From assembly GCF_001294535.1 (NCBI RefSeq), contig NZ_LGIC01000086.1, forward strand, positions 124,001 through 188,000: a stretch of DNA of 64,000 nt. Reading direction: 5' to 3'. Under the pieces are notes generated by a model. The model ran no database searches and was not told the origin of the DNA. It saw nothing but the letters and a program-made list of their open reading frames with translations. The translations under genes and the position numbers were made by a program. Shown piece after piece: positions 1 through 64,000 of this stretch; the stretch's first letter is position 1; each line of letters starts with the position of its first letter. This DNA is from Cypionkella psychrotolerans (GTDB taxonomy: Bacteria; Pseudomonadota; Alphaproteobacteria; Rhodobacterales; Rhodobacteraceae).

Positions 1-1238
1 AATCCGGCGGCTTCTTCGCTGACTGGGTGATGGAAACCGCGCCGGATTTCCTGACCTCGACCACAACCGAAGACGTGATCATGCGCACCACGCTGGATCA
101 GAAACTGCAAAAGGATGCTGAAGACGCCCTCGCTTGGGTGTTCGACAACAAGGTCGCCAAAGGCTCGAAAGCCCAAGCCGCGATTGTGGTGATGAGCGCC
201 GACGGCGCCGTGCGTGCCATGGTCGGCGGGCGCAAAACCGAAAACGCAGGCGCGTTCAACCGCGCGACGCAAGCGCTGCGCCAGACCGGATCCTCGTTCA
301 AACCCTTCGTCTACGCCGCAGCGCTAGATCTCGGCTGGTCGCCTTCGGATTATGTCGAGGATGTGCCGCTCACCCTGCATATTCCCGGCTCTGGCGCTTG
401 GACACCGGACAACTACGACAAAAAATTCAAAGGCTTGATCACCCTGACCCAAGCCTTGGAAGAAAGCCGCAACATCCCCGCCGTCCGCGTCTCGGAAGCG
501 GTCGGGCGTGAAGCCGTTGCAAAGGTCGCCAAAGGCTTCGGCATCCTGAACGACATCGCTCCCGGCCCGGCGCTGGCACTCGGGGCCTCGGAATCCACCC
601 TGATTGAGATGACCGGGGCCTATGCGGGCATCCTCAACGGCGGCTCTGCCGTGACGCCCTACGGACTGGTTGAACTCAAACTCAAGGGCGAAGAAGAAAG
701 CCTGATGGGCGCGGGCGGCGGTATTGGCGAGCGAGTGATTTCAGAAAACGCTGCCAAACTGCTCACCTTCATGATGTCCAAGGTTGTTGAGAGTGGCACC
801 GGCACGCGCGCCCGCCTTGATGGCCGCCCAGCTGCAGGCAAAACCGGCACCACCAGCGCGGCCCGCGATGCCTGGTTCATCGGCTTCACCGCCGATTACG
901 TCACCGGCGTCTGGATTGGCTATGATGACAATACGCCGCTAAAAGGTGTCACCGGCGGCGGCCTGCCCGCCGAGATTTGGCACGAGGTGATGACCCGCGT
1001 TGAAGACGGCGTGCCTGTCAGCGAACTGCCGTTGATCGTGCCGGAATACCGCGCGCCGCCAAACGCGGGCAATGCGTCAAACCAGCCGATTGATCCGAAC
1101 GCCGAATTTCCACAAGATCCAGCCTTTCAAGACCCTGCTTATCAGCAACAGCCCGCAGAACCCTCTGTGCCGCTGATGAACCCCAGCGATGATCAGGTTG
1201 AGGCTTTGCTGAAAGACATCCTGAAAAGCGGCAACTGA
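1..1238 (+). CDS. Penicillin-binding protein 1A, 3' part
   Basis: This is a bifunctional class A PBP that cross-links peptidoglycan in the periplasm. The reading frame is open from base 3, so the N-terminal anchor and glycosyltransferase domain lie upstream of the window; only the transpeptidase domain and tail are seen. The three active-site motifs are present: SSFK with its serine codon at about 291, SRN at about 465, and KTGTT at about 844, followed by the usual WFIGFT and GVWIGYDD blocks. The last 70 or so residues are rich in Pro, Gln and Asn, a typical disordered tail. The first ATG in view (27) is internal. The family call is secure; the exact paralogue (mrcA-like) is inferred. Confidence 0.93.
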   Translation, partial: SGGFFADWVMETAPDFLTSTTTEDVIMRTTLDQKLQKDAEDALAWVFDNKVAKGSKAQAAIVVMSADGAVRAMVGGRKTENAGAFNRATQALRQTGSSFKPFVYAAALDLGWSPSDYVEDVPLTLHIPGSGAWTPDNYDKKFKGLITLTQALEESRNIPAVRVSEAVGREAVAKVAKGFGILNDIAPGPALALGASESTLIEMTGAYAGILNGGSAVTPYGLVELKLKGEEESLMGAGGGIGERVISENAAKLLTFMMSKVVESGTGTRARLDGRPAAGKTGTTSAARDAWFIGFTADYVTGVWIGYDDNTPLKGVTGGGLPAEIWHEVMTRVEDGVPVSELPLIVPEYRAPPNAGNASNQPIDPNAEFPQDPAFQDPAYQQQPAEPSVPLMNPSDDQVEALLKDILKSGN

Positions 1239-1350
1239 GAGATGGACGCACGGGCTTGATCCCGAGCGCCAGGCTGGCTTATCCTGCCCCTGTCTGAAAC
1301 AGGTTAGGCGTGGGAAGGTTGGCCCGCCCCCCGGCGACAGCCGGGTCCTT

Positions 1351-1368
1351 CCGTCACAAACGTGACGG
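1351..1368. terminator. Hairpin after the PBP gene
   Basis: A 7-bp perfect stem (ccgtcac/gtgacgg) with an AAAC loop lies about 110 bases after the PBP stop codon. It has no T-run, so it may be a weak or Rho-assisted terminator or only a leader structure of the next gene. Confidence 0.3.
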
Positions 1369-1417
1369 CCCAAGACTATCAAGGCGCGCGCATCCTGCGC
1401 GTGCCGATAGGAAGGGT

Positions 1418-1846
1418 ATGAACATGAAACCACGCATTTCCGTTGTCACACTGGGCGTTGCCGATCTTGAACGCGCGCTACGCTTTTATCGCGATGGACT
1501 TGGCCTTGCCACCGAAGGCATCGTCGGTCGCGAATTTGAGCATGGCGCAGTGGCATTCTTCGATCTGTCGAGCGGGCTGAGACTGGCGATCTGGGCGCAA
1601 GATGACATTGCCCATGACACCGGGTTGCCCAAGCAGCCGATCAGCCCCACCGCCTTCACCCTCGGCCACAACGTCCTTCAACGCGAGGAGGTTGATGCAA
1701 TCCTCGCCGCGGCGCAGCGCGCTGGTGCCGAACTCATCAAGCCCGCGCAAGACACGTTCTACGGCGGCTATGCTGGTTATTTTCGCGACCCAGACGGGCA
1801 TCTATGGGAGATCGTTTGGAACCCCGAGATGCTCCCGCAAGACTAA
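1418..1846 (+). CDS. VOC-fold protein (glyoxalase/bleomycin-resistance superfamily)
   Basis: A 142-residue single-domain protein with the paired beta-alpha-beta-beta-beta units of the vicinal oxygen chelate superfamily. It opens with ISVVTLGVADLERALRFYRD and closes with YFRDPDGHLWEIVWNP, both hallmark blocks. The glutamate in LWEIVWN is the usual metal ligand position. Its substrate cannot be told from sequence. The start at 1418 is chosen because AGGAAGG sits just upstream and the fold begins directly after it; a longer in-frame opening from 1310 would add an unrelated basic stretch. A strong hairpin precedes the ribosome binding site (1376-1410), and a clear terminator follows. Confidence 0.85.
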   Translation: MNMKPRISVVTLGVADLERALRFYRDGLGLATEGIVGREFEHGAVAFFDLSSGLRLAIWAQDDIAHDTGLPKQPISPTAFTLGHNVLQREEVDAILAAAQRAGAELIKPAQDTFYGGYAGYFRDPDGHLWEIVWNPEMLPQD

Positions 1847-1868
1847 GCCCGCGCGAGACGCGCCAACA

Positions 1869-1902
1869 AATCAGGCGCATCCCTCACGGGATGCGCCTGA
1901 TT
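1869..1902. terminator. Bidirectional Rho-independent terminator
   Basis: A perfect 15-bp stem (1869-1883 with 1888-1902) and a TCAC loop, followed by a T-run on the plus strand and with A residues on the left flank. It separates the convergent VOC and mlaC genes and can serve both. Confidence 0.9.
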
Positions 1903-1922
1903 TTTAGCAGAAAATGCCCGGC

Positions 1923-2534
1923 TCAGGCGGTTTTCAAATCGACGATCAGCTTGTCGATATTACCACCGCGCTTGTCCAGCATCGCGCCGATTTCGGTGCG
2001 CTCAGACGCCAGCATATTCACGCCTTCAATGATGATGTTGAAGAACAGGTTGCGGCCCGATTTATCCGACACATGCCAGCGCAGATCGAACGGCGCTTGG
2101 CCTTTCAGATGGGCGACCGAGATCACCTCGTAATAGCTTTTGATCGGACGGGCGTCGGTGACTTCAATCGAGCCGCCAATAAACTCGCGGAAGCGCGCGC
2201 CATATTTGCGGCTGATATAGCCCTGAAAAGCCTTGGTAAAGCTGGCCATCTGCGCAGAAGACGCCTTCTTGGCAGCAACCCCCAAGGCCGAGCGTGCAAT
2301 CGTCGGAACGTCTGCGTAACGGCTGAAAATCCGCTCAAAATCGCCATACATCGCGGTTTGCGATTTGCCGCTGGCAATCGTGGTGTTGATCTCGGCCACC
2401 GCTTTGCCGATCATGTCCTTGGCATCATCCACCGTCAAAGCCAGCGAAGGCAGCGGCAAAGCCAGCGCCACCGAGCCCAAAGCAAAGCCAGCCGCAAAGC
2501 GGCGACGTGACATCATGGAATGGTTATTGTGCAT
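1923..2534 (-). CDS. mlaC: MlaC/Ttg2D-family phospholipid-binding protein
   Basis: A periplasmic shuttle of the Mla system, which moves phospholipid between the outer-membrane MlaA complex and the inner-membrane transporter. The N-terminus has a twin-arginine-like export signal (SRRRFAAGFALG, then a hydrophobic run ending PSLA). The mature part shows the Ttg2D pattern, including a YISRKYGARF-like helix and a late FNIIIEGVNML strand. The start at 2534 is chosen because GAGGA lies 6 bases upstream; it overlaps the end of mlaA by 11 bases, so the two are translationally coupled. The inner-membrane components mlaFED are not in this window. Length (203 residues) fits the family. Confidence 0.88.
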   Translation of the reverse strand: MHNNHSMMSRRRFAAGFALGSVALALPLPSLALTVDDAKDMIGKAVAEINTTIASGKSQTAMYGDFERIFSRYADVPTIARSALGVAAKKASSAQMASFTKAFQGYISRKYGARFREFIGGSIEVTDARPIKSYYEVISVAHLKGQAPFDLRWHVSDKSGRNLFFNIIIEGVNMLASERTEIGAMLDKRGGNIDKLIVDLKTA

Positions 2535-3282
2535 AGGGGTCCTCAAAGCTTGCATCCGATGGGGCTTCGCCCAGCGTATAGTGTCGGTTTTGCAGATACA
2601 GCAGGCGGGCCTGCGCATAGGGGTCTGCACTGTCATATAGGATCGAATCCACCGTATCGCTATGGCGCGCGCGTGATCCAATCTTATCAATCACCTTCGC
2701 GCCGGTCACATAGTCACTTTCCGGTGATTTGATCAGGAAGCGCAGCGGATTGATCGCATAATCCACCGCGATGCCCACCGTGTCACGCTCGGTCGACGGG
2801 CCAAGGATCGGCAACATCTGATAATTGCCCTCGCCCACGCCCCAGACATACAGCGTCTCGCCAAAGTCGGTTTCCTGCGCAGGCAACCCCAAAGCGGTCG
2901 AGGGGTCAAATAACCCACCGATCCCCGCCGTGGTGTTCACGCCAAAGCGTAGGGTATTGCGCGCCGCGCGCATCAACCGCCCCTGCAACACGTTGTTCAC
3001 AATATCGCCGGGGGTATCCAAGTTCGCCGCAAAGTTATGCACCCCCGTCAAAATCGGCCCCCGCCCACTGCCCGCCACGCCCGACACCGGCTGCAAAACC
3101 GCCTTGTCGACCGCGACGTTGAACGCGAACACTTTACGGTTAAACCCCTCCGCCGGATCGTTCACCGCATCTGAAACCGGCGCTTTGGCACAACCTGCCA
3201 CCGCCAGCATTAATGCAATCCCAACACAACCAATGCTAAATCGGCTTATTGTTTCAGAAAGAGATGGAATCACTTGCGCCAT
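2524..3282 (-). CDS. mlaA: MlaA/VacJ outer-membrane lipoprotein
   Basis: A lipoprotein that removes misplaced phospholipid from the outer leaflet of the outer membrane and passes it to MlaC. A lipoprotein signal ends in LAVAGC (lipidated Cys about residue 31). The family signature NDPAEGFNRKVFAFN follows, then a FAANLDTPGDIVNN block and the DFGETLYVWGVGEG segment. At 252 residues it has normal length. It is the first gene of a two-gene minus-strand unit with mlaC. Annotation is firm. Confidence 0.93.
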   Translation of the reverse strand: MAQVIPSLSETISRFSIGCVGIALMLAVAGCAKAPVSDAVNDPAEGFNRKVFAFNVAVDKAVLQPVSGVAGSGRGPILTGVHNFAANLDTPGDIVNNVLQGRLMRAARNTLRFGVNTTAGIGGLFDPSTALGLPAQETDFGETLYVWGVGEGNYQMLPILGPSTERDTVGIAVDYAINPLRFLIKSPESDYVTGAKVIDKIGSRARHSDTVDSILYDSADPYAQARLLYLQNRHYTLGEAPSDASFEDPYAQ

Positions 3283-3489
3283 ACTTCTACATTCCCGCCG
3301 AGGTTTACGCGCCTAACATAGATTTTGTCTGTGAAAGACAAGCGATAAGCGGCGCAGCGATCTAAGACAACGGCCAAACGTGGCCAAGGGGTGACGCTGG
3401 ATGTTTTCCGCCGATCCTTTTGGCTGTAAAAATGGGCTGCGGGACAAAAACAGGCTGCAAAGTGAAGCAGGCTGCGGGCAGGAACGGAG

Positions 3490-5232
3490 ATGGCGATGAG
3501 CCAAACAGACAACCGTCGCGGGGAAGCAGAGCTTCGCGCGGCACGGGCCGATCAACGCGGCCTCTTGTGGGCCGTCGCTTTGTTCTCGGTCTTCGCCAAC
3601 GCCTTGCAACTCACCGGCTCGCTCTACATGCTGCAGGTCTACGACCGCGTGCTGGGTTCGCGCTCCGTGGCCACCCTCGTCGCGCTGTCGGTGCTGGTGA
3701 CCTTCCTATTCCTCGCCCTTGGCATCCTCGACAACGTCCGCGCCCGCGTCATGGCCCGCATCGGTGCCAAAATGCAGGATCGGCTTGACCGCCGCGTATT
3801 CTCCGCCGCGATGCGCCGCCTGACCCTGCAACCGAACGAGCCCACCGCCATCGCCGCCCAGCGCGACCTTGAAGCGATCCAACGGCTCTGGGCCTCGCCC
3901 GTCCTACTGGCTCTGTTCGACCTGCCGTTCATGCCGCTGTTTTTCATCGCGATTTACATTTTTCACCCCTATCTGTTCCTGCTCTCGCTCGTCGGCGGCA
4001 TCATCTTGGTGATCGTCACCATCCTGAACCAACGCCTCACCCTCGCGCCCCTGACCCGCACCAATAACCTTACCCTCGGGGCCGAGCGGATGTCCGACCT
4101 GATCAAGGGCGAATCCGAAACCGTGCAGGCCCTCGGCATGACCACCGCCACCTTTGACCGCTGGCAAAAAGCCCGCGGCGCGGCCCTTGCCGCCAGTATC
4201 AAGGCAGGTGATCTTGCGGGCAGTTTCGGCGGCATCAGCAAAACCTTCCGCGTCTTCCTGCAATCGGCGATGCTGGGCCTTGGCGCTTACCTGGTGCTGC
4301 AAGGCCAACTCTCCTCGGGCGCGATGATCGCAGGCTCCATCCTGATGGGCCGCGCTTTGTCGCCGATCGAGCAAGTCATCGGTCAATGGGCCATCATCAC
4401 CCGCGCCCAAGAAGCCAACCGCCGCCTGTCCGACCTACTGACCAAAATGCCCGAAGAACCGCCGCGCACCGCTTTGCCGCACCCTAAGGCCATTCTCGAA
4501 GCACAAAACCTCACCGTCATTCCGCCGGGCGAGCAGCAAGCCGTGCTGCGCGCCATCAACTTCCGGCTAGAGCCCGGCCAAGCCCTCGGCGTGATCGGGC
4601 CGTCCGGCGCTGGCAAATCCACCCTTGCCCGGGCTTTGATCGGGGTGTGGAAGCCCGCAGGCGGCAAAGTCCGCCTCGATGGCGCGACGCTGGATCAATA
4701 CGACCCCGACATCCTCGGCAGCTATGTCGGCTACCTGCCGCAGCGCATCACTCTGTTTGACGGCACGATTGCCGAGAACATCGCCCGCCTGCAAGACCAC
4801 GCCGATGCCACCAAGATCGTCGATGCCGCCAAACGCGCCGCAGCACATGAGATGATCATCAAACTGCCCGAAGGCTACGACACCCGCATCAGCCAGATCG
4901 GCGGTCGGCTGTCTGGTGGCCAAATCCAGCGCATCGGCCTCGCCCGTGCCCTCTACAACAACCCGGTGATCCTTGTGCTGGACGAGCCGAACTCCAACCT
5001 CGACAATGACGGCACCATTGCGCTGAACACCGCGATCCGCACCACCAAAGAGGCAGGCGGTGCGGTGCTGATCATGGCGCACCGCCCCGCCGCCATTCAG
5101 GAATGTGAACTGCTCTTGGTGCTGGAAGACGGCATGCGCCGCGCCTTCGGCCCCCGCGATGCCGTGCTGCGTGAGATGGTGAAAAACCACAGCCAGATCA
5201 CCCAAGCGACAGCACCCGGAGGCGTATCATGA
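3490..5232 (+). CDS. Type I secretion ABC transporter (PrtD/HlyB type)
   Basis: Inner-membrane permease-ATPase that powers one-step export through a type I channel. Residues 25 to about 300 hold the transmembrane domain; the nucleotide-binding domain follows with Walker A GPSGAGKST (about 370-378), signature LSGGQIQRIGLARAL (about 474) and Walker B VILVLDEP (about 493-500). The 580-residue length and lack of an N-terminal peptidase domain match the PrtD/AprD class rather than bacteriocin exporters. An alternative ATG at 3496 has better spacing from GGAG. The next gene overlaps by 4 bases. No RTX substrate or TolC gene lies nearby, so the cargo is unknown. Confidence 0.92.
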   Translation: MAMSQTDNRRGEAELRAARADQRGLLWAVALFSVFANALQLTGSLYMLQVYDRVLGSRSVATLVALSVLVTFLFLALGILDNVRARVMARIGAKMQDRLDRRVFSAAMRRLTLQPNEPTAIAAQRDLEAIQRLWASPVLLALFDLPFMPLFFIAIYIFHPYLFLLSLVGGIILVIVTILNQRLTLAPLTRTNNLTLGAERMSDLIKGESETVQALGMTTATFDRWQKARGAALAASIKAGDLAGSFGGISKTFRVFLQSAMLGLGAYLVLQGQLSSGAMIAGSILMGRALSPIEQVIGQWAIITRAQEANRRLSDLLTKMPEEPPRTALPHPKAILEAQNLTVIPPGEQQAVLRAINFRLEPGQALGVIGPSGAGKSTLARALIGVWKPAGGKVRLDGATLDQYDPDILGSYVGYLPQRITLFDGTIAENIARLQDHADATKIVDAAKRAAAHEMIIKLPEGYDTRISQIGGRLSGGQIQRIGLARALYNNPVILVLDEPNSNLDNDGTIALNTAIRTTKEAGGAVLIMAHRPAAIQECELLLVLEDGMRRAFGPRDAVLREMVKNHSQITQATAPGGVS

Positions 5233-6599
5233 CCCACCTTCCCGCTGAACGCCCGCATGGCACAGAACTGCAAAAAATAGCCGCGAAAAACCCGCCCTCC
5301 ACCCTTGCCCCGGCTTGGTCGGCTCGCCGTCCGGTGATCATCGGCCTGACCACCGTAGCGCTTCTGGTGTTCGGCTTCGGCGGCTGGTCGCTGACCACCG
5401 AAATCGACGGTGCCATCGTCGCCAATGGCCAGCTTGAGGTCGAGCAGAACAAACAGATCGTCAACCACCCCGATGGCGGCGTTGTCGCCGAAATCGCAGT
5501 GAAAGAGGCGCAAGCCGTGAAAGCAGACGATCTTCTGATCCGCCTCGACGGCAGCCTGCTGCAATCGGAACTCGCCATCGTCGAAGGTCAGCTGTTTGAA
5601 ATGCTGGCGCGCAAAGCCCGTCTGGAAGCCGAGCGTGACGACAAAGACGCGCCCAGCTTTACGGGTGAAATCTTCGAACTTGCCAAAACCCGCGCCGATG
5701 TCGCCGAACAGATCGAAGGCCAGCGCAACCTGTTTTTCGCCCGCAAAGAAAGCCTCGCGCGGCAAGGCGATCAATTGGTCAAGCGCGGCGGTCAAATCGC
5801 CTCGCAGATCGAAGGCATCAATGCCCAGATTGACGCTTTGAAACAACAGCTTGCCCTGATCGAACAAGAACTGATCGCGCAGCAAACCCTGCTCGACAAG
5901 GGCCTCGCGCAATCCAGCCGCGTGCTGGAGCTAGAGCGCAACAAGGCCTCCCTGCAAGGCAGCATGGGTGAGTTGATCGCCTCCAAAGCGCAAGCCGAAG
6001 GTCGTGGCACCGAGATTGATCTGGAAGTTTTGCGCTTGGCCGCAGTGCGTCGCGAAGAAGCCAGCACCCAGCTGCGCGATCTCGGGCCGCAAGCGCTGGA
6101 ACTGGTCGAACGCCGCCGCGCTTTGATCGAGCGCATCGCCCGGTTGGACATTCGCGCCCCGGTGTCGGGGCTGGTTTTGGGCCTGCAAGTCACCTCGCCG
6201 CGCTCGGTTCTGCGCGCGGCAGAACCCGTGCTTTACATCATCCCGCAAGACCGCCCCTTGGTGATCACCGCACAAATCCAGCCGATCCATATCGACGAAG
6301 TCCATGTCGGCCAACGCGTCCGCCTCGCCTTTCCGGCGTTTTCGGCCCGCACCACGCCGGAAATCTTTGGCCATGTCGCCACGATCTCCGCCGATGCTTT
6401 GATCGATCAGCGCACCCAAGCCAGCTATTTCCGCGCCGAGATCCTGCTGGATGATGGCGAGTTGGCCAAACTGAAAACCCAAACCCTGCTGCCCGGTATG
6501 CCGGTGGAAGCCTTTATCGAGACCGGCGCGCGCTCGCCGATGAGTTACCTTCTGAAGCCGTTCACCGATTACTTCAAACTGGCGTTCCGCGAGGGCTGA
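5229..6599 (+). CDS. HlyD-family type I secretion adaptor
   Basis: Periplasmic adaptor that links the PrtD-type ATPase to an outer-membrane channel. A single membrane segment lies near residues 35-57, then a biotinyl-lipoyl-like half (GGVVAEIAVKEAQAVKADDLLIRLDG), a long Gln/Glu/Arg-rich coiled coil (about 115-285), and the matching half IRAPVSGLVLGLQV with the C-terminal beta barrel. At 456 residues it fits PrtE/HlyD. Its ATGA start overlaps the ATPase stop, so the pair is coupled. Confidence 0.92.
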   Translation: MTHLPAERPHGTELQKIAAKNPPSTLAPAWSARRPVIIGLTTVALLVFGFGGWSLTTEIDGAIVANGQLEVEQNKQIVNHPDGGVVAEIAVKEAQAVKADDLLIRLDGSLLQSELAIVEGQLFEMLARKARLEAERDDKDAPSFTGEIFELAKTRADVAEQIEGQRNLFFARKESLARQGDQLVKRGGQIASQIEGINAQIDALKQQLALIEQELIAQQTLLDKGLAQSSRVLELERNKASLQGSMGELIASKAQAEGRGTEIDLEVLRLAAVRREEASTQLRDLGPQALELVERRRALIERIARLDIRAPVSGLVLGLQVTSPRSVLRAAEPVLYIIPQDRPLVITAQIQPIHIDEVHVGQRVRLAFPAFSARTTPEIFGHVATISADALIDQRTQASYFRAEILLDDGELAKLKTQTLLPGMPVEAFIETGARSPMSYLLKPFTDYFKLAFREG

Positions 6600-6632
6600 T
6601 TTATTCCGAGCTAGCGCTCTGCTGCATCAAAG

Positions 6633-6690
6633 CCGGGGGTTTCACACCCCCGGACCCCCGTGGGATATTTGCGCACAGAGGATGACCGAA
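6633..6690. repeat. Dispersed intergenic repeat, copy 1 (with hairpin)
   Basis: An 8-bp stem with TTCAC loop (6633-6653) just after the adaptor gene can act as its terminator. It is followed by a C-run and the block TGGGATATTTGCGCACAGA plus GGATGA. The same block recurs near 28600, and in reverse orientation near 61936 and 62121. Confidence 0.75.
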
Positions 6691-6722
6691 AGACTGGGAT
6701 ATGCGCTGAATATACGGTAAAT

Positions 6723-6796
6723 CGTTAAAGATCCCTTAACGGCACCATATCAACGCATTGATATAAAACACATAAAAAAGGTCCCGAGTTGGGACC
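6723..6796. repeat. Two-block intergenic repeat, copy A
   Basis: Block 1 is cgttaaagatcccttaac at 6723; block 2 is the inverted repeat ggtcccgagttgggacc at 6780-6796, preceded by an A-run. Copy B at 53441-53514 has the same blocks at the same 57-base offset. The hairpin plus A-run would be a terminator for minus-strand transcripts, yet no minus-strand gene precedes it here. Confidence 0.7.
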
Positions 6797-6860
6797 AAGC
6801 AAGCCTTGCCCCCGCCCCCGCCCACAGGTAGCCTGCCGCAAATCCAGTCAGGAGCCGAAA

Positions 6861-7322
6861 ATGTCCAGCATCGAATCCCGCCTCGCCGAGCTTAACGTCA
6901 CCCTCCCCGACGCCCCCGCCCCGGCCGCGAACTATGTCCCCTTCGTGCAGGTCGGAAACCTCGTCCATATCTCAGGCCAGATCAGCCAAACTTCGGCTGG
7001 CCTGATCAAAGGCAAACTCGGCGCTGATGTGACCATCGAAGCCGGGGCCGAAGCCGCGAAAGCCTGCGCGATCTCGCTGCTGGCGCAGCTGAAGAAAGCC
7101 TGCGGCGGCGATCTTTCCCGGGTGGTCCGGGCGGTGAAATTGACAGGCTTCGTCAACTCCACCGCCGATTTCACCGACCAACCCAAGGTGATCAACGGCG
7201 CATCCGATTTCCTCGTCGCAGCCTTGGGTGACGCAGGCCGCCACGCCCGCTCCGCCGTCTCCGCCGCCTCGCTCCCCTTCGGCGTCGCGGTGGAAATCGA
7301 AGGCATCTTCGAGATCAACTGA
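6861..7322 (+). CDS. RidA-family (YjgF/YER057c) enamine/imine deaminase-like protein
   Basis: A 153-residue member of the Rid superfamily, which hydrolyses reactive enamine/imine intermediates made by PLP enzymes. The GNLVHISGQIS strand, the RVVRAVKLTGFVNS block and the closing ARSAVSAASLPFGVAVEIEGIFEI are diagnostic; the Arg near 130 is the usual carboxylate-binding residue. It is longer than E. coli RidA (128) and resembles the longer subfamilies found in many proteobacteria, so in vivo substrate is open. The start at 6861 has AGGAG upstream. Its stop overlaps the next start (TGATG). Confidence 0.88.
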   Translation: MSSIESRLAELNVTLPDAPAPAANYVPFVQVGNLVHISGQISQTSAGLIKGKLGADVTIEAGAEAAKACAISLLAQLKKACGGDLSRVVRAVKLTGFVNSTADFTDQPKVINGASDFLVAALGDAGRHARSAVSAASLPFGVAVEIEGIFEIN

Positions 7323-8092
7323 TGCGCGGTCCCTTGCCTGCGGCGTTCCTAAACGCCCCCCTCGCCCACCGCGCCTATCATGATCGTAGTTTGGGTCGCC
7401 CCGAAAACTCTCGGGGGGCGATTACGGCTGCGATTACGGCAGGCTACGGCATCGAGATTGATCTGCAACTGTCCAGCGATGGGGTTGCGATGGTGTTCCA
7501 TGATGAGGCGCTCGATCGTCTCACCACCCACACTGGCCTGATCAAACACAACACCGCCGCAGCCCTCGCCCAGATCAAACTGCGCGACAGCGAGGAAACT
7601 ATCCCCACGCTGGCCGAAATCCTTGCCCTCGTCGCGGGCCGCACCCCCCTGCTGATCGAGATCAAAGACCAGACCGACACCATGTCAGCCACCGATGGCC
7701 GCTTGGAATCCGCCACCGCCACCCTGCTTGCAACCTACCAAGGCCCGGTCGCCGTGATGTCGTTCAACCCGCATTCCATCGCCCATATGGCCCGCCTCGC
7801 GCCACAAATCCCGCGCGGCCTCACCACCTCGGCCTATGACCCCGCCGACTGGGCCCCCCTCGCCGCCACAACCTGCGACCGCCTGCGCGCCATCCCCGAT
7901 TACGACCGCACCCTCTCCAGCTTCATCAGCCACGAAGCCGCCGACCTCAGCCGCCCCCGCGTGGCTGATCTGAAATGCCAAGGCGCCGCAATTTTGTGCT
8001 GGACGATCCGCAGCCCTGCGGCTGAAGCCGAAGCCCGCAAAATTGCGCAGAATATCACCTTTGAAACCTACGCCGCCGCGCTGCCCGCTTGA
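7322..8092 (+). CDS. Glycerophosphodiester phosphodiesterase family protein
   Basis: A 256-residue TIM-barrel enzyme expected to split glycerophosphodiesters into glycerol 3-phosphate and an alcohol. It has the catalytic opening AHRAYHDRSLGRPENS, the metal-binding GIEIDLQLSSDGVAMVFHD motif, and LIEIKDQ. The residue after HR is Ala rather than the common Gly. No signal peptide is visible, so it is probably cytoplasmic, like UgpQ. It starts inside the stop of the RidA gene and is likely cotranscribed with it. Confidence 0.88.
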   Translation: MRGPLPAAFLNAPLAHRAYHDRSLGRPENSRGAITAAITAGYGIEIDLQLSSDGVAMVFHDEALDRLTTHTGLIKHNTAAALAQIKLRDSEETIPTLAEILALVAGRTPLLIEIKDQTDTMSATDGRLESATATLLATYQGPVAVMSFNPHSIAHMARLAPQIPRGLTTSAYDPADWAPLAATTCDRLRAIPDYDRTLSSFISHEAADLSRPRVADLKCQGAAILCWTIRSPAAEAEARKIAQNITFETYAAALPA

Positions 8093-8130
8093 CGAAATCC
8101 GCTGCCAACCCATCTTCTCAGCGGCAGCAA

Positions 8131-8166
8131 TACTCTCGGGGGTCTGGGGCCAAACGGCCCCCAGCC
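8131..8166. terminator. C/G-rich hairpin, variant of the dispersed repeat
   Basis: After the GDPD gene, an AATACTC block is followed by a G-run and an imperfect stem (ctggggcc/ggcccccag, loop AAAC). The layout resembles the AAATACTCC-hairpin element at 53395 and the longer AAATATCC elements. It is probably a terminator. Confidence 0.5.
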
Positions 8167-8185
8167 TTACCGTAAACACAGGCGG

Positions 8186-9334
8186 ATGATGCAAGCAGAG
8201 CTTCTCAACGGCATGTCTGACCTGACGGCGGCAGAGTGGGATGCGCTCGCCTGCCCCGAACCGGGCCGCCCGCTTGACCCCTTCACCACGCATCGGTTTT
8301 TATCCGCGCTGGACCGCTCGCATTCCACCGGGAAAGGCACCGGCTGGCAGCCGCACCCGCTGATCCTGCGCGATGAAAGCCCCGTCGCCGCCCTGCCGCT
8401 TTACGTCAAATCCCACAGTCAGGGCGAGTATATCTTTGACCACGGTTGGGCGCAGGCGTTGGAGCGCGCTGGCGGCAGCTACTACCCGAAACTGCAAGTG
8501 GCCGTGCCGTTCACGCCAGCGTCCGGGCGGCGGTTTCTGGGTGATCGCGCCCTACGGGAGACCCTGCTGGAGGCCGCCATTGGCCTCACCGATCAGAACA
8601 ACCTATCCTCCCTGCACATCACCTTCTGCACCGAAGATGAGGCGGAATCACTGGCGGGCAAACACGGCTTGCTGCACCGGATCACCCAACAATTTCATTG
8701 GGAAAATCGCGGCTACGCGGGCTTTGGTGATTTCCTTGCTGACCTGTCCAGCCGCAAGCGCAAGATGATCCGCAAGGAACGCGAAACCGCCCGCGCCTCT
8801 GGCCTTACCATCCGCACCCTGACCGGAGATCAGATCGAAGCCGCGCATTGGGATGCGTTCTGGATTTTCTATCAAGACACCGGCAGCCGCAAATGGGGCA
8901 CACCCTATCTGACCCGCGCCTTCTTCGATGAAATCCAATCCACGATGCGCGACGATGTGCTGCTGGTGCTGGCGTTCAATGGCGAGACCCCGGTGGCGGG
9001 CGCGCTGAATTTCATCGGCCGCGACACGCTTTATGGCCGCTATTGGGGCTGCATCGAGGATCACCCCTGCCTGCATTTTGAACTCTGCTACTATCAGGCC
9101 ATCGACTGGGCGATCAGCCACGGCCTGTCGCGGGTTGAAGCGGGTGCGCAGGGTGAACACAAACTCGCGCGCGGCTATCTGCCGATGCCGGTGCATTCGC
9201 TGCACTATATTGCAGATCGGTCTTTCCGTAACGCCGTGGCGCGGTATCTTGTGGAAGAACGCCGCACGGTGGACGAAGAAATTGAAGTGCTGACCGCTTA
9301 CGGCCCATTCCGCCGGGTAGACTCGGAAGATTGA
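8186..9334 (+). CDS. N-acyltransferase of the COG3146 (FemAB/GNAT-like) family
   Basis: A 382-residue protein with the FTTHRFLSALDRSHSTG opening, an HGWAQALERAGGSYYPKLQ block and the central RKRKMIRKERETA segment typical of the predicted N-acyltransferase family COG3146. The C-terminal part has a GNAT-like fold with GAQGEHKLARGYLP. The natural acceptor is not known for the family. Two tandem ATGs (8186, 8189) could start it. The next gene begins about 10 bases after its stop. Confidence 0.82.
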   Translation: MMQAELLNGMSDLTAAEWDALACPEPGRPLDPFTTHRFLSALDRSHSTGKGTGWQPHPLILRDESPVAALPLYVKSHSQGEYIFDHGWAQALERAGGSYYPKLQVAVPFTPASGRRFLGDRALRETLLEAAIGLTDQNNLSSLHITFCTEDEAESLAGKHGLLHRITQQFHWENRGYAGFGDFLADLSSRKRKMIRKERETARASGLTIRTLTGDQIEAAHWDAFWIFYQDTGSRKWGTPYLTRAFFDEIQSTMRDDVLLVLAFNGETPVAGALNFIGRDTLYGRYWGCIEDHPCLHFELCYYQAIDWAISHGLSRVEAGAQGEHKLARGYLPMPVHSLHYIADRSFRNAVARYLVEERRTVDEEIEVLTAYGPFRRVDSED

Positions 9335-9345
9335 AAGGAAGAACC

Positions 9346-9711
9346 ATGGCTGAGCTGTTAAGCACCGAAGACCGCGCCGCTTTGCCCGCTTTGGGCGAAA
9401 CCGGATGGGGGGCCGTTCCAGACCGCGATGCGATCCGCAAAGTTTGGAAATTCAAGAATTTTTCCGAAGCCTGGGGCTTTATGGCCCGCGCGGCTTTGGC
9501 GGCAGAAAAGCTGAACCATCACCCGGAATGGTCGAACAAATTCAATATCGTCGATGTCACGCTGGTCACCCATGACTGCAAGGGCCTATCGGCCTTGGAC
9601 ATCAGCTTGGCCAAACAAATGGACAAAATCGCAGGCAGCGCCGAGGTAATCCACAACCATTCCGAGCCGATTTCCTGCCTGTGTGAAACCCGCGCAAACC
9701 GTATCGTCTAA
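9346..9711 (+). CDS. phhB: 4a-hydroxytetrahydrobiopterin dehydratase (PCD/DCoH)
   Basis: Dehydrates 4a-hydroxytetrahydrobiopterin, recycling the pterin cofactor of aromatic amino acid hydroxylases. The signature EKLNHHPEWSNKFNIVDVTLVTHD carries the active-site histidines (about residues 58, 59 and 76). The ATG at 9346 has AAAGGAAG upstream; an in-frame TTG at 9331 is unlikely. The protein is 121 residues, longer than the usual 95-105, because of a C-terminal tail containing HNHSEPISCLCET. No phenylalanine hydroxylase gene is in the window. Confidence 0.9.
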   Translation: MAELLSTEDRAALPALGETGWGAVPDRDAIRKVWKFKNFSEAWGFMARAALAAEKLNHHPEWSNKFNIVDVTLVTHDCKGLSALDISLAKQMDKIAGSAEVIHNHSEPISCLCETRANRIV

Positions 9712-9720
9712 GGTTTGCGG

Positions 9721-9750
9721 CTCTGCATTCACATAGGCATGAATGCAGAG
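9721..9750. terminator. Hairpin between convergent genes
   Basis: A perfect 11-bp stem (ctctgcattca with tgaatgcagag) and an 8-base loop separate phhB and the peroxiredoxin gene. No strong T-run is present on either side. Confidence 0.6.
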
Positions 9751-9761
9751 TCGCATTGGTG

Positions 9762-10250
9762 TCAGATCGCTGCCAGCATCGCTTCGCCACCGGAAATCTC
9801 GCAACCGCCACCCGGCAGTTCGACATGCAGCACCTTGACCACACCATCCACAGCATAAAGCGCATAGCGTTTCGAGCGGTCAAAGAACCCTACCGCCGGG
9901 GCGGAAAACTCCATACCCACCGCTTTGGTGAAGCTGGCATCGACGTCCGCCGCCATGGTGATCCCGGCCGCATTGGCCCCGGTCGAATCGCCCCAAGCTT
10001 TCATCACAAACGCGTCGTTGACCGAAAGACAGATCACCTCATCCACGCCTTTGGCTGCCAATTTTTCGCGGGTGCGGATGAAACTGGGCACATGGGCCGT
10101 GGTGCAGGTGCTGGTATACGCGCCGGGAAGCCCGAAGATCACCACGTTGCGCCCGGCGAGCCTTGACGCCAGTGACACCGCCTCCGGCCCATTTCCGCCC
10201 ATAACCTGCACAGATGCATCCGGCAGTTTGGCCCCAACAGAAATCGTCAT
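9762..10250 (-). CDS. Peroxiredoxin, Prx5 type
   Basis: Thiol peroxidase that reduces H2O2 and organic peroxides, normally with glutaredoxin or thioredoxin. The peroxidatic motif PGAYTSTCTTAHVPSF has its Cys at about residue 49 (the family norm is PGAFTPTC, so Ser replaces Pro at one step). A second Cys sits near the end in ELPGGGCEISGG. The 162-residue length fits AhpE/Prx5 proteins. It is a single-gene unit facing phhB and divergent from the flavoprotein gene. Confidence 0.92.
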   Translation of the reverse strand: MTISVGAKLPDASVQVMGGNGPEAVSLASRLAGRNVVIFGLPGAYTSTCTTAHVPSFIRTREKLAAKGVDEVICLSVNDAFVMKAWGDSTGANAAGITMAADVDASFTKAVGMEFSAPAVGFFDRSKRYALYAVDGVVKVLHVELPGGGCEISGGEAMLAAI

Positions 10251-10328
10251 AATCTATCCCTCTCGCGTTGCGTTACCTGTCCTGCGGGATATAGGGTCCG
10301 CGCAAACATTCGACCAGAGGGAGTGCGC

Positions 10329-11537
10329 ATGACGGACGTGGTTGTAATCGGGGCCGGGCAGGCCGGGGCCGCATTGGTGGCAAAATTGCGCGCATTGGGG
10401 CATCAGGGCAGCATCACTTTGATCGGGGAGGAAACCGCACCGCCCTATCAGCGCCCGCCTTTGTCCAAGGCCTATCTGCTGGGCGAGATGGAGGAAGAGC
10501 GGCTGTGGCTGCGCGGCCCGGATTTCTACACCGAACATGGCATCACCTTGAAACTGGGGCATAAAGTCTCGGCGATTGAACCGATCACCCGCAAGGTGAT
10601 GATTGGCAATGACGTGGTCCCCTATGACGAGCTGGTGCTGACCACTGGATCGTATCCCCGGCGCTTGCCCAGCAATATCGGCGGCGATCTGGCCGGAATT
10701 TACACCGTGCGCAGTCTGGCCGACGTGGATGCGATGAAGCCCGAATTCGCAGCCGGACGGCGTTTGGTGGTGATTGGCGGCGGCTATATTGGGCTTGAGG
10801 CGGCAGCGGTTGGCGCGAAACTTGGCCTTGATGTAACGGTGGTCGAGATGGCACCGCGAATCCTGCAACGGGTGGCGGCACCCGAAACCAGCGATTATTT
10901 CCGCGCCTTGCATACAGCACACGGGGTGAAAATCCTCGAATCGACGGGGCTTGAGAAGATCTTGGGCGAGGGCCACGTTTCGGGCGTGCGTCTGACCGAT
11001 GGTTCGGAGATGCCCGCCGATTTCATCATCGCGGGTGTTGGGATTTTGCCCGGCACCGGGCTGGCTGAGGCTGCCGGTCTGGCGATTGAGAACGGTATCA
11101 AAACCGACGAATACGGCCGCACCTCGGACCCGCATATCTGGTCGGCAGGCGATTGCGCCAGCTTTCCTCACAAGGGTGGGCGTTGGCGGCTGGAATCGGT
11201 CGGCAATGCGATTGATCAGGCCGAAATCGTTGCCGAAAACATCATGGGCGCGGGCAAGATCTATGAGGCAGCACCGTGGTTCTGGTCGGATCAATACGAC
11301 TGCAAACTTCAAATCGCCGGGCTGAATGTGGGCTATGATAACATCGTCACGCGCGGCCCGGATGGCGACAGTGTCAGCTTCTGGTATTTCCAGGGAGATA
11401 CCCTGCTCGCCGTCGATGCGATGAATGATCCGCGCGCGTATATGGTGGGCAAGCGATTGATTGAAAACGGAAAATCTCCATCTAAAGCCGCTTTGAAAGA
11501 CCCCGCGACCGAGATGAAATCGCTGCTGAAAGCATGA
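10329..11537 (+). CDS. FAD-dependent ferredoxin reductase-like oxidoreductase
   Basis: A 402-residue flavoprotein of the rhodocoxin/putidaredoxin reductase family. The N-terminal GAGQAGAA motif binds FAD, YQRPPLSKAYL is the family signature, VIGGGYIGLEAAA binds NAD(P)H, and the second FAD motif is DPHIWSAGDCA. Its partner is probably a [2Fe-2S] ferredoxin or P450 system, none of which lies here. The ATG at 10329 is preferred over the GTG at 10323 because AGGGAG is correctly spaced. Its stop overlaps rsmD by 4 bases. Confidence 0.88.
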   Translation: MTDVVVIGAGQAGAALVAKLRALGHQGSITLIGEETAPPYQRPPLSKAYLLGEMEEERLWLRGPDFYTEHGITLKLGHKVSAIEPITRKVMIGNDVVPYDELVLTTGSYPRRLPSNIGGDLAGIYTVRSLADVDAMKPEFAAGRRLVVIGGGYIGLEAAAVGAKLGLDVTVVEMAPRILQRVAAPETSDYFRALHTAHGVKILESTGLEKILGEGHVSGVRLTDGSEMPADFIIAGVGILPGTGLAEAAGLAIENGIKTDEYGRTSDPHIWSAGDCASFPHKGGRWRLESVGNAIDQAEIVAENIMGAGKIYEAAPWFWSDQYDCKLQIAGLNVGYDNIVTRGPDGDSVSFWYFQGDTLLAVDAMNDPRAYMVGKRLIENGKSPSKAALKDPATEMKSLLKA

Positions 11538-12091
11538 GGATCATCGGCGGTAGCGCCCGGGGCCTGCATCTGACTCCGGTGGGGATCGGTGACGCGCAAG
11601 CGCATCTGCGCCCCACCTCGGATCGCGTGCGCGAGTCGATTTTCAACCTGCTGATCAACGGCGGTTATGGCAATCCGCTGCGCGATGCCCGCGTGCTCGA
11701 TGTGTTCGCGGGCACGGGGGCGCTGGGTTTGGAGGCTTTGTCGCGGGGGGCATCCTCGGCGGTGTTTCTCGAAAACGGCGTGGCGGCAACCGCCCTGCTA
11801 AAGCGCAATATCGCGCTGATGCGGGCGGAAACGCGTGCGGAAATCCTGCGCCGCGATGCAACCAAGCCGGGGCTCAATCCGGGTGCAGCCTTCGAGGTGA
11901 TTTTCCTCGACCCACCCTATGGCAAAGCGATGGGAGAGGCGGCCTTGCTGGCCTTAGCCCCATGGCTGGCCCCAGAAGCTCTTGTTATCTGGGAGGAAAG
12001 CACAAAGCCAATCCCCCCCGCCGGATTTGAACCCCTTGATCAACGCAAATACGGCGACACACTTGTCACCCTGCTGAAAGCGCCTGCATGA
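11534..12091 (+). CDS. rsmD: 16S rRNA (guanine966-N2)-methyltransferase
   Basis: Methylates G966 of 16S rRNA in the small subunit. The sequence starts MRIIGGSARG, contains LRPTSDRVRESIFN, the SAM motif LDVFAGTGALGLEALSRG and the catalytic FLDPPYGKA. At 185 residues it is full length. It overlaps both neighbours by 4 bases, forming an oxidoreductase-rsmD-HAD operon. Confidence 0.95.
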   Translation: MRIIGGSARGLHLTPVGIGDAQAHLRPTSDRVRESIFNLLINGGYGNPLRDARVLDVFAGTGALGLEALSRGASSAVFLENGVAATALLKRNIALMRAETRAEILRRDATKPGLNPGAAFEVIFLDPPYGKAMGEAALLALAPWLAPEALVIWEESTKPIPPAGFEPLDQRKYGDTLVTLLKAPA

Positions 12092-12726
12092 CTCCCAAAG
12101 CTGTGATTTTCGACTGTGATGGCGTGGTCGTCGATAGTGAACCGATGCTGTTTGATCTGCTGGCTGCCGATCTTACGCAGCATGGCCTGCCGATGGCAGT
12201 GGAGAGCCTGCACCACATCTTCCTTGGCATGACCCTGCAAGGCCTACGCGACAAAGCCAACACGATGGGCGCGCGCTTGCCCGCCGATTGGTGCGATGAT
12301 TTCTACGCCCGGCTTTATACCAAACTGACGCTGGGCACGCCGCTGGTGCCGGGGATTTTGGCCGTGTTGGATGCGCTGGACGCGGCGAGGATTCCCTATG
12401 CGATGGGCTCGAACGGTTCGGCGGAAAAGATGCAGATCACCTTGGGGCAGCACGGATTGATTGCGCGCTTTAAGGGGCTGTTTTCAGGGCAAACTTTGGG
12501 AAAACCCAAGCCTGCACCCGACCTATACCTGCACGCGGCGGCGGCCTTGGGCGTTGATCCCAGCGACTGCATTGTGATCGAAGACAGCCCAACTGGCGCG
12601 CGCGCAGCCCAAGCCGCAGGGATGCGCTGTATGGGCTATGCACCGCAGGGCAGCGCGACACTGGCGGCTGAGGGTGCGGTTCTTTTCAGCGATATGAAAG
12701 ACTTACCAACGCTGTTGGGGCTTTAG
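12088..12726 (+). CDS. HAD-family phosphatase (phosphoglycolate/phosphoglucomutase-like)
   Basis: A 212-residue haloacid dehalogenase hydrolase. Motif I is FDCDGVVVDSEP with the nucleophile Asp, motif II sits in MGSNGS, motif III is around GKPKPAPDLYL, and motif IV is CIVIEDSPTGARAA. The helical cap between motifs I and II is of subclass IA, like Gph, YniC or PgmB; substrate cannot be assigned. Last gene of the rsmD unit. Confidence 0.88.
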   Translation: MTPKAVIFDCDGVVVDSEPMLFDLLAADLTQHGLPMAVESLHHIFLGMTLQGLRDKANTMGARLPADWCDDFYARLYTKLTLGTPLVPGILAVLDALDAARIPYAMGSNGSAEKMQITLGQHGLIARFKGLFSGQTLGKPKPAPDLYLHAAAALGVDPSDCIVIEDSPTGARAAQAAGMRCMGYAPQGSATLAAEGAVLFSDMKDLPTLLGL

Positions 12727-12734
12727 CCCGGCGA

Positions 12735-13544
12735 TCAACCCCAAGTCGGATGGAACTTGCCTGCTGGGGACAAAGTGAAAATCTCGCACCCCGTCGCCGT
12801 CACCCCGACCGAATGCTCAAACTGCGCTGACAGCGATTTATCGCGCGTCACCGCCGTCCAGTCATCGGCCAGCACTTTGGTTTCGGGACGGCCCAGATTA
12901 ACCATCGGCTCGATGGTGAAAATCATGCCTTCCTCCAGCACCGCCCCAGTGCCCGGACGTCCATAATGCAGCACATTCGGCGGCGCGTGGAATACCCGGC
13001 CAAGCCCGTGACCGCAGAAATCGCGCACCACTGACATGCGGTTGGCTTCGACATAGCTTTGAATGGCATAGCCAATATCGCCAAAGGTATTGCCCGGCTT
13101 CACCGCGGCAATCCCGCGCATCAGCGACTCGTGCGTCACTTCAATCAACCGCTCGGCCTTGCGCGGCACAGCGCCCGCCACATACATCCGCGAGGTATCG
13201 CCGAACCAGCCGTCGACGATCACCGTGACATCGACGTTCAAAATATCGCCATCCGCCAAGATCTTAGCGCCGGGAATACCGTGGCAGACCACATGGTTGA
13301 CGCTGATACACGAAGCGTGTTGATAGCCCTTGTAGCCGATCGTCGCCGAAACCACGCCACGCCGCTCAATCTCCTCACGGATGAAATCGTCAATCACTGC
13401 TGTGGTCACGCCCGGCTTGATATATTCTGCAACCATATCAAGGATTTCCGCAGCGCATCGCCCGGCCGCGTGCATGCCTGCGAAATCCGCATCTTCATAG
13501 ATGCGGATGCCATTCTTGGTGACGCGGCCACGGATATCTTCCAC
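12735..13544 (-). CDS. map: Type I methionine aminopeptidase
   Basis: Removes the N-terminal methionine from nascent proteins. The five metal ligands can be placed: two Asp in NVDVTVIVDGWFGDTSRMY, His in FCGHGLGR, Glu in FTIEPMV and Glu in QFEHSVGVT. At 269 residues it is the standard short form. It is convergent with the HAD gene, with only 8 bases between the stops, and divergent from the CinA-like gene. Confidence 0.96.
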   Translation of the reverse strand: MEDIRGRVTKNGIRIYEDADFAGMHAAGRCAAEILDMVAEYIKPGVTTAVIDDFIREEIERRGVVSATIGYKGYQHASCISVNHVVCHGIPGAKILADGDILNVDVTVIVDGWFGDTSRMYVAGAVPRKAERLIEVTHESLMRGIAAVKPGNTFGDIGYAIQSYVEANRMSVVRDFCGHGLGRVFHAPPNVLHYGRPGTGAVLEEGMIFTIEPMVNLGRPETKVLADDWTAVTRDKSLSAQFEHSVGVTATGCEIFTLSPAGKFHPTWG

Positions 13545-13720
13545 GGGTAATCCTCCGGTTTGGCCTTAAATAAGCGATGCGCAGCGGCTTTGCCAGAGGT
13601 GGAGTGCGCTGCGATCACGCGAGTGTCTCATCTGTGAAGGTCCCCAATCTGTGAAGACAGCCCTCTGGCCTGTTGCCCCGGCTTTGCCCTATGCTTGGCC
13701 GCAAGAGAAGGAGCGTCCAA

Positions 13721-14440
13721 ATGCCCAACCCCACAGCCGCGATGCTGGTAATCGGCGATGAAATCCTGTCGGGCCGCACCCGCGATTCAAACCTGCATTA
13801 CATTGCCTGTGAGTTGACCAAGCACGGCATCACTTTGGCCGAGGCGCGGGTGGTGGCGGATGATCATGCCGAGATTATAGCTGCGGTGCAGGCTTTGTCG
13901 GCCAAGTATGATCACCTGTTCACCTCTGGCGGCATTGGCCCGACACATGACGATATTACCGCTGATGCCATAGCCGCCGCGTTTCAGACCCCGATCACCC
14001 ACCGCGCCGATGCGATGGCGTTGATGAGCGCGCACTACGAACGCCAAGGCCTGCCGTTCAACGAGGCGCGGCAGCGCATGGCGCGGATACCCGATGGCGC
14101 GGTGCTGATCGAAAATCCGGTGTCGATTGCGCCGGGGTTTACGCTGGAGAATGTGCATGTGATGGCCGGGGTGCCGAAGATATTCGAGGCGATGCTGGCC
14201 TCGGTTTTGCCCACCCTGACAGGCGGTCCGCCACTGCTCAGCCAGAACCTGAGGGTCTTGCGGGGAGAGGGCGAAATTGCCGCCGATTTTGGCGCACTGG
14301 CCGCCGAATTTCCCAATCTGTCGATGGGGTCTTATCCGTTCACCCAAAACGGCGCGTATGGCACCAATCTGGTGATCAGGGGCATCGATCCGGGGCAGGT
14401 CAGTGCGGCGATGCTGCGGCTGACGGAGTTGTTTGGATGA
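13721..14440 (+). CDS. CinA N-terminal (MoaB/MogA-like) domain protein
   Basis: A 239-residue competence/damage-inducible CinA-type protein holding only the molybdopterin-binding-like domain. Diagnostic parts are GDEILSGRTRDSN, FTSGGIGPTHDD and the MAGVPKIFEAM segment. The C-terminal nicotinamide-nucleotide amidase domain of full CinA is absent, as is common in alphaproteobacteria, which often carry it separately. The start at 13721 follows AAGGAG with good spacing. It overlaps the next gene by 4 bases. Confidence 0.85.
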   Translation: MPNPTAAMLVIGDEILSGRTRDSNLHYIACELTKHGITLAEARVVADDHAEIIAAVQALSAKYDHLFTSGGIGPTHDDITADAIAAAFQTPITHRADAMALMSAHYERQGLPFNEARQRMARIPDGAVLIENPVSIAPGFTLENVHVMAGVPKIFEAMLASVLPTLTGGPPLLSQNLRVLRGEGEIAADFGALAAEFPNLSMGSYPFTQNGAYGTNLVIRGIDPGQVSAAMLRLTELFG

Positions 14441-15144
14441 CGCCAGAACAGCTTTTGTCGGTGATGGAAGCCACTTGGGGCCCAGCCTCTGCCACCCGGC
14501 AGGGGCCTTGGACCATTCGCAATGGCTTGGGCGGCGGCAAACGTGTGTCAGCAACAACTGCCGAGGGCGATTGGCAAGACACCGATATTCCGCAGGCCGA
14601 GGCCGCGATGGTGGCGCTAAATCAGCCCGCGCTGTTTTTAATCCGCGCAGGTGATGGCTTACTTGATCAGGCCCTGATGGCGCGCGGCTATCGCATTGTT
14701 GATCCGGTGGTGGCCTATGCCGCCCCGCTTGCGACACTGCCGCAGGCACCCGATCCTATGACCACTTTCCCGCATTGGCCGCCGATGGCGATTGCCGCCG
14801 ATCTGTGGGCCGAGGGCGGTATCGGCCCGGCGCGACTTGCGGTGATGGACCGGGTACAGGGGCCAAAAACCGTCATATTTGGGCGCGCGCAGGACCGTGC
14901 GGCGGGCACAGCGTTTGTCGCGATCCATCAAAACATCGCCATGCTACACGCGTTAGAGGTCACACCCAGCCAGCGTCGGCAGGGTTCCGCGCACAATATC
15001 TTGCGTGCAGCGGCGGCTTGGGCGCAAGCCAATGGGGCGGATACGCTGTCTTTGGTGGTGACTGTCGCCAATGATCCGGCGCGCAGGCTTTATGCTTCCT
15101 TGGGGATGCAGGCTGTGGGACAATATCACTATCGACAGAAATGA
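14437..15144 (+). CDS. GNAT N-acetyltransferase
   Basis: A 235-residue protein whose C-terminal half has the acetyl-CoA-binding pattern of the GNAT family (LEVTPSQRRQGSAHNILRAA, then a VTVANDPARRLYASLGM block). The N-terminal half is a degenerate GNAT-like lobe, as in several two-domain members. Acceptor unknown. Overlaps both neighbours by 4 bases, so it sits in a three-gene unit with the CinA-like and OmpA-domain genes. Confidence 0.82.
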   Translation: MTPEQLLSVMEATWGPASATRQGPWTIRNGLGGGKRVSATTAEGDWQDTDIPQAEAAMVALNQPALFLIRAGDGLLDQALMARGYRIVDPVVAYAAPLATLPQAPDPMTTFPHWPPMAIAADLWAEGGIGPARLAVMDRVQGPKTVIFGRAQDRAAGTAFVAIHQNIAMLHALEVTPSQRRQGSAHNILRAAAAWAQANGADTLSLVVTVANDPARRLYASLGMQAVGQYHYRQK

Positions 15145-16160
15145 GCCCAGCAGAGGCCAGACCCTTGAAAACTTGCCCGTTCCGAGTGGCTACTTACCTC
15201 GCAGCCTTCCTGTCAGCCGCTTCTGCACAGGCGGCACCGCAGTTGAAACTGCAATTCCCCAGCCCATCCGAGACAACCTTGCAACGCAGCGAAGCCCTAG
15301 CCTCGTTTCGCCTTGCCGTCGGCCCCTACAAGAGTGGTGAGATTGCCACCGAACTGACCGAAGGGGCTTTAGATCAAACCGCGTGGCGTATCGCGATGCC
15401 GGGGTCTTCGACGCTGGAGATGATCCAGACTCTGCGGGCACAAATTGCAGCAGCTGGCTTCAAGGTGATCTTTGAATGTGAGACCGAAGCCTGCGGCGGC
15501 TATGATTTTCGCTATGGCACCGAGGTGGTGGCCGAACCCGATATGCATGTCGATCTGGGCGATTTTCGCTATCTGGCGGCAGAACGCATCGGGCCAGACG
15601 GCAAAGAATATCTCGGTCTGATGGTCAGCAAATCGCCCGAAAATGGCTTTGTGCAACTGACCCGGATTGGCGGTGCGGCGGCGATGCAACTGGTGGCTTC
15701 GACCAAATCGACCGAACCACCGAAGCCTGCCACCTTCGCGCTGAAGCCGACCTCCCCCGTGACTACGCCCGAAGCCAGCACCGATCTGGACAAAACCCTT
15801 GATCTTGGTCAGTCGCTGGTGCTGGAAGATCTTGTGTTTGGCTCGGGCTCCTCGGCGCTCAGCGACGGCACTTATGCGTCGCTTACCGCGCTGGCGGGCT
15901 GGTTGCAGGCCAATCCGACCAAAGCGATCACGCTGGTCGGCCATACCGATGGCTCGGGCGGGCTTTCGAGCAACATCGCGCTGTCGAAAAAACGCGCGGA
16001 CAGCGTGCGGCAAAACCTGATTGCGCAATATGGCGTGACGGCGGGCCAAGTCAGCGCCAATGGCGTCGGCCCGCTCGCACCGCGGTCCAGCAATCTGACC
16101 CCCGACGGCCAGCAGCAAAACCGAAGAGTCGAGGTGGTACTCACCTCGACCCCAGAGTAA
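15141..16160 (+). CDS. OmpA-domain envelope protein
   Basis: A 339-residue exported protein. A signal peptide (hydrophobic stretch about residues 17-32, ending AQA) is followed by a central domain of no recognised family with two closely spaced cysteines (CETEAC), then a Pro/Thr-rich linker, and a C-terminal OmpA/MotB peptidoglycan-binding domain (residues about 220-335) with LVGHTDGSGG and the SKKRADSVRQNL helix. It probably tethers the outer envelope to peptidoglycan. Third gene of its operon. Confidence 0.85.
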   Translation: MSPAEARPLKTCPFRVATYLAAFLSAASAQAAPQLKLQFPSPSETTLQRSEALASFRLAVGPYKSGEIATELTEGALDQTAWRIAMPGSSTLEMIQTLRAQIAAAGFKVIFECETEACGGYDFRYGTEVVAEPDMHVDLGDFRYLAAERIGPDGKEYLGLMVSKSPENGFVQLTRIGGAAAMQLVASTKSTEPPKPATFALKPTSPVTTPEASTDLDKTLDLGQSLVLEDLVFGSGSSALSDGTYASLTALAGWLQANPTKAITLVGHTDGSGGLSSNIALSKKRADSVRQNLIAQYGVTAGQVSANGVGPLAPRSSNLTPDGQQQNRRVEVVLTSTPE

Positions 16161-16205
16161 TCATCGCACCATTTACAAACCTGTGTTGGCGCTAAGGGTC
16201 TGATC

Positions 16206-17111
16206 TCACCAGGTATCCGGGCCTTTATCCAGATAGCGGCGCGCCAGGAAGTCGATGAAGGCACGCACTTTCGGCTGAGTGAAACGCCCCGGCGGATAGA
16301 CCGCATAGATGCCAAGAGTTTCGACTGGCAGGCCGGGAATGGCCTCTTCGACCTGACCGCTTTTCATCGCATCAGCATAAAGGAAGCTGGGCAGATAGGC
16401 GATGCCTAGCCCGGAAATCGCCGCATTCAGCAGGCTTTGACCGTCGTTCACCGTCAACCATCCCGCCGTGCGCACTTGCCGCTTTTCGCCCGAAGGGGCC
16501 GAGACTTTCCACACATTGCCGTTGGCTTGGTTGGAATAATGCAGCAGCTTGTGATCGTTCAGATCGTCAATTTTCAATGGCCGGCCATATTTCTGGAAAT
16601 ACGACGGGCTGCCGATCATCCGCTTGGTGGTGTCGGTCAGCTTGCGGGCGCGCAGACTGCTGTCCTCTAGGTCGCCAACCCGAATGGCCATATCAAAGCC
16701 CTCAGAAATCAGCTCCACATAGCGGTTGTTCAGCACCATGTTGACGGTGATGTCGGGGTATTCCAGCAGGAAATCCCCCAAAATCGGCGACAACAGGTTA
16801 ACGCCAAAATCCGTGGCAACCGAGATCCGCAGCAGGCCCGAAGGCGCCGATTGCATCGAGGTCACCAAGGCATCCGCCTCGCCCGCATCGTTCAAGACCC
16901 GCCGGGCGCGGTCGTAATAAGCAAGGCCGATCTCGGTTGGAGAGACGCGGCGGGTGGTGCGGTTCAGAAGCCTCGCACCAAGGCGAGCCTCCAGCGCGGA
17001 GACATGTTTCGAAACGGCAGATTTCGAAATCCCCATCTTCTTCGCAGCATCTGTAAAGCCGCCTTGGTCTACGACCGTGGCAAAGGCTTCCATTTCAGTA
17101 AGTCGGTCCAT
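16206..17111 (-). CDS. LysR-type transcriptional regulator
   Basis: A 301-residue regulator with the N-terminal winged helix-turn-helix (FATVVDQGGFTDAAKKMGISKSAVS split over residues 9-33) and a periplasmic-binding-like effector domain ending in KVRAFIDFLARR. It belongs to the common AaeR/DmlR-like subgroup. No divergently transcribed target sits immediately beside it, so its regulon is unknown. The start at 17111 is chosen because the HTH begins right after it; the upstream open stretch has no family match. Confidence 0.9.
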   Translation of the reverse strand: MDRLTEMEAFATVVDQGGFTDAAKKMGISKSAVSKHVSALEARLGARLLNRTTRRVSPTEIGLAYYDRARRVLNDAGEADALVTSMQSAPSGLLRISVATDFGVNLLSPILGDFLLEYPDITVNMVLNNRYVELISEGFDMAIRVGDLEDSSLRARKLTDTTKRMIGSPSYFQKYGRPLKIDDLNDHKLLHYSNQANGNVWKVSAPSGEKRQVRTAGWLTVNDGQSLLNAAISGLGIAYLPSFLYADAMKSGQVEEAIPGLPVETLGIYAVYPPGRFTQPKVRAFIDFLARRYLDKGPDTW

Positions 17112-17265
17112 TGTTTTCCCCAAGCGAGCAGAGTGGGCAGATGTGACCTTATTGATCGCCAAATCGGGCAGGATCGGGGCGCGCTTGCGTTCTATGCGGG
17201 GTATTACTGCGCATCGTTGATGGCACGGAAACACCGGAACAAGGGATTAGCTGCGCGAACCTGCC

Positions 17266-18342
17266 TTAATTCTCAAACTGCAGCCGCGAAATCGCGCCAC
17301 CATCGGGTGCATTGAACAGGCTCAACTTGCCCGAAAGCTGCAAGGCAAACTGCCGCGCAATGCTGATCCCTAGGCTTTTCGAGGTTTCCACATCAAAGTC
17401 CTCGGGCACACCTTTGCCAGAATCATGCACATCCAGCGTCACCAGATGCCCGCCACCCTCACGCGGCTCCTGCGACAATGAGATCGTGATCACCACCGCA
17501 GCGGCTTCCGGGCCCGCGCTGTGCTCCACCGCGTTCATCAGCAATTCGCTGACGATCAGCCCGAGGGGGATCGCCTTTTCATGCGCCACCTGCACCGGGT
17601 TCAGCTGAAACTTCAGCGTTACATTGACCCCAGCGCCCGCCGCGTCGATGGTATCCGCTGCCATATCCTGAATGAAATCCGCCACCGCGACTGATTGGAG
17701 ATTCGGCGAGTGCAACCGACGTTGCAGCCGCGAAATTGTGTCAATCCGCACCTGCGCCACCTTTAGCACCTGCTTGGCCTCGGCATCCTTGGTCTGCCCC
17801 GCCTGAAGGCGCAAAAGCGCCGCCACGGTCGCCAGATTGTTTGACACCCGATGCTGCAATTCTGAAAACATCAGCGCACTGGATGTCGCCAGATCATCAC
17901 TGCGCTGTTGCGCCGCCCTCAGCCGCAGCAAGGCTTGCTTCACCGCGCTGATCAGCAAAATCTCGGTCAGCACAACCAAGGTGTAAAACCCCATCGCCAC
18001 CGCAGACGCGCCGTTCAGGCTAAGGCTTTCCATCGGCGCGATGAAGAAATAGCGCGCGGCCAAACCGCTGGCCACCGCCACCACCACCCCGGCCCGCACC
18101 GAAGCGAACGCCGAGGTCAGCAGTACCGCCGGAAAGAATGTCAAAAATGGAAACCCCGGTGGCAGAATAGGGTCACAGAGGAAGCGCGCATACAAAGCCA
18201 GCGCAAATCCACTGGCCGCAAAAGCAACCTCATACCACAGGCTCCGTTTGGCCAATGTCATCTCGGTGACCCGCGCCAACATACCCTGCGGCGCATCGCC
18301 TTGAGTCGGCCAAACCTGTGAGGGGGTTTCGATCCCGGCCAT
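17266..18342 (-). CDS. Membrane sensor histidine kinase, HisKA_2/HWE type
   Basis: A 358-residue sensor with four hydrophobic segments (about residues 38-140) in a KdpD-like DUF4118 arrangement, then a HisKA_2 dimerisation domain with the phosphoacceptor motif ELQHRVSNNL (His about 164). The ATPase domain is intact: N-box Asn about 270 in SELLMNAVEH, D-box DVHDSGKG (Asp about 307) and a SLGISIARQF G-box. HisKA_2 kinases commonly feed PhyR in alphaproteobacteria. With the phyR locus 5 kb away it is a good candidate PhyR kinase, by inference. Confidence 0.87.
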   Translation of the reverse strand: MAGIETPSQVWPTQGDAPQGMLARVTEMTLAKRSLWYEVAFAASGFALALYARFLCDPILPPGFPFLTFFPAVLLTSAFASVRAGVVVAVASGLAARYFFIAPMESLSLNGASAVAMGFYTLVVLTEILLISAVKQALLRLRAAQQRSDDLATSSALMFSELQHRVSNNLATVAALLRLQAGQTKDAEAKQVLKVAQVRIDTISRLQRRLHSPNLQSVAVADFIQDMAADTIDAAGAGVNVTLKFQLNPVQVAHEKAIPLGLIVSELLMNAVEHSAGPEAAAVVITISLSQEPREGGGHLVTLDVHDSGKGVPEDFDVETSKSLGISIARQFALQLSGKLSLFNAPDGGAISRLQFEN

Positions 18343-18521
18343 TGCCCGATTACCTTGTATCTACAGCCGCTTCCCATGCGCGTCTTGTCGCATACATGGG
18401 ATAAAATCTGCCACTTGCAAATAACATACGTCGGTTTTCGAAATAACGCAGGTCAACTCTTGGCGGAGTTCCGTCTGCAGGCCACACTTCGCTGAAATAC
18501 TCTGAAATACGCAAAAAAAAG

Positions 18522-18545
18522 ACCGCAGGGCGCGCCTGCGGTCTG
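18522..18545 (-). terminator. Rho-independent terminator of the DUF1328 gene
   Basis: A stem of gaccgcag pairing with ctgcggtc around a G/C loop, followed on the minus strand by a run of eight T. It lies about 50 bases after the small membrane protein gene. Confidence 0.88.
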
Positions 18546-18591
18546 AGGTGGCCTCCAGGGACAAGAAGGCAGGGAAGATCCGAAAACCCAG

Positions 18592-18765
18592 TCAGAGTCG
18601 CGATTTGCCGTTCAAAAGCCGCGCGATCAGCGAAATCACGAACAGGGCAATGAAGATGAAGAACAGTATCTTAGCGATACCGGCAGAGGTGCCAGCGATG
18701 CCGCCAAAGCCCAAAGCGGCGGCGATCAATGCGATGACAAGGAACGTAAGGGCCCAGCTCAGCAT
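18592..18765 (-). CDS. DUF1328 small membrane protein
   Basis: A 57-residue protein, almost entirely hydrophobic (two membrane segments), starting [20 protein letters not shown] and ending in a short basic tail. This is the YtjA/DUF1328 family, of unknown function and often part of stress regulons. The start is fixed by AGGAGA 7 bases upstream. A GGAAC-N16-GGTT sigma-EcfG-like promoter lies about 80-105 bases upstream. Confidence 0.88.
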
Positions 18766-18844
18766 GGTGTTTCTCCTGTAAGATTTGACAGCTGTAAGAT
18801 TTAGCGGCGCGTTGCAGGGGCTGTCGTGGATATGATGGTGAACC

Positions 18845-18869
18845 AACCCGCGCCGCAGGCTCTGGTTCC
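18845..18869 (-). promoter_or_regulatory. Candidate sigma-EcfG promoter for the DUF1328 gene
   Basis: Read on the minus strand: GGAAC, 16 bases, then GGTT. This matches the alphaproteobacterial general stress consensus GGAAC-N16/17-cGTT except for one -10 base. The ATG lies 80 bases downstream. Confidence 0.6.
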
Positions 18870-18932
18870 CGGCTATTTTGCGGCTCGCCAAATTGGCAAA
18901 CGGTGGAATTTTCAACTGGCCCGATTTTTTCG

Positions 18933-18958
18933 GGAACCAATCCAAAGCCGCCTGCGTT
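18933..18958 (+). promoter_or_regulatory. Candidate sigma-EcfG promoter for the 19131 gene
   Basis: GGAAC (18933-18937), 17 bases, CGTT (18955-18958): a full match to the sigma-EcfG consensus. It points to the coiled-coil gene at 19131, leaving a leader of about 165 bases. Confidence 0.65.
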
Positions 18959-19130
18959 GTTCCGGCAGAGATACGGTGGACGGCACAGCTATGGGTTTCG
19001 TGCCCAAACCTGAGCCAACCTGTATCCCAGTGGCAGGGCCAGCCTTGCTGCTGTCGTTTCAAACTGGATCTGCTGCCTGATCGTCTGGGGCCTCTCCAGA
19101 CGCCGGGCCGCGCTATGAGACAAAGGACAA

Positions 19131-19661
19131 ATGATGAACGCGAACACCCTGAAAGACACCGTCTCAAACGCAAAAAATGCCGCTGATGAGGCCGTCGACA
19201 ATGCGACCGATAAAGTATCGCAGATGAGCCGCAAGGCGCGCGACACTGCGACCGAGGCTTTGGATGACGCGAAAGACATTGGCCAAACCGCCGCGCGCAA
19301 GCTGAAAGCACAGGCCGCCGAGGCTGCCGCTGCTGCCGAAGATCGTCTCGATGACCTCAGCGATGCGGCGCAATCGGGCTTCCGTTCGGCCAAATCCAAG
19401 CTTGCGGATGGCAGTGATCGTCTGGCCAAAGCGCTGCACGACGCGGCGGATGGCACGCGGGCGGCTTCGGGCCGGGTGGTTGAGGCTGTGTCGGACGTGG
19501 CCGATCATCTGCGCGCAGACTCACTCAGCGATCTGGTCAGCAGCACCAAAGCTTACGCGCGCCGTCACCCCGGCATCGTCGCCGCGGGTGCCGCTGTGCT
19601 TGGCTTTGCGTTCGCGCATTTGATCCAATCGCAGGCCCGCAATCGCAACCGTCGCGGATGA
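19131..19661 (+). CDS. Ala-rich helical protein with C-terminal membrane anchor
   Basis: A 176-residue protein of long amphipathic helices rich in Ala, Asp and Lys (apolipoprotein/LEA-like composition), followed by [22 protein letters not shown], a glycine-containing membrane helix, and a basic tail. The layout resembles the ElaB/YqjD and DUF883 inner-membrane proteins that associate with ribosomes or envelope under stress; this is similarity of architecture, not a firm family call. A consensus sigma-EcfG promoter lies upstream. The DUF3618 gene follows 38 bases later. Confidence 0.75.
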
Positions 19662-19699
19662 GCCTGCACAGAATAGGCCCAACGAAATAGGAGAGCCTG

Positions 19700-20503
19700 A
19701 TGCGAATGGATAATCTTGAACCCGATCTGATCGAGCGCCAGCTCCAGAAAGATCGTGCGGCGCTGAAAGCCTCGCTGACAGCCCTTGGCGACCGTTTCAC
19801 TCTGCAAGGCGTTGGCGGTGATCTGCTGAGCCATGCGCAAACGCTTGGCAACGTCGCCCGCGCCAACCCGGTGCTGGTCTCGGTGGCAGGGGCCGGTCTG
19901 GCGTGGTATCTGCTGCGCCGCAGCGCTGCCACATCCGAGACGGACGGCCTCAGTGGCACCGCTTATGAGGCTCAGGCGCGCTGGGAAGACGAAGGCGGCC
20001 CGACCCAACCGCTCGAAGACGATGATTTCGACTGGATCGCAGAGGCCGAAGCCCTACGGGCGCAAGCCAATGCCAGCCTGCACAAGCTAGAGGCGCTGGC
20101 GCTGGACGGTCTTGAATACGCCAAACAGCGCGCGGCCGTGTTGGCCGATCTGGCCCGCGATGTGCGCAAAGCCATGCGCCGGGGCTTGGATCAGCTTTCC
20201 ACCGCCGCACAGGATCGTATTCTGGCGGCACGCGAAGCGGCCTATGAGGCGCAGCTTTCCTTGCGCGCTTCGACCGCCAAGGCGATCAACGATCACCCGG
20301 TCGCCATCACCGGTGCGGCTTTGGCGCTGGGGGCTGCGGTTTCGGCAGCTTTGCTGCGCCGCCCTGCGTATGACCGAAAATTGGCGCAAGAACGCGATCG
20401 TTTGCTGGCAGAAACCCGGCGTCTGCTCGCGCATGAACGCCGCCGCGCCAATGAGGCGATGGACATTCTGGCCGGAAGCCGCAGCCTGCGTAACTCCTCG
20501 TAG
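19700..20503 (+). CDS. DUF3618 domain protein
   Basis: A 267-residue protein whose N-terminus (LEPDLIERQLQKDRAALKA) fits the DUF3618 pattern of a short helical segment before a membrane anchor. ANPVLVSVAGAGLAWYLL and a second segment ITGAALALGAAVSAALL are likely membrane helices; between and after them are charged helices. Function unknown. GGAGA sits 5 bases before the ATG at 19700. It is probably cotranscribed with the preceding gene under stress control. Confidence 0.75.
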   Translation: MRMDNLEPDLIERQLQKDRAALKASLTALGDRFTLQGVGGDLLSHAQTLGNVARANPVLVSVAGAGLAWYLLRRSAATSETDGLSGTAYEAQARWEDEGGPTQPLEDDDFDWIAEAEALRAQANASLHKLEALALDGLEYAKQRAAVLADLARDVRKAMRRGLDQLSTAAQDRILAAREAAYEAQLSLRASTAKAINDHPVAITGAALALGAAVSAALLRRPAYDRKLAQERDRLLAETRRLLAHERRRANEAMDILAGSRSLRNSS

Positions 20504-20533
20504 CGCAGACTGAGCCTTTCAGGCCCGAAAAGG

Positions 20534-20565
20534 CGTCGCTGTCGCAAGACAGCGACGTTTCTTTT
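20534..20565 (+). terminator. Rho-independent terminator
   Basis: A perfect 10-bp stem (cgtcgctgtc/gacagcgacg) with a GCAA tetraloop and a T-rich tail, closing the 19131-20503 unit. Confidence 0.92.
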
Positions 20566-20589
20566 TGTCTGCTATCAACTGAACATGGC

Positions 20590-22329
20590 CTAAGGCTCAA
20601 AGCCTTCGCGGATCGGGAAATCCACCGTCACATCCACCGCTTCGGGCGTGTTGGCGACACTGACCGCGCCGCCGATCTGCTGGGCAAAACCGCGCACCAA
20701 CTGGGTGCCAATCGCAGTAGGCGTCGGTTGATCCGAAGCCGCCGTGCCCAAACTCGCCGGACCTTTGATATGCAGCCGCGCCTTTTGCTGCCCCTCCAAC
20801 AGCCGCAGCGACACCTCAACCTGCCCCATCTGTGCTTCACTCGCAGGCATCCCCGCCAGCAATTCAGTCAACAACAGTGCAAGCGGCACAGCCTGATCCG
20901 GGATCAGTTGAATCGGCTCAAAATCCGTGGCGATCGGCGTTCTTTTGCTGGTCGGCTTGCCCATGCCGCTGATCTGCCGGATCACCCCGGAAAACAGCGC
21001 GTCCATCTTAACGTCTTTCTGCCCCGCGGTCTCATAGAGCCCCATATGCACCGTCGCCAAGGCCATCACCCGATCATGCAGCCCCTCTAGGATATTGCGC
21101 ACTGCGATTGTTTTTTCCTGCCGGATGTGAATCCGCATGATCGACGCAATCAGCTGCAAGCTGTTGCCGGTGCGGTGATGCACCTCGCGCAAAAGGATTT
21201 CTTTTTGTCGCACGATGTTCTCGAGCTCGGCTTCTTCGTGCAGGATGGTCTCTGTCAAAACCGCATAGGACCGCCCGAGTTCGATGATCTCCGCCGGGCT
21301 GCCCTTCAGATCCAGCACCACCCGCTTGCGATCCCCACCGGCAAATGCGGTCATTGCACTGCCCAAATGCCGCATGTGGCGCGCCACCAATGTCTCAGCC
21401 CCCAGCAGCGCCACGCACATCGCGGCCAGCCACATCAACAGCGGAAACAGATAGGGGCTGATGTTATAGCCCAGCACGATCACGCTTTCGGCGCGGCTCC
21501 ATGACCCCAGCACGAATAACCCGTCAGCCATCGGCACCACCGAGAAAATCCGCTGCTCACCGCCCACAGTCCGAGCTAGGAATGTCTGCGCCCCGCCTGC
21601 GGCCAGATCCTGCAGCGATTTGTCAATCGGAACGCTGAACGGTGCATTCCCCAGACCGACGGAGGAGGTCAGCACCGTGCCGTCGCCATCAAAGGTCAGC
21701 AAAGCCAAAGGGTCGCGCGGGCTGGCATCGGCCACAACGATGCCAACATCCTCAAGCGCCTTATGCGGCATCGACGCCGAAATAAACCCGATCCGCGCGC
21801 CAGTGGCATCATAGACCGGATGCGACACCCCCAACACCGAAACCCCCGAAACCGGCCCCTTCGGGTTGACCGAAAAGCCGGGGTGATCCAGCGTGGCCAC
21901 CCTTGGAAACCGCGGATTGGTGGAAAAATCAAAGTCCTTCCCGGTCGAGGCGCAGGTCATTTTGCCCGACAGCGGCACATAGGCCACCAAAGACAGCGCA
22001 GGCTCTTGTGCCGCCACCGCCGCCATCAAACGCCGACAGGCAGCAGTATCGGCCAAAACCGGCCCCACGCTCTGCGCCAAAGTCGCCACCATCACCTGCG
22101 CCGATTGGATCAGCCGAATCTCCGGTGCCGCCGCGCGGGTGGTTTCATCCATGATCGCCAGATTGGCCCGTTGATCGGATTCGCTGTTGGCGGCCTGCGT
22201 TTGCACCAGACCCAAAAACCCCAGTGGCAGCATCGCCACCGCCGCCATCAACGCCAAGCGCGCGCCAAGCCGTTGGTAAAACGGCGGGCGCGCGTCAGAA
22301 AACTGCGGTGGTGGGGCCGCTTCTGTCAT
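20590..22329 (-). CDS. Membrane sensor, HisKA_2 type with degenerate ATPase domain
   Basis: A 579-residue sensor: a membrane helix at about 24-44, a periplasmic Cache-like domain (about 45-285), a second helix near 290-312, HAMP-like region, then a HisKA_2 domain with REVHHRTGNSLQ (His about 385). The ATP-binding region is altered: the N-box Asn is absent (LLLTELLAGMPAS at about 486-496), and no recognisable D-box Asp-x-Gly follows; only a G-box-like PTAIGTQLVRGFAQQIGG remains. It is the third gene of nepR-ecfG-sensor with a 4-base overlap. By analogy with PhyP of sphingomonads it may be a PhyR phosphatase rather than a kinase; this is inference. Confidence 0.83.
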   Translation of the reverse strand: MTEAAPPPQFSDARPPFYQRLGARLALMAAVAMLPLGFLGLVQTQAANSESDQRANLAIMDETTRAAAPEIRLIQSAQVMVATLAQSVGPVLADTAACRRLMAAVAAQEPALSLVAYVPLSGKMTCASTGKDFDFSTNPRFPRVATLDHPGFSVNPKGPVSGVSVLGVSHPVYDATGARIGFISASMPHKALEDVGIVVADASPRDPLALLTFDGDGTVLTSSVGLGNAPFSVPIDKSLQDLAAGGAQTFLARTVGGEQRIFSVVPMADGLFVLGSWSRAESVIVLGYNISPYLFPLLMWLAAMCVALLGAETLVARHMRHLGSAMTAFAGGDRKRVVLDLKGSPAEIIELGRSYAVLTETILHEEAELENIVRQKEILLREVHHRTGNSLQLIASIMRIHIRQEKTIAVRNILEGLHDRVMALATVHMGLYETAGQKDVKMDALFSGVIRQISGMGKPTSKRTPIATDFEPIQLIPDQAVPLALLLTELLAGMPASEAQMGQVEVSLRLLEGQQKARLHIKGPASLGTAASDQPTPTAIGTQLVRGFAQQIGGAVSVANTPEAVDVTVDFPIREGFEP

Positions 22330-22901
22330 CCCATCGCGGCCGCAGCCCGCCCGATCACCGCATCGGTGACGGCATCGACGCCCGAGAACATGCCCTCGCC
22401 CTCTGCCAGACCCAGCAGATGCGCCAACCGCTTGCGCGCCCGCGACGCCCGGCTTTTCACCGTGCCCGCCGCCACACCCATCATCGCGGCGGCTTCTTCG
22501 GTGGTAAACCCCGAGGCCCCGACAAGAATCAACACCTCGCGGTGTTCATCCGACAAGGTATCAAAAGCGCGCAGAAAATCGGTGAAGGCCATACGCCCGT
22601 CGTGATCGGGCTTTACACTCAGGGTGGCGGCATGGGCACCATCCGGGTCGGCAACTTCGCGACGGGATTTGCGCAAGGACGAATAATAGGTGTTGCGCAG
22701 AATGGTGAACAACCAGGCCTGCAAATTGCTGCCGCGCTGGAATTTGTCGATACCGGCCCAAGCCTTCAGAATGGTTTCCTGCACCAAATCATCCGCCGCC
22801 GTGACATTGCGCGTCAGGCTGATCGCAAAAGCGCGCAGCGGGCGCAGATGCTCGACCAACTGGTCGCGCGGATCAATATCCGAAGCCGCAGCGAGGTTCA
22901 T
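22326..22901 (-). CDS. ecfG: General stress sigma factor EcfG
   Basis: A 191-residue ECF sigma factor that directs RNA polymerase to GGAAC-N16/17-cGTT promoters. Region 2 carries AFAISLTRNVTAADDLVQET and GSNLQAWLFTILRN; region 4 carries LSDEHREVLILVGASGFTTEEAAAMMGVAAGTVKSR. A C-terminal extension of about 20 residues follows. Its position between nepR and a HisKA_2 sensor, opposite phyR, identifies it as EcfG rather than another ECF class. It overlaps both neighbours by 4 bases. Confidence 0.95.
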   Translation of the reverse strand: MNLAAASDIDPRDQLVEHLRPLRAFAISLTRNVTAADDLVQETILKAWAGIDKFQRGSNLQAWLFTILRNTYYSSLRKSRREVADPDGAHAATLSVKPDHDGRMAFTDFLRAFDTLSDEHREVLILVGASGFTTEEAAAMMGVAAGTVKSRASRARKRLAHLLGLAEGEGMFSGVDAVTDAVIGRAAAAMG

Positions 22902-23086
22902 TTCTGCACCCCGTTCTGCTGCGCCTCTTTATCTTTCAACTGCTGCAACAACAGCTTAAAGCGGTCCGGCACCTCCTCGACCAGCGCCGATTGGTACACC
23001 CGCTTGAGGTTTTCTTCGATTTGAGCCTTGATCTGATCAATCTGACCATCCTGCTCCGGTTTCGATCCCTGATTATGCATTTTCAC
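22898..23086 (-). CDS. nepR: Anti-sigma factor NepR
   Basis: A 62-residue protein that binds EcfG in unstressed cells and is pulled away by phosphorylated PhyR. The core IKAQIEENLKRVYQSALVEEVPDRFKLLL (about residues 19-48) matches the NepR helices and the invariant VPDRF turn. It is the first gene of the minus-strand operon, coupled to ecfG by a 4-base overlap. Confidence 0.93.
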   Translation of the reverse strand: MKMHNQGSKPEQDGQIDQIKAQIEENLKRVYQSALVEEVPDRFKLLLQQLKDKEAQQNGVQK

Positions 23087-23104
23087 AATTTCCCGTCCTA
23101 CTCA

Positions 23105-23138
23105 GGGAACCAAACGCGCGCCCATGCGTTTGGTTCCC
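23105..23138. promoter_or_regulatory. Palindromic bidirectional sigma-EcfG promoter
   Basis: A perfect inverted repeat (13-bp arms 23105-23117 and 23126-23138, 8-base centre). Plus strand: GGAAC at 23106-23110, 16 bases, CGTT at 23127-23130, leading to phyR. Minus strand: GGAAC at 23137-23133, 16 bases, CGTT at 23116-23113, leading to nepR-ecfG. Both are full consensus matches and share the same bases. Confidence 0.85.
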
Positions 23139-23164
23139 AAGAAAATCTATGAGGGAGTAAAAAA

Positions 23165-23986
23165 ATGAGCAATGACGCTACCGCAAATCTTTCCGATCTG
23201 GTCGCCCTGCATTTGCCCAGCTTGCGCCGCTATGCGCGCGCTTTAACAGGCAATCAAACCAGCGGCGATCAGTATGCGCTGGCCGCTTTGGAAACGGTTT
23301 TGGCGGATCCTGCGTTGATTGCGGATGCAAGCGATGCGAAAGTGGCGCTGTTCAACGTGTTCCACATGGTTTGGGCCAGTTCTGGCGCCCCTGTAGCGCA
23401 AGCCGACAGCCGCCTGTCTGCCGCGGCCCAAGCACATATGGCCGAATTGACCCCGAACAGCCGCGAGGCGTTGTTGCTGCATTTCATTGAAGGCTTCAGC
23501 TTGGACCAAATCAGCGCGATCATGCAGATCGACACCGAAGAAGCCCAAGGCCTGATCACGCGCGCCCTACATGAGATGACCGGCACCGTCAGCGGTCGGG
23601 TCATGGTGATCGAGGATGAAGCCATCATCGCGATGGACATCATCGCCATCGTTGAGGCCATGGGTCACCAGATCACCGGCGTCGCCCGCACGCGCAAAGA
23701 AGCGGTGGCGCTGGCCAAGGCGGATATGCCCGATCTGATTTTGGCCGATATTCATCTGGCCGATGCCTCCTCTGGCATCGACGCGGTGAACGAAATCCTT
23801 GGTGGCTTTGAGCAGATCCCAGTGATCTTCATCACCGCTTTCCCCGAACGCCTGCTGACCGGGCACCGTCCCGAGCCTGCCTTCCTGATCAACAAGCCCT
23901 ACACCGAAGAACAGGTGCGCTCGTCGGTCAGTCAGGCGATGTTCTTCGCCTCGACCGAAACCCTGATGACCAAAGAAAACGCCTGA
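23165..23986 (+). CDS. phyR: Stress response regulator PhyR (anti-anti-sigma)
   Basis: A 273-residue hybrid: residues 1-140 form a sigma-like domain that mimics EcfG, and about 143-260 a receiver. The phosphoacceptor is Asp195 in LILADIHLAD; acidic residues are in MVIEDEAII, and TAFPERLLTGHRPEPAFLINKPY is the distinctive PhyR receiver signature with the conserved Lys. When phosphorylated it binds NepR and frees EcfG. GAGGGAG precedes the ATG. It is transcribed from the palindromic promoter divergent to nepR. Confidence 0.96.
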   Translation: MSNDATANLSDLVALHLPSLRRYARALTGNQTSGDQYALAALETVLADPALIADASDAKVALFNVFHMVWASSGAPVAQADSRLSAAAQAHMAELTPNSREALLLHFIEGFSLDQISAIMQIDTEEAQGLITRALHEMTGTVSGRVMVIEDEAIIAMDIIAIVEAMGHQITGVARTRKEAVALAKADMPDLILADIHLADASSGIDAVNEILGGFEQIPVIFITAFPERLLTGHRPEPAFLINKPYTEEQVRSSVSQAMFFASTETLMTKENA

Positions 23987-24002
23987 TCCTCAACAACTTA
24001 AT

Positions 24003-24028
24003 GGCCGCCGCGCATCGTCGTGGCGGCC
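24003..24028. terminator. Hairpin between phyR and the FkbM gene
   Basis: A perfect 7-bp G/C stem (ggccgcc/ggcggcc) with a 12-base loop between the convergent stop codons, with only a short T-run. Confidence 0.55.
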
Positions 24029-24034
24029 TTATGG

Positions 24035-24808
24035 CTACGCCAATGGTCCCAGCAACACATTGCGGTTCATCTTGAAGGACCGCCCCTCGACCAGCACGCC
24101 GTAACCCTGCCCCGCGGCCCAGGCCATCAGCGCGTCACTGTTCTTGTGATCGACCTCAAGGAAGATCGGTGGCCGTGACGCCGCGATGCTCTGCTCAAAG
24201 CCGCGCAACACCTCCAACTCCATCCCCTCGACATCCACCTTCAGAAAATCAATCCGCGCGCCATCCAGCAGCGCATCGCCCGAGGCCATGCTGATCTGCC
24301 CCTCGTCCGAGGCCACCAGCCGCGTCGCCCCCAGATTTTTCTCGCGCGCCTCAAGACTCATCGACGGCGCATCGCTGCGGTCCGACAGCCCATAGCCCAG
24401 CGTCGACAGGTTCACCCGGTCCAGCACCCCATTCAGGATCATATTCGACAAGAACAATTCATAAGCCGCCGGATTCGGTTCAAACGGAATGCTCACCGAG
24501 GCCCCCAGCAGCTTCAGCGCATAGATCGAATGATTGCCAATATTCGCCCCGGCATCGCAAAACACCCCACCGCGTGGGAAATACTGCGCGATCAGCTTCA
24601 ACTCCTCCGGCTCATAAAACCGCCCCTTGACGTGGCGCGCCTGAATCCGGTCTTTGCGATCGGCCACCGTGAAGAATATCGGCACGCCGTCATAGACCGA
24701 GCGCGTGACCTGCGTGCGGCGCGGATTGGTGAAGATATCCGGGCTTGCGATCATCGCCAAAGCCGTCGCAGACAGATGAGCGGGCGGGCGGGTCATATCC
24801 ATCGGCAA
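24035..24808 (-). CDS. FkbM-family methyltransferase
   Basis: A 257-residue SAM-dependent O-methyltransferase-like protein. Motif I is VFCDAGANIGNHSIYALKLLG (within residues 82-103), followed by the acidic FEPNPAAYELF loop and the diagnostic DFLKVDVEGMELEVLRGFE block. FkbM proteins methylate sugars or small molecules; the acceptor here is unknown and there are no glycan genes alongside. The third residue of the usual IxPFEPNP motif is normal. Confidence 0.87.
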   Translation of the reverse strand: MPMDMTRPPAHLSATALAMIASPDIFTNPRRTQVTRSVYDGVPIFFTVADRKDRIQARHVKGRFYEPEELKLIAQYFPRGGVFCDAGANIGNHSIYALKLLGASVSIPFEPNPAAYELFLSNMILNGVLDRVNLSTLGYGLSDRSDAPSMSLEAREKNLGATRLVASDEGQISMASGDALLDGARIDFLKVDVEGMELEVLRGFEQSIAASRPPIFLEVDHKNSDALMAWAAGQGYGVLVEGRSFKMNRNVLLGPLA

Positions 24809-24896
24809 GGGTCCATTCGGTCAAAGCGGGCAATCGTTGCGGTCAACATCGCCCGCTGGCGTGCTAGGGTCAACGGCCCGCGACGCCGCAGTAGAT

Positions 24897-24931
24897 TTGC
24901 TGTTCCCTTTCGCAGCCCTTTACCCTATAGG
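24897..24931 (+). promoter_or_regulatory. Possible housekeeping promoter of rpsT
   Basis: TTGCTG at 24897-24902 and a TACCCT/TATAGG block at 24921-24931 lie upstream of rpsT with near-normal spacing. The match is moderate. Confidence 0.3.
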
Positions 24932-25043
24932 CCTGCGATACATGCGTGTGAGCCCGCTCTAGGCAGAATCATCCCTTCATCCCTGAGGGGGCCTTGGGGC
25001 TTTTGCGCGACATAATTGAGTTGACCCCAAGGATACCATACCG

Positions 25044-25319
25044 ATGGCAAACACTGCCCAGTCCAAAAAACGCGCACGCCAAGCTGATGCTCGTCAAGAC
25101 ATCAACAAAGCCCGCCGCTCGCGCATCCGCACCTTCCTGCGCAAAGTTGAAGAGGCTCTGGCTTCCGGCAACCAAGACGCCGCCGCTCTGGCGCTGAAAA
25201 ACGCACAGCCTGAACTGGCCCGTGGCGTTTCCAAAGGTGTCATGCACAAAAACACCGTATCGCGCAAAATCTCGCGTCTGGCCTCGCGCGTCAAAGCGCT
25301 GGCAACCCCGGCGGCCTAA
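25044..25319 (+). CDS. rpsT: 30S ribosomal protein S20
   Basis: A 91-residue, strongly basic helical protein that binds 16S rRNA. It starts [26 protein letters not shown] and contains the [20 protein letters not shown] segment typical of S20. Located just before dnaA, a conserved alphaproteobacterial arrangement. An AAGGA lies 10 bases ahead of the ATG. Confidence 0.97.
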
Positions 25320-25955
25320 GACGCTCGGCTGACCAGCCAAGTTGACCTTACGTCACGATAGGGCGCGCGCCGAAAGGCCGCGCCCTATCGCATTTCCGCA
25401 CAGAAACCCCGCCGCAGAATCGGTCGCCACCGCTGTGCTGATTTCCGAAAACGCAAGCAGCTTGCCGATTCCAACTTCTGATTTTCGTGGCTTTCCGCCC
25501 GCAGCGTTGCCGAATTGCACGGTCCGGGGGATTCGCGAAAGCAAACTCCTGTCAAGCGACAAGATCGGTTGCAGGGCCCCGCGGCGGCTTGCTAACTTGC
25601 CCAAGCGATTCACTTCGTCTGGGGGACATGACGCCGTCAAAGTAGAAAAATCAGGGGCGCAGCTGCCAAGCCAAGCGTAAAACAACCTGATATTATCCTT
25701 TGCCGTCCGAATGTTACACTGCTTGCGCCGAGATTCGGCCAACAGAGGCATCAAACACAGCCACCGGGTCACCCGGTTGCGGTTGTCATAATTTTGTCCC
25801 CGCCACCGGGCCGGGACGCTCAAGCAGGCGTGGTGGTTTCACCTGCCGAACCTGAGTGTTTTTCCGGTGGAAACAGTCGTGCTGAACCGCGTGGGAACGT
25901 GGGACAACTAGAAAGCGCCATCGGTCTCCGAAAGGCGCTTGGGGAAGACGAGACA
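25320..25955. other. rpsT-dnaA intergenic region
   Basis: A 636-base gap with no convincing gene. It holds the rpsT terminator at 25356-25390 and the dnaA leader. I see only one weak DnaA-box-like sequence (ttatccttt near 25694) and no cluster, so there is no visible case for oriC here. Open frames on both strands lack family resemblance and ribosome binding sites. Confidence 0.5.
25356..25390. terminator. rpsT terminator hairpin
   Basis: A perfect 12-bp stem (cgatagggcgcg with cgcgccctatcg) 36 bases after the rpsT stop, with an 11-base loop and a short T-containing tail. Confidence 0.8.
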
Positions 25956-27326
25956 ATGACGCAAGAGGCCTGGGGCAAGGTACGCGAGACGCTGGCAAAG
26001 CGGATCGGCAAGAACAATTTCACCAGTTGGATCGAGCCCTTGCGCTGGGCTGGTCTGACCAATGGCGTCGCACGTTTCGAAGTGCCGACAACGTTTTTCG
26101 GCGACTGGGTGTCGCGCAACTATTCCGACCATATCCTTGGCCTGTTGAACGCCGAAGGCCATGCGGCGGGCCGCACCGAGTTTTTCGTGCCGATGACGCA
26201 GGCCGCCAACGCGCCGGTGGCCCCGCTCGCCGCCGACAAGCCCGCCCGCGCAGCCAAGCCCAGCCGTAACCGCTCGGATGATGACCTTCCGGGGGCCACC
26301 TTGGACTCCCGCTTTACCTTCGACAGCTTCGTTGTCGGCAAACCCAACGAACTCGCCCACGCCGCTGCCCGCCGCGTTGCCGAAGGTGGCCCGGTCACCT
26401 TCAACCCGTTGTTCCTCTATGGTGGCGTCGGCTTGGGCAAAACCCACCTGATGCACGCCATTGCCCACGAACTTCAGGCCCGCCAGCCGCAGCTGCGCGT
26501 GCTGTATCTCTCGGCTGAGCAATTCATGTACCGCTTCGTGCAAGCCCTGCGCGACAAACAGATCATGGATTTCAAAGAGCTGTTCCGCTCGGTTGATGTG
26601 CTGATGGTCGATGATGTGCAATTCATCGCGGGCAAAGACTCCACCCAAGAAGAATTCTTCCACACCTTCAACGCCCTGATTGATCAAAACAAACAGATCG
26701 TGATTTCTGCCGACCGCGCGCCGGGTGAGATCAAAGATCTGGAAGACCGCATCAAATCCCGCCTGCAATGCGGCTTGGTCGTCGATCTTCACCCCACCGA
26801 CTACGAACTCCGCCTCGGCATCCTGCAACAAAAGGCCGAGTATTACCGCCAGCAATACAAAGGCTTGGCGATCTCGACCGGGGTTCTGGAATTCCTCGCG
26901 CATCGCATAACCACCAATGTCCGCGTGCTGGAAGGCGCCTTGACCCGCCTGTTCGCTTTTGCCTCGCTGGTTGGCCGCGAAATCACGCTGGAACTGGTGC
27001 AAGATTGCCTGGCCGACATCCTGCGCGCATCCGATCGCAAGCTGACCATCGAAGAGATTCAGCGCAAAGTCGCCGAGCATTACAACATCCGCCTGTCGGA
27101 TATGATCGGCCCGAAACGCCTGCGCAACATCGCGCGGCCGCGTCAGGTGGCGATGTATTTCGCCAAGCAGTTGACCTCGCGCAGCCTGCCCGAGATTGGC
27201 CGTCGCTTTGGCGGGCGTGATCACACCACGATCATGCACGGCGTGCGCAAAATCGAAGAGTTGATGAGCACCGATTCGCAGCTTTCCGACGATCTGCAAC
27301 TGTTGCGGCGCCAGTTGCAGGCTTAA
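25956..27326 (+). CDS. dnaA: Chromosomal replication initiator DnaA
   Basis: Binds DnaA boxes and opens the origin. Domain I begins WGKVRETLAKRIGKNNFTSWI; a Pro/Ala-rich linker follows; the AAA+ domain has Walker A GGVGLGKTHL and Walker B VLMVDDVQFI; the C-terminal DNA-binding domain has the signature GRRFGGRDHTTIMHGVRKI. The start at 25956 gives 456 residues, the family norm; upstream in-frame codons (from 25794) add non-conserved residues. Confidence 0.97.
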   Translation: MTQEAWGKVRETLAKRIGKNNFTSWIEPLRWAGLTNGVARFEVPTTFFGDWVSRNYSDHILGLLNAEGHAAGRTEFFVPMTQAANAPVAPLAADKPARAAKPSRNRSDDDLPGATLDSRFTFDSFVVGKPNELAHAAARRVAEGGPVTFNPLFLYGGVGLGKTHLMHAIAHELQARQPQLRVLYLSAEQFMYRFVQALRDKQIMDFKELFRSVDVLMVDDVQFIAGKDSTQEEFFHTFNALIDQNKQIVISADRAPGEIKDLEDRIKSRLQCGLVVDLHPTDYELRLGILQQKAEYYRQQYKGLAISTGVLEFLAHRITTNVRVLEGALTRLFAFASLVGREITLELVQDCLADILRASDRKLTIEEIQRKVAEHYNIRLSDMIGPKRLRNIARPRQVAMYFAKQLTSRSLPEIGRRFGGRDHTTIMHGVRKIEELMSTDSQLSDDLQLLRRQLQA

Positions 27327-27448
27327 GGCGGTCCCGGCGGGCTTGACCTGCTCCAGAATCGCCCTCAAAGTCCCGAAAATGCTTGTGAACCGGCCAAAAC
27401 CGGATAGTTTCGACGTCCCTGCATGGGGGCGCCACCAAGGGGAACGAC

Positions 27449-28567
27449 ATGAAGATCAGCATCGAACGCGCAACTCTGCTTAAGGCGCTGGCGCAGGCGC
27501 AATCGGTGGTGGAACGCCGCAACACCATTCCGATCCTCGCCAATGTGCTGATCGAGGCCGAGGGTGATACGGTGTCGTTCCGCGCCACCGATCTGGATAT
27601 CGAAGTGGTCGACCGCGCCCCTGCCATGGTAGAACGCGCCGGGGCCACCACGGTATCGGCGGTGATGCTGCACGAAATCATCCGCAAACTGCCCGATGGC
27701 GCGCTGGTGGCTTTGACCGAAGATGCCGCTACAGGCCGTCTGACCATTGCCGCAGGCCGCTCCACTTTCAGCCTCGCCACCCTGCCGCGCGAGGATTTCC
27801 CAGTGATGGCGACCTCCGAGTATTCCTCGAATTTTGCAGCCCCCGCCCCGGTGCTGCGCCGCCTGTTCGACAAGGCGAAATTTGCAATTTCCACCGAGGA
27901 AACCCGCTACTACCTGAACGGCGTCTACATGCACGTCTCAACCGGCGATGTCGGTGCCGTGCTGCGCTGCGTGGCCACCGACGGCCACCGTTTGGCCCGC
28001 ATCGACGCCCCGCTGCCGGAAGGCGCGCAGGGCATGCCCGGCGTGATCGTGCCGCGCAAGACAGTGAATGAATTGAAGAAACTGCTCGATGATGATTCCG
28101 CAATCATCGCCGTTTCGGTGTCGGAAACCAAAGTCCGCTTTGCGACACCCTTGATCACCCTGACCTCGAAAGTCATCGACGGCACCTTCCCCGACTACAC
28201 CCGCGTCATCCCCACCGGCAACACCCGCCGCTTGGAAGTCGACGCCAGCGAATTCGCCAAAGCCGTCGACCGTGTCGCTACGGTGTCGTCGGAACGTTCG
28301 CGCGCGGTGAAACTGTCGCTTGATGAAGACCGCCTGATCCTCTCGGTGAACGCGCCCGATTCCGGGGCCGCCGAAGAAGAACTCGCGGTAGCTTATTCCG
28401 ATGAACGGCTGGAAATCGGCTTCAACGCCAAATACCTGCTGGAAATCGCCAGCCAAGTGGATCGCGAAAACGCCGTGTTCCTGTTCAACTCCTCCGGTGA
28501 TCCGACCCTGATGCGCGAAGGCAATGATATGTCGGCGGTCTATGTCGTCATGCCGATGCGCGTGTAA
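27449..28567 (+). CDS. dnaN: DNA polymerase III beta clamp
   Basis: The sliding clamp that tethers DNA polymerase III. Full length at 372 residues, with the opening MKISIERATLLKALAQAQSVVERR, the three repeated clamp domains and the conserved C-terminus YVVMPMRV. AAGGGGA precedes the ATG. A palindromic hairpin lies 8 bases after the stop codon. Confidence 0.97.
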   Translation: MKISIERATLLKALAQAQSVVERRNTIPILANVLIEAEGDTVSFRATDLDIEVVDRAPAMVERAGATTVSAVMLHEIIRKLPDGALVALTEDAATGRLTIAAGRSTFSLATLPREDFPVMATSEYSSNFAAPAPVLRRLFDKAKFAISTEETRYYLNGVYMHVSTGDVGAVLRCVATDGHRLARIDAPLPEGAQGMPGVIVPRKTVNELKKLLDDDSAIIAVSVSETKVRFATPLITLTSKVIDGTFPDYTRVIPTGNTRRLEVDASEFAKAVDRVATVSSERSRAVKLSLDEDRLILSVNAPDSGAAEEELAVAYSDERLEIGFNAKYLLEIASQVDRENAVFLFNSSGDPTLMREGNDMSAVYVVMPMRV

Positions 28568-28575
28568 AATACGTC

Positions 28576-28630
28576 TTGGGGGCTAGCCCCCAAACCCCTA
28601 GGATATTTGAGCACAGAGGATGACCAAAGC
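28576..28630. repeat. Dispersed intergenic repeat, copy 2, with dnaN terminator hairpin
   Basis: A perfect 18-bp palindrome (ttggggg-ctag-cccccaa, 28576-28593) is followed by a C-run and AGGATATTTGAGCACAGAGG, the same block as copy 1 at 6661. The GAGGATGA end of the repeat supplies the only Shine-Dalgarno-like sequence before recF. Confidence 0.75.
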
Positions 28631-29734
28631 GTGAGTGGTCTGGCTATTACCGCGCTGAGCCTCTCGCATTTTCGCAGCCACAAAACCGTGCGGCTGGTGT
28701 TTGATGGCCGTCCGGTGGCGATTGTCGGCCCCAATGGCGCGGGCAAAACCAATATCCTAGAGGCGGTGTCACTGCTGTCGCCCGGTCGCGGCTTGCGGCG
28801 GGCAACGGCCGATGAAATCGCCCGTAAGCCCGAAGCCTTGGGCTGGAAAGTCACCGCCGATCTGCATGGTTTTGGCGCCGATCATCAGGTCGAAACTTGG
28901 GCCGAAGGTGGCGACACGCGATCTGTCCGCATTGACGGCAAGGCCACCACCCAAACCGCACTAGGCCGCATCGCCCGCGTGCTGTGGCTGGTCCCCGCGA
29001 TGGATCGCTTGTGGATTGAGGCTGCCGAAGGCCGCCGCCGCTTCCTCGACCGTATGACCCTCTCCTTCGCCCCCGATCATGCCGAGGCGGTGCTGGGTTA
29101 TGAAAAAGCCATGCGCGACCGCAACCGTCTGTTGAAAGACCAGATAACCGACCCGCATTGGTACGGCGCGCTGGAATCCCAGATGGCAACCGCAGGCGCG
29201 CAGATCACCGCCAACCGCCAAGCCGCCCTGACCCGCCTGAGGCAAGCCCAACGAAACGCCGAAACCGCTTTCCCCCGCGCCGATCTGACCCTGACGGGCG
29301 AGGATGCCGACGATCTGGCCACAGCCCTATCCGACAACCGCCGCCGCGATATGGCGGCTGGCCGCAGCCTGATCGGCCCCCACCGCGCCGATATGTCGGC
29401 GATCTTCGCCGCCAAATCTGTGCCCGCCGAACAATGCTCGACCGGAGAGCAAAAGGCGCTGCTGATCAGCCTGATCCTCGCCAACGCCCGCGCGCTGGCG
29501 GCCGACCTTGGCGCAGCCCCCATCCTGCTACTGGACGAAGTCGCCGCGCATCTCGACACCGCCCGCCGCGCCGCCCTCTATGACGAACTCTGCGCCTTGG
29601 GCGCGCAAGCCTTGATGACCGGCACCGAAGCCGCGCTGTTCGACAGCCTCGGCCCCCGCGCGCAGTGCTTTACCGTGACCGAGACGGGTGGCATATCGCA
29701 GGTCCTAAGCGCGCCACCCGCCGCCCCGCATTAA
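28631..29734 (+). CDS. recF: DNA replication and repair protein RecF
   Basis: SMC-like ATPase that loads RecA at single-strand gaps. It has Walker A VGPNGAGKTNILEAVS, the ABC-type signature STGEQKALLI and Walker B PILLLDEVAAHLD. The start is taken as GTG at 28631 (MSGLAITALSLSHFRSH), giving 367 residues; a TTG at 28607 lies inside the repeated intergenic element and is unlikely. Third gene of the dnaA-dnaN-recF run. Confidence 0.94.
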   Translation: MSGLAITALSLSHFRSHKTVRLVFDGRPVAIVGPNGAGKTNILEAVSLLSPGRGLRRATADEIARKPEALGWKVTADLHGFGADHQVETWAEGGDTRSVRIDGKATTQTALGRIARVLWLVPAMDRLWIEAAEGRRRFLDRMTLSFAPDHAEAVLGYEKAMRDRNRLLKDQITDPHWYGALESQMATAGAQITANRQAALTRLRQAQRNAETAFPRADLTLTGEDADDLATALSDNRRRDMAAGRSLIGPHRADMSAIFAAKSVPAEQCSTGEQKALLISLILANARALAADLGAAPILLLDEVAAHLDTARRAALYDELCALGAQALMTGTEAALFDSLGPRAQCFTVTETGGISQVLSAPPAAPH

Positions 29735-29753
29735 CCACCAGAAAGCCAGCGCC

Positions 29754-30380
29754 ATGACCGTGACATTCTACGAACTCCTCCTTTACGCGGGCGGCATGGC
29801 GCTGCTTTGGGTGATCCCAGGCCCGGTATGGGTGGCGCTGACCGCCCGCGCGTTGTCGGGCGGCTTTGCCAGCGCCTGGCCGCTCGCCATCGGCGTCGCC
29901 TTGGGCGATCTGATCTGGCCGATGGCGGCGATCTTCGGCCTGACATGGATCGTCTCAGTCTATGCCGATTTCCTGCACGCCCTGCGCTGGGTCGCCGCTG
30001 TGGTGTTCATCGTCATGGGCATCCTGCTGATCCGCAAACCCGCCGTAGCCCCCACAACTGACGGGCGCATGACCAAACCCGGCATGTGGGCGGGCTTTGC
30101 GGTGGGGGTGGCGGCGGTGATCGGCAACCCGAAAGCCATCCTGTTCTACATGGGCGTGCTGCCGGGGTTCTTCGATCTCTCGCGCGTCAAAGCCCCCGAC
30201 ATCGCCGCCATTCTGCTGATTTCCGCAGCCGTCCCAATGCTGGGCAACCTCGGCCTCGCGCTGTTTCTCGACCGCGCCCGCCGCCTGCTGTCCAGCCCGG
30301 AAAGCATCCGCAAACTCAACCTGATCTCGGGCATTTTGCTGATCGGCGTCGGCGTCGTGATTGCGGCGTCAAACCGCTAA
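29754..30380 (+). CDS. LysE-family amino acid exporter
   Basis: A 208-residue integral membrane protein with about six hydrophobic segments. The N-terminal WVIPGPVWVALTARALSGGF block and the central AVIGNPKAILFYMGVLPGFF are typical of the LysE/RhtB superfamily. Substrate unknown. It starts about 20 bases after recF and may be cotranscribed, breaking the recF-gyrB adjacency seen in many bacteria. Confidence 0.9.
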   Translation: MTVTFYELLLYAGGMALLWVIPGPVWVALTARALSGGFASAWPLAIGVALGDLIWPMAAIFGLTWIVSVYADFLHALRWVAAVVFIVMGILLIRKPAVAPTTDGRMTKPGMWAGFAVGVAAVIGNPKAILFYMGVLPGFFDLSRVKAPDIAAILLISAAVPMLGNLGLALFLDRARRLLSSPESIRKLNLISGILLIGVGVVIAASNR

Positions 30381-30396
30381 ATCTTGTGCCCAAGGC

Positions 30397-32905
<2,509 letters not shown>

Positions 32906-32914
32906 CCAAGATAT

Positions 32915-32941
32915 GCTGCCGTGTAGTAATTACGCGGCAGC
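32915..32941. terminator. Hairpin between gyrB and the channel gene
   Basis: A perfect 7-bp stem (gctgccg/cggcagc) closing a loop that itself contains the palindrome gtaattac, between convergent stops. Confidence 0.55.
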
Positions 32942-32971
32942 CGTCCCGTGCCGCCAACGCAATTACACCGC

Positions 32972-33748
32972 TCAGTCGCTGCCTTCATCCTTGATCGCCA
33001 GTAGATTGCCGCAAGCCTTGCAATGCACCGCGTCCCGGTCATGGCGACTAAACCCGCAATGCGTGCAGGTGTAATCCACCTTGGCGGGCCGCAACACCAC
33101 CTGCACCAACCGCAAGAACAGCGGCACCCCGAAGATCATAATGGCAATCGACAACACCTTGCCGAATGGCCCCACCAGCGTCACATCGCCAAACCCGGTC
33201 GTGGTCAGCGTCGCAATGGTGAAATAGGCCGCATCCACATAGTTGCGGATCCCCGAATTTATGCCGTACTGGGTTTCAAACACCAACGCCGTGGTGAAAA
33301 AGATAAAGCAGGTCAGATTGATCGCAGCCTTGATGGTGCCCTCACGGTCGCGGAAAAACTGGAAATCGCGGCGCAACTGCTTCAAAATCTGATGCGACTG
33401 CAACAGCCGCAGCATCCGTACCACCCGCATGAAGGCCAGCCCCTCACCGGTTAACGGCATGATCAGCGAAATCACCACAAGCACGTCGATCACGTTGAAA
33501 AAGCGCAACATCTCGCGCAGTGGACGCTTGCTTAGCCACAGCCGCGCGACAAGGTCTGCCAATATAATCACGCCAAACAGTGCGTCCACCAGTTTGACGT
33601 AAGGCCCATAGCCGGAAAACGACGAGGCAATCAGAAACACAATCGTGGTCAGATCGAACGCAAGCAACATGTAGCGAAATCGTACCGCCACCACTGAACG
33701 CCCAAAGTAAAGCTCTCTCAGTCGTGCTCTTGCCCGTATCTCCGCCAT
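32972..33748 (-). CDS. Voltage-gated-type potassium channel with C-terminal zinc ribbon
   Basis: A 258-residue membrane protein. Segments S1-S4 span about residues 25-120, with an S4-like basic helix FMRVVRMLRLLQSHQILKQLRR; the pore helix and selectivity filter are TIATLTTTGFGD (filter about 183-188); S6 follows. The C-terminus holds CTHCGFSRHDRDAVHCKACG, a four-cysteine zinc ribbon (Cys about 228, 231, 243, 246). The ATG at 33748 is preferred to an upstream TTG. The ion is inferred from TTTGFGD, which is one step from the K+ consensus TTVGYGD. Confidence 0.85.
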   Translation of the reverse strand: MAEIRARARLRELYFGRSVVAVRFRYMLLAFDLTTIVFLIASSFSGYGPYVKLVDALFGVIILADLVARLWLSKRPLREMLRFFNVIDVLVVISLIMPLTGEGLAFMRVVRMLRLLQSHQILKQLRRDFQFFRDREGTIKAAINLTCFIFFTTALVFETQYGINSGIRNYVDAAYFTIATLTTTGFGDVTLVGPFGKVLSIAIMIFGVPLFLRLVQVVLRPAKVDYTCTHCGFSRHDRDAVHCKACGNLLAIKDEGSD

Positions 33749-33774
33749 TGCCCCGCCGTGCTGCTTATCCAATT

Positions 33775-33851
33775 TGGTGACCCCGGCGTGATTCGAACAC
33801 GCGGCCTACGGTTTAGGAAACCGTCGCTCTATCCGGCTGAGCTACGGAGTC
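33775..33851 (-). tRNA. tRNA-Arg (anticodon CCT)
   Basis: A complete cloverleaf on the minus strand: acceptor gactccg pairing with cggggtc, D-arm gctc...gagc, anticodon stem acggt/accgt around loop ttCCTaa, T-arm with gttcgaatc, and an encoded CCA end. It reads AGG codons. Confidence 0.95.
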
Positions 33852-34185
33852 ACGCGACCCTACATGCGAAAAATCCTGCGCAGATGCAACAGGCTTGGCG
33901 CAGCACAGGAAGGGGAAATTAAGGGGGAGTGACTTTTGGCCCACCACTCCCCCTCGGGTCCGTCGCGTCTGGGTTGAGAGCTTGCAGGACGCGCCGAATA
34001 TCGCCAGCACGAATGCTGTTACCGCTAACATATCGCAGCCCCGCCCCCAGAACAAGCATTATCTTGGGAGATCTGCCGCGCAGTCCCGCCCATCGGCGGA
34101 GAGTTCTGCCAATGATTTGGACGGGGGCTTGGACATATGCGGAATAGACGATAACAAGGAAGAAACCCTTTCACAGGCCATTCCC
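33852..34185. other. Region between tRNA-Arg and the LacI-type regulator
   Basis: About 330 bases. It contains a 9-bp stem (gggggagtg 33923-33931 with cactccccc 33945-33953). It is open in the frame of the downstream regulator, so the regulator could start anywhere from 33895 to 34186. No ATG in that frame, and the upstream residues look unconserved; I treat the stretch as leader. Confidence 0.4.
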
Positions 34186-35217
34186 TTGAGCAAACCCCCA
34201 ATCCCCGAGCCACGCCGCACTCTGACCCTTCGCGATGTGTCCGAGGCGTCAGGCGTCAGCGAAATGACCGTCAGTCGCGTGCTGCGCAATCGTGGGGATG
34301 TGTCCGACAGCACCCGTGAGCGGGTACAGGAAGCCGCCCGCCGCTTGGGCTATGTGCCGAACAAAATCGCCGGGGCTTTGGCCAGCCAGCGCGTCAATCT
34401 GGTGGCGGTGATCATCCCGTCGCTGTCGAATATGGTGTTCCCCGAAGTGATGACGGGTATCTCCGACACGCTGGAAGACACTGGCCTGCAACCCGTTGTT
34501 GGCGTTACCAATTATTCGCCAGACCGCGAAGAATCCGTGCTGTATGAGATGCTGTCATGGCGGCCCTCAGGCGTGATTATCGCCGGGCTGGAACATACCG
34601 ATGCCGCCCGAGCCATGCTGGCGCAAGCCGGGATTCCGATCGTCGAGATCATGGATATCGACGGCACTCCAGTCGATTCTGCCGTCGGCATCTCGCACCG
34701 CCGCGCCGGGCGTCAGATGGCCGAGGCGATCATCGCCGCAGGCTATCGCAATATCGCTTTCCTTGGCACGATGATGCCGCATGATCACCGCGCCCGCAAA
34801 CGGCTGGAAGGCTTTGAAGAAGCGCTCGCGAAAGCAGGCCTAAGCCTCGTGGACCGTGAGTTTTACTCCGGCGGCTCGGCCCTGCTGAAAGGCCGCGAGA
34901 TGACCGAGGCCGTGCTGACCCGCAGCCCACAGGTCGATTTCCTGTATTATTCCAATGACATGATCGGCGCGGGCGGCTTGCTCTATTGCCTGCACAAAGG
35001 CCTCGATGTACCGGGACAGATCGGCCTTGCGGGTTTCAACGGCGTCGAACTGCTCGATGGTCTGCCGCGCAAACTGGCAACAATGGACGCCTGCCGTCTG
35101 GAAATCGGCCGCGTTGCCGCCGAAATCATCGCGGGCAAACACCCCTCCGGCACCATCGGCGGCGAAGTAATCGAACTGTTCCCAACCTTGCAAAAAGGCG
35201 ACACGATTCGCGGCTAA
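34186..35217 (+). CDS. LacI-family transcriptional regulator (GntR-like)
   Basis: A sugar-responsive repressor with the N-terminal HTH TLRDVSEASGVSEMTVSRVLRN and hinge helix VPNKIAGALASQR, then a periplasmic-binding-like sensor domain. It resembles gluconate-type GntR regulators (SHRRAGRQMAEAII, FLGTMM). There is no ATG before the HTH; TTG at 34186 gives 343 residues starting 9 codons before the HTH block. Upstream TTG codons at 33895, 34117 and 34129 are in frame, so the true start is uncertain. No sugar operon adjoins it. Confidence 0.82.
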   Translation: MSKPPIPEPRRTLTLRDVSEASGVSEMTVSRVLRNRGDVSDSTRERVQEAARRLGYVPNKIAGALASQRVNLVAVIIPSLSNMVFPEVMTGISDTLEDTGLQPVVGVTNYSPDREESVLYEMLSWRPSGVIIAGLEHTDAARAMLAQAGIPIVEIMDIDGTPVDSAVGISHRRAGRQMAEAIIAAGYRNIAFLGTMMPHDHRARKRLEGFEEALAKAGLSLVDREFYSGGSALLKGREMTEAVLTRSPQVDFLYYSNDMIGAGGLLYCLHKGLDVPGQIGLAGFNGVELLDGLPRKLATMDACRLEIGRVAAEIIAGKHPSGTIGGEVIELFPTLQKGDTIRG

Positions 35218-35416
35218 GGCGTCTTCTGGCCGAATTTTGCGATGTAAGTTTGTTGGACAGCGACCCCTACTCGACGCAAAGCGGTGTCGGTACTGCCACG
35301 ACGCGGACCGATAGGATGACACTTGGCGGCGGCGGTCAGCTATGCGGGATAATGCAGCCGATTCCGGCGACGACACAAGTGTCCGGTCACCATGCTAATA
35401 TGACGAATTCGGGGCT

Positions 35417-35737
35417 TCAAATAAGATATTCCGGCGCGAGAAGCTTCACCAAGCCCGCGACCAAAAACAAGGCCACAAAGCTAATAGCAACATAAGTAAT
35501 TGCTCTTAGCCACGGCCGTCGCAACTCAGGAAAAATTTCACCTGCGAAAAAGCGTCCGAATTTTTTTTGCGGGCTGTTCTGATCACCTAACGCTTTCCAA
35601 GGAATGTTTGCGTTTTTCCAATCGGACGATCCGAAAATAGTCAAAATAACCTTCACTTGCCAAAAGAAAGCAATGAAAAAAGCGATGACGGCATTGGCGA
35701 ACAACACCATGACCAAGGCAGAGACAACAACAGTCAT
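35417..35737 (-). CDS. Uncharacterised small membrane protein
   Basis: A 106-residue protein with two hydrophobic segments: about residues 2-32 (TVVVSALVMVLFANAV and onward) and about 78-100 (YVAISFVALFLVAGL), separated by a polar stretch with PQKKFGRFFAGEIFPELRRPWLR. I do not recognise a family. The ATG at 35737 is fixed by AGGAAG 4 bases away; an upstream TTG is poorer. The gene and its flanks are clearly more A+T-rich than the rest of the window, suggesting recent acquisition. Confidence 0.65.
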   Translation of the reverse strand: MTVVVSALVMVLFANAVIAFFIAFFWQVKVILTIFGSSDWKNANIPWKALGDQNSPQKKFGRFFAGEIFPELRRPWLRAITYVAISFVALFLVAGLVKLLAPEYLI

Positions 35738-35963
35738 AATGCTTCCTATATTCGCCAACGGCAGCTCAGCAACGGCTTAGCGGACATTGATCTGCCGTAA
35801 AGCAAATGACAAGACGAGCTCAAAGCAACGTTTCTCCAATCCTCTGGACAAGGGCAATGTTTGCCAGTTCCCTTGCCCCCAACGTCTCGACTCCGGCCTG
35901 CCAAAGATTGATCCAATCGCTGCATCCAAACGTATTTCAATTATGACCGCGCCGGAGGCCCGC

Positions 35964-36530
35964 ATGACACCGCAACGCCCACTTGCATTCAGTACCCTCT
36001 TGGCAGCATCCTTGCTGACGATCCAACCCGGAGCAGCCCGCATGGACCAAGCCGCCGATCCCGCCCCCAGCTTCCAGTTCACCTCGATTGATGGCGGAAA
36101 ATACGACACCGCCAAATGGCGCGGCAAGCCGGTGCTGGTGGTCAACACCGCCTCGCTCTGCGGCTACACCCCGCAGTATGCCGATCTGCAAGCCTTATCC
36201 GACTTTTACGGCGATAAAGCCGTGGTGCTGGCGGTGCCCTCGGATGATTTCAACCAAGAACTCGCCTCCGAAGCCGAGGTGAAAGACTTCTGCGAACTGA
36301 ACTACAATCTGACCCTGCCGATGACCACCATCGCCCATGTCGCAGCGGGCGACGTGCATCCGTTCTACGCATGGATCAGCGACACAACCGGCTTTGTTCC
36401 CGGCTGGAATTTCAACAAAGTGCTGATCGGCCCGGATGGCAATTTCGTGCAGGCTTGGGGGTCCAACGCGCAGCCGATGGAGGCTATGAAAGACGCAATC
36501 GACGCTATTCTGCCGGCGGGAAAGGCTTAA
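35964..36530 (+). CDS. Exported glutathione peroxidase-like protein
   Basis: A 188-residue thioredoxin-fold peroxidase with an N-terminal signal (about residues 1-26). The peroxidatic Cys is in NTASLCGYTPQY (Cys, not selenocysteine) and the Trp-Asn pair is in GWNFNKVLIG. The usual CNQF block, which supplies the catalytic Gln, reads SDDF here. The start at 35964 has GGAGG 5 bases upstream; an ATG at 35943 is in frame but poorer. Peroxide reduction is likely but thiol donor is unknown. Confidence 0.85.
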   Translation: MTPQRPLAFSTLLAASLLTIQPGAARMDQAADPAPSFQFTSIDGGKYDTAKWRGKPVLVVNTASLCGYTPQYADLQALSDFYGDKAVVLAVPSDDFNQELASEAEVKDFCELNYNLTLPMTTIAHVAAGDVHPFYAWISDTTGFVPGWNFNKVLIGPDGNFVQAWGSNAQPMEAMKDAIDAILPAGKA

Positions 36531-36576
36531 CAAGCCGTTGACAGCCTCCAGCTAAGCCATTGAAATCATACGACAC

Positions 36577-38703
<2,127 letters not shown>

Positions 38704-38832
38704 CTAAGCAAAATCAATACGTTAGCGAGGGCGCATTTACACTTTCTTCACGTCTGGCCACTACGCCGCACAATCACATTGCAACCTCGCATCCTCGGCT
38801 GCAATCCTTAGGCATGCAACCCGGAGGATATG

Positions 38833-41253
38833 ATGACCCAGATCGCGCGCATCACCAATCTTGTCGATGCCATGACGCTGGCCGAGCAGGTCAGCCTGCT
38901 GTCGGGCGCGGATTTCTGGAGCCTTCCCGCCATCGAGCGGCTGAACGTCCCAAAACTGCGCGTCACTGATGGGCCGAATGGCGCGCGGGGGGGCGGCAGC
39001 CTGATTGGCGGGGTGAAATCGGCGGCGTTTCCGGTTGGGATCGCGCTGGGGGCGACGTGGAACCCGGATTTGCTGCGTGAAATCGGCGGTGCTTTGGCCG
39101 AGGAGGTAAAGTCGAAAGGTGCGCATGTGCTGCTGGCGCCGACGGTGAACATTCAGCGCAGCCAGACCAATGGTCGGAATTTTGAGTGTTATTCGGAAGA
39201 CCCGATCCTGACGGCAGAGCTTGCGATCAGCTATATCACCGGGCTGCAAGCGCAGGGCGTGGCGGCAACGATCAAGCATTTTGTCGGCAATGAATCTGAG
39301 ATTGAGCGCACCTCGATCTCATCTGAAATTGACGAACGCAGCTTACGCGAGGTCTATCTGGTGCCGTTTGAGGCGGCGGTGAAGCGGGCGAACACTTGGG
39401 CGGTGATGAGCAGCTACAACCGCTTGGGCGGGATTTTCACCAGCGAACATGCATGGCTGCTCAACACCGTGCTGCGCGGCGATTGGGGCTTTGACGGGGT
39501 GGTGATGTCGGATTGGTTTGGCAGCCATTCTACAGTTGAAACGGTCAATGCGGGTTTGGATTTAGAGATGCCGGGGCCGACGCGCGACCGGGGGGCAAAG
39601 CTGATTGCAGCGGTTGAGGCGGGCGAGGTTTCGGCAGAGTTGGTGCGCGAACGTGCTTTGAATGTGCTGCGTTTGATGGCACGGACAGGGGCGCTAGAGG
39701 ATCATTCAGAATGGGCGGAGCGCGCCGATGATCGCCCCGAACACCGGGCTTTGATCCGGCGTGCTGGGGCGGAAGCGGCGGTTTTGTTGAAGAATGACGG
39801 AGTGTTGCCGCTTGTCGGCGGCAAACTGGCAGTGATTGGGCCGAATGCCAAGGTGGCGCAGATTATGGGCGGTGGCTCGGCGCAGTTGAACGCGCATTAC
39901 CGGGTCACGCCCTATGATGGCTTGGTCGCGGCAGGAGTCGCGGTGGAGTATGCCTATGGCTGCGACATTGGCAAATTCCAACCGGTCTTGCCGGGTCCAT
40001 TGAAAATGGAAATGTTTTTCAATCGTGAGCTTGCGGGCCAGCCTGCGGCGGTCGATGAACTGCCCGAGGCGACTGGATTCTGGTTTGGCCCGTTGAAGGG
40101 CGGCGTCGACGCGGCGCATTTCTCGGCGCGGATTTCGACGCGGTTTGAGGCGACGGCGACAGGGGTGTGGCGGTTGGGCCTGCGCGCGGCGGGGCTGGCG
40201 CGGGTGTTTGTCGATGGGGTTGATGTGGTTGAGGCTTGGCAAAGCTGGAGCCGTGGCACGACGTTTTTCGAGGAAGGCTGCGACGAGGTTTTGGCCGATC
40301 TGCCGATGCTGGCGGGGCAAAGCTATGACATCGTGATCGAATTTGCCTCGAAAGCCTCGGACACTCTGGCATTTTCGGCCTTGGCGGTGGGTCTGGGTCT
40401 GCCCTCTGGCGATGCCGAGATTGCCGAGGCGGTTGCGGTGGCGGCGCGCGCCGACGTGGCCGTGCTGTTCGTCGGGCGCGATGCGTCTTGGGATACCGAG
40501 GGCGCTGATTTGCCAGGGATAACCCTGCCGGGGCGGCAGGCGGAGTTGATCGCGGCGGTGGCGGCGGTGAACCCGAACATCGTGGTGGTGCTGCAGACCG
40601 GCGGGCCGGTCGAGATGCCTTGGCTGGGCGAAGTCGCTGCCGTTTTGCAGGCGTGGTATCCCGGGCAGGAAGCGGGCAATGCGATTGCCGATGTGCTGCT
40701 GGGCACGGAACCCGGCGGGCGGTTGCCGCAGACATTCCCCGCCCGTTGGTCGGATGGCGTGACGCAGACGCAGGACCCCGAGATCTACCCGGGGCTGGAT
40801 GGCCGCGTGCGCTATGAGGAGGGCGTGTTTATTGGCTATCGTCATGCCGACTTGATCGGGGTGCCGCCGCTGTTCCCGTTCGGGTTTGGGCTGTCCTACA
40901 CGCGGTTTGAACTGGCGGATTTGACGGTGGACGGGACAGAGGTTTCTGTGACCCTGCGCAATGTCGGGGATCGGTCGGGCAGCACCGTGGTGCAGCTTTA
41001 TGTGACTCCGGTCGCCAGTGCGGTGGCGCGGCCCGCGCGGGAGTTGAAGGCGTTTGCAAAGGTTGCACTGGCAGCTGGCGCAGAGCGGCGGCTGGTGCTG
41101 GGATTGACGGCGCGCGACTTTGCGTGGTTCTGCGTCGAGCGGCGGGCTTGGGTGGTCGAGGCCGGGCGCTATGGCGTCGAGGTTGGACAATCGGCGCTGG
41201 ATTTGCCGTTGAAGGGGGTTGTGACGGTTGCGGCGGCGGTGCTGGCGGTGTGA
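38833..41253 (+). CDS. GH3 beta-glucosidase with PA14 insert
   Basis: An 806-residue glycoside hydrolase family 3 enzyme. The N-terminal TIM barrel holds LRVTDGPNGARG, the KHFVGNESEIERT block and the nucleophile Asp in GVVMSDWFGSHS (about residue 227). A PA14-like beta domain lies in the middle (about 385-525), then the alpha/beta sandwich and a fibronectin III-like tail (FPFGFGLSYTRFEL). No signal peptide is visible, so it likely acts in the cytoplasm on imported glycosides. GGAGG is best spaced to the second of two tandem ATGs (38833; alternative 38830). Confidence 0.92.
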   Translation: MTQIARITNLVDAMTLAEQVSLLSGADFWSLPAIERLNVPKLRVTDGPNGARGGGSLIGGVKSAAFPVGIALGATWNPDLLREIGGALAEEVKSKGAHVLLAPTVNIQRSQTNGRNFECYSEDPILTAELAISYITGLQAQGVAATIKHFVGNESEIERTSISSEIDERSLREVYLVPFEAAVKRANTWAVMSSYNRLGGIFTSEHAWLLNTVLRGDWGFDGVVMSDWFGSHSTVETVNAGLDLEMPGPTRDRGAKLIAAVEAGEVSAELVRERALNVLRLMARTGALEDHSEWAERADDRPEHRALIRRAGAEAAVLLKNDGVLPLVGGKLAVIGPNAKVAQIMGGGSAQLNAHYRVTPYDGLVAAGVAVEYAYGCDIGKFQPVLPGPLKMEMFFNRELAGQPAAVDELPEATGFWFGPLKGGVDAAHFSARISTRFEATATGVWRLGLRAAGLARVFVDGVDVVEAWQSWSRGTTFFEEGCDEVLADLPMLAGQSYDIVIEFASKASDTLAFSALAVGLGLPSGDAEIAEAVAVAARADVAVLFVGRDASWDTEGADLPGITLPGRQAELIAAVAAVNPNIVVVLQTGGPVEMPWLGEVAAVLQAWYPGQEAGNAIADVLLGTEPGGRLPQTFPARWSDGVTQTQDPEIYPGLDGRVRYEEGVFIGYRHADLIGVPPLFPFGFGLSYTRFELADLTVDGTEVSVTLRNVGDRSGSTVVQLYVTPVASAVARPARELKAFAKVALAAGAERRLVLGLTARDFAWFCVERRAWVVEAGRYGVEVGQSALDLPLKGVVTVAAAVLAV

Positions 41254-41254
41254 T

Positions 41255-41303
41255 TTGCTGCGCAGCAAAGCGGTGACAATGCTGCGGTTTTGCTGCGCAG
41301 CAA
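41255..41303. repeat. Tandem pair of 14-bp palindromes
   Basis: ttgctgcgcagcaa occurs at 41255-41268 and again at 41290-41303, a 35-base period. It lies just after the beta-glucosidase stop, between convergent genes, where each copy could form a small hairpin. Confidence 0.6.
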
Positions 41304-41326
41304 TCTTTCACAATCAGATGGTTAGC

Positions 41327-41701
41327 TTACATCGTGGTTTCAAGGCAGTGACGGCGAAACGCCCGCTTCAACATGTCCAGCTCAGCGCGCAGCAGGTCTA
41401 ACTCGGCGCGCACATCGTCTTCCATCGCCACCCCGGTGATGATGGTGAAATGCGCGAGGGTTTGCCCGGTGCCGCGATTGCGGATCAGGAAGGTTTGCAC
41501 GCCTTCGCTGAGCAGTTCCGCCGGGATCGGCACCTGCACGGCGAATTCGCCGGGACGGTCGGGGATTGCGGCAACGGTGACACCCGCGATGGGTTGCTCA
41601 AGGTGCAACACGTCCAAAGCCGGGGTGCCAGAAGTGCCGGTCAGCACGCCTTCCCAGATGCCAGCGCGGATGCGGGTTTTGGTGAGTGTGGTGTCGGGCA
41701 T
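41327..41701 (-). CDS. Uncharacterised protein with C-terminal coiled coil
   Basis: A 124-residue protein. Residues 1-85 look like a small beta-rich domain (TRIRAGIWEGVLTG, FAVQVPIPAELLSEGVQTFLI), and the C-terminus (EDDVRAELDLLRAELDMLKRAF) is a coiled coil. I recognise no family. The ATG at 41701 has TGAGG upstream; it starts 8 bases after the stop of the preceding gene and is surely coupled to it. Confidence 0.65.
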   Translation of the reverse strand: MPDTTLTKTRIRAGIWEGVLTGTSGTPALDVLHLEQPIAGVTVAAIPDRPGEFAVQVPIPAELLSEGVQTFLIRNRGTGQTLAHFTIITGVAMEDDVRAELDLLRAELDMLKRAFRRHCLETTM

Positions 41702-41708
41702 CAAAACC

Positions 41709-42482
41709 TCAGAGTTCGGCGCGCGGGCGGCGCGAGAAGGTCACATCGCGCAGGATGATCTGGTTCATTTCCGGACCTTCAAAGATCAGATCGACCCAGA
41801 GTTTTTCCACCCGCTTTTCGTTGATCTTGGAATACGCGAGGTCAAATTCGACCATCACCTCCTCCTCATTCAGCGGCAATTCGCGGACGATCTGTTCGAT
41901 GTTGGGACCATGTTTGATGTTCAGCCGGGCGAAGATTTCCAGCGGCTTTTCCATCTCAACGATCACATCCATGCGGATGACGTGGTTTTGCTTCAGGCCG
42001 CGCGCGGCGTCTTCCGGCAGATCAACCACCAGCGACAGGAAAGAGCCATCAAAGCGGAACACATCCATGCGAAAGCCAAACGGCGCAATGTCGGCCTCAC
42101 GCGTGTTGCGGATCTGGCGCACGGTCAGTTCCGAGCGACGGCAATCGTGGAAAATCGTAGCACCATCGTAGATCGGGGCTTTGCCGGGCACGCTCGCAAA
42201 CCCCGGCACCGGGATCGAGCCTTTCCACAACTGCGGCCGCCATGCCCAATCGGTGCCCAGCGGCTTGCGGATGATGTTAGAGCCGATCACCGGCAAAGCA
42301 AGGCGATGATCAGCCTCGTGGATCACCCGATCCAGATTGCGGCGCAAAGCGCGGGCGCGGCTGCGCAACGACCGCAAGCCGTCAAGATCGGTGGCGGGCG
42401 CACCATCCGCGGCATCGCCCCAGCGGCGCAACGCCCGCTTGTGCAACAGCCGATCGACAAACCCTGACATCCGCCCCGCCAT
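41709..42482 (-). CDS. Uncharacterised rhodobacterial protein (DUF6478-like)
   Basis: A 257-residue protein with a basic N-terminus (MAGRMSGFVDRLLHKRALRRWGD) and a long predicted beta-rich body (GATIFHDCRRSELTVRQIRNTREADIAPF, VMVEFDLAYSKINEKRVEKLWVDLIFE). It looks like a family restricted to Rhodobacterales that I associate, without certainty, with DUF6478. No signal peptide or membrane segment. GGAAGG supports the ATG at 42482. Function unknown. Confidence 0.65.
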   Translation of the reverse strand: MAGRMSGFVDRLLHKRALRRWGDAADGAPATDLDGLRSLRSRARALRRNLDRVIHEADHRLALPVIGSNIIRKPLGTDWAWRPQLWKGSIPVPGFASVPGKAPIYDGATIFHDCRRSELTVRQIRNTREADIAPFGFRMDVFRFDGSFLSLVVDLPEDAARGLKQNHVIRMDVIVEMEKPLEIFARLNIKHGPNIEQIVRELPLNEEEVMVEFDLAYSKINEKRVEKLWVDLIFEGPEMNQIILRDVTFSRRPRAEL

Positions 42483-42622
42483 GAAACCTTCCCGCATTTT
42501 CCCTTGAGGGTGCATTGTTGAATATATGGAAACTATGCTGTTATCGCTGCAAAAATCTTAATACTCCACCCTAAAGCACGGTGCGCTGCCAAGAACTGTC
42601 ACGATCTGCGGCGGTCGCAGCT

Positions 42623-43204
42623 TTACACGGGCGCTTTGTTGGCGGCGCGCAGAGCGTCTAGGGCTTTTTCCAGGATTTTGCGGCCCTCAGCCGGGTCCAG
42701 CCGCACTTCATCGGTGCCCGTCGCTGACAGCGTGACAAGACGCGCCTTCACCCCGATCACCGCGCGCCAATATTCGCCGACATTGCGATCTTGCAGATGC
42801 AACAGAAACGCATCGCCCGAGCCCAAAGCCGCAATAACTTTGACATCCCCCGCGCGGCCCGACCGCGACAAGGTGGCGCGGCCCTGTTTTGAGGCGAAGA
42901 ACGAAGCCAGCGCCGGACCACCCGCCGTCATCACCCCCGCTGAGCCGCCCTGCCCAATGGAGACGGTGATCAGCGCCGGGATAGCCTTCATCGCATCCGA
43001 GCAGCGCCCCATCAGAATAACGGCGGTATCGCGGCTTTCCCGGCTGGCTTTACCATCGATGCAATAGCCGGGCGGCACACCGATTTGCAGCGCGCCTCCC
43101 AGCACCGGGGCGGCGCGCGATGAGGTAAAGCCAGAGCCGACCTGACAGCTCGCCAGCGTCAAGGCGATGGCCAGCAGAGCGGAAAGACGGGTCAGGGTCT
43201 GCAT
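42623..43204 (-). CDS. Putative lipoprotein
   Basis: A 193-residue protein beginning MQTLTRLSALLAIALTLASCQ, a lipoprotein signal with Cys about residue 20. The mature part is a compact alpha/beta-looking domain with a single pair of cysteines (YCIDG and GRCSD). No family recognised. The ATG at 43204 is the first codon that places the signal peptide at the N-terminus; the open frame continues upstream without meaning. It is divergent from the LacI gene. Confidence 0.7.
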   Translation of the reverse strand: MQTLTRLSALLAIALTLASCQVGSGFTSSRAAPVLGGALQIGVPPGYCIDGKASRESRDTAVILMGRCSDAMKAIPALITVSIGQGGSAGVMTAGGPALASFFASKQGRATLSRSGRAGDVKVIAALGSGDAFLLHLQDRNVGEYWRAVIGVKARLVTLSATGTDEVRLDPAEGRKILEKALDALRAANKAPV

Positions 43205-43351
43205 CGGGTCAGGCTCCGGTCTGGTAGCAGGGGGATTCTGGCAGGAATGAGAGGGCGTTGCGCAAAGCGATAGAGCCGCGATAGCTTTGACACAAGCCGG
43301 ATATGTGGCTAGCACAGATCGACATATTCGACAGCGGGGCACCCACGGCCT

Positions 43352-44347
43352 ATGACCAGTATTCGCGACATCGCCAAACTGGCCGGGGCCTCGGTGACCA
43401 CGGTGTCGCGGGTGATCAACAACAGCGGCTATGTCAGTGCAGCAACGCGGGCGCGGGTCGAGCAGGCGATTGCGGCTTTGGCCTTCACCCCCAACGCCAA
43501 CGCCCGGCGGATGCGCAGCGGCAACAGCCTGATGGTGGGGGTGGTTTTGCCCGCGCTGGATGTGCCGTTCTTTGGCATCCTGGCGCATGTGATCGAGCAG
43601 GAATTGTTCCGGCGCGGGCTGCAAGCGCTAATCTGCTGCACCAATGAAAGCCCGGATCAAGAAGCGCGCTACATCTCGATGCTGCTGTCGCAGCAGGTCG
43701 ATGGCGTGCTGGCCGCCAGTGTGCTGGAAGACAGCACGCAGTATCAGCGCTTGGTCGATGCCGGGATTCCGATTGTGGCAATTGACCGGGCTTTGCCGGG
43801 GCTGGCTGCGGTCAGTGTGGCCGCAGATCATCTCACCGGGGGCCGGATGATGGCCGAGCATTTGCTCGGTCTGGGGCATCGCCGCTTTGCGGTGATCGGC
43901 GCGCCGCAGCACAGCCCGCCGGTGCAAGCGCGGGTGCAGGGCGCGACAGAGCGGCTGGCCGAGGCTGGCTTGGCGGCGCAGGTGGTGTTGGGGTCCGCGC
44001 ATGATTTCGATGCCTGCCGGGAATTGGCGCTGGGAATCTTGGGCAGCAGCGTGGATCATCGGCCGACAGCAGTGATTGGCACCACCGATATTGCGGCGAT
44101 TGGCGCGATTCATGCGGCGATTGGCTTGGGGCTGGTGGTGCCGGATGATGTCTCGGTAATCGGGTTCGATGACCTGCCAGAAGCGCGCTATGTCCTGCCG
44201 GCTTTGACCACGGTGGCGCAACCGTTTCGGCAGATTGGCGTGCAGGCGGTGGCGCAGTTGGCGGCGCGGATCGCGGGGGATGTGGTCGAGCTGGCGGCTT
44301 TGCCGCTGCGGTTGGTGGTGCGCGACACGACGGCACCGCCGCGGTAG
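43352..44347 (+). CDS. LacI-family transcriptional regulator
   Basis: A 331-residue repressor with HTH SIRDIAKLAGASVTTVSRVIN and hinge FTPNANARRMRSG, followed by the ribose-binding-protein-like effector domain (VAIDRALPGLAAVSVAADHLTGGRMMAEHLL, VIGFDDLPEA). The effector is presumably a sugar. Neighbours are a lipoprotein gene and the urease cluster, neither an obvious target, so it may act in trans, perhaps at the fadH/beta-glucosidase palindromes. Confidence 0.92.
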   Translation: MTSIRDIAKLAGASVTTVSRVINNSGYVSAATRARVEQAIAALAFTPNANARRMRSGNSLMVGVVLPALDVPFFGILAHVIEQELFRRGLQALICCTNESPDQEARYISMLLSQQVDGVLAASVLEDSTQYQRLVDAGIPIVAIDRALPGLAAVSVAADHLTGGRMMAEHLLGLGHRRFAVIGAPQHSPPVQARVQGATERLAEAGLAAQVVLGSAHDFDACRELALGILGSSVDHRPTAVIGTTDIAAIGAIHAAIGLGLVVPDDVSVIGFDDLPEARYVLPALTTVAQPFRQIGVQAVAQLAARIAGDVVELAALPLRLVVRDTTAPPR

Positions 44348-44428
44348 GGCGGCCTTGCATGGGGCAGAAGGCCTTGGCAAACCGCCCAGTATTTGCGCTT
44401 CATGGTTATATTTTAGGCAATCCGGGAT

Positions 44429-44457
44429 GTAGATGCGCGGCGTTGCCGCACATCTAC
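44429..44457. promoter_or_regulatory. Inverted repeat upstream of ureD
   Basis: 13-bp arms around a GTT centre with one mismatch, 82 bases after the lacI stop and 59 bases before the ureD ATG. It may terminate the lacI transcript or be a regulator site for urease. Confidence 0.45.
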
Positions 44458-44515
44458 GGCCAGCACATTTTCGCGGCCCTGACGCAGTGCTGTAGTCGGG
44501 ATCGAGGAGACTCCG

Positions 44516-45331
44516 ATGCTCGCGACCCCGGCCACCCCAATGCAGCGCAGCCATGGCTCGGCTTTCGCCAGCTTTCGCTGTCTGGATGGCCGCGCGCGGC
44601 TGCTGGATCTGGCGCAAAGCGGCTCGGCCAAGGCGATGCTGCCGCGGGTGTCGGGCGTGCCGGAAGTGGTGTTTCTGAACACTTCGGGCGGGCTGACCGA
44701 TGGCGATGTGTTGTCGTATCGGCTGGATTTGGCGGCGGGCTGTCGGGTGACAGGCACGACGCAGACCGCCGAGCGGGTCTATGCCAGCCGGGGCGCTGCG
44801 GCGCGGGCAGTGGTGAGTGCGACGGTGGGCGCGGGCGGGCATCTCGACTGGCTGCCGCAAGAGACGATCTTGTTTGAGGCCAGTCACTTGGCGCGGGATA
44901 CGCAGGTCGATCTGGCGGCGGACGCCAGTTGTTTGCTGAGCGAAACCGTGATCCTCGGGCGTCATGCGATGGGGGAAACCTTGGCAGATGCGCGGCTGAC
45001 CGATGCGCGGATGGTGCGGCGGATGGGCCGTCCGGTTTGGGCCGAGACGGTGCGGATTGAACCTGCGGTTTTGGCTGACGCCAGTGCGGCCCTATTGGGC
45101 CAAGCGCGCGGTTTTGCGGTGATCGCGCTGATCGCGCAGGGGGCCGAGGATGCGTTGCCGCGTCTGCGCGCCGCCTTGACCCATCCGGGCTGTGAGGCTG
45201 CGGCTTCGGCTTGGGATGGCAAATGTATCGCCCGAATTGTGGCCCGCGATGGCTGGCCTCTGAGACAACAAATAGCCCAAGCGCTGGCGGCTTTGCGGAT
45301 GGGTCCGCTGCCGCGTGTTTGGCAGATCTAG
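44516..45331 (+). CDS. ureD: Urease accessory protein UreD
   Basis: Part of the UreDFG chaperone complex that inserts nickel into apo-urease. The 271-residue sequence has the family blocks FLNTSGGLTDGDVL, TTQTAERVYAS and WLPQETILFEASHL. First gene of the nine-gene plus-strand cluster; ureA starts 9 bases after its stop. Confidence 0.95.
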   Translation: MLATPATPMQRSHGSAFASFRCLDGRARLLDLAQSGSAKAMLPRVSGVPEVVFLNTSGGLTDGDVLSYRLDLAAGCRVTGTTQTAERVYASRGAAARAVVSATVGAGGHLDWLPQETILFEASHLARDTQVDLAADASCLLSETVILGRHAMGETLADARLTDARMVRRMGRPVWAETVRIEPAVLADASAALLGQARGFAVIALIAQGAEDALPRLRAALTHPGCEAAASAWDGKCIARIVARDGWPLRQQIAQALAALRMGPLPRVWQI

Positions 45332-45340
45332 GAGTATGCG

Positions 45341-45643
45341 ATGAACCTGACCCCGCGAGAGCGTGAGAAACTGCTGATCTCGGTCGCCGCTATGGTGGCT
45401 AGGGGCCGTCTGGCGCGCGGTGTGAAGCTGAACCACCCCGAAGCGGTGGCGCTGATCACCGATTTCGTCGTCGAAGGCGCGCGGGATGGCCGCACGGTGG
45501 CCGATCTGATGCAGGCCGGGGCGCATGTGATCACCGCCGATCAGTGCATGGATGGTATCCCGACGATGATCCATTCCGTGCAGGTCGAGGCGACCTTTCC
45601 CGATGGCACCAAGCTGGTGACCGTCCACCACCCCATTCGATAA
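45341..45643 (+). CDS. ureA: Urease gamma subunit
   Basis: A 100-residue structural subunit with [27 protein letters not shown] and [24 protein letters not shown], both invariant. Separate from ureB, as in Klebsiella-type three-subunit ureases. Confidence 0.97.
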
Positions 45644-45652
45644 GAGGCTGAT

Positions 45653-46210
45653 ATGAAACGCATTCTGACTGCGCTGCCGCTGTTGCTTGCCCCCTCTGTC
45701 GCCCTCGCGCATCCGGGGCATGGCTTTGGGCTTCACGCCGGATTCCTGCACCCGTTCACCGGAACCGATCACCTGCTGGTGATGGCGGGCGTTGGCCTTT
45801 GGGCAGCGATCTTGGGCGGGCGGGCGCGTTGGGCGCTGCCTGCGGGGTTTCTTGGCGCGATGGCTTTGGGCGGTGCCTTTGCAATGAACCTTGGTCTAGG
45901 TGCCGCGGCACAAGCGGTGGAACCTGCGATCATCGCCTCGGTGATCCTGCTGGGCGCTGTGGTGGCGTTGACCCTGCGCGCTTCGTTGGCAATCGCCCTG
46001 CCGTTGGTCGCCCTGTTCGGCCTCGCCCATGGGGCTGCGCATGGGGCGGAAATGGTCGGCAATGGGCTGGCCTTCGGTGCAGCGATGTTGACCGCAACGG
46101 CGATGTTGCATGGCGCGGGTTTGGCCTTGGGTCTGGCGCTGAACGGGCGGATTGCCCGCGCCTTGGGTGGCGCAACTGCACTGGCGGGCCTCGCGCTCGC
46201 CTTCGCATAA
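45653..46210 (+). CDS. ureJ: HupE/UreJ-family membrane protein
   Basis: A 185-residue protein with a cleavable-type N-terminus followed by [25 protein letters not shown], the histidine-rich HupE signature, and about six membrane segments ([14 protein letters not shown] is the second conserved patch). HupE/UreJ proteins are thought to carry nickel, which fits its place between ureA and ureB. Confidence 0.93.
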
Positions 46211-46220
46211 GGGAGCCGCG

Positions 46221-46526
46221 ATGATCCCCGGAGAAGTCTTCCCCGCCGCAGGCACGATTGAACTCAACGCAGGCCAGCCCAGCATCACCCTGATGGTCGC
46301 CAACACCGGGGATCGTCCGGTGCAGGTAGGCTCCCACTACCACTTCGCCGAAACCAACCCCGGCCTGAGTTTCGACCGCACCGCCGCACGCGGCATGCGC
46401 CTCGACATCGCCGCAGGCACCGCCGTTCGGTTTGAGCCGGGGCAAAGCCGCGAAGTCCGCCTCACCCCCTATGGCGGCCTGCGCCGGGTGTTCGGCTTCA
46501 ACGCTGCCGTGATGGGAGACCTATAA
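46221..46526 (+). CDS. ureB: Urease beta subunit
   Basis: A 101-residue structural subunit with [16 protein letters not shown], the [14 protein letters not shown] block and [16 protein letters not shown]. The start at 46221 follows AGGGAG. Its final base is the first base of ureC. Confidence 0.97.
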
Positions 46527-48232
46527 TGGCCACACGCATCGCCCACGCCGATTATGCTGCCATGTATGGGCCGACCACCGGGGATCGCATCCGGCTGGGT
46601 GATACTGATCTGATCATCGAGGTAGAGCGTGATCTGACCACCTATGGTGAGGAGGTCAAATTCGGCGGCGGTAAGGTGATCCGCGATGGCATGGGGCAAA
46701 GCCAGATCCCACGCGCAGGCGGGGCGGTCGATACCGTGATCACCAATGCGCTGATCCTTGATCACTCCGGCATCTACAAAGCCGACGTCGGCCTGCGCGA
46801 TGGCCTGATCCACAAGATCGGCAAGGCAGGCAACCCGGATACCCAATCGGGCGTCGATATCATCATCGGCCCGTCGACCGAGATCATCGCCGGAGAGGGC
46901 CGTATCCTGACACCCGGCGGCATGGATGCGCATATCCATTTCATCTGCCCGCAGCAGGCCGAGGATGCGCTACATTCCGGCGTCACCACCCTGTTCGGTG
47001 GCGGCACTGGCCCTGCGCATGGCACTTCGGCCACCACCTGCACCCCCGGCCCGTGGCATATCGGGCGGATGCTGATGGCGCTGGACTATATCCCGATGAA
47101 CTTCGGGATTTCCGGCAAGGGCAATGCCTCGCAACCCGCTGGCCTGATCGAAATGGTCAAGGCAGGGGCAAGCGCCCTGAAGCTGCACGAAGACTGGGGC
47201 ACCACCCCTGCCGCCATCGACTGCTGCCTTTCGGTCGCAGACGATATGGACGTGCAGGTGATGATCCACACCGACACGCTGAACGAATCCGGCTTTGTCG
47301 AGAACACCTTGGCGGCGATCAAGGGCCGCACCATTCACGCCTTTCACACCGAAGGCGCGGGCGGCGGCCATGCCCCGGATATCCTGCGGGTGGTTGGTCA
47401 CGCCAACATCATCCCGTCCTCGACCAACCCGACGATGCCCTACACCCGCAACACGGTGGAGGAACATCTGGATATGCTGATGGTCTGCCATCATCTGGAT
47501 AAATCCATCCCCGAAGATGTCGCCTTCGCCGAATCCCGCATCCGGCGCGAGACGATTGCAGCCGAAGACATCCTGCACGACATGGGCGCGCTGTCGATCC
47601 TGTCGTCGGACAGCCAAGCCATGGGCCGGATTGGTGAGGTGATCATCCGTACTTGGCAAACTGCACACAAGATGAAGCTGCAGCGCGGTCGGCTCTCGGA
47701 CGAAACCGGGCAGAACGATAACATTCGCGCCCGCCGCTATGTCGCGAAATACACCATCAACCCGGCTATTGCGCACGGGATTTCCGCCCATATCGGCAGC
47801 ATTTCCGAGGGCAAACGCGCCGATCTGGTGCTGTGGAACCCGGCGTTTTTCGGCGCAAAACCCGAGATGGTGCTGATGGGCGGCATGATCGCCGTGGCGC
47901 AGATGGGCGACCCCAACGGCTCGATCCCGGTGCAGCCGATGTATTCCCGCCCGATGTTCGGCGCTTTGGGCCGTGCGATGCAGGCCAGCACCGCGACATT
48001 CGTCAGCCAAGCCGCCTTGGCCGATGACGTCGGCGGCAAATTGGGCCTCGGCAAGACCATTCTGGCGGTGAAAAACACCCGCACCATCGGCAAGGCAGAT
48101 ATGATCCTGAACCACGCCCGCCCCGAGATCACCGTCAACCCGGAAACCTACGAAGTCCGCGCCGATGGCGAGTTGCTGACCTGCGAGCCCGCCAGCGAAC
48201 TGCCGCTGGCGCAGCGCTATTTCCTGTTTTAA
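46526..48232 (+). CDS. ureC: Urease alpha (catalytic) subunit
   Basis: Hydrolyses urea to ammonia and carbamate at a di-nickel site. Full length at 568 residues. Seen are the metal motif [14 protein letters not shown], the carbamylated Lys about 219 in [14 protein letters not shown], the [17 protein letters not shown] histidines and the active-site flap MVCHHLD with its Cys. All key residues are intact, so the enzyme should be functional once nickel is loaded. Confidence 0.98.
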
Positions 48233-48298
48233 CGGTTTTGGGATGAGGCATCTTCGCCCAACGCAGTATAACAGCCTCAGATCAATAGTGAGGTTGGC

Positions 48299-48946
48299 AT
48301 GCTGACCCTGACCCGCGCGCTTGCGCTTTGCCTTTGCCTGTCCAGCCCCGCGCTGGCCGAATGTGTGACGCCCGCAAGCCTTGCCAATGGTGTAAGCTTC
48401 ACGCGTCAGGATGGCCGCCAAGGCCTTATCCGCACCGAAGGCAAGCGCTTTACCATTGATTACGCTGTAAATTCCAACACCGCTTGGCAGGATAAGCGCG
48501 AGTCGTGGCTGGGGATTTACGATGCCGAATGGACATGGGTGCCGACCGACACCTATCAGGCCGAGGGTGGCCCCGGTGGGACGTACAGCTATAGATTCGC
48601 CACCCAACCACCGATGCCTGCCGCCGGAACCACATGGGACACCACCGTGACCGAGCGTGGCGCGCAGGCAGTGCGCTTCAAACTTGGCCCCGTCGCGATT
48701 TCGCAGCGCGACCGCACCAGCTACACCGTCAACTATCGCTTCATGGCGGAAACCACCGCCAAGCTGTCGGGTTGCACCTACCGCGTGCAAACCGTCGAGG
48801 CGGTGTTTCGCAACAAAACCACCGACCTGACCCGCCGTTGGGTCTTCTTTCCCGATCTCGGCTTCGGTCTGGAAACTCAAGTGGTTGACCGCAAGGGCGA
48901 CGCCAGCCGCGACCTTGGTCTGACCTCCCTCGCCCCGAAAGGCTAA
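48299..48946 (+). CDS. Exported protein of unknown function in the urease cluster
   Basis: A 215-residue protein with a signal peptide (LTRALALCLCLSSPALAE) and a mature domain with two cysteines (ECVTP and SGCTYRV) and many aromatic, beta-prone segments (GGTYSYRFATQP, RRWVFFPDLGFGLETQV). I recognise no family. GAGG lies 5 bases before the ATG. It sits between ureC and ureE, with its stop 3 bases before ureE, so it is part of the operon; a link to urease is only positional. Confidence 0.75.
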   Translation: MLTLTRALALCLCLSSPALAECVTPASLANGVSFTRQDGRQGLIRTEGKRFTIDYAVNSNTAWQDKRESWLGIYDAEWTWVPTDTYQAEGGPGGTYSYRFATQPPMPAAGTTWDTTVTERGAQAVRFKLGPVAISQRDRTSYTVNYRFMAETTAKLSGCTYRVQTVEAVFRNKTTDLTRRWVFFPDLGFGLETQVVDRKGDASRDLGLTSLAPKG

Positions 48947-48949
48947 CCC

Positions 48950-49432
48950 ATGCTGCCCGCCCGATCCCTCCTGCGAAATGCCTCTGCGGGCGCGATAGAT
49001 CGGGTGGTCCTGTCCTATGACGAACGCTTCCTGCGCCGCAAACGGCTGACTTGCGAAAGTGGTGCCAGTTTCATGGTAGATCTGGCCGAGACGATTTCGG
49101 TAGAAGATGGCGATGCCTTCCTGCTCGACGATGGCCGCAAGGTCGCGGTGGTGGCGGCAGAGGAACCCGTGGTGCAGGTGACGGGCAATCTGGCGCGGCT
49201 GGCGTGGCATATCGGCAACCGCCACACGCCCTGTCAGGTGATGGGCGACCATCTGGTGATCCGCCGCGATCCGGTGATCGAATCGATGCTGAAGGGGCTT
49301 GGCGCGACGCTCACCCTGCACATCGCCGCCTTCCGCCCCGAAGGCGGCGCTTATGGCCATGGCCGCACCATGGGCCATGATCACGGCCCCGCAGGCCATT
49401 TCGCACTGAACTTTGGTGGTGCACATGGCTGA
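48950..49432 (+). CDS. ureE: Urease nickel-delivery protein UreE
   Basis: A 160-residue metallochaperone. The N-terminal part has LTCESGASFMVDLAE and DGDAFLLDDGRKVAV; the metal-binding domain has WHIGNRHTPCQV; the C-terminus carries a short histidine cluster (GHGRTMGHDHGPAGH) for extra nickel. Its stop overlaps the ureF start. Confidence 0.95.
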   Translation: MLPARSLLRNASAGAIDRVVLSYDERFLRRKRLTCESGASFMVDLAETISVEDGDAFLLDDGRKVAVVAAEEPVVQVTGNLARLAWHIGNRHTPCQVMGDHLVIRRDPVIESMLKGLGATLTLHIAAFRPEGGAYGHGRTMGHDHGPAGHFALNFGGAHG

Positions 49433-50066
49433 CGCAACCGACCGCCTCCGCCTTGTGCAATGGCTCTCGCCCGCCTTCCCGATCGGTGCTTTCGCCTATT
49501 CGCAAGGGCTTGAGGTGGCGATCAGCGACGGCGACATCACAACCGCCGCCGATCTGGAATCATGGATCGCCGCCATCCTGCGCCACGGATCCGGTCGCAT
49601 TGACGCGATCTTATTGGCCCATGCCCGCAAACCGGGTGCCGATCTGGCGGGCCTCACCGATCTGATCCTCGCCCTCGCCCCCAGTGCGGAACGCGTCACC
49701 GAATTGCGCGAGCAAGGCAAAGCCTTTGCCCTTGCCATCAGCGCCATCACCGGAGCCGATCACCCCGCCCGCCCCTATCCGATTGCCGTGGGGGCCGCCA
49801 CCGCCGACCTAAACGTCACCACCACAGAAACCCTCACCCTCTGGCTGCAGGGCTTGGCCGCCCAACTGACCTCTGCCGCCGTGCGCTTCGTGCCTCTGGG
49901 CCAGACCGATGGGCAAAAGGTGCTGGCAAAACTCGCCCCCCGCATCACGGCGCTGGCCGCCGAATACGCCGAAGCGCCGCTCTCGGCGCTGCACTCCAGC
50001 GCAATCCGCGCCGATATCGCCGCGATGCGTCACGAAACCTTGCCCGTGCGAATTTTCCGCACATGA
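49425..50066 (+). CDS. ureF: Urease accessory protein UreF
   Basis: An all-helical 213-residue member of the UreDFG activation complex. It begins with the family block [22 protein letters not shown] and ends near LPVRIFRT. The ATG at 49425 overlaps the ureE stop; in-frame GTG/TTG codons just upstream are less likely. Confidence 0.94.
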
Positions 50067-50092
50067 CCCTAATATCTCAGGATTTTTCGCAG

Positions 50093-50713
50093 ATGAGCAA
50101 CCCCAACGGTCCCCTGCGCGTCGGCATCGGCGGCCCCGTCGGTGCGGGCAAGACCACCCTCACCGAACATCTCTGCCGCGCTTTGGCGAAACGCTGCTCA
50201 ATGGCCGCGATCACCAATGACATCTACACCCGCGAGGATGCCGATTACCTGACCCGCGCCCAAGTCCTCCCCGCCAGCCGCATAAGGGGCGTCGAAACCG
50301 GCGGCTGCCCGCACACCGCGATCCGCGAGGATGCCAGCATTAACCTTGCCGCCATTGCCGACTTGCGCCAGAATTTCCCCGACCTCGATCTGATCCTGAT
50401 CGAATCGGGCGGTGATAACCTCGCCGCCACCTTCAGCCCAGAACTCGCCGATATCACCATTTACGTCATCGACACCGCCGCTGGGCAGGATATTCCCCGC
50501 AAACGTGGCCCCGGCGTGACAAGGTCCGATCTGCTGGTGGTCAACAAAACCGACCTCGCCCCCTATGTCGGCGTAGACCTTGCCCTGCTGGAATCCGACA
50601 CAAAAACCGTCCGCGCCCATCGCCCCTATGTCCTCGCACAACTGCGCAACGGCAAAGGCATCACAGACGTGGTGGCCTTTTTAGAACGCGAAGGTGGCCT
50701 CATCCTAACCTAA
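50093..50713 (+). CDS. ureG: Urease accessory GTPase UreG
   Basis: SIMIBI-class GTPase that drives nickel insertion. Walker A is [15 protein letters not shown], the metal motif is [13 protein letters not shown], followed by [21 protein letters not shown] and the base-recognition [12 protein letters not shown]. The start at 50093 ([14 protein letters not shown]) matches the family N-terminus and gives 206 residues. An ATG at 50063 that overlaps the ureF stop would add 10 residues. Confidence 0.95.
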
Positions 50714-50762
50714 CTTGCCCCGCGTTGCTCTTTTTCAAATACGCATCTTTCAGCGCTTCACC

Positions 50763-51533
50763 CTAACCCCGACCCGGCACCATCCGCGAAAGCACACCGT
50801 CCATCGCTTCATCCCATGCCGCCAAAGCCCCGCGCGCCTCTAGCACGCCCACCAACTGCTCAGTAATTCCCCCCGGAGTCGTCACCCCCACCGCGATCTC
50901 ATCCAAGCCCGCGTCGGCCTGCAACAACACCTCGGCATTGCCGCGGAACGTCTCGGCCACCAGCCGCCGCGCGGTCACGGCGTCCAACCCCTGCCGTTCA
51001 TACCAACGCACCAGATGGCGCAGCAAGAAGATCGACGCGCCCGACATCGCGCCAAACACTGCCGCTGTTTCAAATGCTTGCGGGTCGGCAAAGCGGTGCA
51101 CCGGACCAAGCAGCGCCAGAAATGCCTCCCAGTCATCATCACCCGGATGGATCAACGATGGCCCGGCCGAAAACGCATTGGCAAACCCCGGCATCATCGC
51201 ACAAAACGCACTCGCCGGGGCCACCGCTGCCTGCAAAGCCGAAATCGACGCCCCCGCCATCGCCGAGCATACCGACTGCCCGTCACGAAACTGTAAGCCC
51301 TCCAGCACCGACAGCCCCGTCGCCGCAGGCAGGCAGACCAGTACCATATCGCACTGATCGACCACAGCCTGATTACTTTCCGCCACGCCACAGCGATAGG
51401 TTTCCGCCAGCCGCGCCGCCTTGTCTCCGGATCGGGGGCTGAGCACAAACTCCACTCCCCCAGACTCCGCCCTGCTCGCCCCGCGCACCAAATACTCCGC
51501 CAGATGCCCGACGCCTAAAAGGCCGATCTTCAT
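50763..51533 (-). CDS. Pyrroline-5-carboxylate reductase-like oxidoreductase
   Basis: A 256-residue protein with an N-terminal Rossmann motif (KIGLLGVGHLAEYLVRG) and a ProC-like helical C-terminal domain (GAMSGASIFLLRHLVRWYERQGL, VTTPGGITEQLVGVLEARG). The TPGG(I)T stretch is the P5CR signature. It is divergent enough that the substrate may be another cyclic imine or a beta-amino compound. Its start overlaps the stop of the aminotransferase gene by 4 bases, so both probably serve one pathway. Confidence 0.8.
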   Translation of the reverse strand: MKIGLLGVGHLAEYLVRGASRAESGGVEFVLSPRSGDKAARLAETYRCGVAESNQAVVDQCDMVLVCLPAATGLSVLEGLQFRDGQSVCSAMAGASISALQAAVAPASAFCAMMPGFANAFSAGPSLIHPGDDDWEAFLALLGPVHRFADPQAFETAAVFGAMSGASIFLLRHLVRWYERQGLDAVTARRLVAETFRGNAEVLLQADAGLDEIAVGVTTPGGITEQLVGVLEARGALAAWDEAMDGVLSRMVPGRG

Positions 51534-52849
51534 GGCATTTCTTCCAAGACCTGCGCGATCGCCGCACTGGTCGCGGAAATATCGGCCTCGGTGTGCACCA
51601 CCGAAGACAGCGAGTGCAAAGTGGCCGAGGGGTTCATATAGATGCCCTTATCCATCAGCCGCAGCGCGAAATCGCGGAACTTGGCGCGGTCAACATGCCC
51701 GCAGAAATCGCGGTAATCGGTCACCTCGTCCAGATCTGTGAAGAAGATCTGGAACATCGAATTCACTCCCTGCACCACGATCTTGTGCCGGTTCGAGTGT
51801 TTGGCGACCTTGCGCACCTCATCCGCCATCGCTTTGCCAAGGTTCTTGATGCGGCGAAAGCCCGATTGATCATCGGCCAGCATGGTCTGCAACATCACCT
51901 TGGTGACATGCAGCGCCAAACGCCCGGCATTATGGGTGCCAAAATGCAAAACCTTGCCCCATTCGAGGCCCGCCATCACATCGGCCCGCCCGCCGATCAT
52001 CGCCATCGGCAAACCACCGCCCAAGGCCTTGCCATAGGTGACAATATCGGGCGTCAGGCCATACAACTCCGCACAGCCGCCCGCCGCCAGACGAAACCCC
52101 GTCACCGTCTCATCGAGATAAAACAGCGCGCCATGCCGCTGGCACAGCTCTTGCATCCGCATCAGATAGCCGGGTTTCGGTGGGATCACCCCCATGTTCG
52201 ACATGACGCCTTCGGTGACAACACAAGCCGTCTGCGGCCCATGCAAAGCCATCGCCCGCTCTAACGCCTCGACATCATTCCAGCGCACCACGATGGTATC
52301 CGCCTGCGCCTCGGGCGGAATCCCCGAGCTGTCACAAATCCGAATAGGATCATTCGGATGTCCCAAAGCCGCCAGTGGCATCGGGTTGGTGTTCAGCAGA
52401 ATATTATCCGCCCAGCCGTGATAATGCCCTTCAAACTTGATGATCTTGCGCCGCCCGGTATGGCCGCGCGCCAACCGAAACGCCGCCATACAGGCTTCCG
52501 TCCCGGTATTGGCAAAGCGCACCTTATCGACATGCGGCAACATCCCCACAAGGATCTCGGCCACCTCAACCTCGACCTCCAAAGCGGTGGCAAAATGACT
52601 GCCCCGCATAATCTCGCGCGTGACAACCTCTACAATCGCCGGATGCGCATGGCCCAAAGGCAAAGCGCCAAACGCCATCATCCAGTCAATATATTCCCGC
52701 CCGTCCACGTCATAAAGCCGCGCGCCCGCGCCATGGCTCATATAGCGCGGCGCCCCGCCGAAGGTCGCAGGCCCGCGTGAGGCCGAAGACACCCCCTCGA
52801 CCAGCACCTTCATGCCGCGCTCAAACAGTGTTTGCGATGTATTGGTCAT
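51530..52849 (-). CDS. Class III aminotransferase, glutamate-1-semialdehyde aminomutase-like
   Basis: A 439-residue PLP enzyme. It has the GSAM-like N-terminus (SSASRGPATFGGAPRYM), FANTGTEACMAAFRLARGHTGRRKIIKFEGHYHGW, the DETVTGFR Asp that contacts the cofactor ring, and Lys274 in VTYGKALGGGLP for the Schiff base. The start at 52849 is supported by GGGAGGG. It is unlikely to be the tetrapyrrole hemL because of its operon with a P5CR-like gene and no heme genes; a transaminase or aminomutase in amino acid catabolism is more likely. Confidence 0.85.
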   Translation of the reverse strand: MTNTSQTLFERGMKVLVEGVSSASRGPATFGGAPRYMSHGAGARLYDVDGREYIDWMMAFGALPLGHAHPAIVEVVTREIMRGSHFATALEVEVEVAEILVGMLPHVDKVRFANTGTEACMAAFRLARGHTGRRKIIKFEGHYHGWADNILLNTNPMPLAALGHPNDPIRICDSSGIPPEAQADTIVVRWNDVEALERAMALHGPQTACVVTEGVMSNMGVIPPKPGYLMRMQELCQRHGALFYLDETVTGFRLAAGGCAELYGLTPDIVTYGKALGGGLPMAMIGGRADVMAGLEWGKVLHFGTHNAGRLALHVTKVMLQTMLADDQSGFRRIKNLGKAMADEVRKVAKHSNRHKIVVQGVNSMFQIFFTDLDEVTDYRDFCGHVDRAKFRDFALRLMDKGIYMNPSATLHSLSSVVHTEADISATSAAIAQVLEEMP

Positions 52850-53025
52850 CTGAAATCCCTCCCAAGTTGCCAAACTATCGCGCGCGAAGCCCGCGCAAAG
52901 CAACACCGCCACCGACACAGATCGGTCCATTCTGGCCACTGCAGGATAGATGAGAAAGCCTTGCAAAGCGATTTGGTGCGCAGCACAGTAGCGGCATCTG
53001 CAACTGTTATGGATGCGCTCAGAAG

Positions 53026-53277
53026 ATGGCCAACAACCCAGATGTTTGTGAAGCATTCTTCGATGGTAAGTGGAACGTACTGACAGTCAGCGATGCTCTT
53101 GCTTTGAACCATCGACCAAATTTCAGATGTATTGAATGTAAAGGTAGGGTGCGCGCTCACAATGAAGCCAACAACGGGATGCGCGCGCATTTTGAACATC
53201 GAATTGCACATCCCGGCTGCTCACTCGGCAGCAAATTCAACGGTAGAAAAACACTTCATCCCGATGCTCTAATATAG
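53026..53277 (+). CDS. Small CoiA-like putative zinc-binding protein
   Basis: An 83-residue protein with Cys35-x2-Cys38 in NFRCIECKGRVRAH, then RAHFEHRIAHPGC (His55, His58, Cys65). The CxxC plus AHFxH layout resembles the N-terminal zinc-binding part of competence protein CoiA, but the nuclease domain is missing. Base composition is near half A+T, unlike flanking genes, and codon use is atypical, which suggests transfer. Function unknown. ATG at 53026 with a weak AGAAG upstream. Confidence 0.6.
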   Translation: MANNPDVCEAFFDGKWNVLTVSDALALNHRPNFRCIECKGRVRAHNEANNGMRAHFEHRIAHPGCSLGSKFNGRKTLHPDALI

Positions 53278-53394
53278 TGGTGGGCAATGCGTAGCATCCT
53301 CAGCCGTTACCTCATTTTTCACCACCACTCGGCACGCACAGCATGGGTTATGAGAGTCGAATCGCGTCATCTCAACTTTCACATCGGCCCAAAT

Positions 53395-53434
53395 ACTCCG
53401 GGGTCCGGGGCAGCGCCCCGGGGGCTTCAACTGG
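53395..53434. repeat. C/G-rich hairpin of the AAATACTCC type
   Basis: CAAATACTCCGGGGTCCGGG leads into a palindromic cccgg/ccggg-rich hairpin with the centre GGGGCAGCGCCCC. It is a variant of the dispersed AAATATCC elements and lies just before copy B of the two-block repeat. Confidence 0.55.
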
Positions 53435-53440
53435 CGCAAA

Positions 53441-53514
53441 CGTTAAAAATCCGTTAAAGTGTCCACCCCAAACCACTGTTATCAAACAACAATAAAAGGT
53501 CCCGAGTTGGGACC
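53441..53514. repeat. Two-block intergenic repeat, copy B, acting as ade terminator
   Basis: cgttaaaaatccgttaaa at 53441 and the inverted repeat ggtcccgagttgggacc at 53498-53514, 57 bases apart start to start as in copy A (6723-6796). On the minus strand the hairpin and following T-run immediately follow the adenine deaminase stop and would terminate it. Confidence 0.75.
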
Positions 53515-53516
53515 TC

Positions 53517-55217
53517 TCACGGCATCACCTCAAACCGATCCACATCGACCATGCCATGATCGGTGATCTTCAGGTGCGGGATCACCGGCAGGCACAGGAA
53601 AGCCAGCTGCAAGAATGGCTCCTCCAGCGTCACCCCCAACGAGGCCGCCGCCGCCCTGAGGGCCACCAGATCCGCCCGCACCTCTTCAAACGAATTCAAA
53701 CTCATCAACCCCGCCACAGGCAGCGCCAGTTCGGCCAGCACGCGACCCGCCTCGACCACCACAAACCCGCCCTCAATCTCTCCCAGCCGCCTCACCGCCA
53801 GCGCCATGTCCTCATAATCCGCCCCCACCACCGCGATATTGTGGTGGTCGTGGCAGACCGTCGAGCCAATCGCCCCGCGCTGCAAGCCGAATCCCCTCAC
53901 GAACCCGGTGGCCTTATTCCCATTCACCCCATGCCGCTCAATCACCGCGATCTTCACCAGATCGCGGGCAATGTCGGGCCGCTTGTCGCCATCCTCGGGG
54001 GCGATATCAAAGGTCAGATGCTCGGTGATGATTTTACCCGGCAGGATGCCAATCACCGGCGTTTCGACCCGGTTGCCGCCAGTGCGGAAGTGATGCGCCT
54101 CGATCTTGGGGGCTTTGACGGAATGGCGTGCAACCTCGGGGATCAACTGCCGCGCCGCAAAAGCCGCGTCGGTAATCTCAACCCCGCCGGTAAACACCCG
54201 CGCCACCTGACACCTTTCCAGACTGTCGATCACCGCAATATCCGCCCGCTTGCCCGGTGCGATCAGACCACGATCTTTCAAGCCGAACGCCTCTGCCGCC
54301 GACAACGAAGCCGCGCGATAGACCGCCAAAGGTGGCGCACCCAAAGCAATCGCAGTGCGGATCAGGTAATCGAGATGGCCGTACTCACCAATGTCGAGGG
54401 GGTTGCGATCATCGGTGCAGAAACACAAATACGACGCGTGGCGCTCGGTCAAAAGGCCCACCAGCGCGTGCAAATCCTTCGACACCGAACCTTCGCGGAT
54501 CAGCACCCGCATCCCCTTGCGCAGTTTCTCCAAACCCTCGCCATACGAAGTTGCCTCGTGCTCTGTCCTGATCCCCGCCGCGATATAGCCGTTCAGATCG
54601 TTTCCCTGCAGCAGGGGGGCGTGGCCGTCGATATGCCGCCCTTTGAACGCCTCCAGCTTCGCCATACAGCCGGGGTCTTTGAACAGCACACCTGGATAGT
54701 TCATAAATTCCGCCAACCCGATCACCCGGGGATGGTGCATCAGCGGCACCAGATCGGCCGCCTCCAGCCGCGCGCCTGTCGTCTCCATATGGGTCGAGGG
54801 CACGCAGGAGGACAGGTTGACGCGGATGTCCATCAGGGTGCAGGACGAGGCTTCGAGGAAATAGTTGATCCCGGTCAGACCGCAGACATTGGCGATTTCG
54901 TGCGGGTCACAGATGGCAGTGGTGACGCCATGCGGCGATACGCAACGGTCGAATTCAAACGGCGTCACCAATGAGGATTCGATGTGCAGATGGGTGTCGA
55001 TGAACCCCGGCACCAATACCTTGCCCGACACGTCAATCTCGACCTTGCCTGTGTAGTCGCCAAACACCCCGACGATGCAATCGCCGCAGATCGCCACGTC
55101 GGATGGCACCAACTCGCCACTGATCAGATCATAGACGAGGCCGCCTTTCAGCACGATGTCGGCGGGCACAATCCCGCGGCCCTGATCAATTCGCGCAGAT
55201 AGAGGTGCTTTCGGCAT
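53517..55217 (-). CDS. ade: Adenine deaminase
   Basis: A 566-residue amidohydrolase converting adenine to hypoxanthine. Metal-binding motifs are [21 protein letters not shown] and [18 protein letters not shown]; the [11 protein letters not shown] block and the C-terminal [24 protein letters not shown] are diagnostic for the bacterial Ade family. AAAGGAGAT precedes the ATG. It is divergent from an EamA transporter gene. Confidence 0.94.
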
Positions 55218-55303
55218 GGTAATCTCCTTTTGAATAGGGAAGCTTATGCCACAGGCTTCGTCCAGTGCGGAATTGCTGGAAAGTCCTTCATGCCGAGGTT
55301 GTC

Positions 55304-56263
55304 ATGCAAGAGCCCACCCATGCCACAGGTCATCCGCCTGCCCGCCCTCTGCGCGGTATTTCCCTGAAGCTGGCCTCGGTGGTGGTGTTCATCCTGATGT
55401 CGTCGCTGATCAAGGTGACAGCGCAGCATGTGCCGCCGGGGCAGACGGTGTTCTTCCGGTCGTTCTTTGCGATTCCGGTGATCGTGGGCTGGCTGGCGAT
55501 GCGCGGCGAGTTGGCGACCGGGTTTCGCGCGCATAATCTGTTTGGCCATTTCTGGCGCGGGTTGATGGGGACGATGGCGATGGGGTTGGGGTTTGCGGGC
55601 CTTGCCTATCTGCCACTGCCAGAAGTGACGGCGATTGGCTATGCCTCGCCGTTGCTGGTGGTGGTGTTCGCCGCGATGTTTCTGGGCGAGGATGTGCGGT
55701 TGTTCCGCATTGCCTCGGTCGCCTTGGGGCTGGCCGGGGTGATGGTGGTTTTGTCGCCGCGCTTGACGATCGTGTCGGGTGATGCGGCGTCCACGCGCGA
55801 GGCGTTTGGGGCGATGCTGGTGCTGTGCGGCGCGTTTTGCGCGGCTTTGGCGCAGGTGTTTGTGCGCAAGCTGGTGCATAATGAAAAGACCGCCGCGATT
55901 GTGTTTTACTTTTCGCTGACGTCAACCTTGCTGTCGCTGACCACGCTGCCGTTTGGCTGGGTGGTGCCGACGCCGTTGGAGACCGCGCTACTGGTGTCTT
56001 GTGGGCTGCTGGGCGGGGTCGGGCAGATTTTGCTGACCTCAAGCTACCGCGAGGCCGATGCGTCTTTGGTCGCACCCTTCGATTATGCCTCAATGCTGTT
56101 CGCGCTGCTGATCGGCTATTTTGCCTTTGACGAGGTGCCGACGCGGACCATGCTGATCGGGGCGGGGCTGGTGATCACCGCCGGAATCCTGATCATCTGG
56201 CGCGAGCGGAAATTGGGGCTGGAACGCGCCAAGGGCCGTAAAGCGATGACGCCGCAGGGGTGA
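55304..56263 (+). CDS. EamA/DMT-family transporter
   Basis: A 319-residue permease with about ten membrane segments in two EamA repeats. VFFRSFFAIPVIVGWL and YLPLPEVTAIGYASPLLVVVFAA in the first half and the related SYREADASLVAPFDYASMLFALLIGY in the second are typical. A basic tail ends the protein. Substrate unknown; adjacency to adenine deaminase is divergent and not strong evidence. The start at 55304 has GAGG upstream; an earlier in-frame start at 55265 adds a poorly matching stretch. Confidence 0.88.
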   Translation: MQEPTHATGHPPARPLRGISLKLASVVVFILMSSLIKVTAQHVPPGQTVFFRSFFAIPVIVGWLAMRGELATGFRAHNLFGHFWRGLMGTMAMGLGFAGLAYLPLPEVTAIGYASPLLVVVFAAMFLGEDVRLFRIASVALGLAGVMVVLSPRLTIVSGDAASTREAFGAMLVLCGAFCAALAQVFVRKLVHNEKTAAIVFYFSLTSTLLSLTTLPFGWVVPTPLETALLVSCGLLGGVGQILLTSSYREADASLVAPFDYASMLFALLIGYFAFDEVPTRTMLIGAGLVITAGILIIWRERKLGLERAKGRKAMTPQG

Positions 56264-56274
56264 GGCCCTCGCTT

Positions 56275-56316
56275 CGAACCGAAAGAAAACTCTGCGGGGC
56301 AGAGTTTTCCGGTTCG
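56275..56316. terminator. Strong terminator between EamA and frcK genes
   Basis: A long hairpin (56275-56295 with 56299-56316) with a 10-bp perfect inner stem, GGG loop and A/T-rich middle, serving the convergent genes. Confidence 0.8.
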
Positions 56317-56385
56317 TCGCATGTAAGGCTGAAAGCCGTCGCGCAAGGGAATTGATCCAGCAAACCGTCGCTTGGTAATCTGGCC

Positions 56386-56994
56386 TTAAACTCCGTTGAT
56401 CACCAAATCCGCAGCCCGGCTGTTCTGCGTCACGCGGCGGATATTGGGCAAGTCGTTGCTGTCGATCCATGCGCGGGCTTCCGCAGGAGTTTTGCCATAA
56501 TGCGCCCAGCGGGTTTGCAGGCGGCGGTCGAGTTCAGCCTCGGGCACGTCGATCCACACCGTCAGATCGAACAGCGGGGCGGCCTCGGGCCAAGGGGTCT
56601 CGTTCAGCAAAAGGTAGTTGCCTTCGACCACCAGCAGGCGATCTGTGGCGGTGACAATGTCGGCCCCAGCGCGGGAGATTTCGAGGTCACGGTCAAAGAG
56701 CGGGATCGCCACTTCCTCCTCGACCCGCAGGCGTTTCAGCAGATGGAAGAAGCCCTGCGCGTCGAATGTATCGGGCGCGCCTTTGCGATCTCGCGCGCCT
56801 CGGGCCAGCAACACAGCGTCATCGTAGTGAAAGCCATCCATCGGTACGGCTTTTGCACCCTGCCCCAAGGCGGCCACCAATTCCGCCGCCAAGGTGGATT
56901 TGCCCGCGCCCGGCGGGCCAGCAAGGGCGGTCAGAAACCGCCCTTTGCCTTGGGCCTTAGCCCGGATGATTTCGGCAAGCTCAACCGGAGTCAT
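56386..56994 (-). CDS. frcK: FrcK-like P-loop sugar kinase
   Basis: A 202-residue kinase of the uridine kinase/PanK-like nucleoside kinase family. Walker A is LAGPPGAGKSTLAAEL, followed by VPMDGFHYDDAVLLARG (acidic catalytic residues), RKGAPDTFDAQGF and VVEGNYLLL. Last gene of frcBCAK, with ATGA overlap to the ATPase gene. In Sinorhizobium the frc operon ends with such a putative kinase; phosphorylation of the imported sugar is the likely role, not proven. Confidence 0.85.
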   Translation of the reverse strand: MTPVELAEIIRAKAQGKGRFLTALAGPPGAGKSTLAAELVAALGQGAKAVPMDGFHYDDAVLLARGARDRKGAPDTFDAQGFFHLLKRLRVEEEVAIPLFDRDLEISRAGADIVTATDRLLVVEGNYLLLNETPWPEAAPLFDLTVWIDVPEAELDRRLQTRWAHYGKTPAEARAWIDSNDLPNIRRVTQNSRAADLVINGV

Positions 56995-57776
56995 GCCTGT
57001 TCCGTCACGCCTTCGGGCAATTTCGCGCCGGTCATGAAAGCCACCGCGTCGGACATCGAATAATCCTTCGGGTTGATCTCGCACAGCCGACGCCCAAGGC
57101 GATGGATGTGGATGCGGTCGGCGACCTCGAACACATGCGGCATGTTGTGGCTGATCAGGATGATCGGAATGCCGCGCGCACGCACGTCGCGGATCAGTTC
57201 CAACACCCGGCGGCTTTCCTTGACGCCCAAGGCTGCCGTGGGTTCGTCCAAGATCACCACTTTCGAGCCAAACGCCGCAGCCCGCGCCACCGCCACGCCC
57301 TGACGCTGACCACCGGACAGAGTCTCCACCGCTTGATGGATGTTCTGAATGGTCATCAGGCCAAGTTCAGACAGCTTGTCTCGGGCGAATTGCTCCATCC
57401 GGGGACGGTCCATCTGACGCAAAACCGAGCCCATGAAGCCGGGCTTGCGCCATTCGCGGCCCAGAAACATGTTATCAGCAATCGACAAGGCGGGCGACAT
57501 CGCAAGGTTCTGATACACCGTCTCGATGCCCTCAGCGCGGGCATCCTCTGGCCCCCGGAAATGCACCGGGCGGCCATCAAGCTCGATCGTGCCGTGGTCA
57601 GGCGTCACAGCCCCCGACAACGCCTTGATCAAGGTCGATTTGCCCGCGCCGTTGTCGCCGATCACTGCGACGATCTCGCCTGCGTTCAGGTCGAAATCGG
57701 CACCGTTCATCGCCACAACCGTGCCATAGCGTTTCATCAACCCGCGTGCGCGCAGGATAGGAGTACCCGTGGTCAT
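56991..57776 (-). CDS. frcA: Fructose-type sugar ABC transporter ATPase
   Basis: A 261-residue single-domain ABC ATPase (carbohydrate CUT2 family). Walker A is IGDNGAGKSTLIKAL, signature LSGGQRQGVAVARA, Walker B VVILDEPTAALG and switch LISHNM. Most CUT2 ATPases are fused doubles of about 500 residues; FrcA is single, which supports the frc assignment. Overlaps frcC and frcK by 4 bases each. Confidence 0.92.
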   Translation of the reverse strand: MTTGTPILRARGLMKRYGTVVAMNGADFDLNAGEIVAVIGDNGAGKSTLIKALSGAVTPDHGTIELDGRPVHFRGPEDARAEGIETVYQNLAMSPALSIADNMFLGREWRKPGFMGSVLRQMDRPRMEQFARDKLSELGLMTIQNIHQAVETLSGGQRQGVAVARAAAFGSKVVILDEPTAALGVKESRRVLELIRDVRARGIPIILISHNMPHVFEVADRIHIHRLGRRLCEINPKDYSMSDAVAFMTGAKLPEGVTEQA

Positions 57777-58852
57777 TGCGAAGCCCTCCGCAGCCATTGA
57801 TCCAAAGCAACGGCGATGATCACAAGGCAACCCGCCGCGAACATCTGCCAGTAGTCGTCCACCCCTGCCAGCGACAGGCCAGTGTTGAACACGCCCACAA
57901 TGAACGCCCCGAGCACCGAGCCGATGATCGAGCCGCGCCCGCCGAACAACGACGTTCCACCAATCACCACAGCGGTAATTGACCCAAGGTTCACCGTGTC
58001 AAATGCGATCGGCGAAACCGACCCCACGCGACCAATCGCGATCCAGGCCGCGAAGCCGCAGATCAGGCCCGCCACGGCATAGACCGAAATCAGCGTGTTG
58101 CTGACCTTGATCCCAGACAACATCGCCGCATCCGGATCATCGCCAATCGCATGAACGTGACGGCCCCAAGATGTCTGGTTCAGCACATACCACAGCACTG
58201 CCGCCAGCAAAATCAAGGTGATACCACCGTAAGAGATCGAGGCCCCGCCCATGTTAAAGCCCTTGCCGAACCACAGTAGCGGCGCGGCTTTAGCCTCAAT
58301 ATCCACGTTACGGATTGATTCAGACTGCGAATACCACAGCTTCAGCGCGTTGAAGATTGATAGCGTGCCCAAAGTGACGATGAACGGCGGTAGTTTGATT
58401 TTGGCCACCAGCACGCCATTGATAAAGCCCATCAGCCCACCAAAGAACAACCCGATCAGGATCGCCAGTCCGACTGGCAAGCCGGTGACCACCGCGAGGT
58501 TGCCCATGATCAGCGAGCAAACCACAAGAATCGCGCCGACCGACAGATCAATTCCCGCCGTCAGGATCACCAGCGTCTGCGCCAATGCGACAAAGCCCGT
58601 GACCGTGACCTGTTTCAACACGGTCGACAAAGCCCCGATGCCCAAGAAGCGCGGCGCGATGATGCCAAAGCAGATCACCGAGATCAGCAGCACAAGCGCC
58701 GGGATCATCGTCGGGTAGTTGCGCAGATATCCGCGCAACACTGGAATGAAAGATTTATCGTCGCGCTCAAAGGCCGCGACCGCCGTATCGGCTTTGGTCA
58801 GCGTCGCCTCAAAGTCGGAAATGGTTTTGGTTGGTGCTGCATCTGTGCTCAT
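57773..58852 (-). CDS. frcC: Fructose-type sugar ABC transporter permease
   Basis: A 359-residue CUT2 permease with about nine or ten membrane segments after a 50-residue cytoplasmic N-terminus. VILTAGIDLSVGAILVVCSLIMGN and the late IGGTSLFGGRGSIIGSVLGAFIVGV are the family signatures. Cotranscribed with frcA (4-base overlap); separated from frcB by a 123-base gap holding a hairpin. Confidence 0.93.
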   Translation of the reverse strand: MSTDAAPTKTISDFEATLTKADTAVAAFERDDKSFIPVLRGYLRNYPTMIPALVLLISVICFGIIAPRFLGIGALSTVLKQVTVTGFVALAQTLVILTAGIDLSVGAILVVCSLIMGNLAVVTGLPVGLAILIGLFFGGLMGFINGVLVAKIKLPPFIVTLGTLSIFNALKLWYSQSESIRNVDIEAKAAPLLWFGKGFNMGGASISYGGITLILLAAVLWYVLNQTSWGRHVHAIGDDPDAAMLSGIKVSNTLISVYAVAGLICGFAAWIAIGRVGSVSPIAFDTVNLGSITAVVIGGTSLFGGRGSIIGSVLGAFIVGVFNTGLSLAGVDDYWQMFAAGCLVIIAVALDQWLRRASQ

Positions 58853-58913
58853 CGCTTCGGCTTCCCCTCCGGTGATGATCCTCGAAACCCATAGCGTCAG
58901 GTTTCGCTTATGA

Positions 58914-58941
58914 AGAAGGGCGACTGTAAAGCCGCCCTTCT
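58914..58941 (-). terminator. Intercistronic hairpin between frcB and frcC
   Basis: A perfect 9-bp stem (agaagggcg/cgcccttct) with a 10-base loop and a T-containing tail on the minus strand. It probably acts as a partial terminator or stabiliser that raises frcB relative to frcCAK. Confidence 0.65.
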
Positions 58942-58975
58942 GTTAATCAAGCCACTTGATCAAGCGGCCTTGGGC

Positions 58976-59989
58976 TTAGCCCCAGCAGAGCTCGGTGCCT
59001 TTGGTGCTGTCGATCGACTCGACACCAGCGGCGGGCTTGTCAGTGACAAGGTTCACCCCGGTGTTGAAGAAGGTCAGCCCCTCGGTTGCCGTCGGCTTGG
59101 TGCCGTCTTTGGAGAAAGCCGCGATGGCTTCCACACCCTTGGCCGCCATCAGCAGCGGGTATTGCTGCGAGGTTGCACCGATGGTGCCGCCTTTGACGCT
59201 TGCGATGCCGGGGCAACCGCCGTCAACCGAAACAATGATCGCTTGGGCTTCTTTGCCTGCGTTTTTCAGAGCTTGGTAAGCGCCTTCAGCGGCAGGCTCG
59301 TTGATGGTGTAGACCACGTTGATATCCGGGTCTTTGGCCAGCAAGGTTTCCATCGCGCGCAGACCGCCTTCTGGGTTCGCGTCCGAGTTTTCATGGCCGA
59401 TGACGCGCGGATCGGTTTCCGAACCCATCACGGCCAGATCCGGCACTTCAATACCGAAGCCTTTCAGGAAACCGGTGTCGCGCTGCACGTCAACCGAGAT
59501 GTTGTCTTTGTTGATGTCCAGCATCGCGATCTTGGCGGTGGCAGCACCGTCGCCCATCGTGGCTTTTGCCCATTGACCGATCAGCAGACCGGCTTGGAAG
59601 TTGTCGGTGGCGAAGGTCATGTCCTGCGCGTCTTTGTCTGCCAAGGGCGTGTCGAGCGCGATCACCAGAATGCCAGCGGCGCGGGCATCTTTCAGGGCCG
59701 GACCAACCGAGTCGTTCGACGGCGTGATCAAGATACCCTTGGCGCCTGCGGCGACACAGTTTTCAATCGCGGTGATCTGCGGGGCAGCGTCGCCGTCTTT
59801 CTCACCAGCATAGGCTTGGAAATCCATGCCCGCATCGGCGGCCGCTTTCTCAGCGCCCTTTTTCATCATCACGAAGAAGGGGTTGGTGTTGTTCTTGGTG
59901 ATCAGGCAAGCCAGATCGGCCGCAGAAGCAGAGCCTGCCATCAGCGCAATAGCAGCAGCACCCAGCAGGGCTTTGGTGGTGAATTTCAT
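58976..59989 (-). CDS. frcB: Fructose-type sugar-binding periplasmic protein
   Basis: A 337-residue CUT2 binding protein. A signal peptide (MKFTTKALLGAAAIALMAGSASAA) precedes two Rossmann-like lobes with CLITKNNTNPFFVMMKKGAEKAAADAG, ILITPSNDSVGPALKDARAAGILVIALDTPL and INEPAAEGAYQALK. The start at 59989 is supported by GGGAGGA. First gene of the frc operon. Sugar specificity is inferred from the operon order and ROK regulator. Confidence 0.9.
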   Translation of the reverse strand: MKFTTKALLGAAAIALMAGSASAADLACLITKNNTNPFFVMMKKGAEKAAADAGMDFQAYAGEKDGDAAPQITAIENCVAAGAKGILITPSNDSVGPALKDARAAGILVIALDTPLADKDAQDMTFATDNFQAGLLIGQWAKATMGDGAATAKIAMLDINKDNISVDVQRDTGFLKGFGIEVPDLAVMGSETDPRVIGHENSDANPEGGLRAMETLLAKDPDINVVYTINEPAAEGAYQALKNAGKEAQAIIVSVDGGCPGIASVKGGTIGATSQQYPLLMAAKGVEAIAAFSKDGTKPTATEGLTFFNTGVNLVTDKPAAGVESIDSTKGTELCWG

Positions 59990-60103
59990 TGGTCGTCCTC
60001 CCAAGGATTTCGGGGTTTATTCCCCTGTCGAAAGCGTTTCGCCACAGCCTCTCCTGCCCGGCGATGGCGTTACATCGCCTGATTCCCCCCTTACGTCAAG
60101 ATA

Positions 60104-60124
60104 AATAAATCAGAGTGATTTATT
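60104..60124. promoter_or_regulatory. Candidate FrcR operator
   Basis: A perfect 9-3-9 inverted repeat, AATAAATCA-GAG-TGATTTATT, inside an A+T-rich patch 115 bases before frcB and 95 before the mutarotase gene. Longer partial symmetry continues to gtcaa at both sides. ROK repressors favour such A+T-rich palindromes. Confidence 0.55.
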
Positions 60125-60219
60125 ATTGACAGTACCGCCGCCAAGCCGCAGTCTGCGATCAAATGCGGGCGAAAATGCCCGTGGAATCGTCGATTTTCCT
60201 CGGGGGGAGGCTGTCATTC

Positions 60220-60645
60220 ATGCTGATCGGAATCTCTCCTTTGCTGGGGCCAGAGTTGCTGCACACGCTACGGGCAATGGGCCATGGCGATGAAATCGCC
60301 TTGGTCGATGGGAATTATCCCGCCGCAGAACACGCCCGCCGCCTGATCCGCGCCGACGGCATCTTGCTGATGCCAATGCTGCGCGCGGTGCTGAAAATCC
60401 TGCCGGTAGAAGCCGCGTTTCGCTCCAGCCTGCACAATGATCCCGCCCAGCGCGGGGTGATCCATCATGGTTTAGATGATCTCTGCCACACCTGCGGTCA
60501 GCACTTCACCCTAACCCCACTCAGCGGCGATCAGCTTTACCCGCGCATCAAAGCGGCTTATGCCATTGTTGCCACGTCTGAATCCGAACTTTTCGCCAAT
60601 GTCATCTTGCGCAAGGCAGCCCTGCCTGCCTCTGCCACAGTATAG
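60220..60645 (+). CDS. RbsD/FucU-family sugar mutarotase
   Basis: A 141-residue protein with the opening MLIGISPLLGPELLHTLRAMGHGDEIALVDGNYPA, which carries the catalytic His and Asp of the RbsD/FucU fold. These enzymes interconvert sugar ring forms after import. It is divergent from frcB and 8 bases before frcR, fitting a role in the same sugar pathway. The start at 60220 matches the family; a GGGGGGAGG lies upstream. Confidence 0.88.
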   Translation: MLIGISPLLGPELLHTLRAMGHGDEIALVDGNYPAAEHARRLIRADGILLMPMLRAVLKILPVEAAFRSSLHNDPAQRGVIHHGLDDLCHTCGQHFTLTPLSGDQLYPRIKAAYAIVATSESELFANVILRKAALPASATV

Positions 60646-60653
60646 GTCCAAAT

Positions 60654-61877
60654 ATGCCCTCGGGCGCTGATATCCTTCCAGATCGACCAAGCGACGACCT
60701 CGGGTTGCGCGGCTCGAACCAATCGGGGATGCGCGACCATAACGAGCGGCTGGTGCTGTCCTTGGTGCGCCAGCAGGGCGGGCTTGCGAAATCCGATATC
60801 GCACGCAAAACCGGGCTTTCGGCGCAGACCGTTTCAGTGATCATGCGGGCCCTAGAGCAAGACGGGCTGCTCTTGCGCGGGGCGCCGGTGCGGGGGCGGA
60901 TCGGCCAACCTTCGGTGCCAATGTTCCTCAACCCCGAGGGCGCGTTCTTTCTGGGGCTGAAGATCGGGCGGCGCTCGGTCGATCTGACGCTGGTGGATTT
61001 CATGGGCCGGGTGCGCGCCACCAAACGGCAGATTTACCGCTACCCTTCGCCCAGCGCCGTGGTGGCCTTTGTCGCCCGCAGCTTGCCCGAGGTGGTCGCC
61101 ACCCTGACAGCACCTGAGCGTGCGCGGGTCAGCGGCATGGGCGTGGCAATGCCGTTTCAACTGTGGTCATGGGTCGAACTGATCGGCGCCCCGAAAGCGG
61201 ATATGGAAGCATGGCGCCACGCTGACATTCAGGCCGAACTCGCCGCCGTGACGCAGTTGCCGGTTTATGTGCAAAATGATGCGACTTCGGCATGTGGTGC
61301 GGAATTGGTGTTCGGCACGGGCGAGCGGCCAAAGGATTTCCTGTATTTCTACTTCGGCTATTTCGTTGGCGGCGGTCTGGTGCTGAACGGCCAGCTGTTC
61401 TTAGGCCGCTCTGGGAATGCCGCAGGCGTCGGGCCGATGCCGGTGCCGGGGCGCGATGGCAAGATGGACCGTTTGATTTCCGCCGCCTCAATGTCAACTC
61501 TCGCCGCCGCGATGGAAGCCGCCGGGGAGCCCTCGGATCATCTGTTTGAACAGCACGAGCATTGGAATGTCTCGCCGCAGATTCTGTCCGATTGGATGGA
61601 CCAAGCCGCCTATGGTCTGGCTTGGGCAGCGCTGACCGCTGCCTCGCTGCTGGAGATCGAGGCGGTGATGATCGACGGCTGGATGCCGACCGAGATTCGC
61701 GCCGAAATCACCCGCCGCACCCATGCAGCCCTCCACGCGCTGGACCTTGACGGCATCGACCCGCCAGTGATCCGCGAAGGCAGCCTCGGCGCACAGGCGC
61801 GTGCCTTGGGGGCCGCCGCGATCCCGCTGTCGCAGCGCTATCTGATCGACCAAAACGCGGCAGGGCGTGAGGGCTAG
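60654..61877 (+). CDS. frcR: ROK-family regulator FrcR-like
   Basis: A 407-residue repressor. The N-terminal winged HTH (RLVLSLVRQQGGLAKSDIARKTGLSAQTVSVIMRALEQDG, about residues 32-71) is followed by a ROK sugar-kinase-like domain (VQNDATSACGAELVFGTG, YFGYFVGGGLVLNGQLFLGRSGNAAGVGPM). The CxCGxxGCxE zinc motif of many ROK proteins is absent. Position beside frcBCAK matches the Sinorhizobium frc locus; it likely senses the sugar and represses frc. Confidence 0.87.
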   Translation: MPSGADILPDRPSDDLGLRGSNQSGMRDHNERLVLSLVRQQGGLAKSDIARKTGLSAQTVSVIMRALEQDGLLLRGAPVRGRIGQPSVPMFLNPEGAFFLGLKIGRRSVDLTLVDFMGRVRATKRQIYRYPSPSAVVAFVARSLPEVVATLTAPERARVSGMGVAMPFQLWSWVELIGAPKADMEAWRHADIQAELAAVTQLPVYVQNDATSACGAELVFGTGERPKDFLYFYFGYFVGGGLVLNGQLFLGRSGNAAGVGPMPVPGRDGKMDRLISAASMSTLAAAMEAAGEPSDHLFEQHEHWNVSPQILSDWMDQAAYGLAWAALTAASLLEIEAVMIDGWMPTEIRAEITRRTHAALHALDLDGIDPPVIREGSLGAQARALGAAAIPLSQRYLIDQNAAGREG

Positions 61878-61934
61878 AGCGTGTTGCGTTCGATCCGCTG
61901 AACCCACGCCATTATCTAAAACTTTTCTAAAATT

Positions 61935-62023
61935 GTCATCCTCTGCGCACAAATATCCCACGGGGGAAGGCCTGATTTGCCACTTTGCAAATCAGGCCGT
62001 GGGGGTGTGAAACCCCCATTGCG
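61935..62023. repeat. Dispersed intergenic repeat, copy 3 (long form)
   Basis: Begins TCATCCTCTGCGCACAAATA, continues TCCCACGGGGG, then a hairpin (ggcctgatttgc with gcaaatcaggcc) and ends GTGGGGGTGTGAAACCCCCAT. The first part is the reverse complement of copies 1 and 2. Confidence 0.8.
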
Positions 62024-62119
62024 CCGCCAATCTGCGGCGATCCGTCGGCAAAGCCTACTGCTTTCATCTTGATCCCTTGGCCAAAGTCCTTATCTTTGAA
62101 CCAGATAGGCGGGCTCAAA

Positions 62120-62204
62120 GGTCATCCTCTCTGCTCAAATATCCCACGGGGGGAAGGTCGGATGTGCCCTGAGCACATCAGGCCGTGGGGGTGTGAACCC
62201 CCAT
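62120..62204. repeat. Dispersed intergenic repeat, copy 4 (long form)
   Basis: Same order as copy 3: GTCATCCTCT, CTCAAATATCCCACGGGG, a hairpin with a different A/T-rich centre (atgtgc...gcacat), then ATCAGGCCGTGGGGGTGTGA and CCCCCAT. The changed hairpin centre keeps pairing, which argues for a selected structure. Confidence 0.8.
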
Positions 62205-62258
62205 CGCCCGCAGTCCAGCAAACCTCGGTTTGCCATCCAGCGCCAGAAGGGCAAACCG

Positions 62259-64000
62259 ATGTCTCTTGCCTTGATTGCCGCCCTGCCCTTCCTCGGAGCC
62301 CTCACCCCAGCCCTCACCCAACGGTTCGGCCGCAGTATCGCCACCCTCACCGTCGCGCTATTCACCGCCGCGGCGCTGGCGCTGATCCTGAACCACCTGC
62401 CCGCGATCATCGTGGGCGATACGGTCACGACCCAGATCAACTGGCTGCCCGCGCTTGGTCTGAACGCCAATTTCCGACTGGATGGCCTTGCCCTGCTGTT
62501 CGCCCTGCTGATCCTCGGCATCGGATTGTTGATCCAGGCCTATGCCTGTTTCTACCTCGACAAAACCGAGCCCTACGCCCGCTTCCTGACCTATCTGATG
62601 CTGTTCCAAGGCGCGATGCTGGGTATTGTTCTGTCCGACAACATCCTGCTTTTGCTGGTGTTCTGGGAACTCACCTCGCTGTCCTCGTTCCTGCTGATCG
62701 GGTTCTGGAGCCACCTGCCGCAAGCCCGCCAAGGTGCCCGCATGGCGCTTGCCACCACAGGCGCAGGCGGGTTAGCAATGATCGCAGGCCTGATGATCTT
62801 GGGGCATATCGTCGGCAGCTATGACCTTTCGACGATCCTAACCCAGAAAACCGCGATCCAAACCAGCCCACTTTACCTGCCCGCGCTGATCCTGATCCTG
62901 CTCGGAGCCTTCACCAAATCCGCGCAATTCCCGTTCCATTTCTGGCTGCCGCATGCGATGGCAGCCCCCACCCCAGTGTCAGCCTACCTCCACTCGGCGA
63001 CCATGGTGAAAGCCGGGCTGTTTCTGCTCGCCCGCCTGTGGCCGGTGCTGTCGGGCACGCCGGAATGGTTTTGGATCGTCACCTCTGCGGGCCTGATCAC
63101 CATGGCCTTTGCCGCCAAAGTGGCGCTGTTCAAGGATGATCTGAAGGCCATCCTCGCCTATTCCACCGTCAGCCATCTCGGCCTGATCACCTTCCTACTT
63201 GGCCTTGGCACCAAAGCCGCCGCAACGGCCGCGATCTTTCACATCCTCTGCCACGCCACCTTCAAAGCCGCTTTGTTCATGCTGGCGGGCATCGTCGATC
63301 ACGCCACCCACACCCGCGACATTCGCGCTTTGGGCGGCCTGCGCCGTGCCATGCCGATCACTTTCGGCCTTGCGACCATCGCGACGCTCTCAATGGCAGG
63401 TATCCCGCCACTGAACGGCTTCCTGTCGAAGGAGATGATGCTGGAGGAAGCCGCTCACACCGCCCCATGGGTCATCCCGGTGCTGGCCACCCTCGCCGCT
63501 CTGCTCTCGGTGGCGTATTCCCTACGCTTTCTCACCTACACCTTCCTCGGTCCCATCCCCGCCTACAGCCACAGCCCGCACGATCCCACCCCAGGCCTCT
63601 GGCTCCCCCCCGCGATTCTTGCTGCCCTTGTCGTAGCCATCGGCGCGGCCCCGATGCCACTTGCCGGATGGCTGGTTGATGCGGCCACCTCTGCCACCAC
63701 GGGCGAGCCGATCCATGCCCATATCGCGCTCTGGCATGGGCTTGAAACCCCAGCTCTCTGGATGTCGCTTGCGGCGATCGGCGGAGCGCTCGTCACCCTC
63801 GGCCTCTACCCCGCCCTACGTCGTGTCTGGGATGCCACCCCCAAGCCGCAAGCCAAAGTGATCTTCGACGCGAGCCTCACCGCCCTGACCCACACCGCCC
63901 ACACCTTCACCGCGAAATTGCACAACGGCAGCCTGTCGCGCGCCTTCGCCGCAGCCGTGCTGACCATCCTCACCCTCGGCCTCTATGCCTACCAATCCGC
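62259..64000 (+). CDS. mrpA: Monovalent cation/H+ antiporter subunit A (5' part)
   Basis: The large Mrp/Mnh/Pha antiporter subunit, related to respiratory NuoL. The frame is open to the window end (580 codons seen; family length about 800-950). At least 14 membrane segments are visible, with the proton-channel blocks LLLLVFWELTSLSSFLLIGFW, GAFTKSAQFPFHFWLPHAMAAPTPVSAYLHSATMVKAG and LKAILAYSTVSHLG. The start at 62259 has GAAGGG upstream. Function: Na+(K+)/H+ exchange with the other Mrp subunits, which should follow outside the window. Confidence 0.92.
   Translation, partial: MSLALIAALPFLGALTPALTQRFGRSIATLTVALFTAAALALILNHLPAIIVGDTVTTQINWLPALGLNANFRLDGLALLFALLILGIGLLIQAYACFYLDKTEPYARFLTYLMLFQGAMLGIVLSDNILLLLVFWELTSLSSFLLIGFWSHLPQARQGARMALATTGAGGLAMIAGLMILGHIVGSYDLSTILTQKTAIQTSPLYLPALILILLGAFTKSAQFPFHFWLPHAMAAPTPVSAYLHSATMVKAGLFLLARLWPVLSGTPEWFWIVTSAGLITMAFAAKVALFKDDLKAILAYSTVSHLGLITFLLGLGTKAAATAAIFHILCHATFKAALFMLAGIVDHATHTRDIRALGGLRRAMPITFGLATIATLSMAGIPPLNGFLSKEMMLEEAAHTAPWVIPVLATLAALLSVAYSLRFLTYTFLGPIPAYSHSPHDPTPGLWLPPAILAALVVAIGAAPMPLAGWLVDAATSATTGEPIHAHIALWHGLETPALWMSLAAIGGALVTLGLYPALRRVWDATPKPQAKVIFDASLTALTHTAHTFTAKLHNGSLSRAFAAAVLTILTLGLYAYQS

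Follow-up and report, generated by a model that had tools for sequence, protein, structure and literature searches.

A perfect palindrome between phyR and nepR-ecfG in Cypionkella psychrotolerans as a probable bidirectional promoter for sigma-EcfG

We found that a perfect palindrome between phyR and the divergent nepR-ecfG genes of Cypionkella psychrotolerans contains two interlocked, oppositely oriented EcfG-type promoter sites, and that this geometry is conserved in most loci of the family. The palindrome lies in a window of 64,000 nucleotides, meaning the whole stretch of DNA that was analyzed, and all positions given below refer to this window. We consider it probable, at roughly 0.78, that RNA polymerase with sigma-EcfG uses the palindrome as a single bidirectional promoter, in mutually exclusive orientations that lead to phyR one way and to nepR-ecfG the other. 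From the sequence, we infer that both directions are probably active in C. psychrotolerans, that the two orientations would exclude each other and that the share of each could be constant.

The palindrome and its flanking genes

The palindrome at 23105-23138 reads GGGAACCAAACGC-GCGCCCAT-GCGTTTGGTTCCC, i.e., it has fully complementary arms of 13 bp and a loop of 8 nt (GCGCCCAT). On the + strand, GGAAC (23106-23110) is followed after N16 by CGTT (23127-23130), and the - strand has the same arrangement, with GGAAC at 23137-23133, N16 and CGTT at 23116-23113. A preliminary description of this DNA had claimed a perfect inverted repeat with GGAAC-N16-CGTT on both strands, which is exact in sequence and coordinates. 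It had also identified GGAAC-N16/17-cGTT as the EcfG consensus, in agreement with the GGAAC-N16/17-C/GGTT given in the available text of three publications (PMC7083833, PMC4814048, PMC12148442). The EcfG (ECF15) consensus is thus present without mismatch on both strands of an element that adjoins phyR and nepR-ecfG. The features of the region are listed here, with conservation counts that refer to the 83 interlocked relatives described below.

23105-23138, no strand: perfect palindrome with both putative promoters (sequence, inverted-repeat scan)
23106-23110, + strand: -35 GGAAC of the putative phyR-facing EcfG promoter (GGAAC in 82 of 83 interlocked relatives)
23127-23130, + strand: -10 CGTT of the putative phyR-facing promoter, N16 spacer (CGTT in 67 of 83)
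23133-23137, - strand: -35 GGAAC of the putative nepR-ecfG-facing EcfG promoter (GGAAC in 83 of 83)
23113-23116, - strand: -10 CGTT of the putative nepR-ecfG-facing promoter, N16 spacer (CGTT in 56 of 83)
23136-23138, + strand: predicted phyR start, ~7 nt from the -10 and at the opposite -35, giving a 5′ leader of ~28 nt
23105-23107, - strand: predicted nepR-ecfG start, ~7 nt from the -10 and at the opposite -35, giving a 5′ leader of ~26 nt
23165-23986, + strand: phyR, anti-anti-sigma response regulator, 273 aa (NF006623 at 337 bits, PF22029, PF22233, PF00072)
22898-23080, - strand: nepR, anti-sigma factor, 60 aa from ATG (PF18557 at 50.6 bits)
22326-22901, - strand: ecfG, ECF sigma factor, 191 aa (NF009198 at 292.5 bits), overlapping the nepR stop by 4 bp
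20590-22329, - strand: sensor histidine kinase of the HWE/HisKA_2 type, PhyK-like (PF07568, PF07536)

From left to right, the order is phyR -35, nepR -10, free spacer, phyR -10, nepR -35. The preliminary description held that each -35 overlaps the opposite -10 region. The two sites are indeed interlocked, but no base is common to any two boxes, a gap of 2 bp separating each -35 from the opposite -10, which is the inner of the two boxes. If transcription is assumed to start ~7 nt beyond the -10, each promoter is predicted to start at the -35 of the other. The predicted starts are ~31 bp apart, the centre offset of the two sites is -7 bp, and 84 bp separate the start codons of nepR and phyR.

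The flanking genes encode a PhyR-NepR-EcfG partner switch, in that NF006623, PF18557 and NF009198 all match above their cut-offs at one locus. PhyR has sigma-like and receiver domains according to its profile matches, and its matches among solved structures include 4qic, with a PDB molecule name that includes PhyR. The profile search found no NCBIfam match for nepR, and a search of the PDB with the NepR sequence gave no hit up to E 0.1. The NF009198 model is named only “RNA polymerase sigma factor”, as is the best solved match of EcfG (5uxx), and we use the name ecfG because the gene adjoins nepR and phyR. The kinase scores 145 bits against the PhyK model NF051872, which is under the cut-off of 750.

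Within the genus of the window (g1), one locus (L039) encodes a PhyR that is 97% identical. A strong phyR match occurs in 5 of the 15 genomes of this genus. Since 5 of the 10 genomes that have no such match are at least 90% complete, some losses of phyR in the genus are likely.

The window also contains a third EcfG-type site, GGAAC-N17-CGTT at 18933-18958 on the + strand. It is located ~170 bp upstream of a small ORF (19131-19661) whose apolipoprotein-like matches are all sub-cut-off; the next ORF (19700-20503) has no Pfam match.

Neither the palindrome as such nor the number of motif matches can serve as evidence. Inverted repeats of 11 nt or more within 40 bp number 22 in the window, and because three of these are perfect and longer than the one at 23105-23138, rarity of the palindrome is ruled out as an argument. 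(An inverted repeat at 1868-1903 is perfect, with 16-bp arms and a 4-nt loop.) The single motif GGAAC-N16/17-CGTT matches 3 times in the window versus 0.9 expected, a count that 10 of 100 shuffles reach, and 73 times in the genome versus 243 for a reversed control pattern. Motif counts are therefore ruled out as well, being weak in the window and not enriched in the genome.

The double element behaves differently from these single features. GGAAC-N2-AACG-N10/11-CGTT-N2-GTTCC is present in 32 of the 198 genomes of the family, once in each, whereas its reversed control has 0 matches in the same 198. We compared 28 of the 32 double elements with an independently fetched set of regions upstream of phyR, and all 28 match. 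By coordinates, the other four (in G191, G161, G114 and G022) are just upstream of a phyR match, which is partial in G114 and G022. The double element in its interlocked geometry is far beyond chance, and the case for the element rests on conservation, not on the palindrome or on motif counts.

Conservation and distribution of the interlocked geometry

The preliminary description had proposed to look for conserved symmetry across Rhodobacteraceae, and in such a comparison 83 of 93 loci from the family are interlocked. We collected 96 phyR loci, 92 of them from a sample of the family and another 4 from the genus. Of these, 93 showed a divergent nepR; the three in which none was detected (L027, L077, L127) were left out. 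Several PhyR-like matches were also not included in the locus set, namely two pieces in G142, one in G031, a second copy in G004 and a partial match (G114:C269). A site was accepted if it has at least 8 of the 9 box bases, i.e., one mismatch per site.

With exact boxes, both sites are present in 46 of 93 loci, and in all 46 there is a pair at a centre offset of -6 to -7.5. At the 8/9 threshold, the 83 interlocked loci have offsets of -7.0 (54 loci), -6.5 (17), -6.0 (8) and -7.5 (4). The rest of the 93 have the nepR-facing site only (6 loci), the phyR-facing site only (2) or neither (2), and none has both sites solely in another geometry. Mononucleotide shuffling of the regions produced no interlocked pair in 18,600 shuffled regions, 55 of which had both sites in any geometry. 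The promoter regions of G114 and G022 entered via pattern loci (L132, L138) and were thus selected for the element; omitting them, the interlocked geometry occurs in 81 of 91 loci. Two further family loci outside the 93 are L159, which is interlocked, and L203, which has the nepR-facing site only.

The geometry is kept while the distance from the nepR domain to the phyR match varies from 89 to 288 bp. L112 is set aside in this range, as its distance of 59 reflects a wrong nepR call across the element, and for this locus we took a fixed 230 bp upstream of phyR instead. Among 33 equally spaced elements, mean pairwise identity is 97.3% in the boxes, 35.7% in the inner spacer and 34.0% in the flanks, so the two promoters are the strongly conserved part of the region. 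The 83 loci are related by descent and hence are not independent events. Nonetheless, given that spacer and flanks have drifted, there has been ample time to lose the boxes.

Relatives that keep only one arm as a promoter were what the preliminary description had regarded as speaking against its reading. A few exist: 8 of the 93 loci have a single site at the threshold used, 6 of them nepR-facing and 2 phyR-facing. In three of these eight (L075, L084, L109), there is a 7-of-9 partner in the interlocked place, and in the other five the site that is kept is always the nepR-facing one. In L091, L113, L117, L118, L120 and L203, the nepR-facing site has at least 8 of 9 box bases, and a phyR-facing site of that quality was not found.

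The boxes differ in how strictly they are kept. In the 83 interlocked loci, the -35 is GGAAC almost without exception on both sides, and the -10 is CGTT in 67 on the phyR side and in 56 on the nepR side. In 29 of the 83, CGTT is found at one -10 box but not at the other, and the two boxes are not significantly coupled (Fisher p = 0.37), which rules out balanced -10 strengths as a rule of the family.

To see where else the element occurs, we scanned contigs with a slightly wider strict pattern, which gave at least 116 loci. In 100 of these, the element is located between divergent phyR and nepR, and 96 of the 100 are labelled Rhodobacterales. In four others, which are near the end of their stretch, just one of phyR and nepR is visible, and 12 are elsewhere. 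Five of the 12 (L240, L247, L260, L271, L273) are inside long ORFs, in other bacteria, and seem to be chance matches. The other seven consist of one match between ORFs in a Clostridiales bin, four in Methylobacterium and two between divergent ORFs in Rhizobiaceae bins.

The Methylobacterium matches are interlocked EcfG-type double promoter sites in four species (L214:3248-3280, L231:1654-1686, L268:241-273, L307:2967-2999), and neither phyR nor nepR was detected near these four. In L214, L231 and L307, the element is between divergent small ORFs whose N-termini resemble signal peptides by eye. In the Rhizobiaceae bins, a similar element (L297:4699-4730, L298:6792-6823) is beside a divergent ORF of ~260-290 aa. 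The ORF on the other side of the element in L298 has a weak ParB_N match, under the Pfam cut-off.

Across the class, PhyR was found at E 1e-40 or better in 42 of 250 genomes. Including follow-up searches, this led to 51 loci, 34 with a detected divergent nepR (2 of them from the family of the window) and 17 without one; L194, at 102 bases, was too short and was left out. The 32 loci of other families comprise 9 in which the sites are back-to-back, 6 that are interlocked, 7 that have both sites at other offsets, 5 with one site and 5 with none. The back-to-back pairs have a centre offset of +31.5 to +34 and are distributed over six families (L160, L161, L165, L172, L173, L178, L180, L329, L330). 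These back-to-back EcfG promoter sites of phyR and nepR represent a second geometry with a near-constant centre offset.

Outside the family of the window, the interlocked loci belong to f34 (5 of 6 loci, at -6.0) and, more doubtfully, to f129 (1 of 3 loci, L171, the other two not being interlocked). When the -10 is GGTT, with a score of 8, a site can overlap itself at an offset of -2, as in L184 and L187 and in second pairs of L172 and L180, and such cases were not counted as interlocked. A PhyR tree was made from 37 proteins, i.e., the class loci with divergent nepR and enough phyR sequence plus 11 hand-listed interlocked loci of the family, and family loci that lack the interlock are absent from it. 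On this tree, f34 is apart from the family of the window, and the interlocked label changes three times, each change being forced by supported branches. The three changes may correspond to several gains or to gains and losses.

A possible contested site and alternative readings

Under the proposed mechanism, stress would free EcfG from NepR, and the EcfG holoenzyme would bind the element in one or the other orientation, never in both. One orientation would yield phyR transcripts and the other nepR-ecfG transcripts, which probably extend into the downstream kinase gene. Because both orientations share the element, the sigma factor, the anti-sigma factor and the anti-anti-sigma factor would all be induced from one site. 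Bound RNA polymerase covers roughly -50 to +20, a footprint that would prevent two polymerases from binding at once. The preliminary description had placed two opposite EcfG promoters in one footprint, and the genes, the consensus and the 83 of 93 loci argue for this part; its statement that only one direction can fire at a time would follow from the size of the footprint.

The directional share of EcfG-driven initiations would then be set by the relative strengths of the two promoters, mainly by their -10 boxes, and not by the amount of active EcfG, since site and holoenzyme are common to the two competing orientations. Total output would saturate at one polymerase. In an equilibrium model with a 4-fold difference in strength and a 10,000-fold range of holoenzyme, the share stays at 4.0 if binding is exclusive and falls from 3.9 to 1.0 if the promoters are independent. 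A stochastic kinetic check gave shares of 3.5 to 4.1 for exclusive versus 3.7 to 1.1 for independent promoters, and competition costs the weaker direction as much as 78% of what it would otherwise make. According to the model, the overlap could thus hold the EcfG-driven share constant into saturation, although independent promoters, too, have an almost steady share as long as they are far from saturation. For bidirectional promoters in E. coli, the available text of a published study states that polymerase binding is mutually exclusive, that the forward:reverse ratio was kept when polymerase concentration was changed and that competition appeared only when activity was raised (PMC12825309). 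The kept ratio agrees with the prediction of the exclusive-promoter model.

The preliminary description went beyond this and claimed that the element fixes the ratio of PhyR to NepR/EcfG. We find no support for a fixed ratio, in view of the uncoupled -10 boxes, the one-site loci and the mRNAs of Rhodobacter sphaeroides. Given that CGTT is one-sided in 29 of the 83 loci, with no significant coupling, any ratio probably differs between species. One of our loci, L014, we take to be R. sphaeroides 2.4.1; its element is exact on both strands. It encodes a 68-aa NepR and has a Crp/Fnr-type gene downstream of phyR, both as described in the available text on this organism (PMC5830050). According to the same text, ecfG mRNA measured by qRT-PCR increases only under membrane stress, in a PhyR-dependent manner, while phyR mRNA shows no increase under this stress but is raised 2-3 fold by singlet oxygen, superoxide and diamide (PMC5830050). 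Since the two mRNAs answer different stresses, the total phyR:ecfG mRNA ratio is not fixed in R. sphaeroides. The flat phyR mRNA under membrane stress implies that phyR has other inputs there, or that the phyR-facing half is weak.

A narrower idea is that the interlock was selected to make the EcfG-driven share of PhyR to NepR-EcfG independent of sigma, with a constant feedback gain across induction. We regard this as possible, though doubtful. In its favor, the modelled share is constant only if binding is exclusive, the geometry is locked while spacer and flanks drift, and the interlock also occurs in f34, which is separate on the PhyR tree. Against it are the one-sided -10 boxes, the 8 of 93 loci with a single site, the uncoupled R. 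sphaeroides mRNAs (PMC5830050, available text) and the fact that separated promoters suffice in other families. In an extended form, which we put forward a little more tentatively still, the interlock itself would be selected as a steric clamp on the ratio, the near-invariant -35 would be accompanied by a -10 acting as a species-specific dial, and the arrangement would have a separate origin in at least one other alphaproteobacterial family. The same reading contrasts the clamp with the back-to-back design, which is nearly fixed at ~+33 bp, elsewhere in the class.

The R. sphaeroides evidence also bears on another explanation, in which the nepR-ecfG-facing half alone works in many species and phyR, with a weak half facing it, is transcribed mainly from other promoters. 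The available text reports a start upstream of nepR by dRNA-seq, and its dRNA-seq section makes no mention of a phyR start from the element (PMC5830050). Together with the unresponsiveness of phyR mRNA to membrane stress, and with the nepR-facing site being the one kept in 6 of 8 one-site loci and in 5 of 5 that lack a 7-of-9 partner, this is consistent with a single working half. However, a dead promoter would drift like the spacer, and the phyR-facing half has kept its -35 in 82 of 83 loci and has CGTT at the -10 more often than the nepR-facing half (67 versus 56). We consider this explanation unlikely as an account of many species.

Plain compaction, in which the sites overlap merely due to a short intergenic region, is improbable. 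The 84 bp between the start codons in the window would fit such an origin, but four loci (L029, L107, L123, L124) are interlocked with 245-288 bp between the nepR domain and the phyR match. The nine back-to-back loci have gaps of 208-299 bp in eight cases and 563 in one, so the gap ranges of the two geometries overlap.

The perfect dyad symmetry could instead suggest the site of a dimeric DNA-binding regulator, with a secondary likeness to promoters. Beyond the boxes, each arm has two partly kept C, one that follows GGAAC (47 and 48 of 54 elements) and one inside the -10 (35 and 44 of 54), and one free arm position matches across the arms in 26 of 54 elements versus 20.3 expected (permutation p 0.04, uncorrected for descent). 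Yet the strictly kept bases are the promoter boxes, the -10 deviations are often one-sided, and the arm spacing is not fixed but differs by 1-2 bp between elements, following the allowed promoter spacers of 16/17. This makes an operator very unlikely. Selection for symmetry as such is ruled out, since arm matches beyond the boxes are near expectation and the single excess is weak. An RNA hairpin, as a terminator or leader structure, can practically be dismissed: despite perfect 13-bp arms and an 8-nt loop, the repeat is between divergent genes, neither transcript would span all of it given the predicted starts at its edges, and it has a loop that is not conserved and no T run behind it.

Relation to known promoters

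Divergent EcfG control of phyR and nepR-ecfG is already known, as are bidirectional promoters. In Alphaproteobacteria generally, both units are under EcfG-dependent promoters (PMC8103513, PMC4814048). These share the genes and the consensus with our case, and would share the EcfG dependence and the positive autoregulation, whereas the available text of both papers describes promoters for two units, not one interlocked element. The R. sphaeroides phyR locus has the gene order found here, and L014 carries the strict element; the available text gives a nepR start and stress-specific mRNA changes, and describes no palindrome or overlapping promoters (PMC5830050). In Rubellimicrobium thermophilum, the element is present (L270) and promoters with the same consensus were predicted at the general stress response loci, with overlap or a shared footprint not mentioned in the available text (PMC12148442). 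We found no description of an interlocked phyR/nepR promoter in the open-licence literature, which does not prove its absence, and the interlocked form is apparently undescribed.

Close relatives in mechanism are the sigma-70 bidirectional promoters of E. coli, in which one short pseudo-symmetric element offers two opposite, exclusive orientations to the polymerase, and from which divergent mRNAs are made that are often linked in function (PMC12825309), as would be the case here. In the E. coli type, as presented in the available text, the -10 is shared and the starts are mostly separated by 18 bp, distances of 10 and 23 being frequent too (PMC12825309). By contrast, the -10 boxes are separate here, each being inside the spacer of the other site and beside its -35, and the predicted starts are ~31 bp apart. 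Judged by Warman-type definitions, the core elements are opposed and overlap in one footprint (offset -7 bp, interlocked), but the -10 boxes are neither shared nor overlapping (23113-23116 versus 23127-23130) and the starts are not predicted within ~10-23 bp of each other. A further difference is that the sigma factor is EcfG, itself one of the products. Overall, the element is probably a bidirectional ECF promoter.

To our knowledge, most work on bidirectional promoters concerns the housekeeping sigma factor. In 83 of 93 sampled loci of this family, the polymerase's own sigma factor, the inhibitor of that factor and the antagonist of the inhibitor would come from a single contested site. The element would thus offer a natural system in which to study whether overlapping promoters determine the stoichiometry or the noise of a feedback switch.
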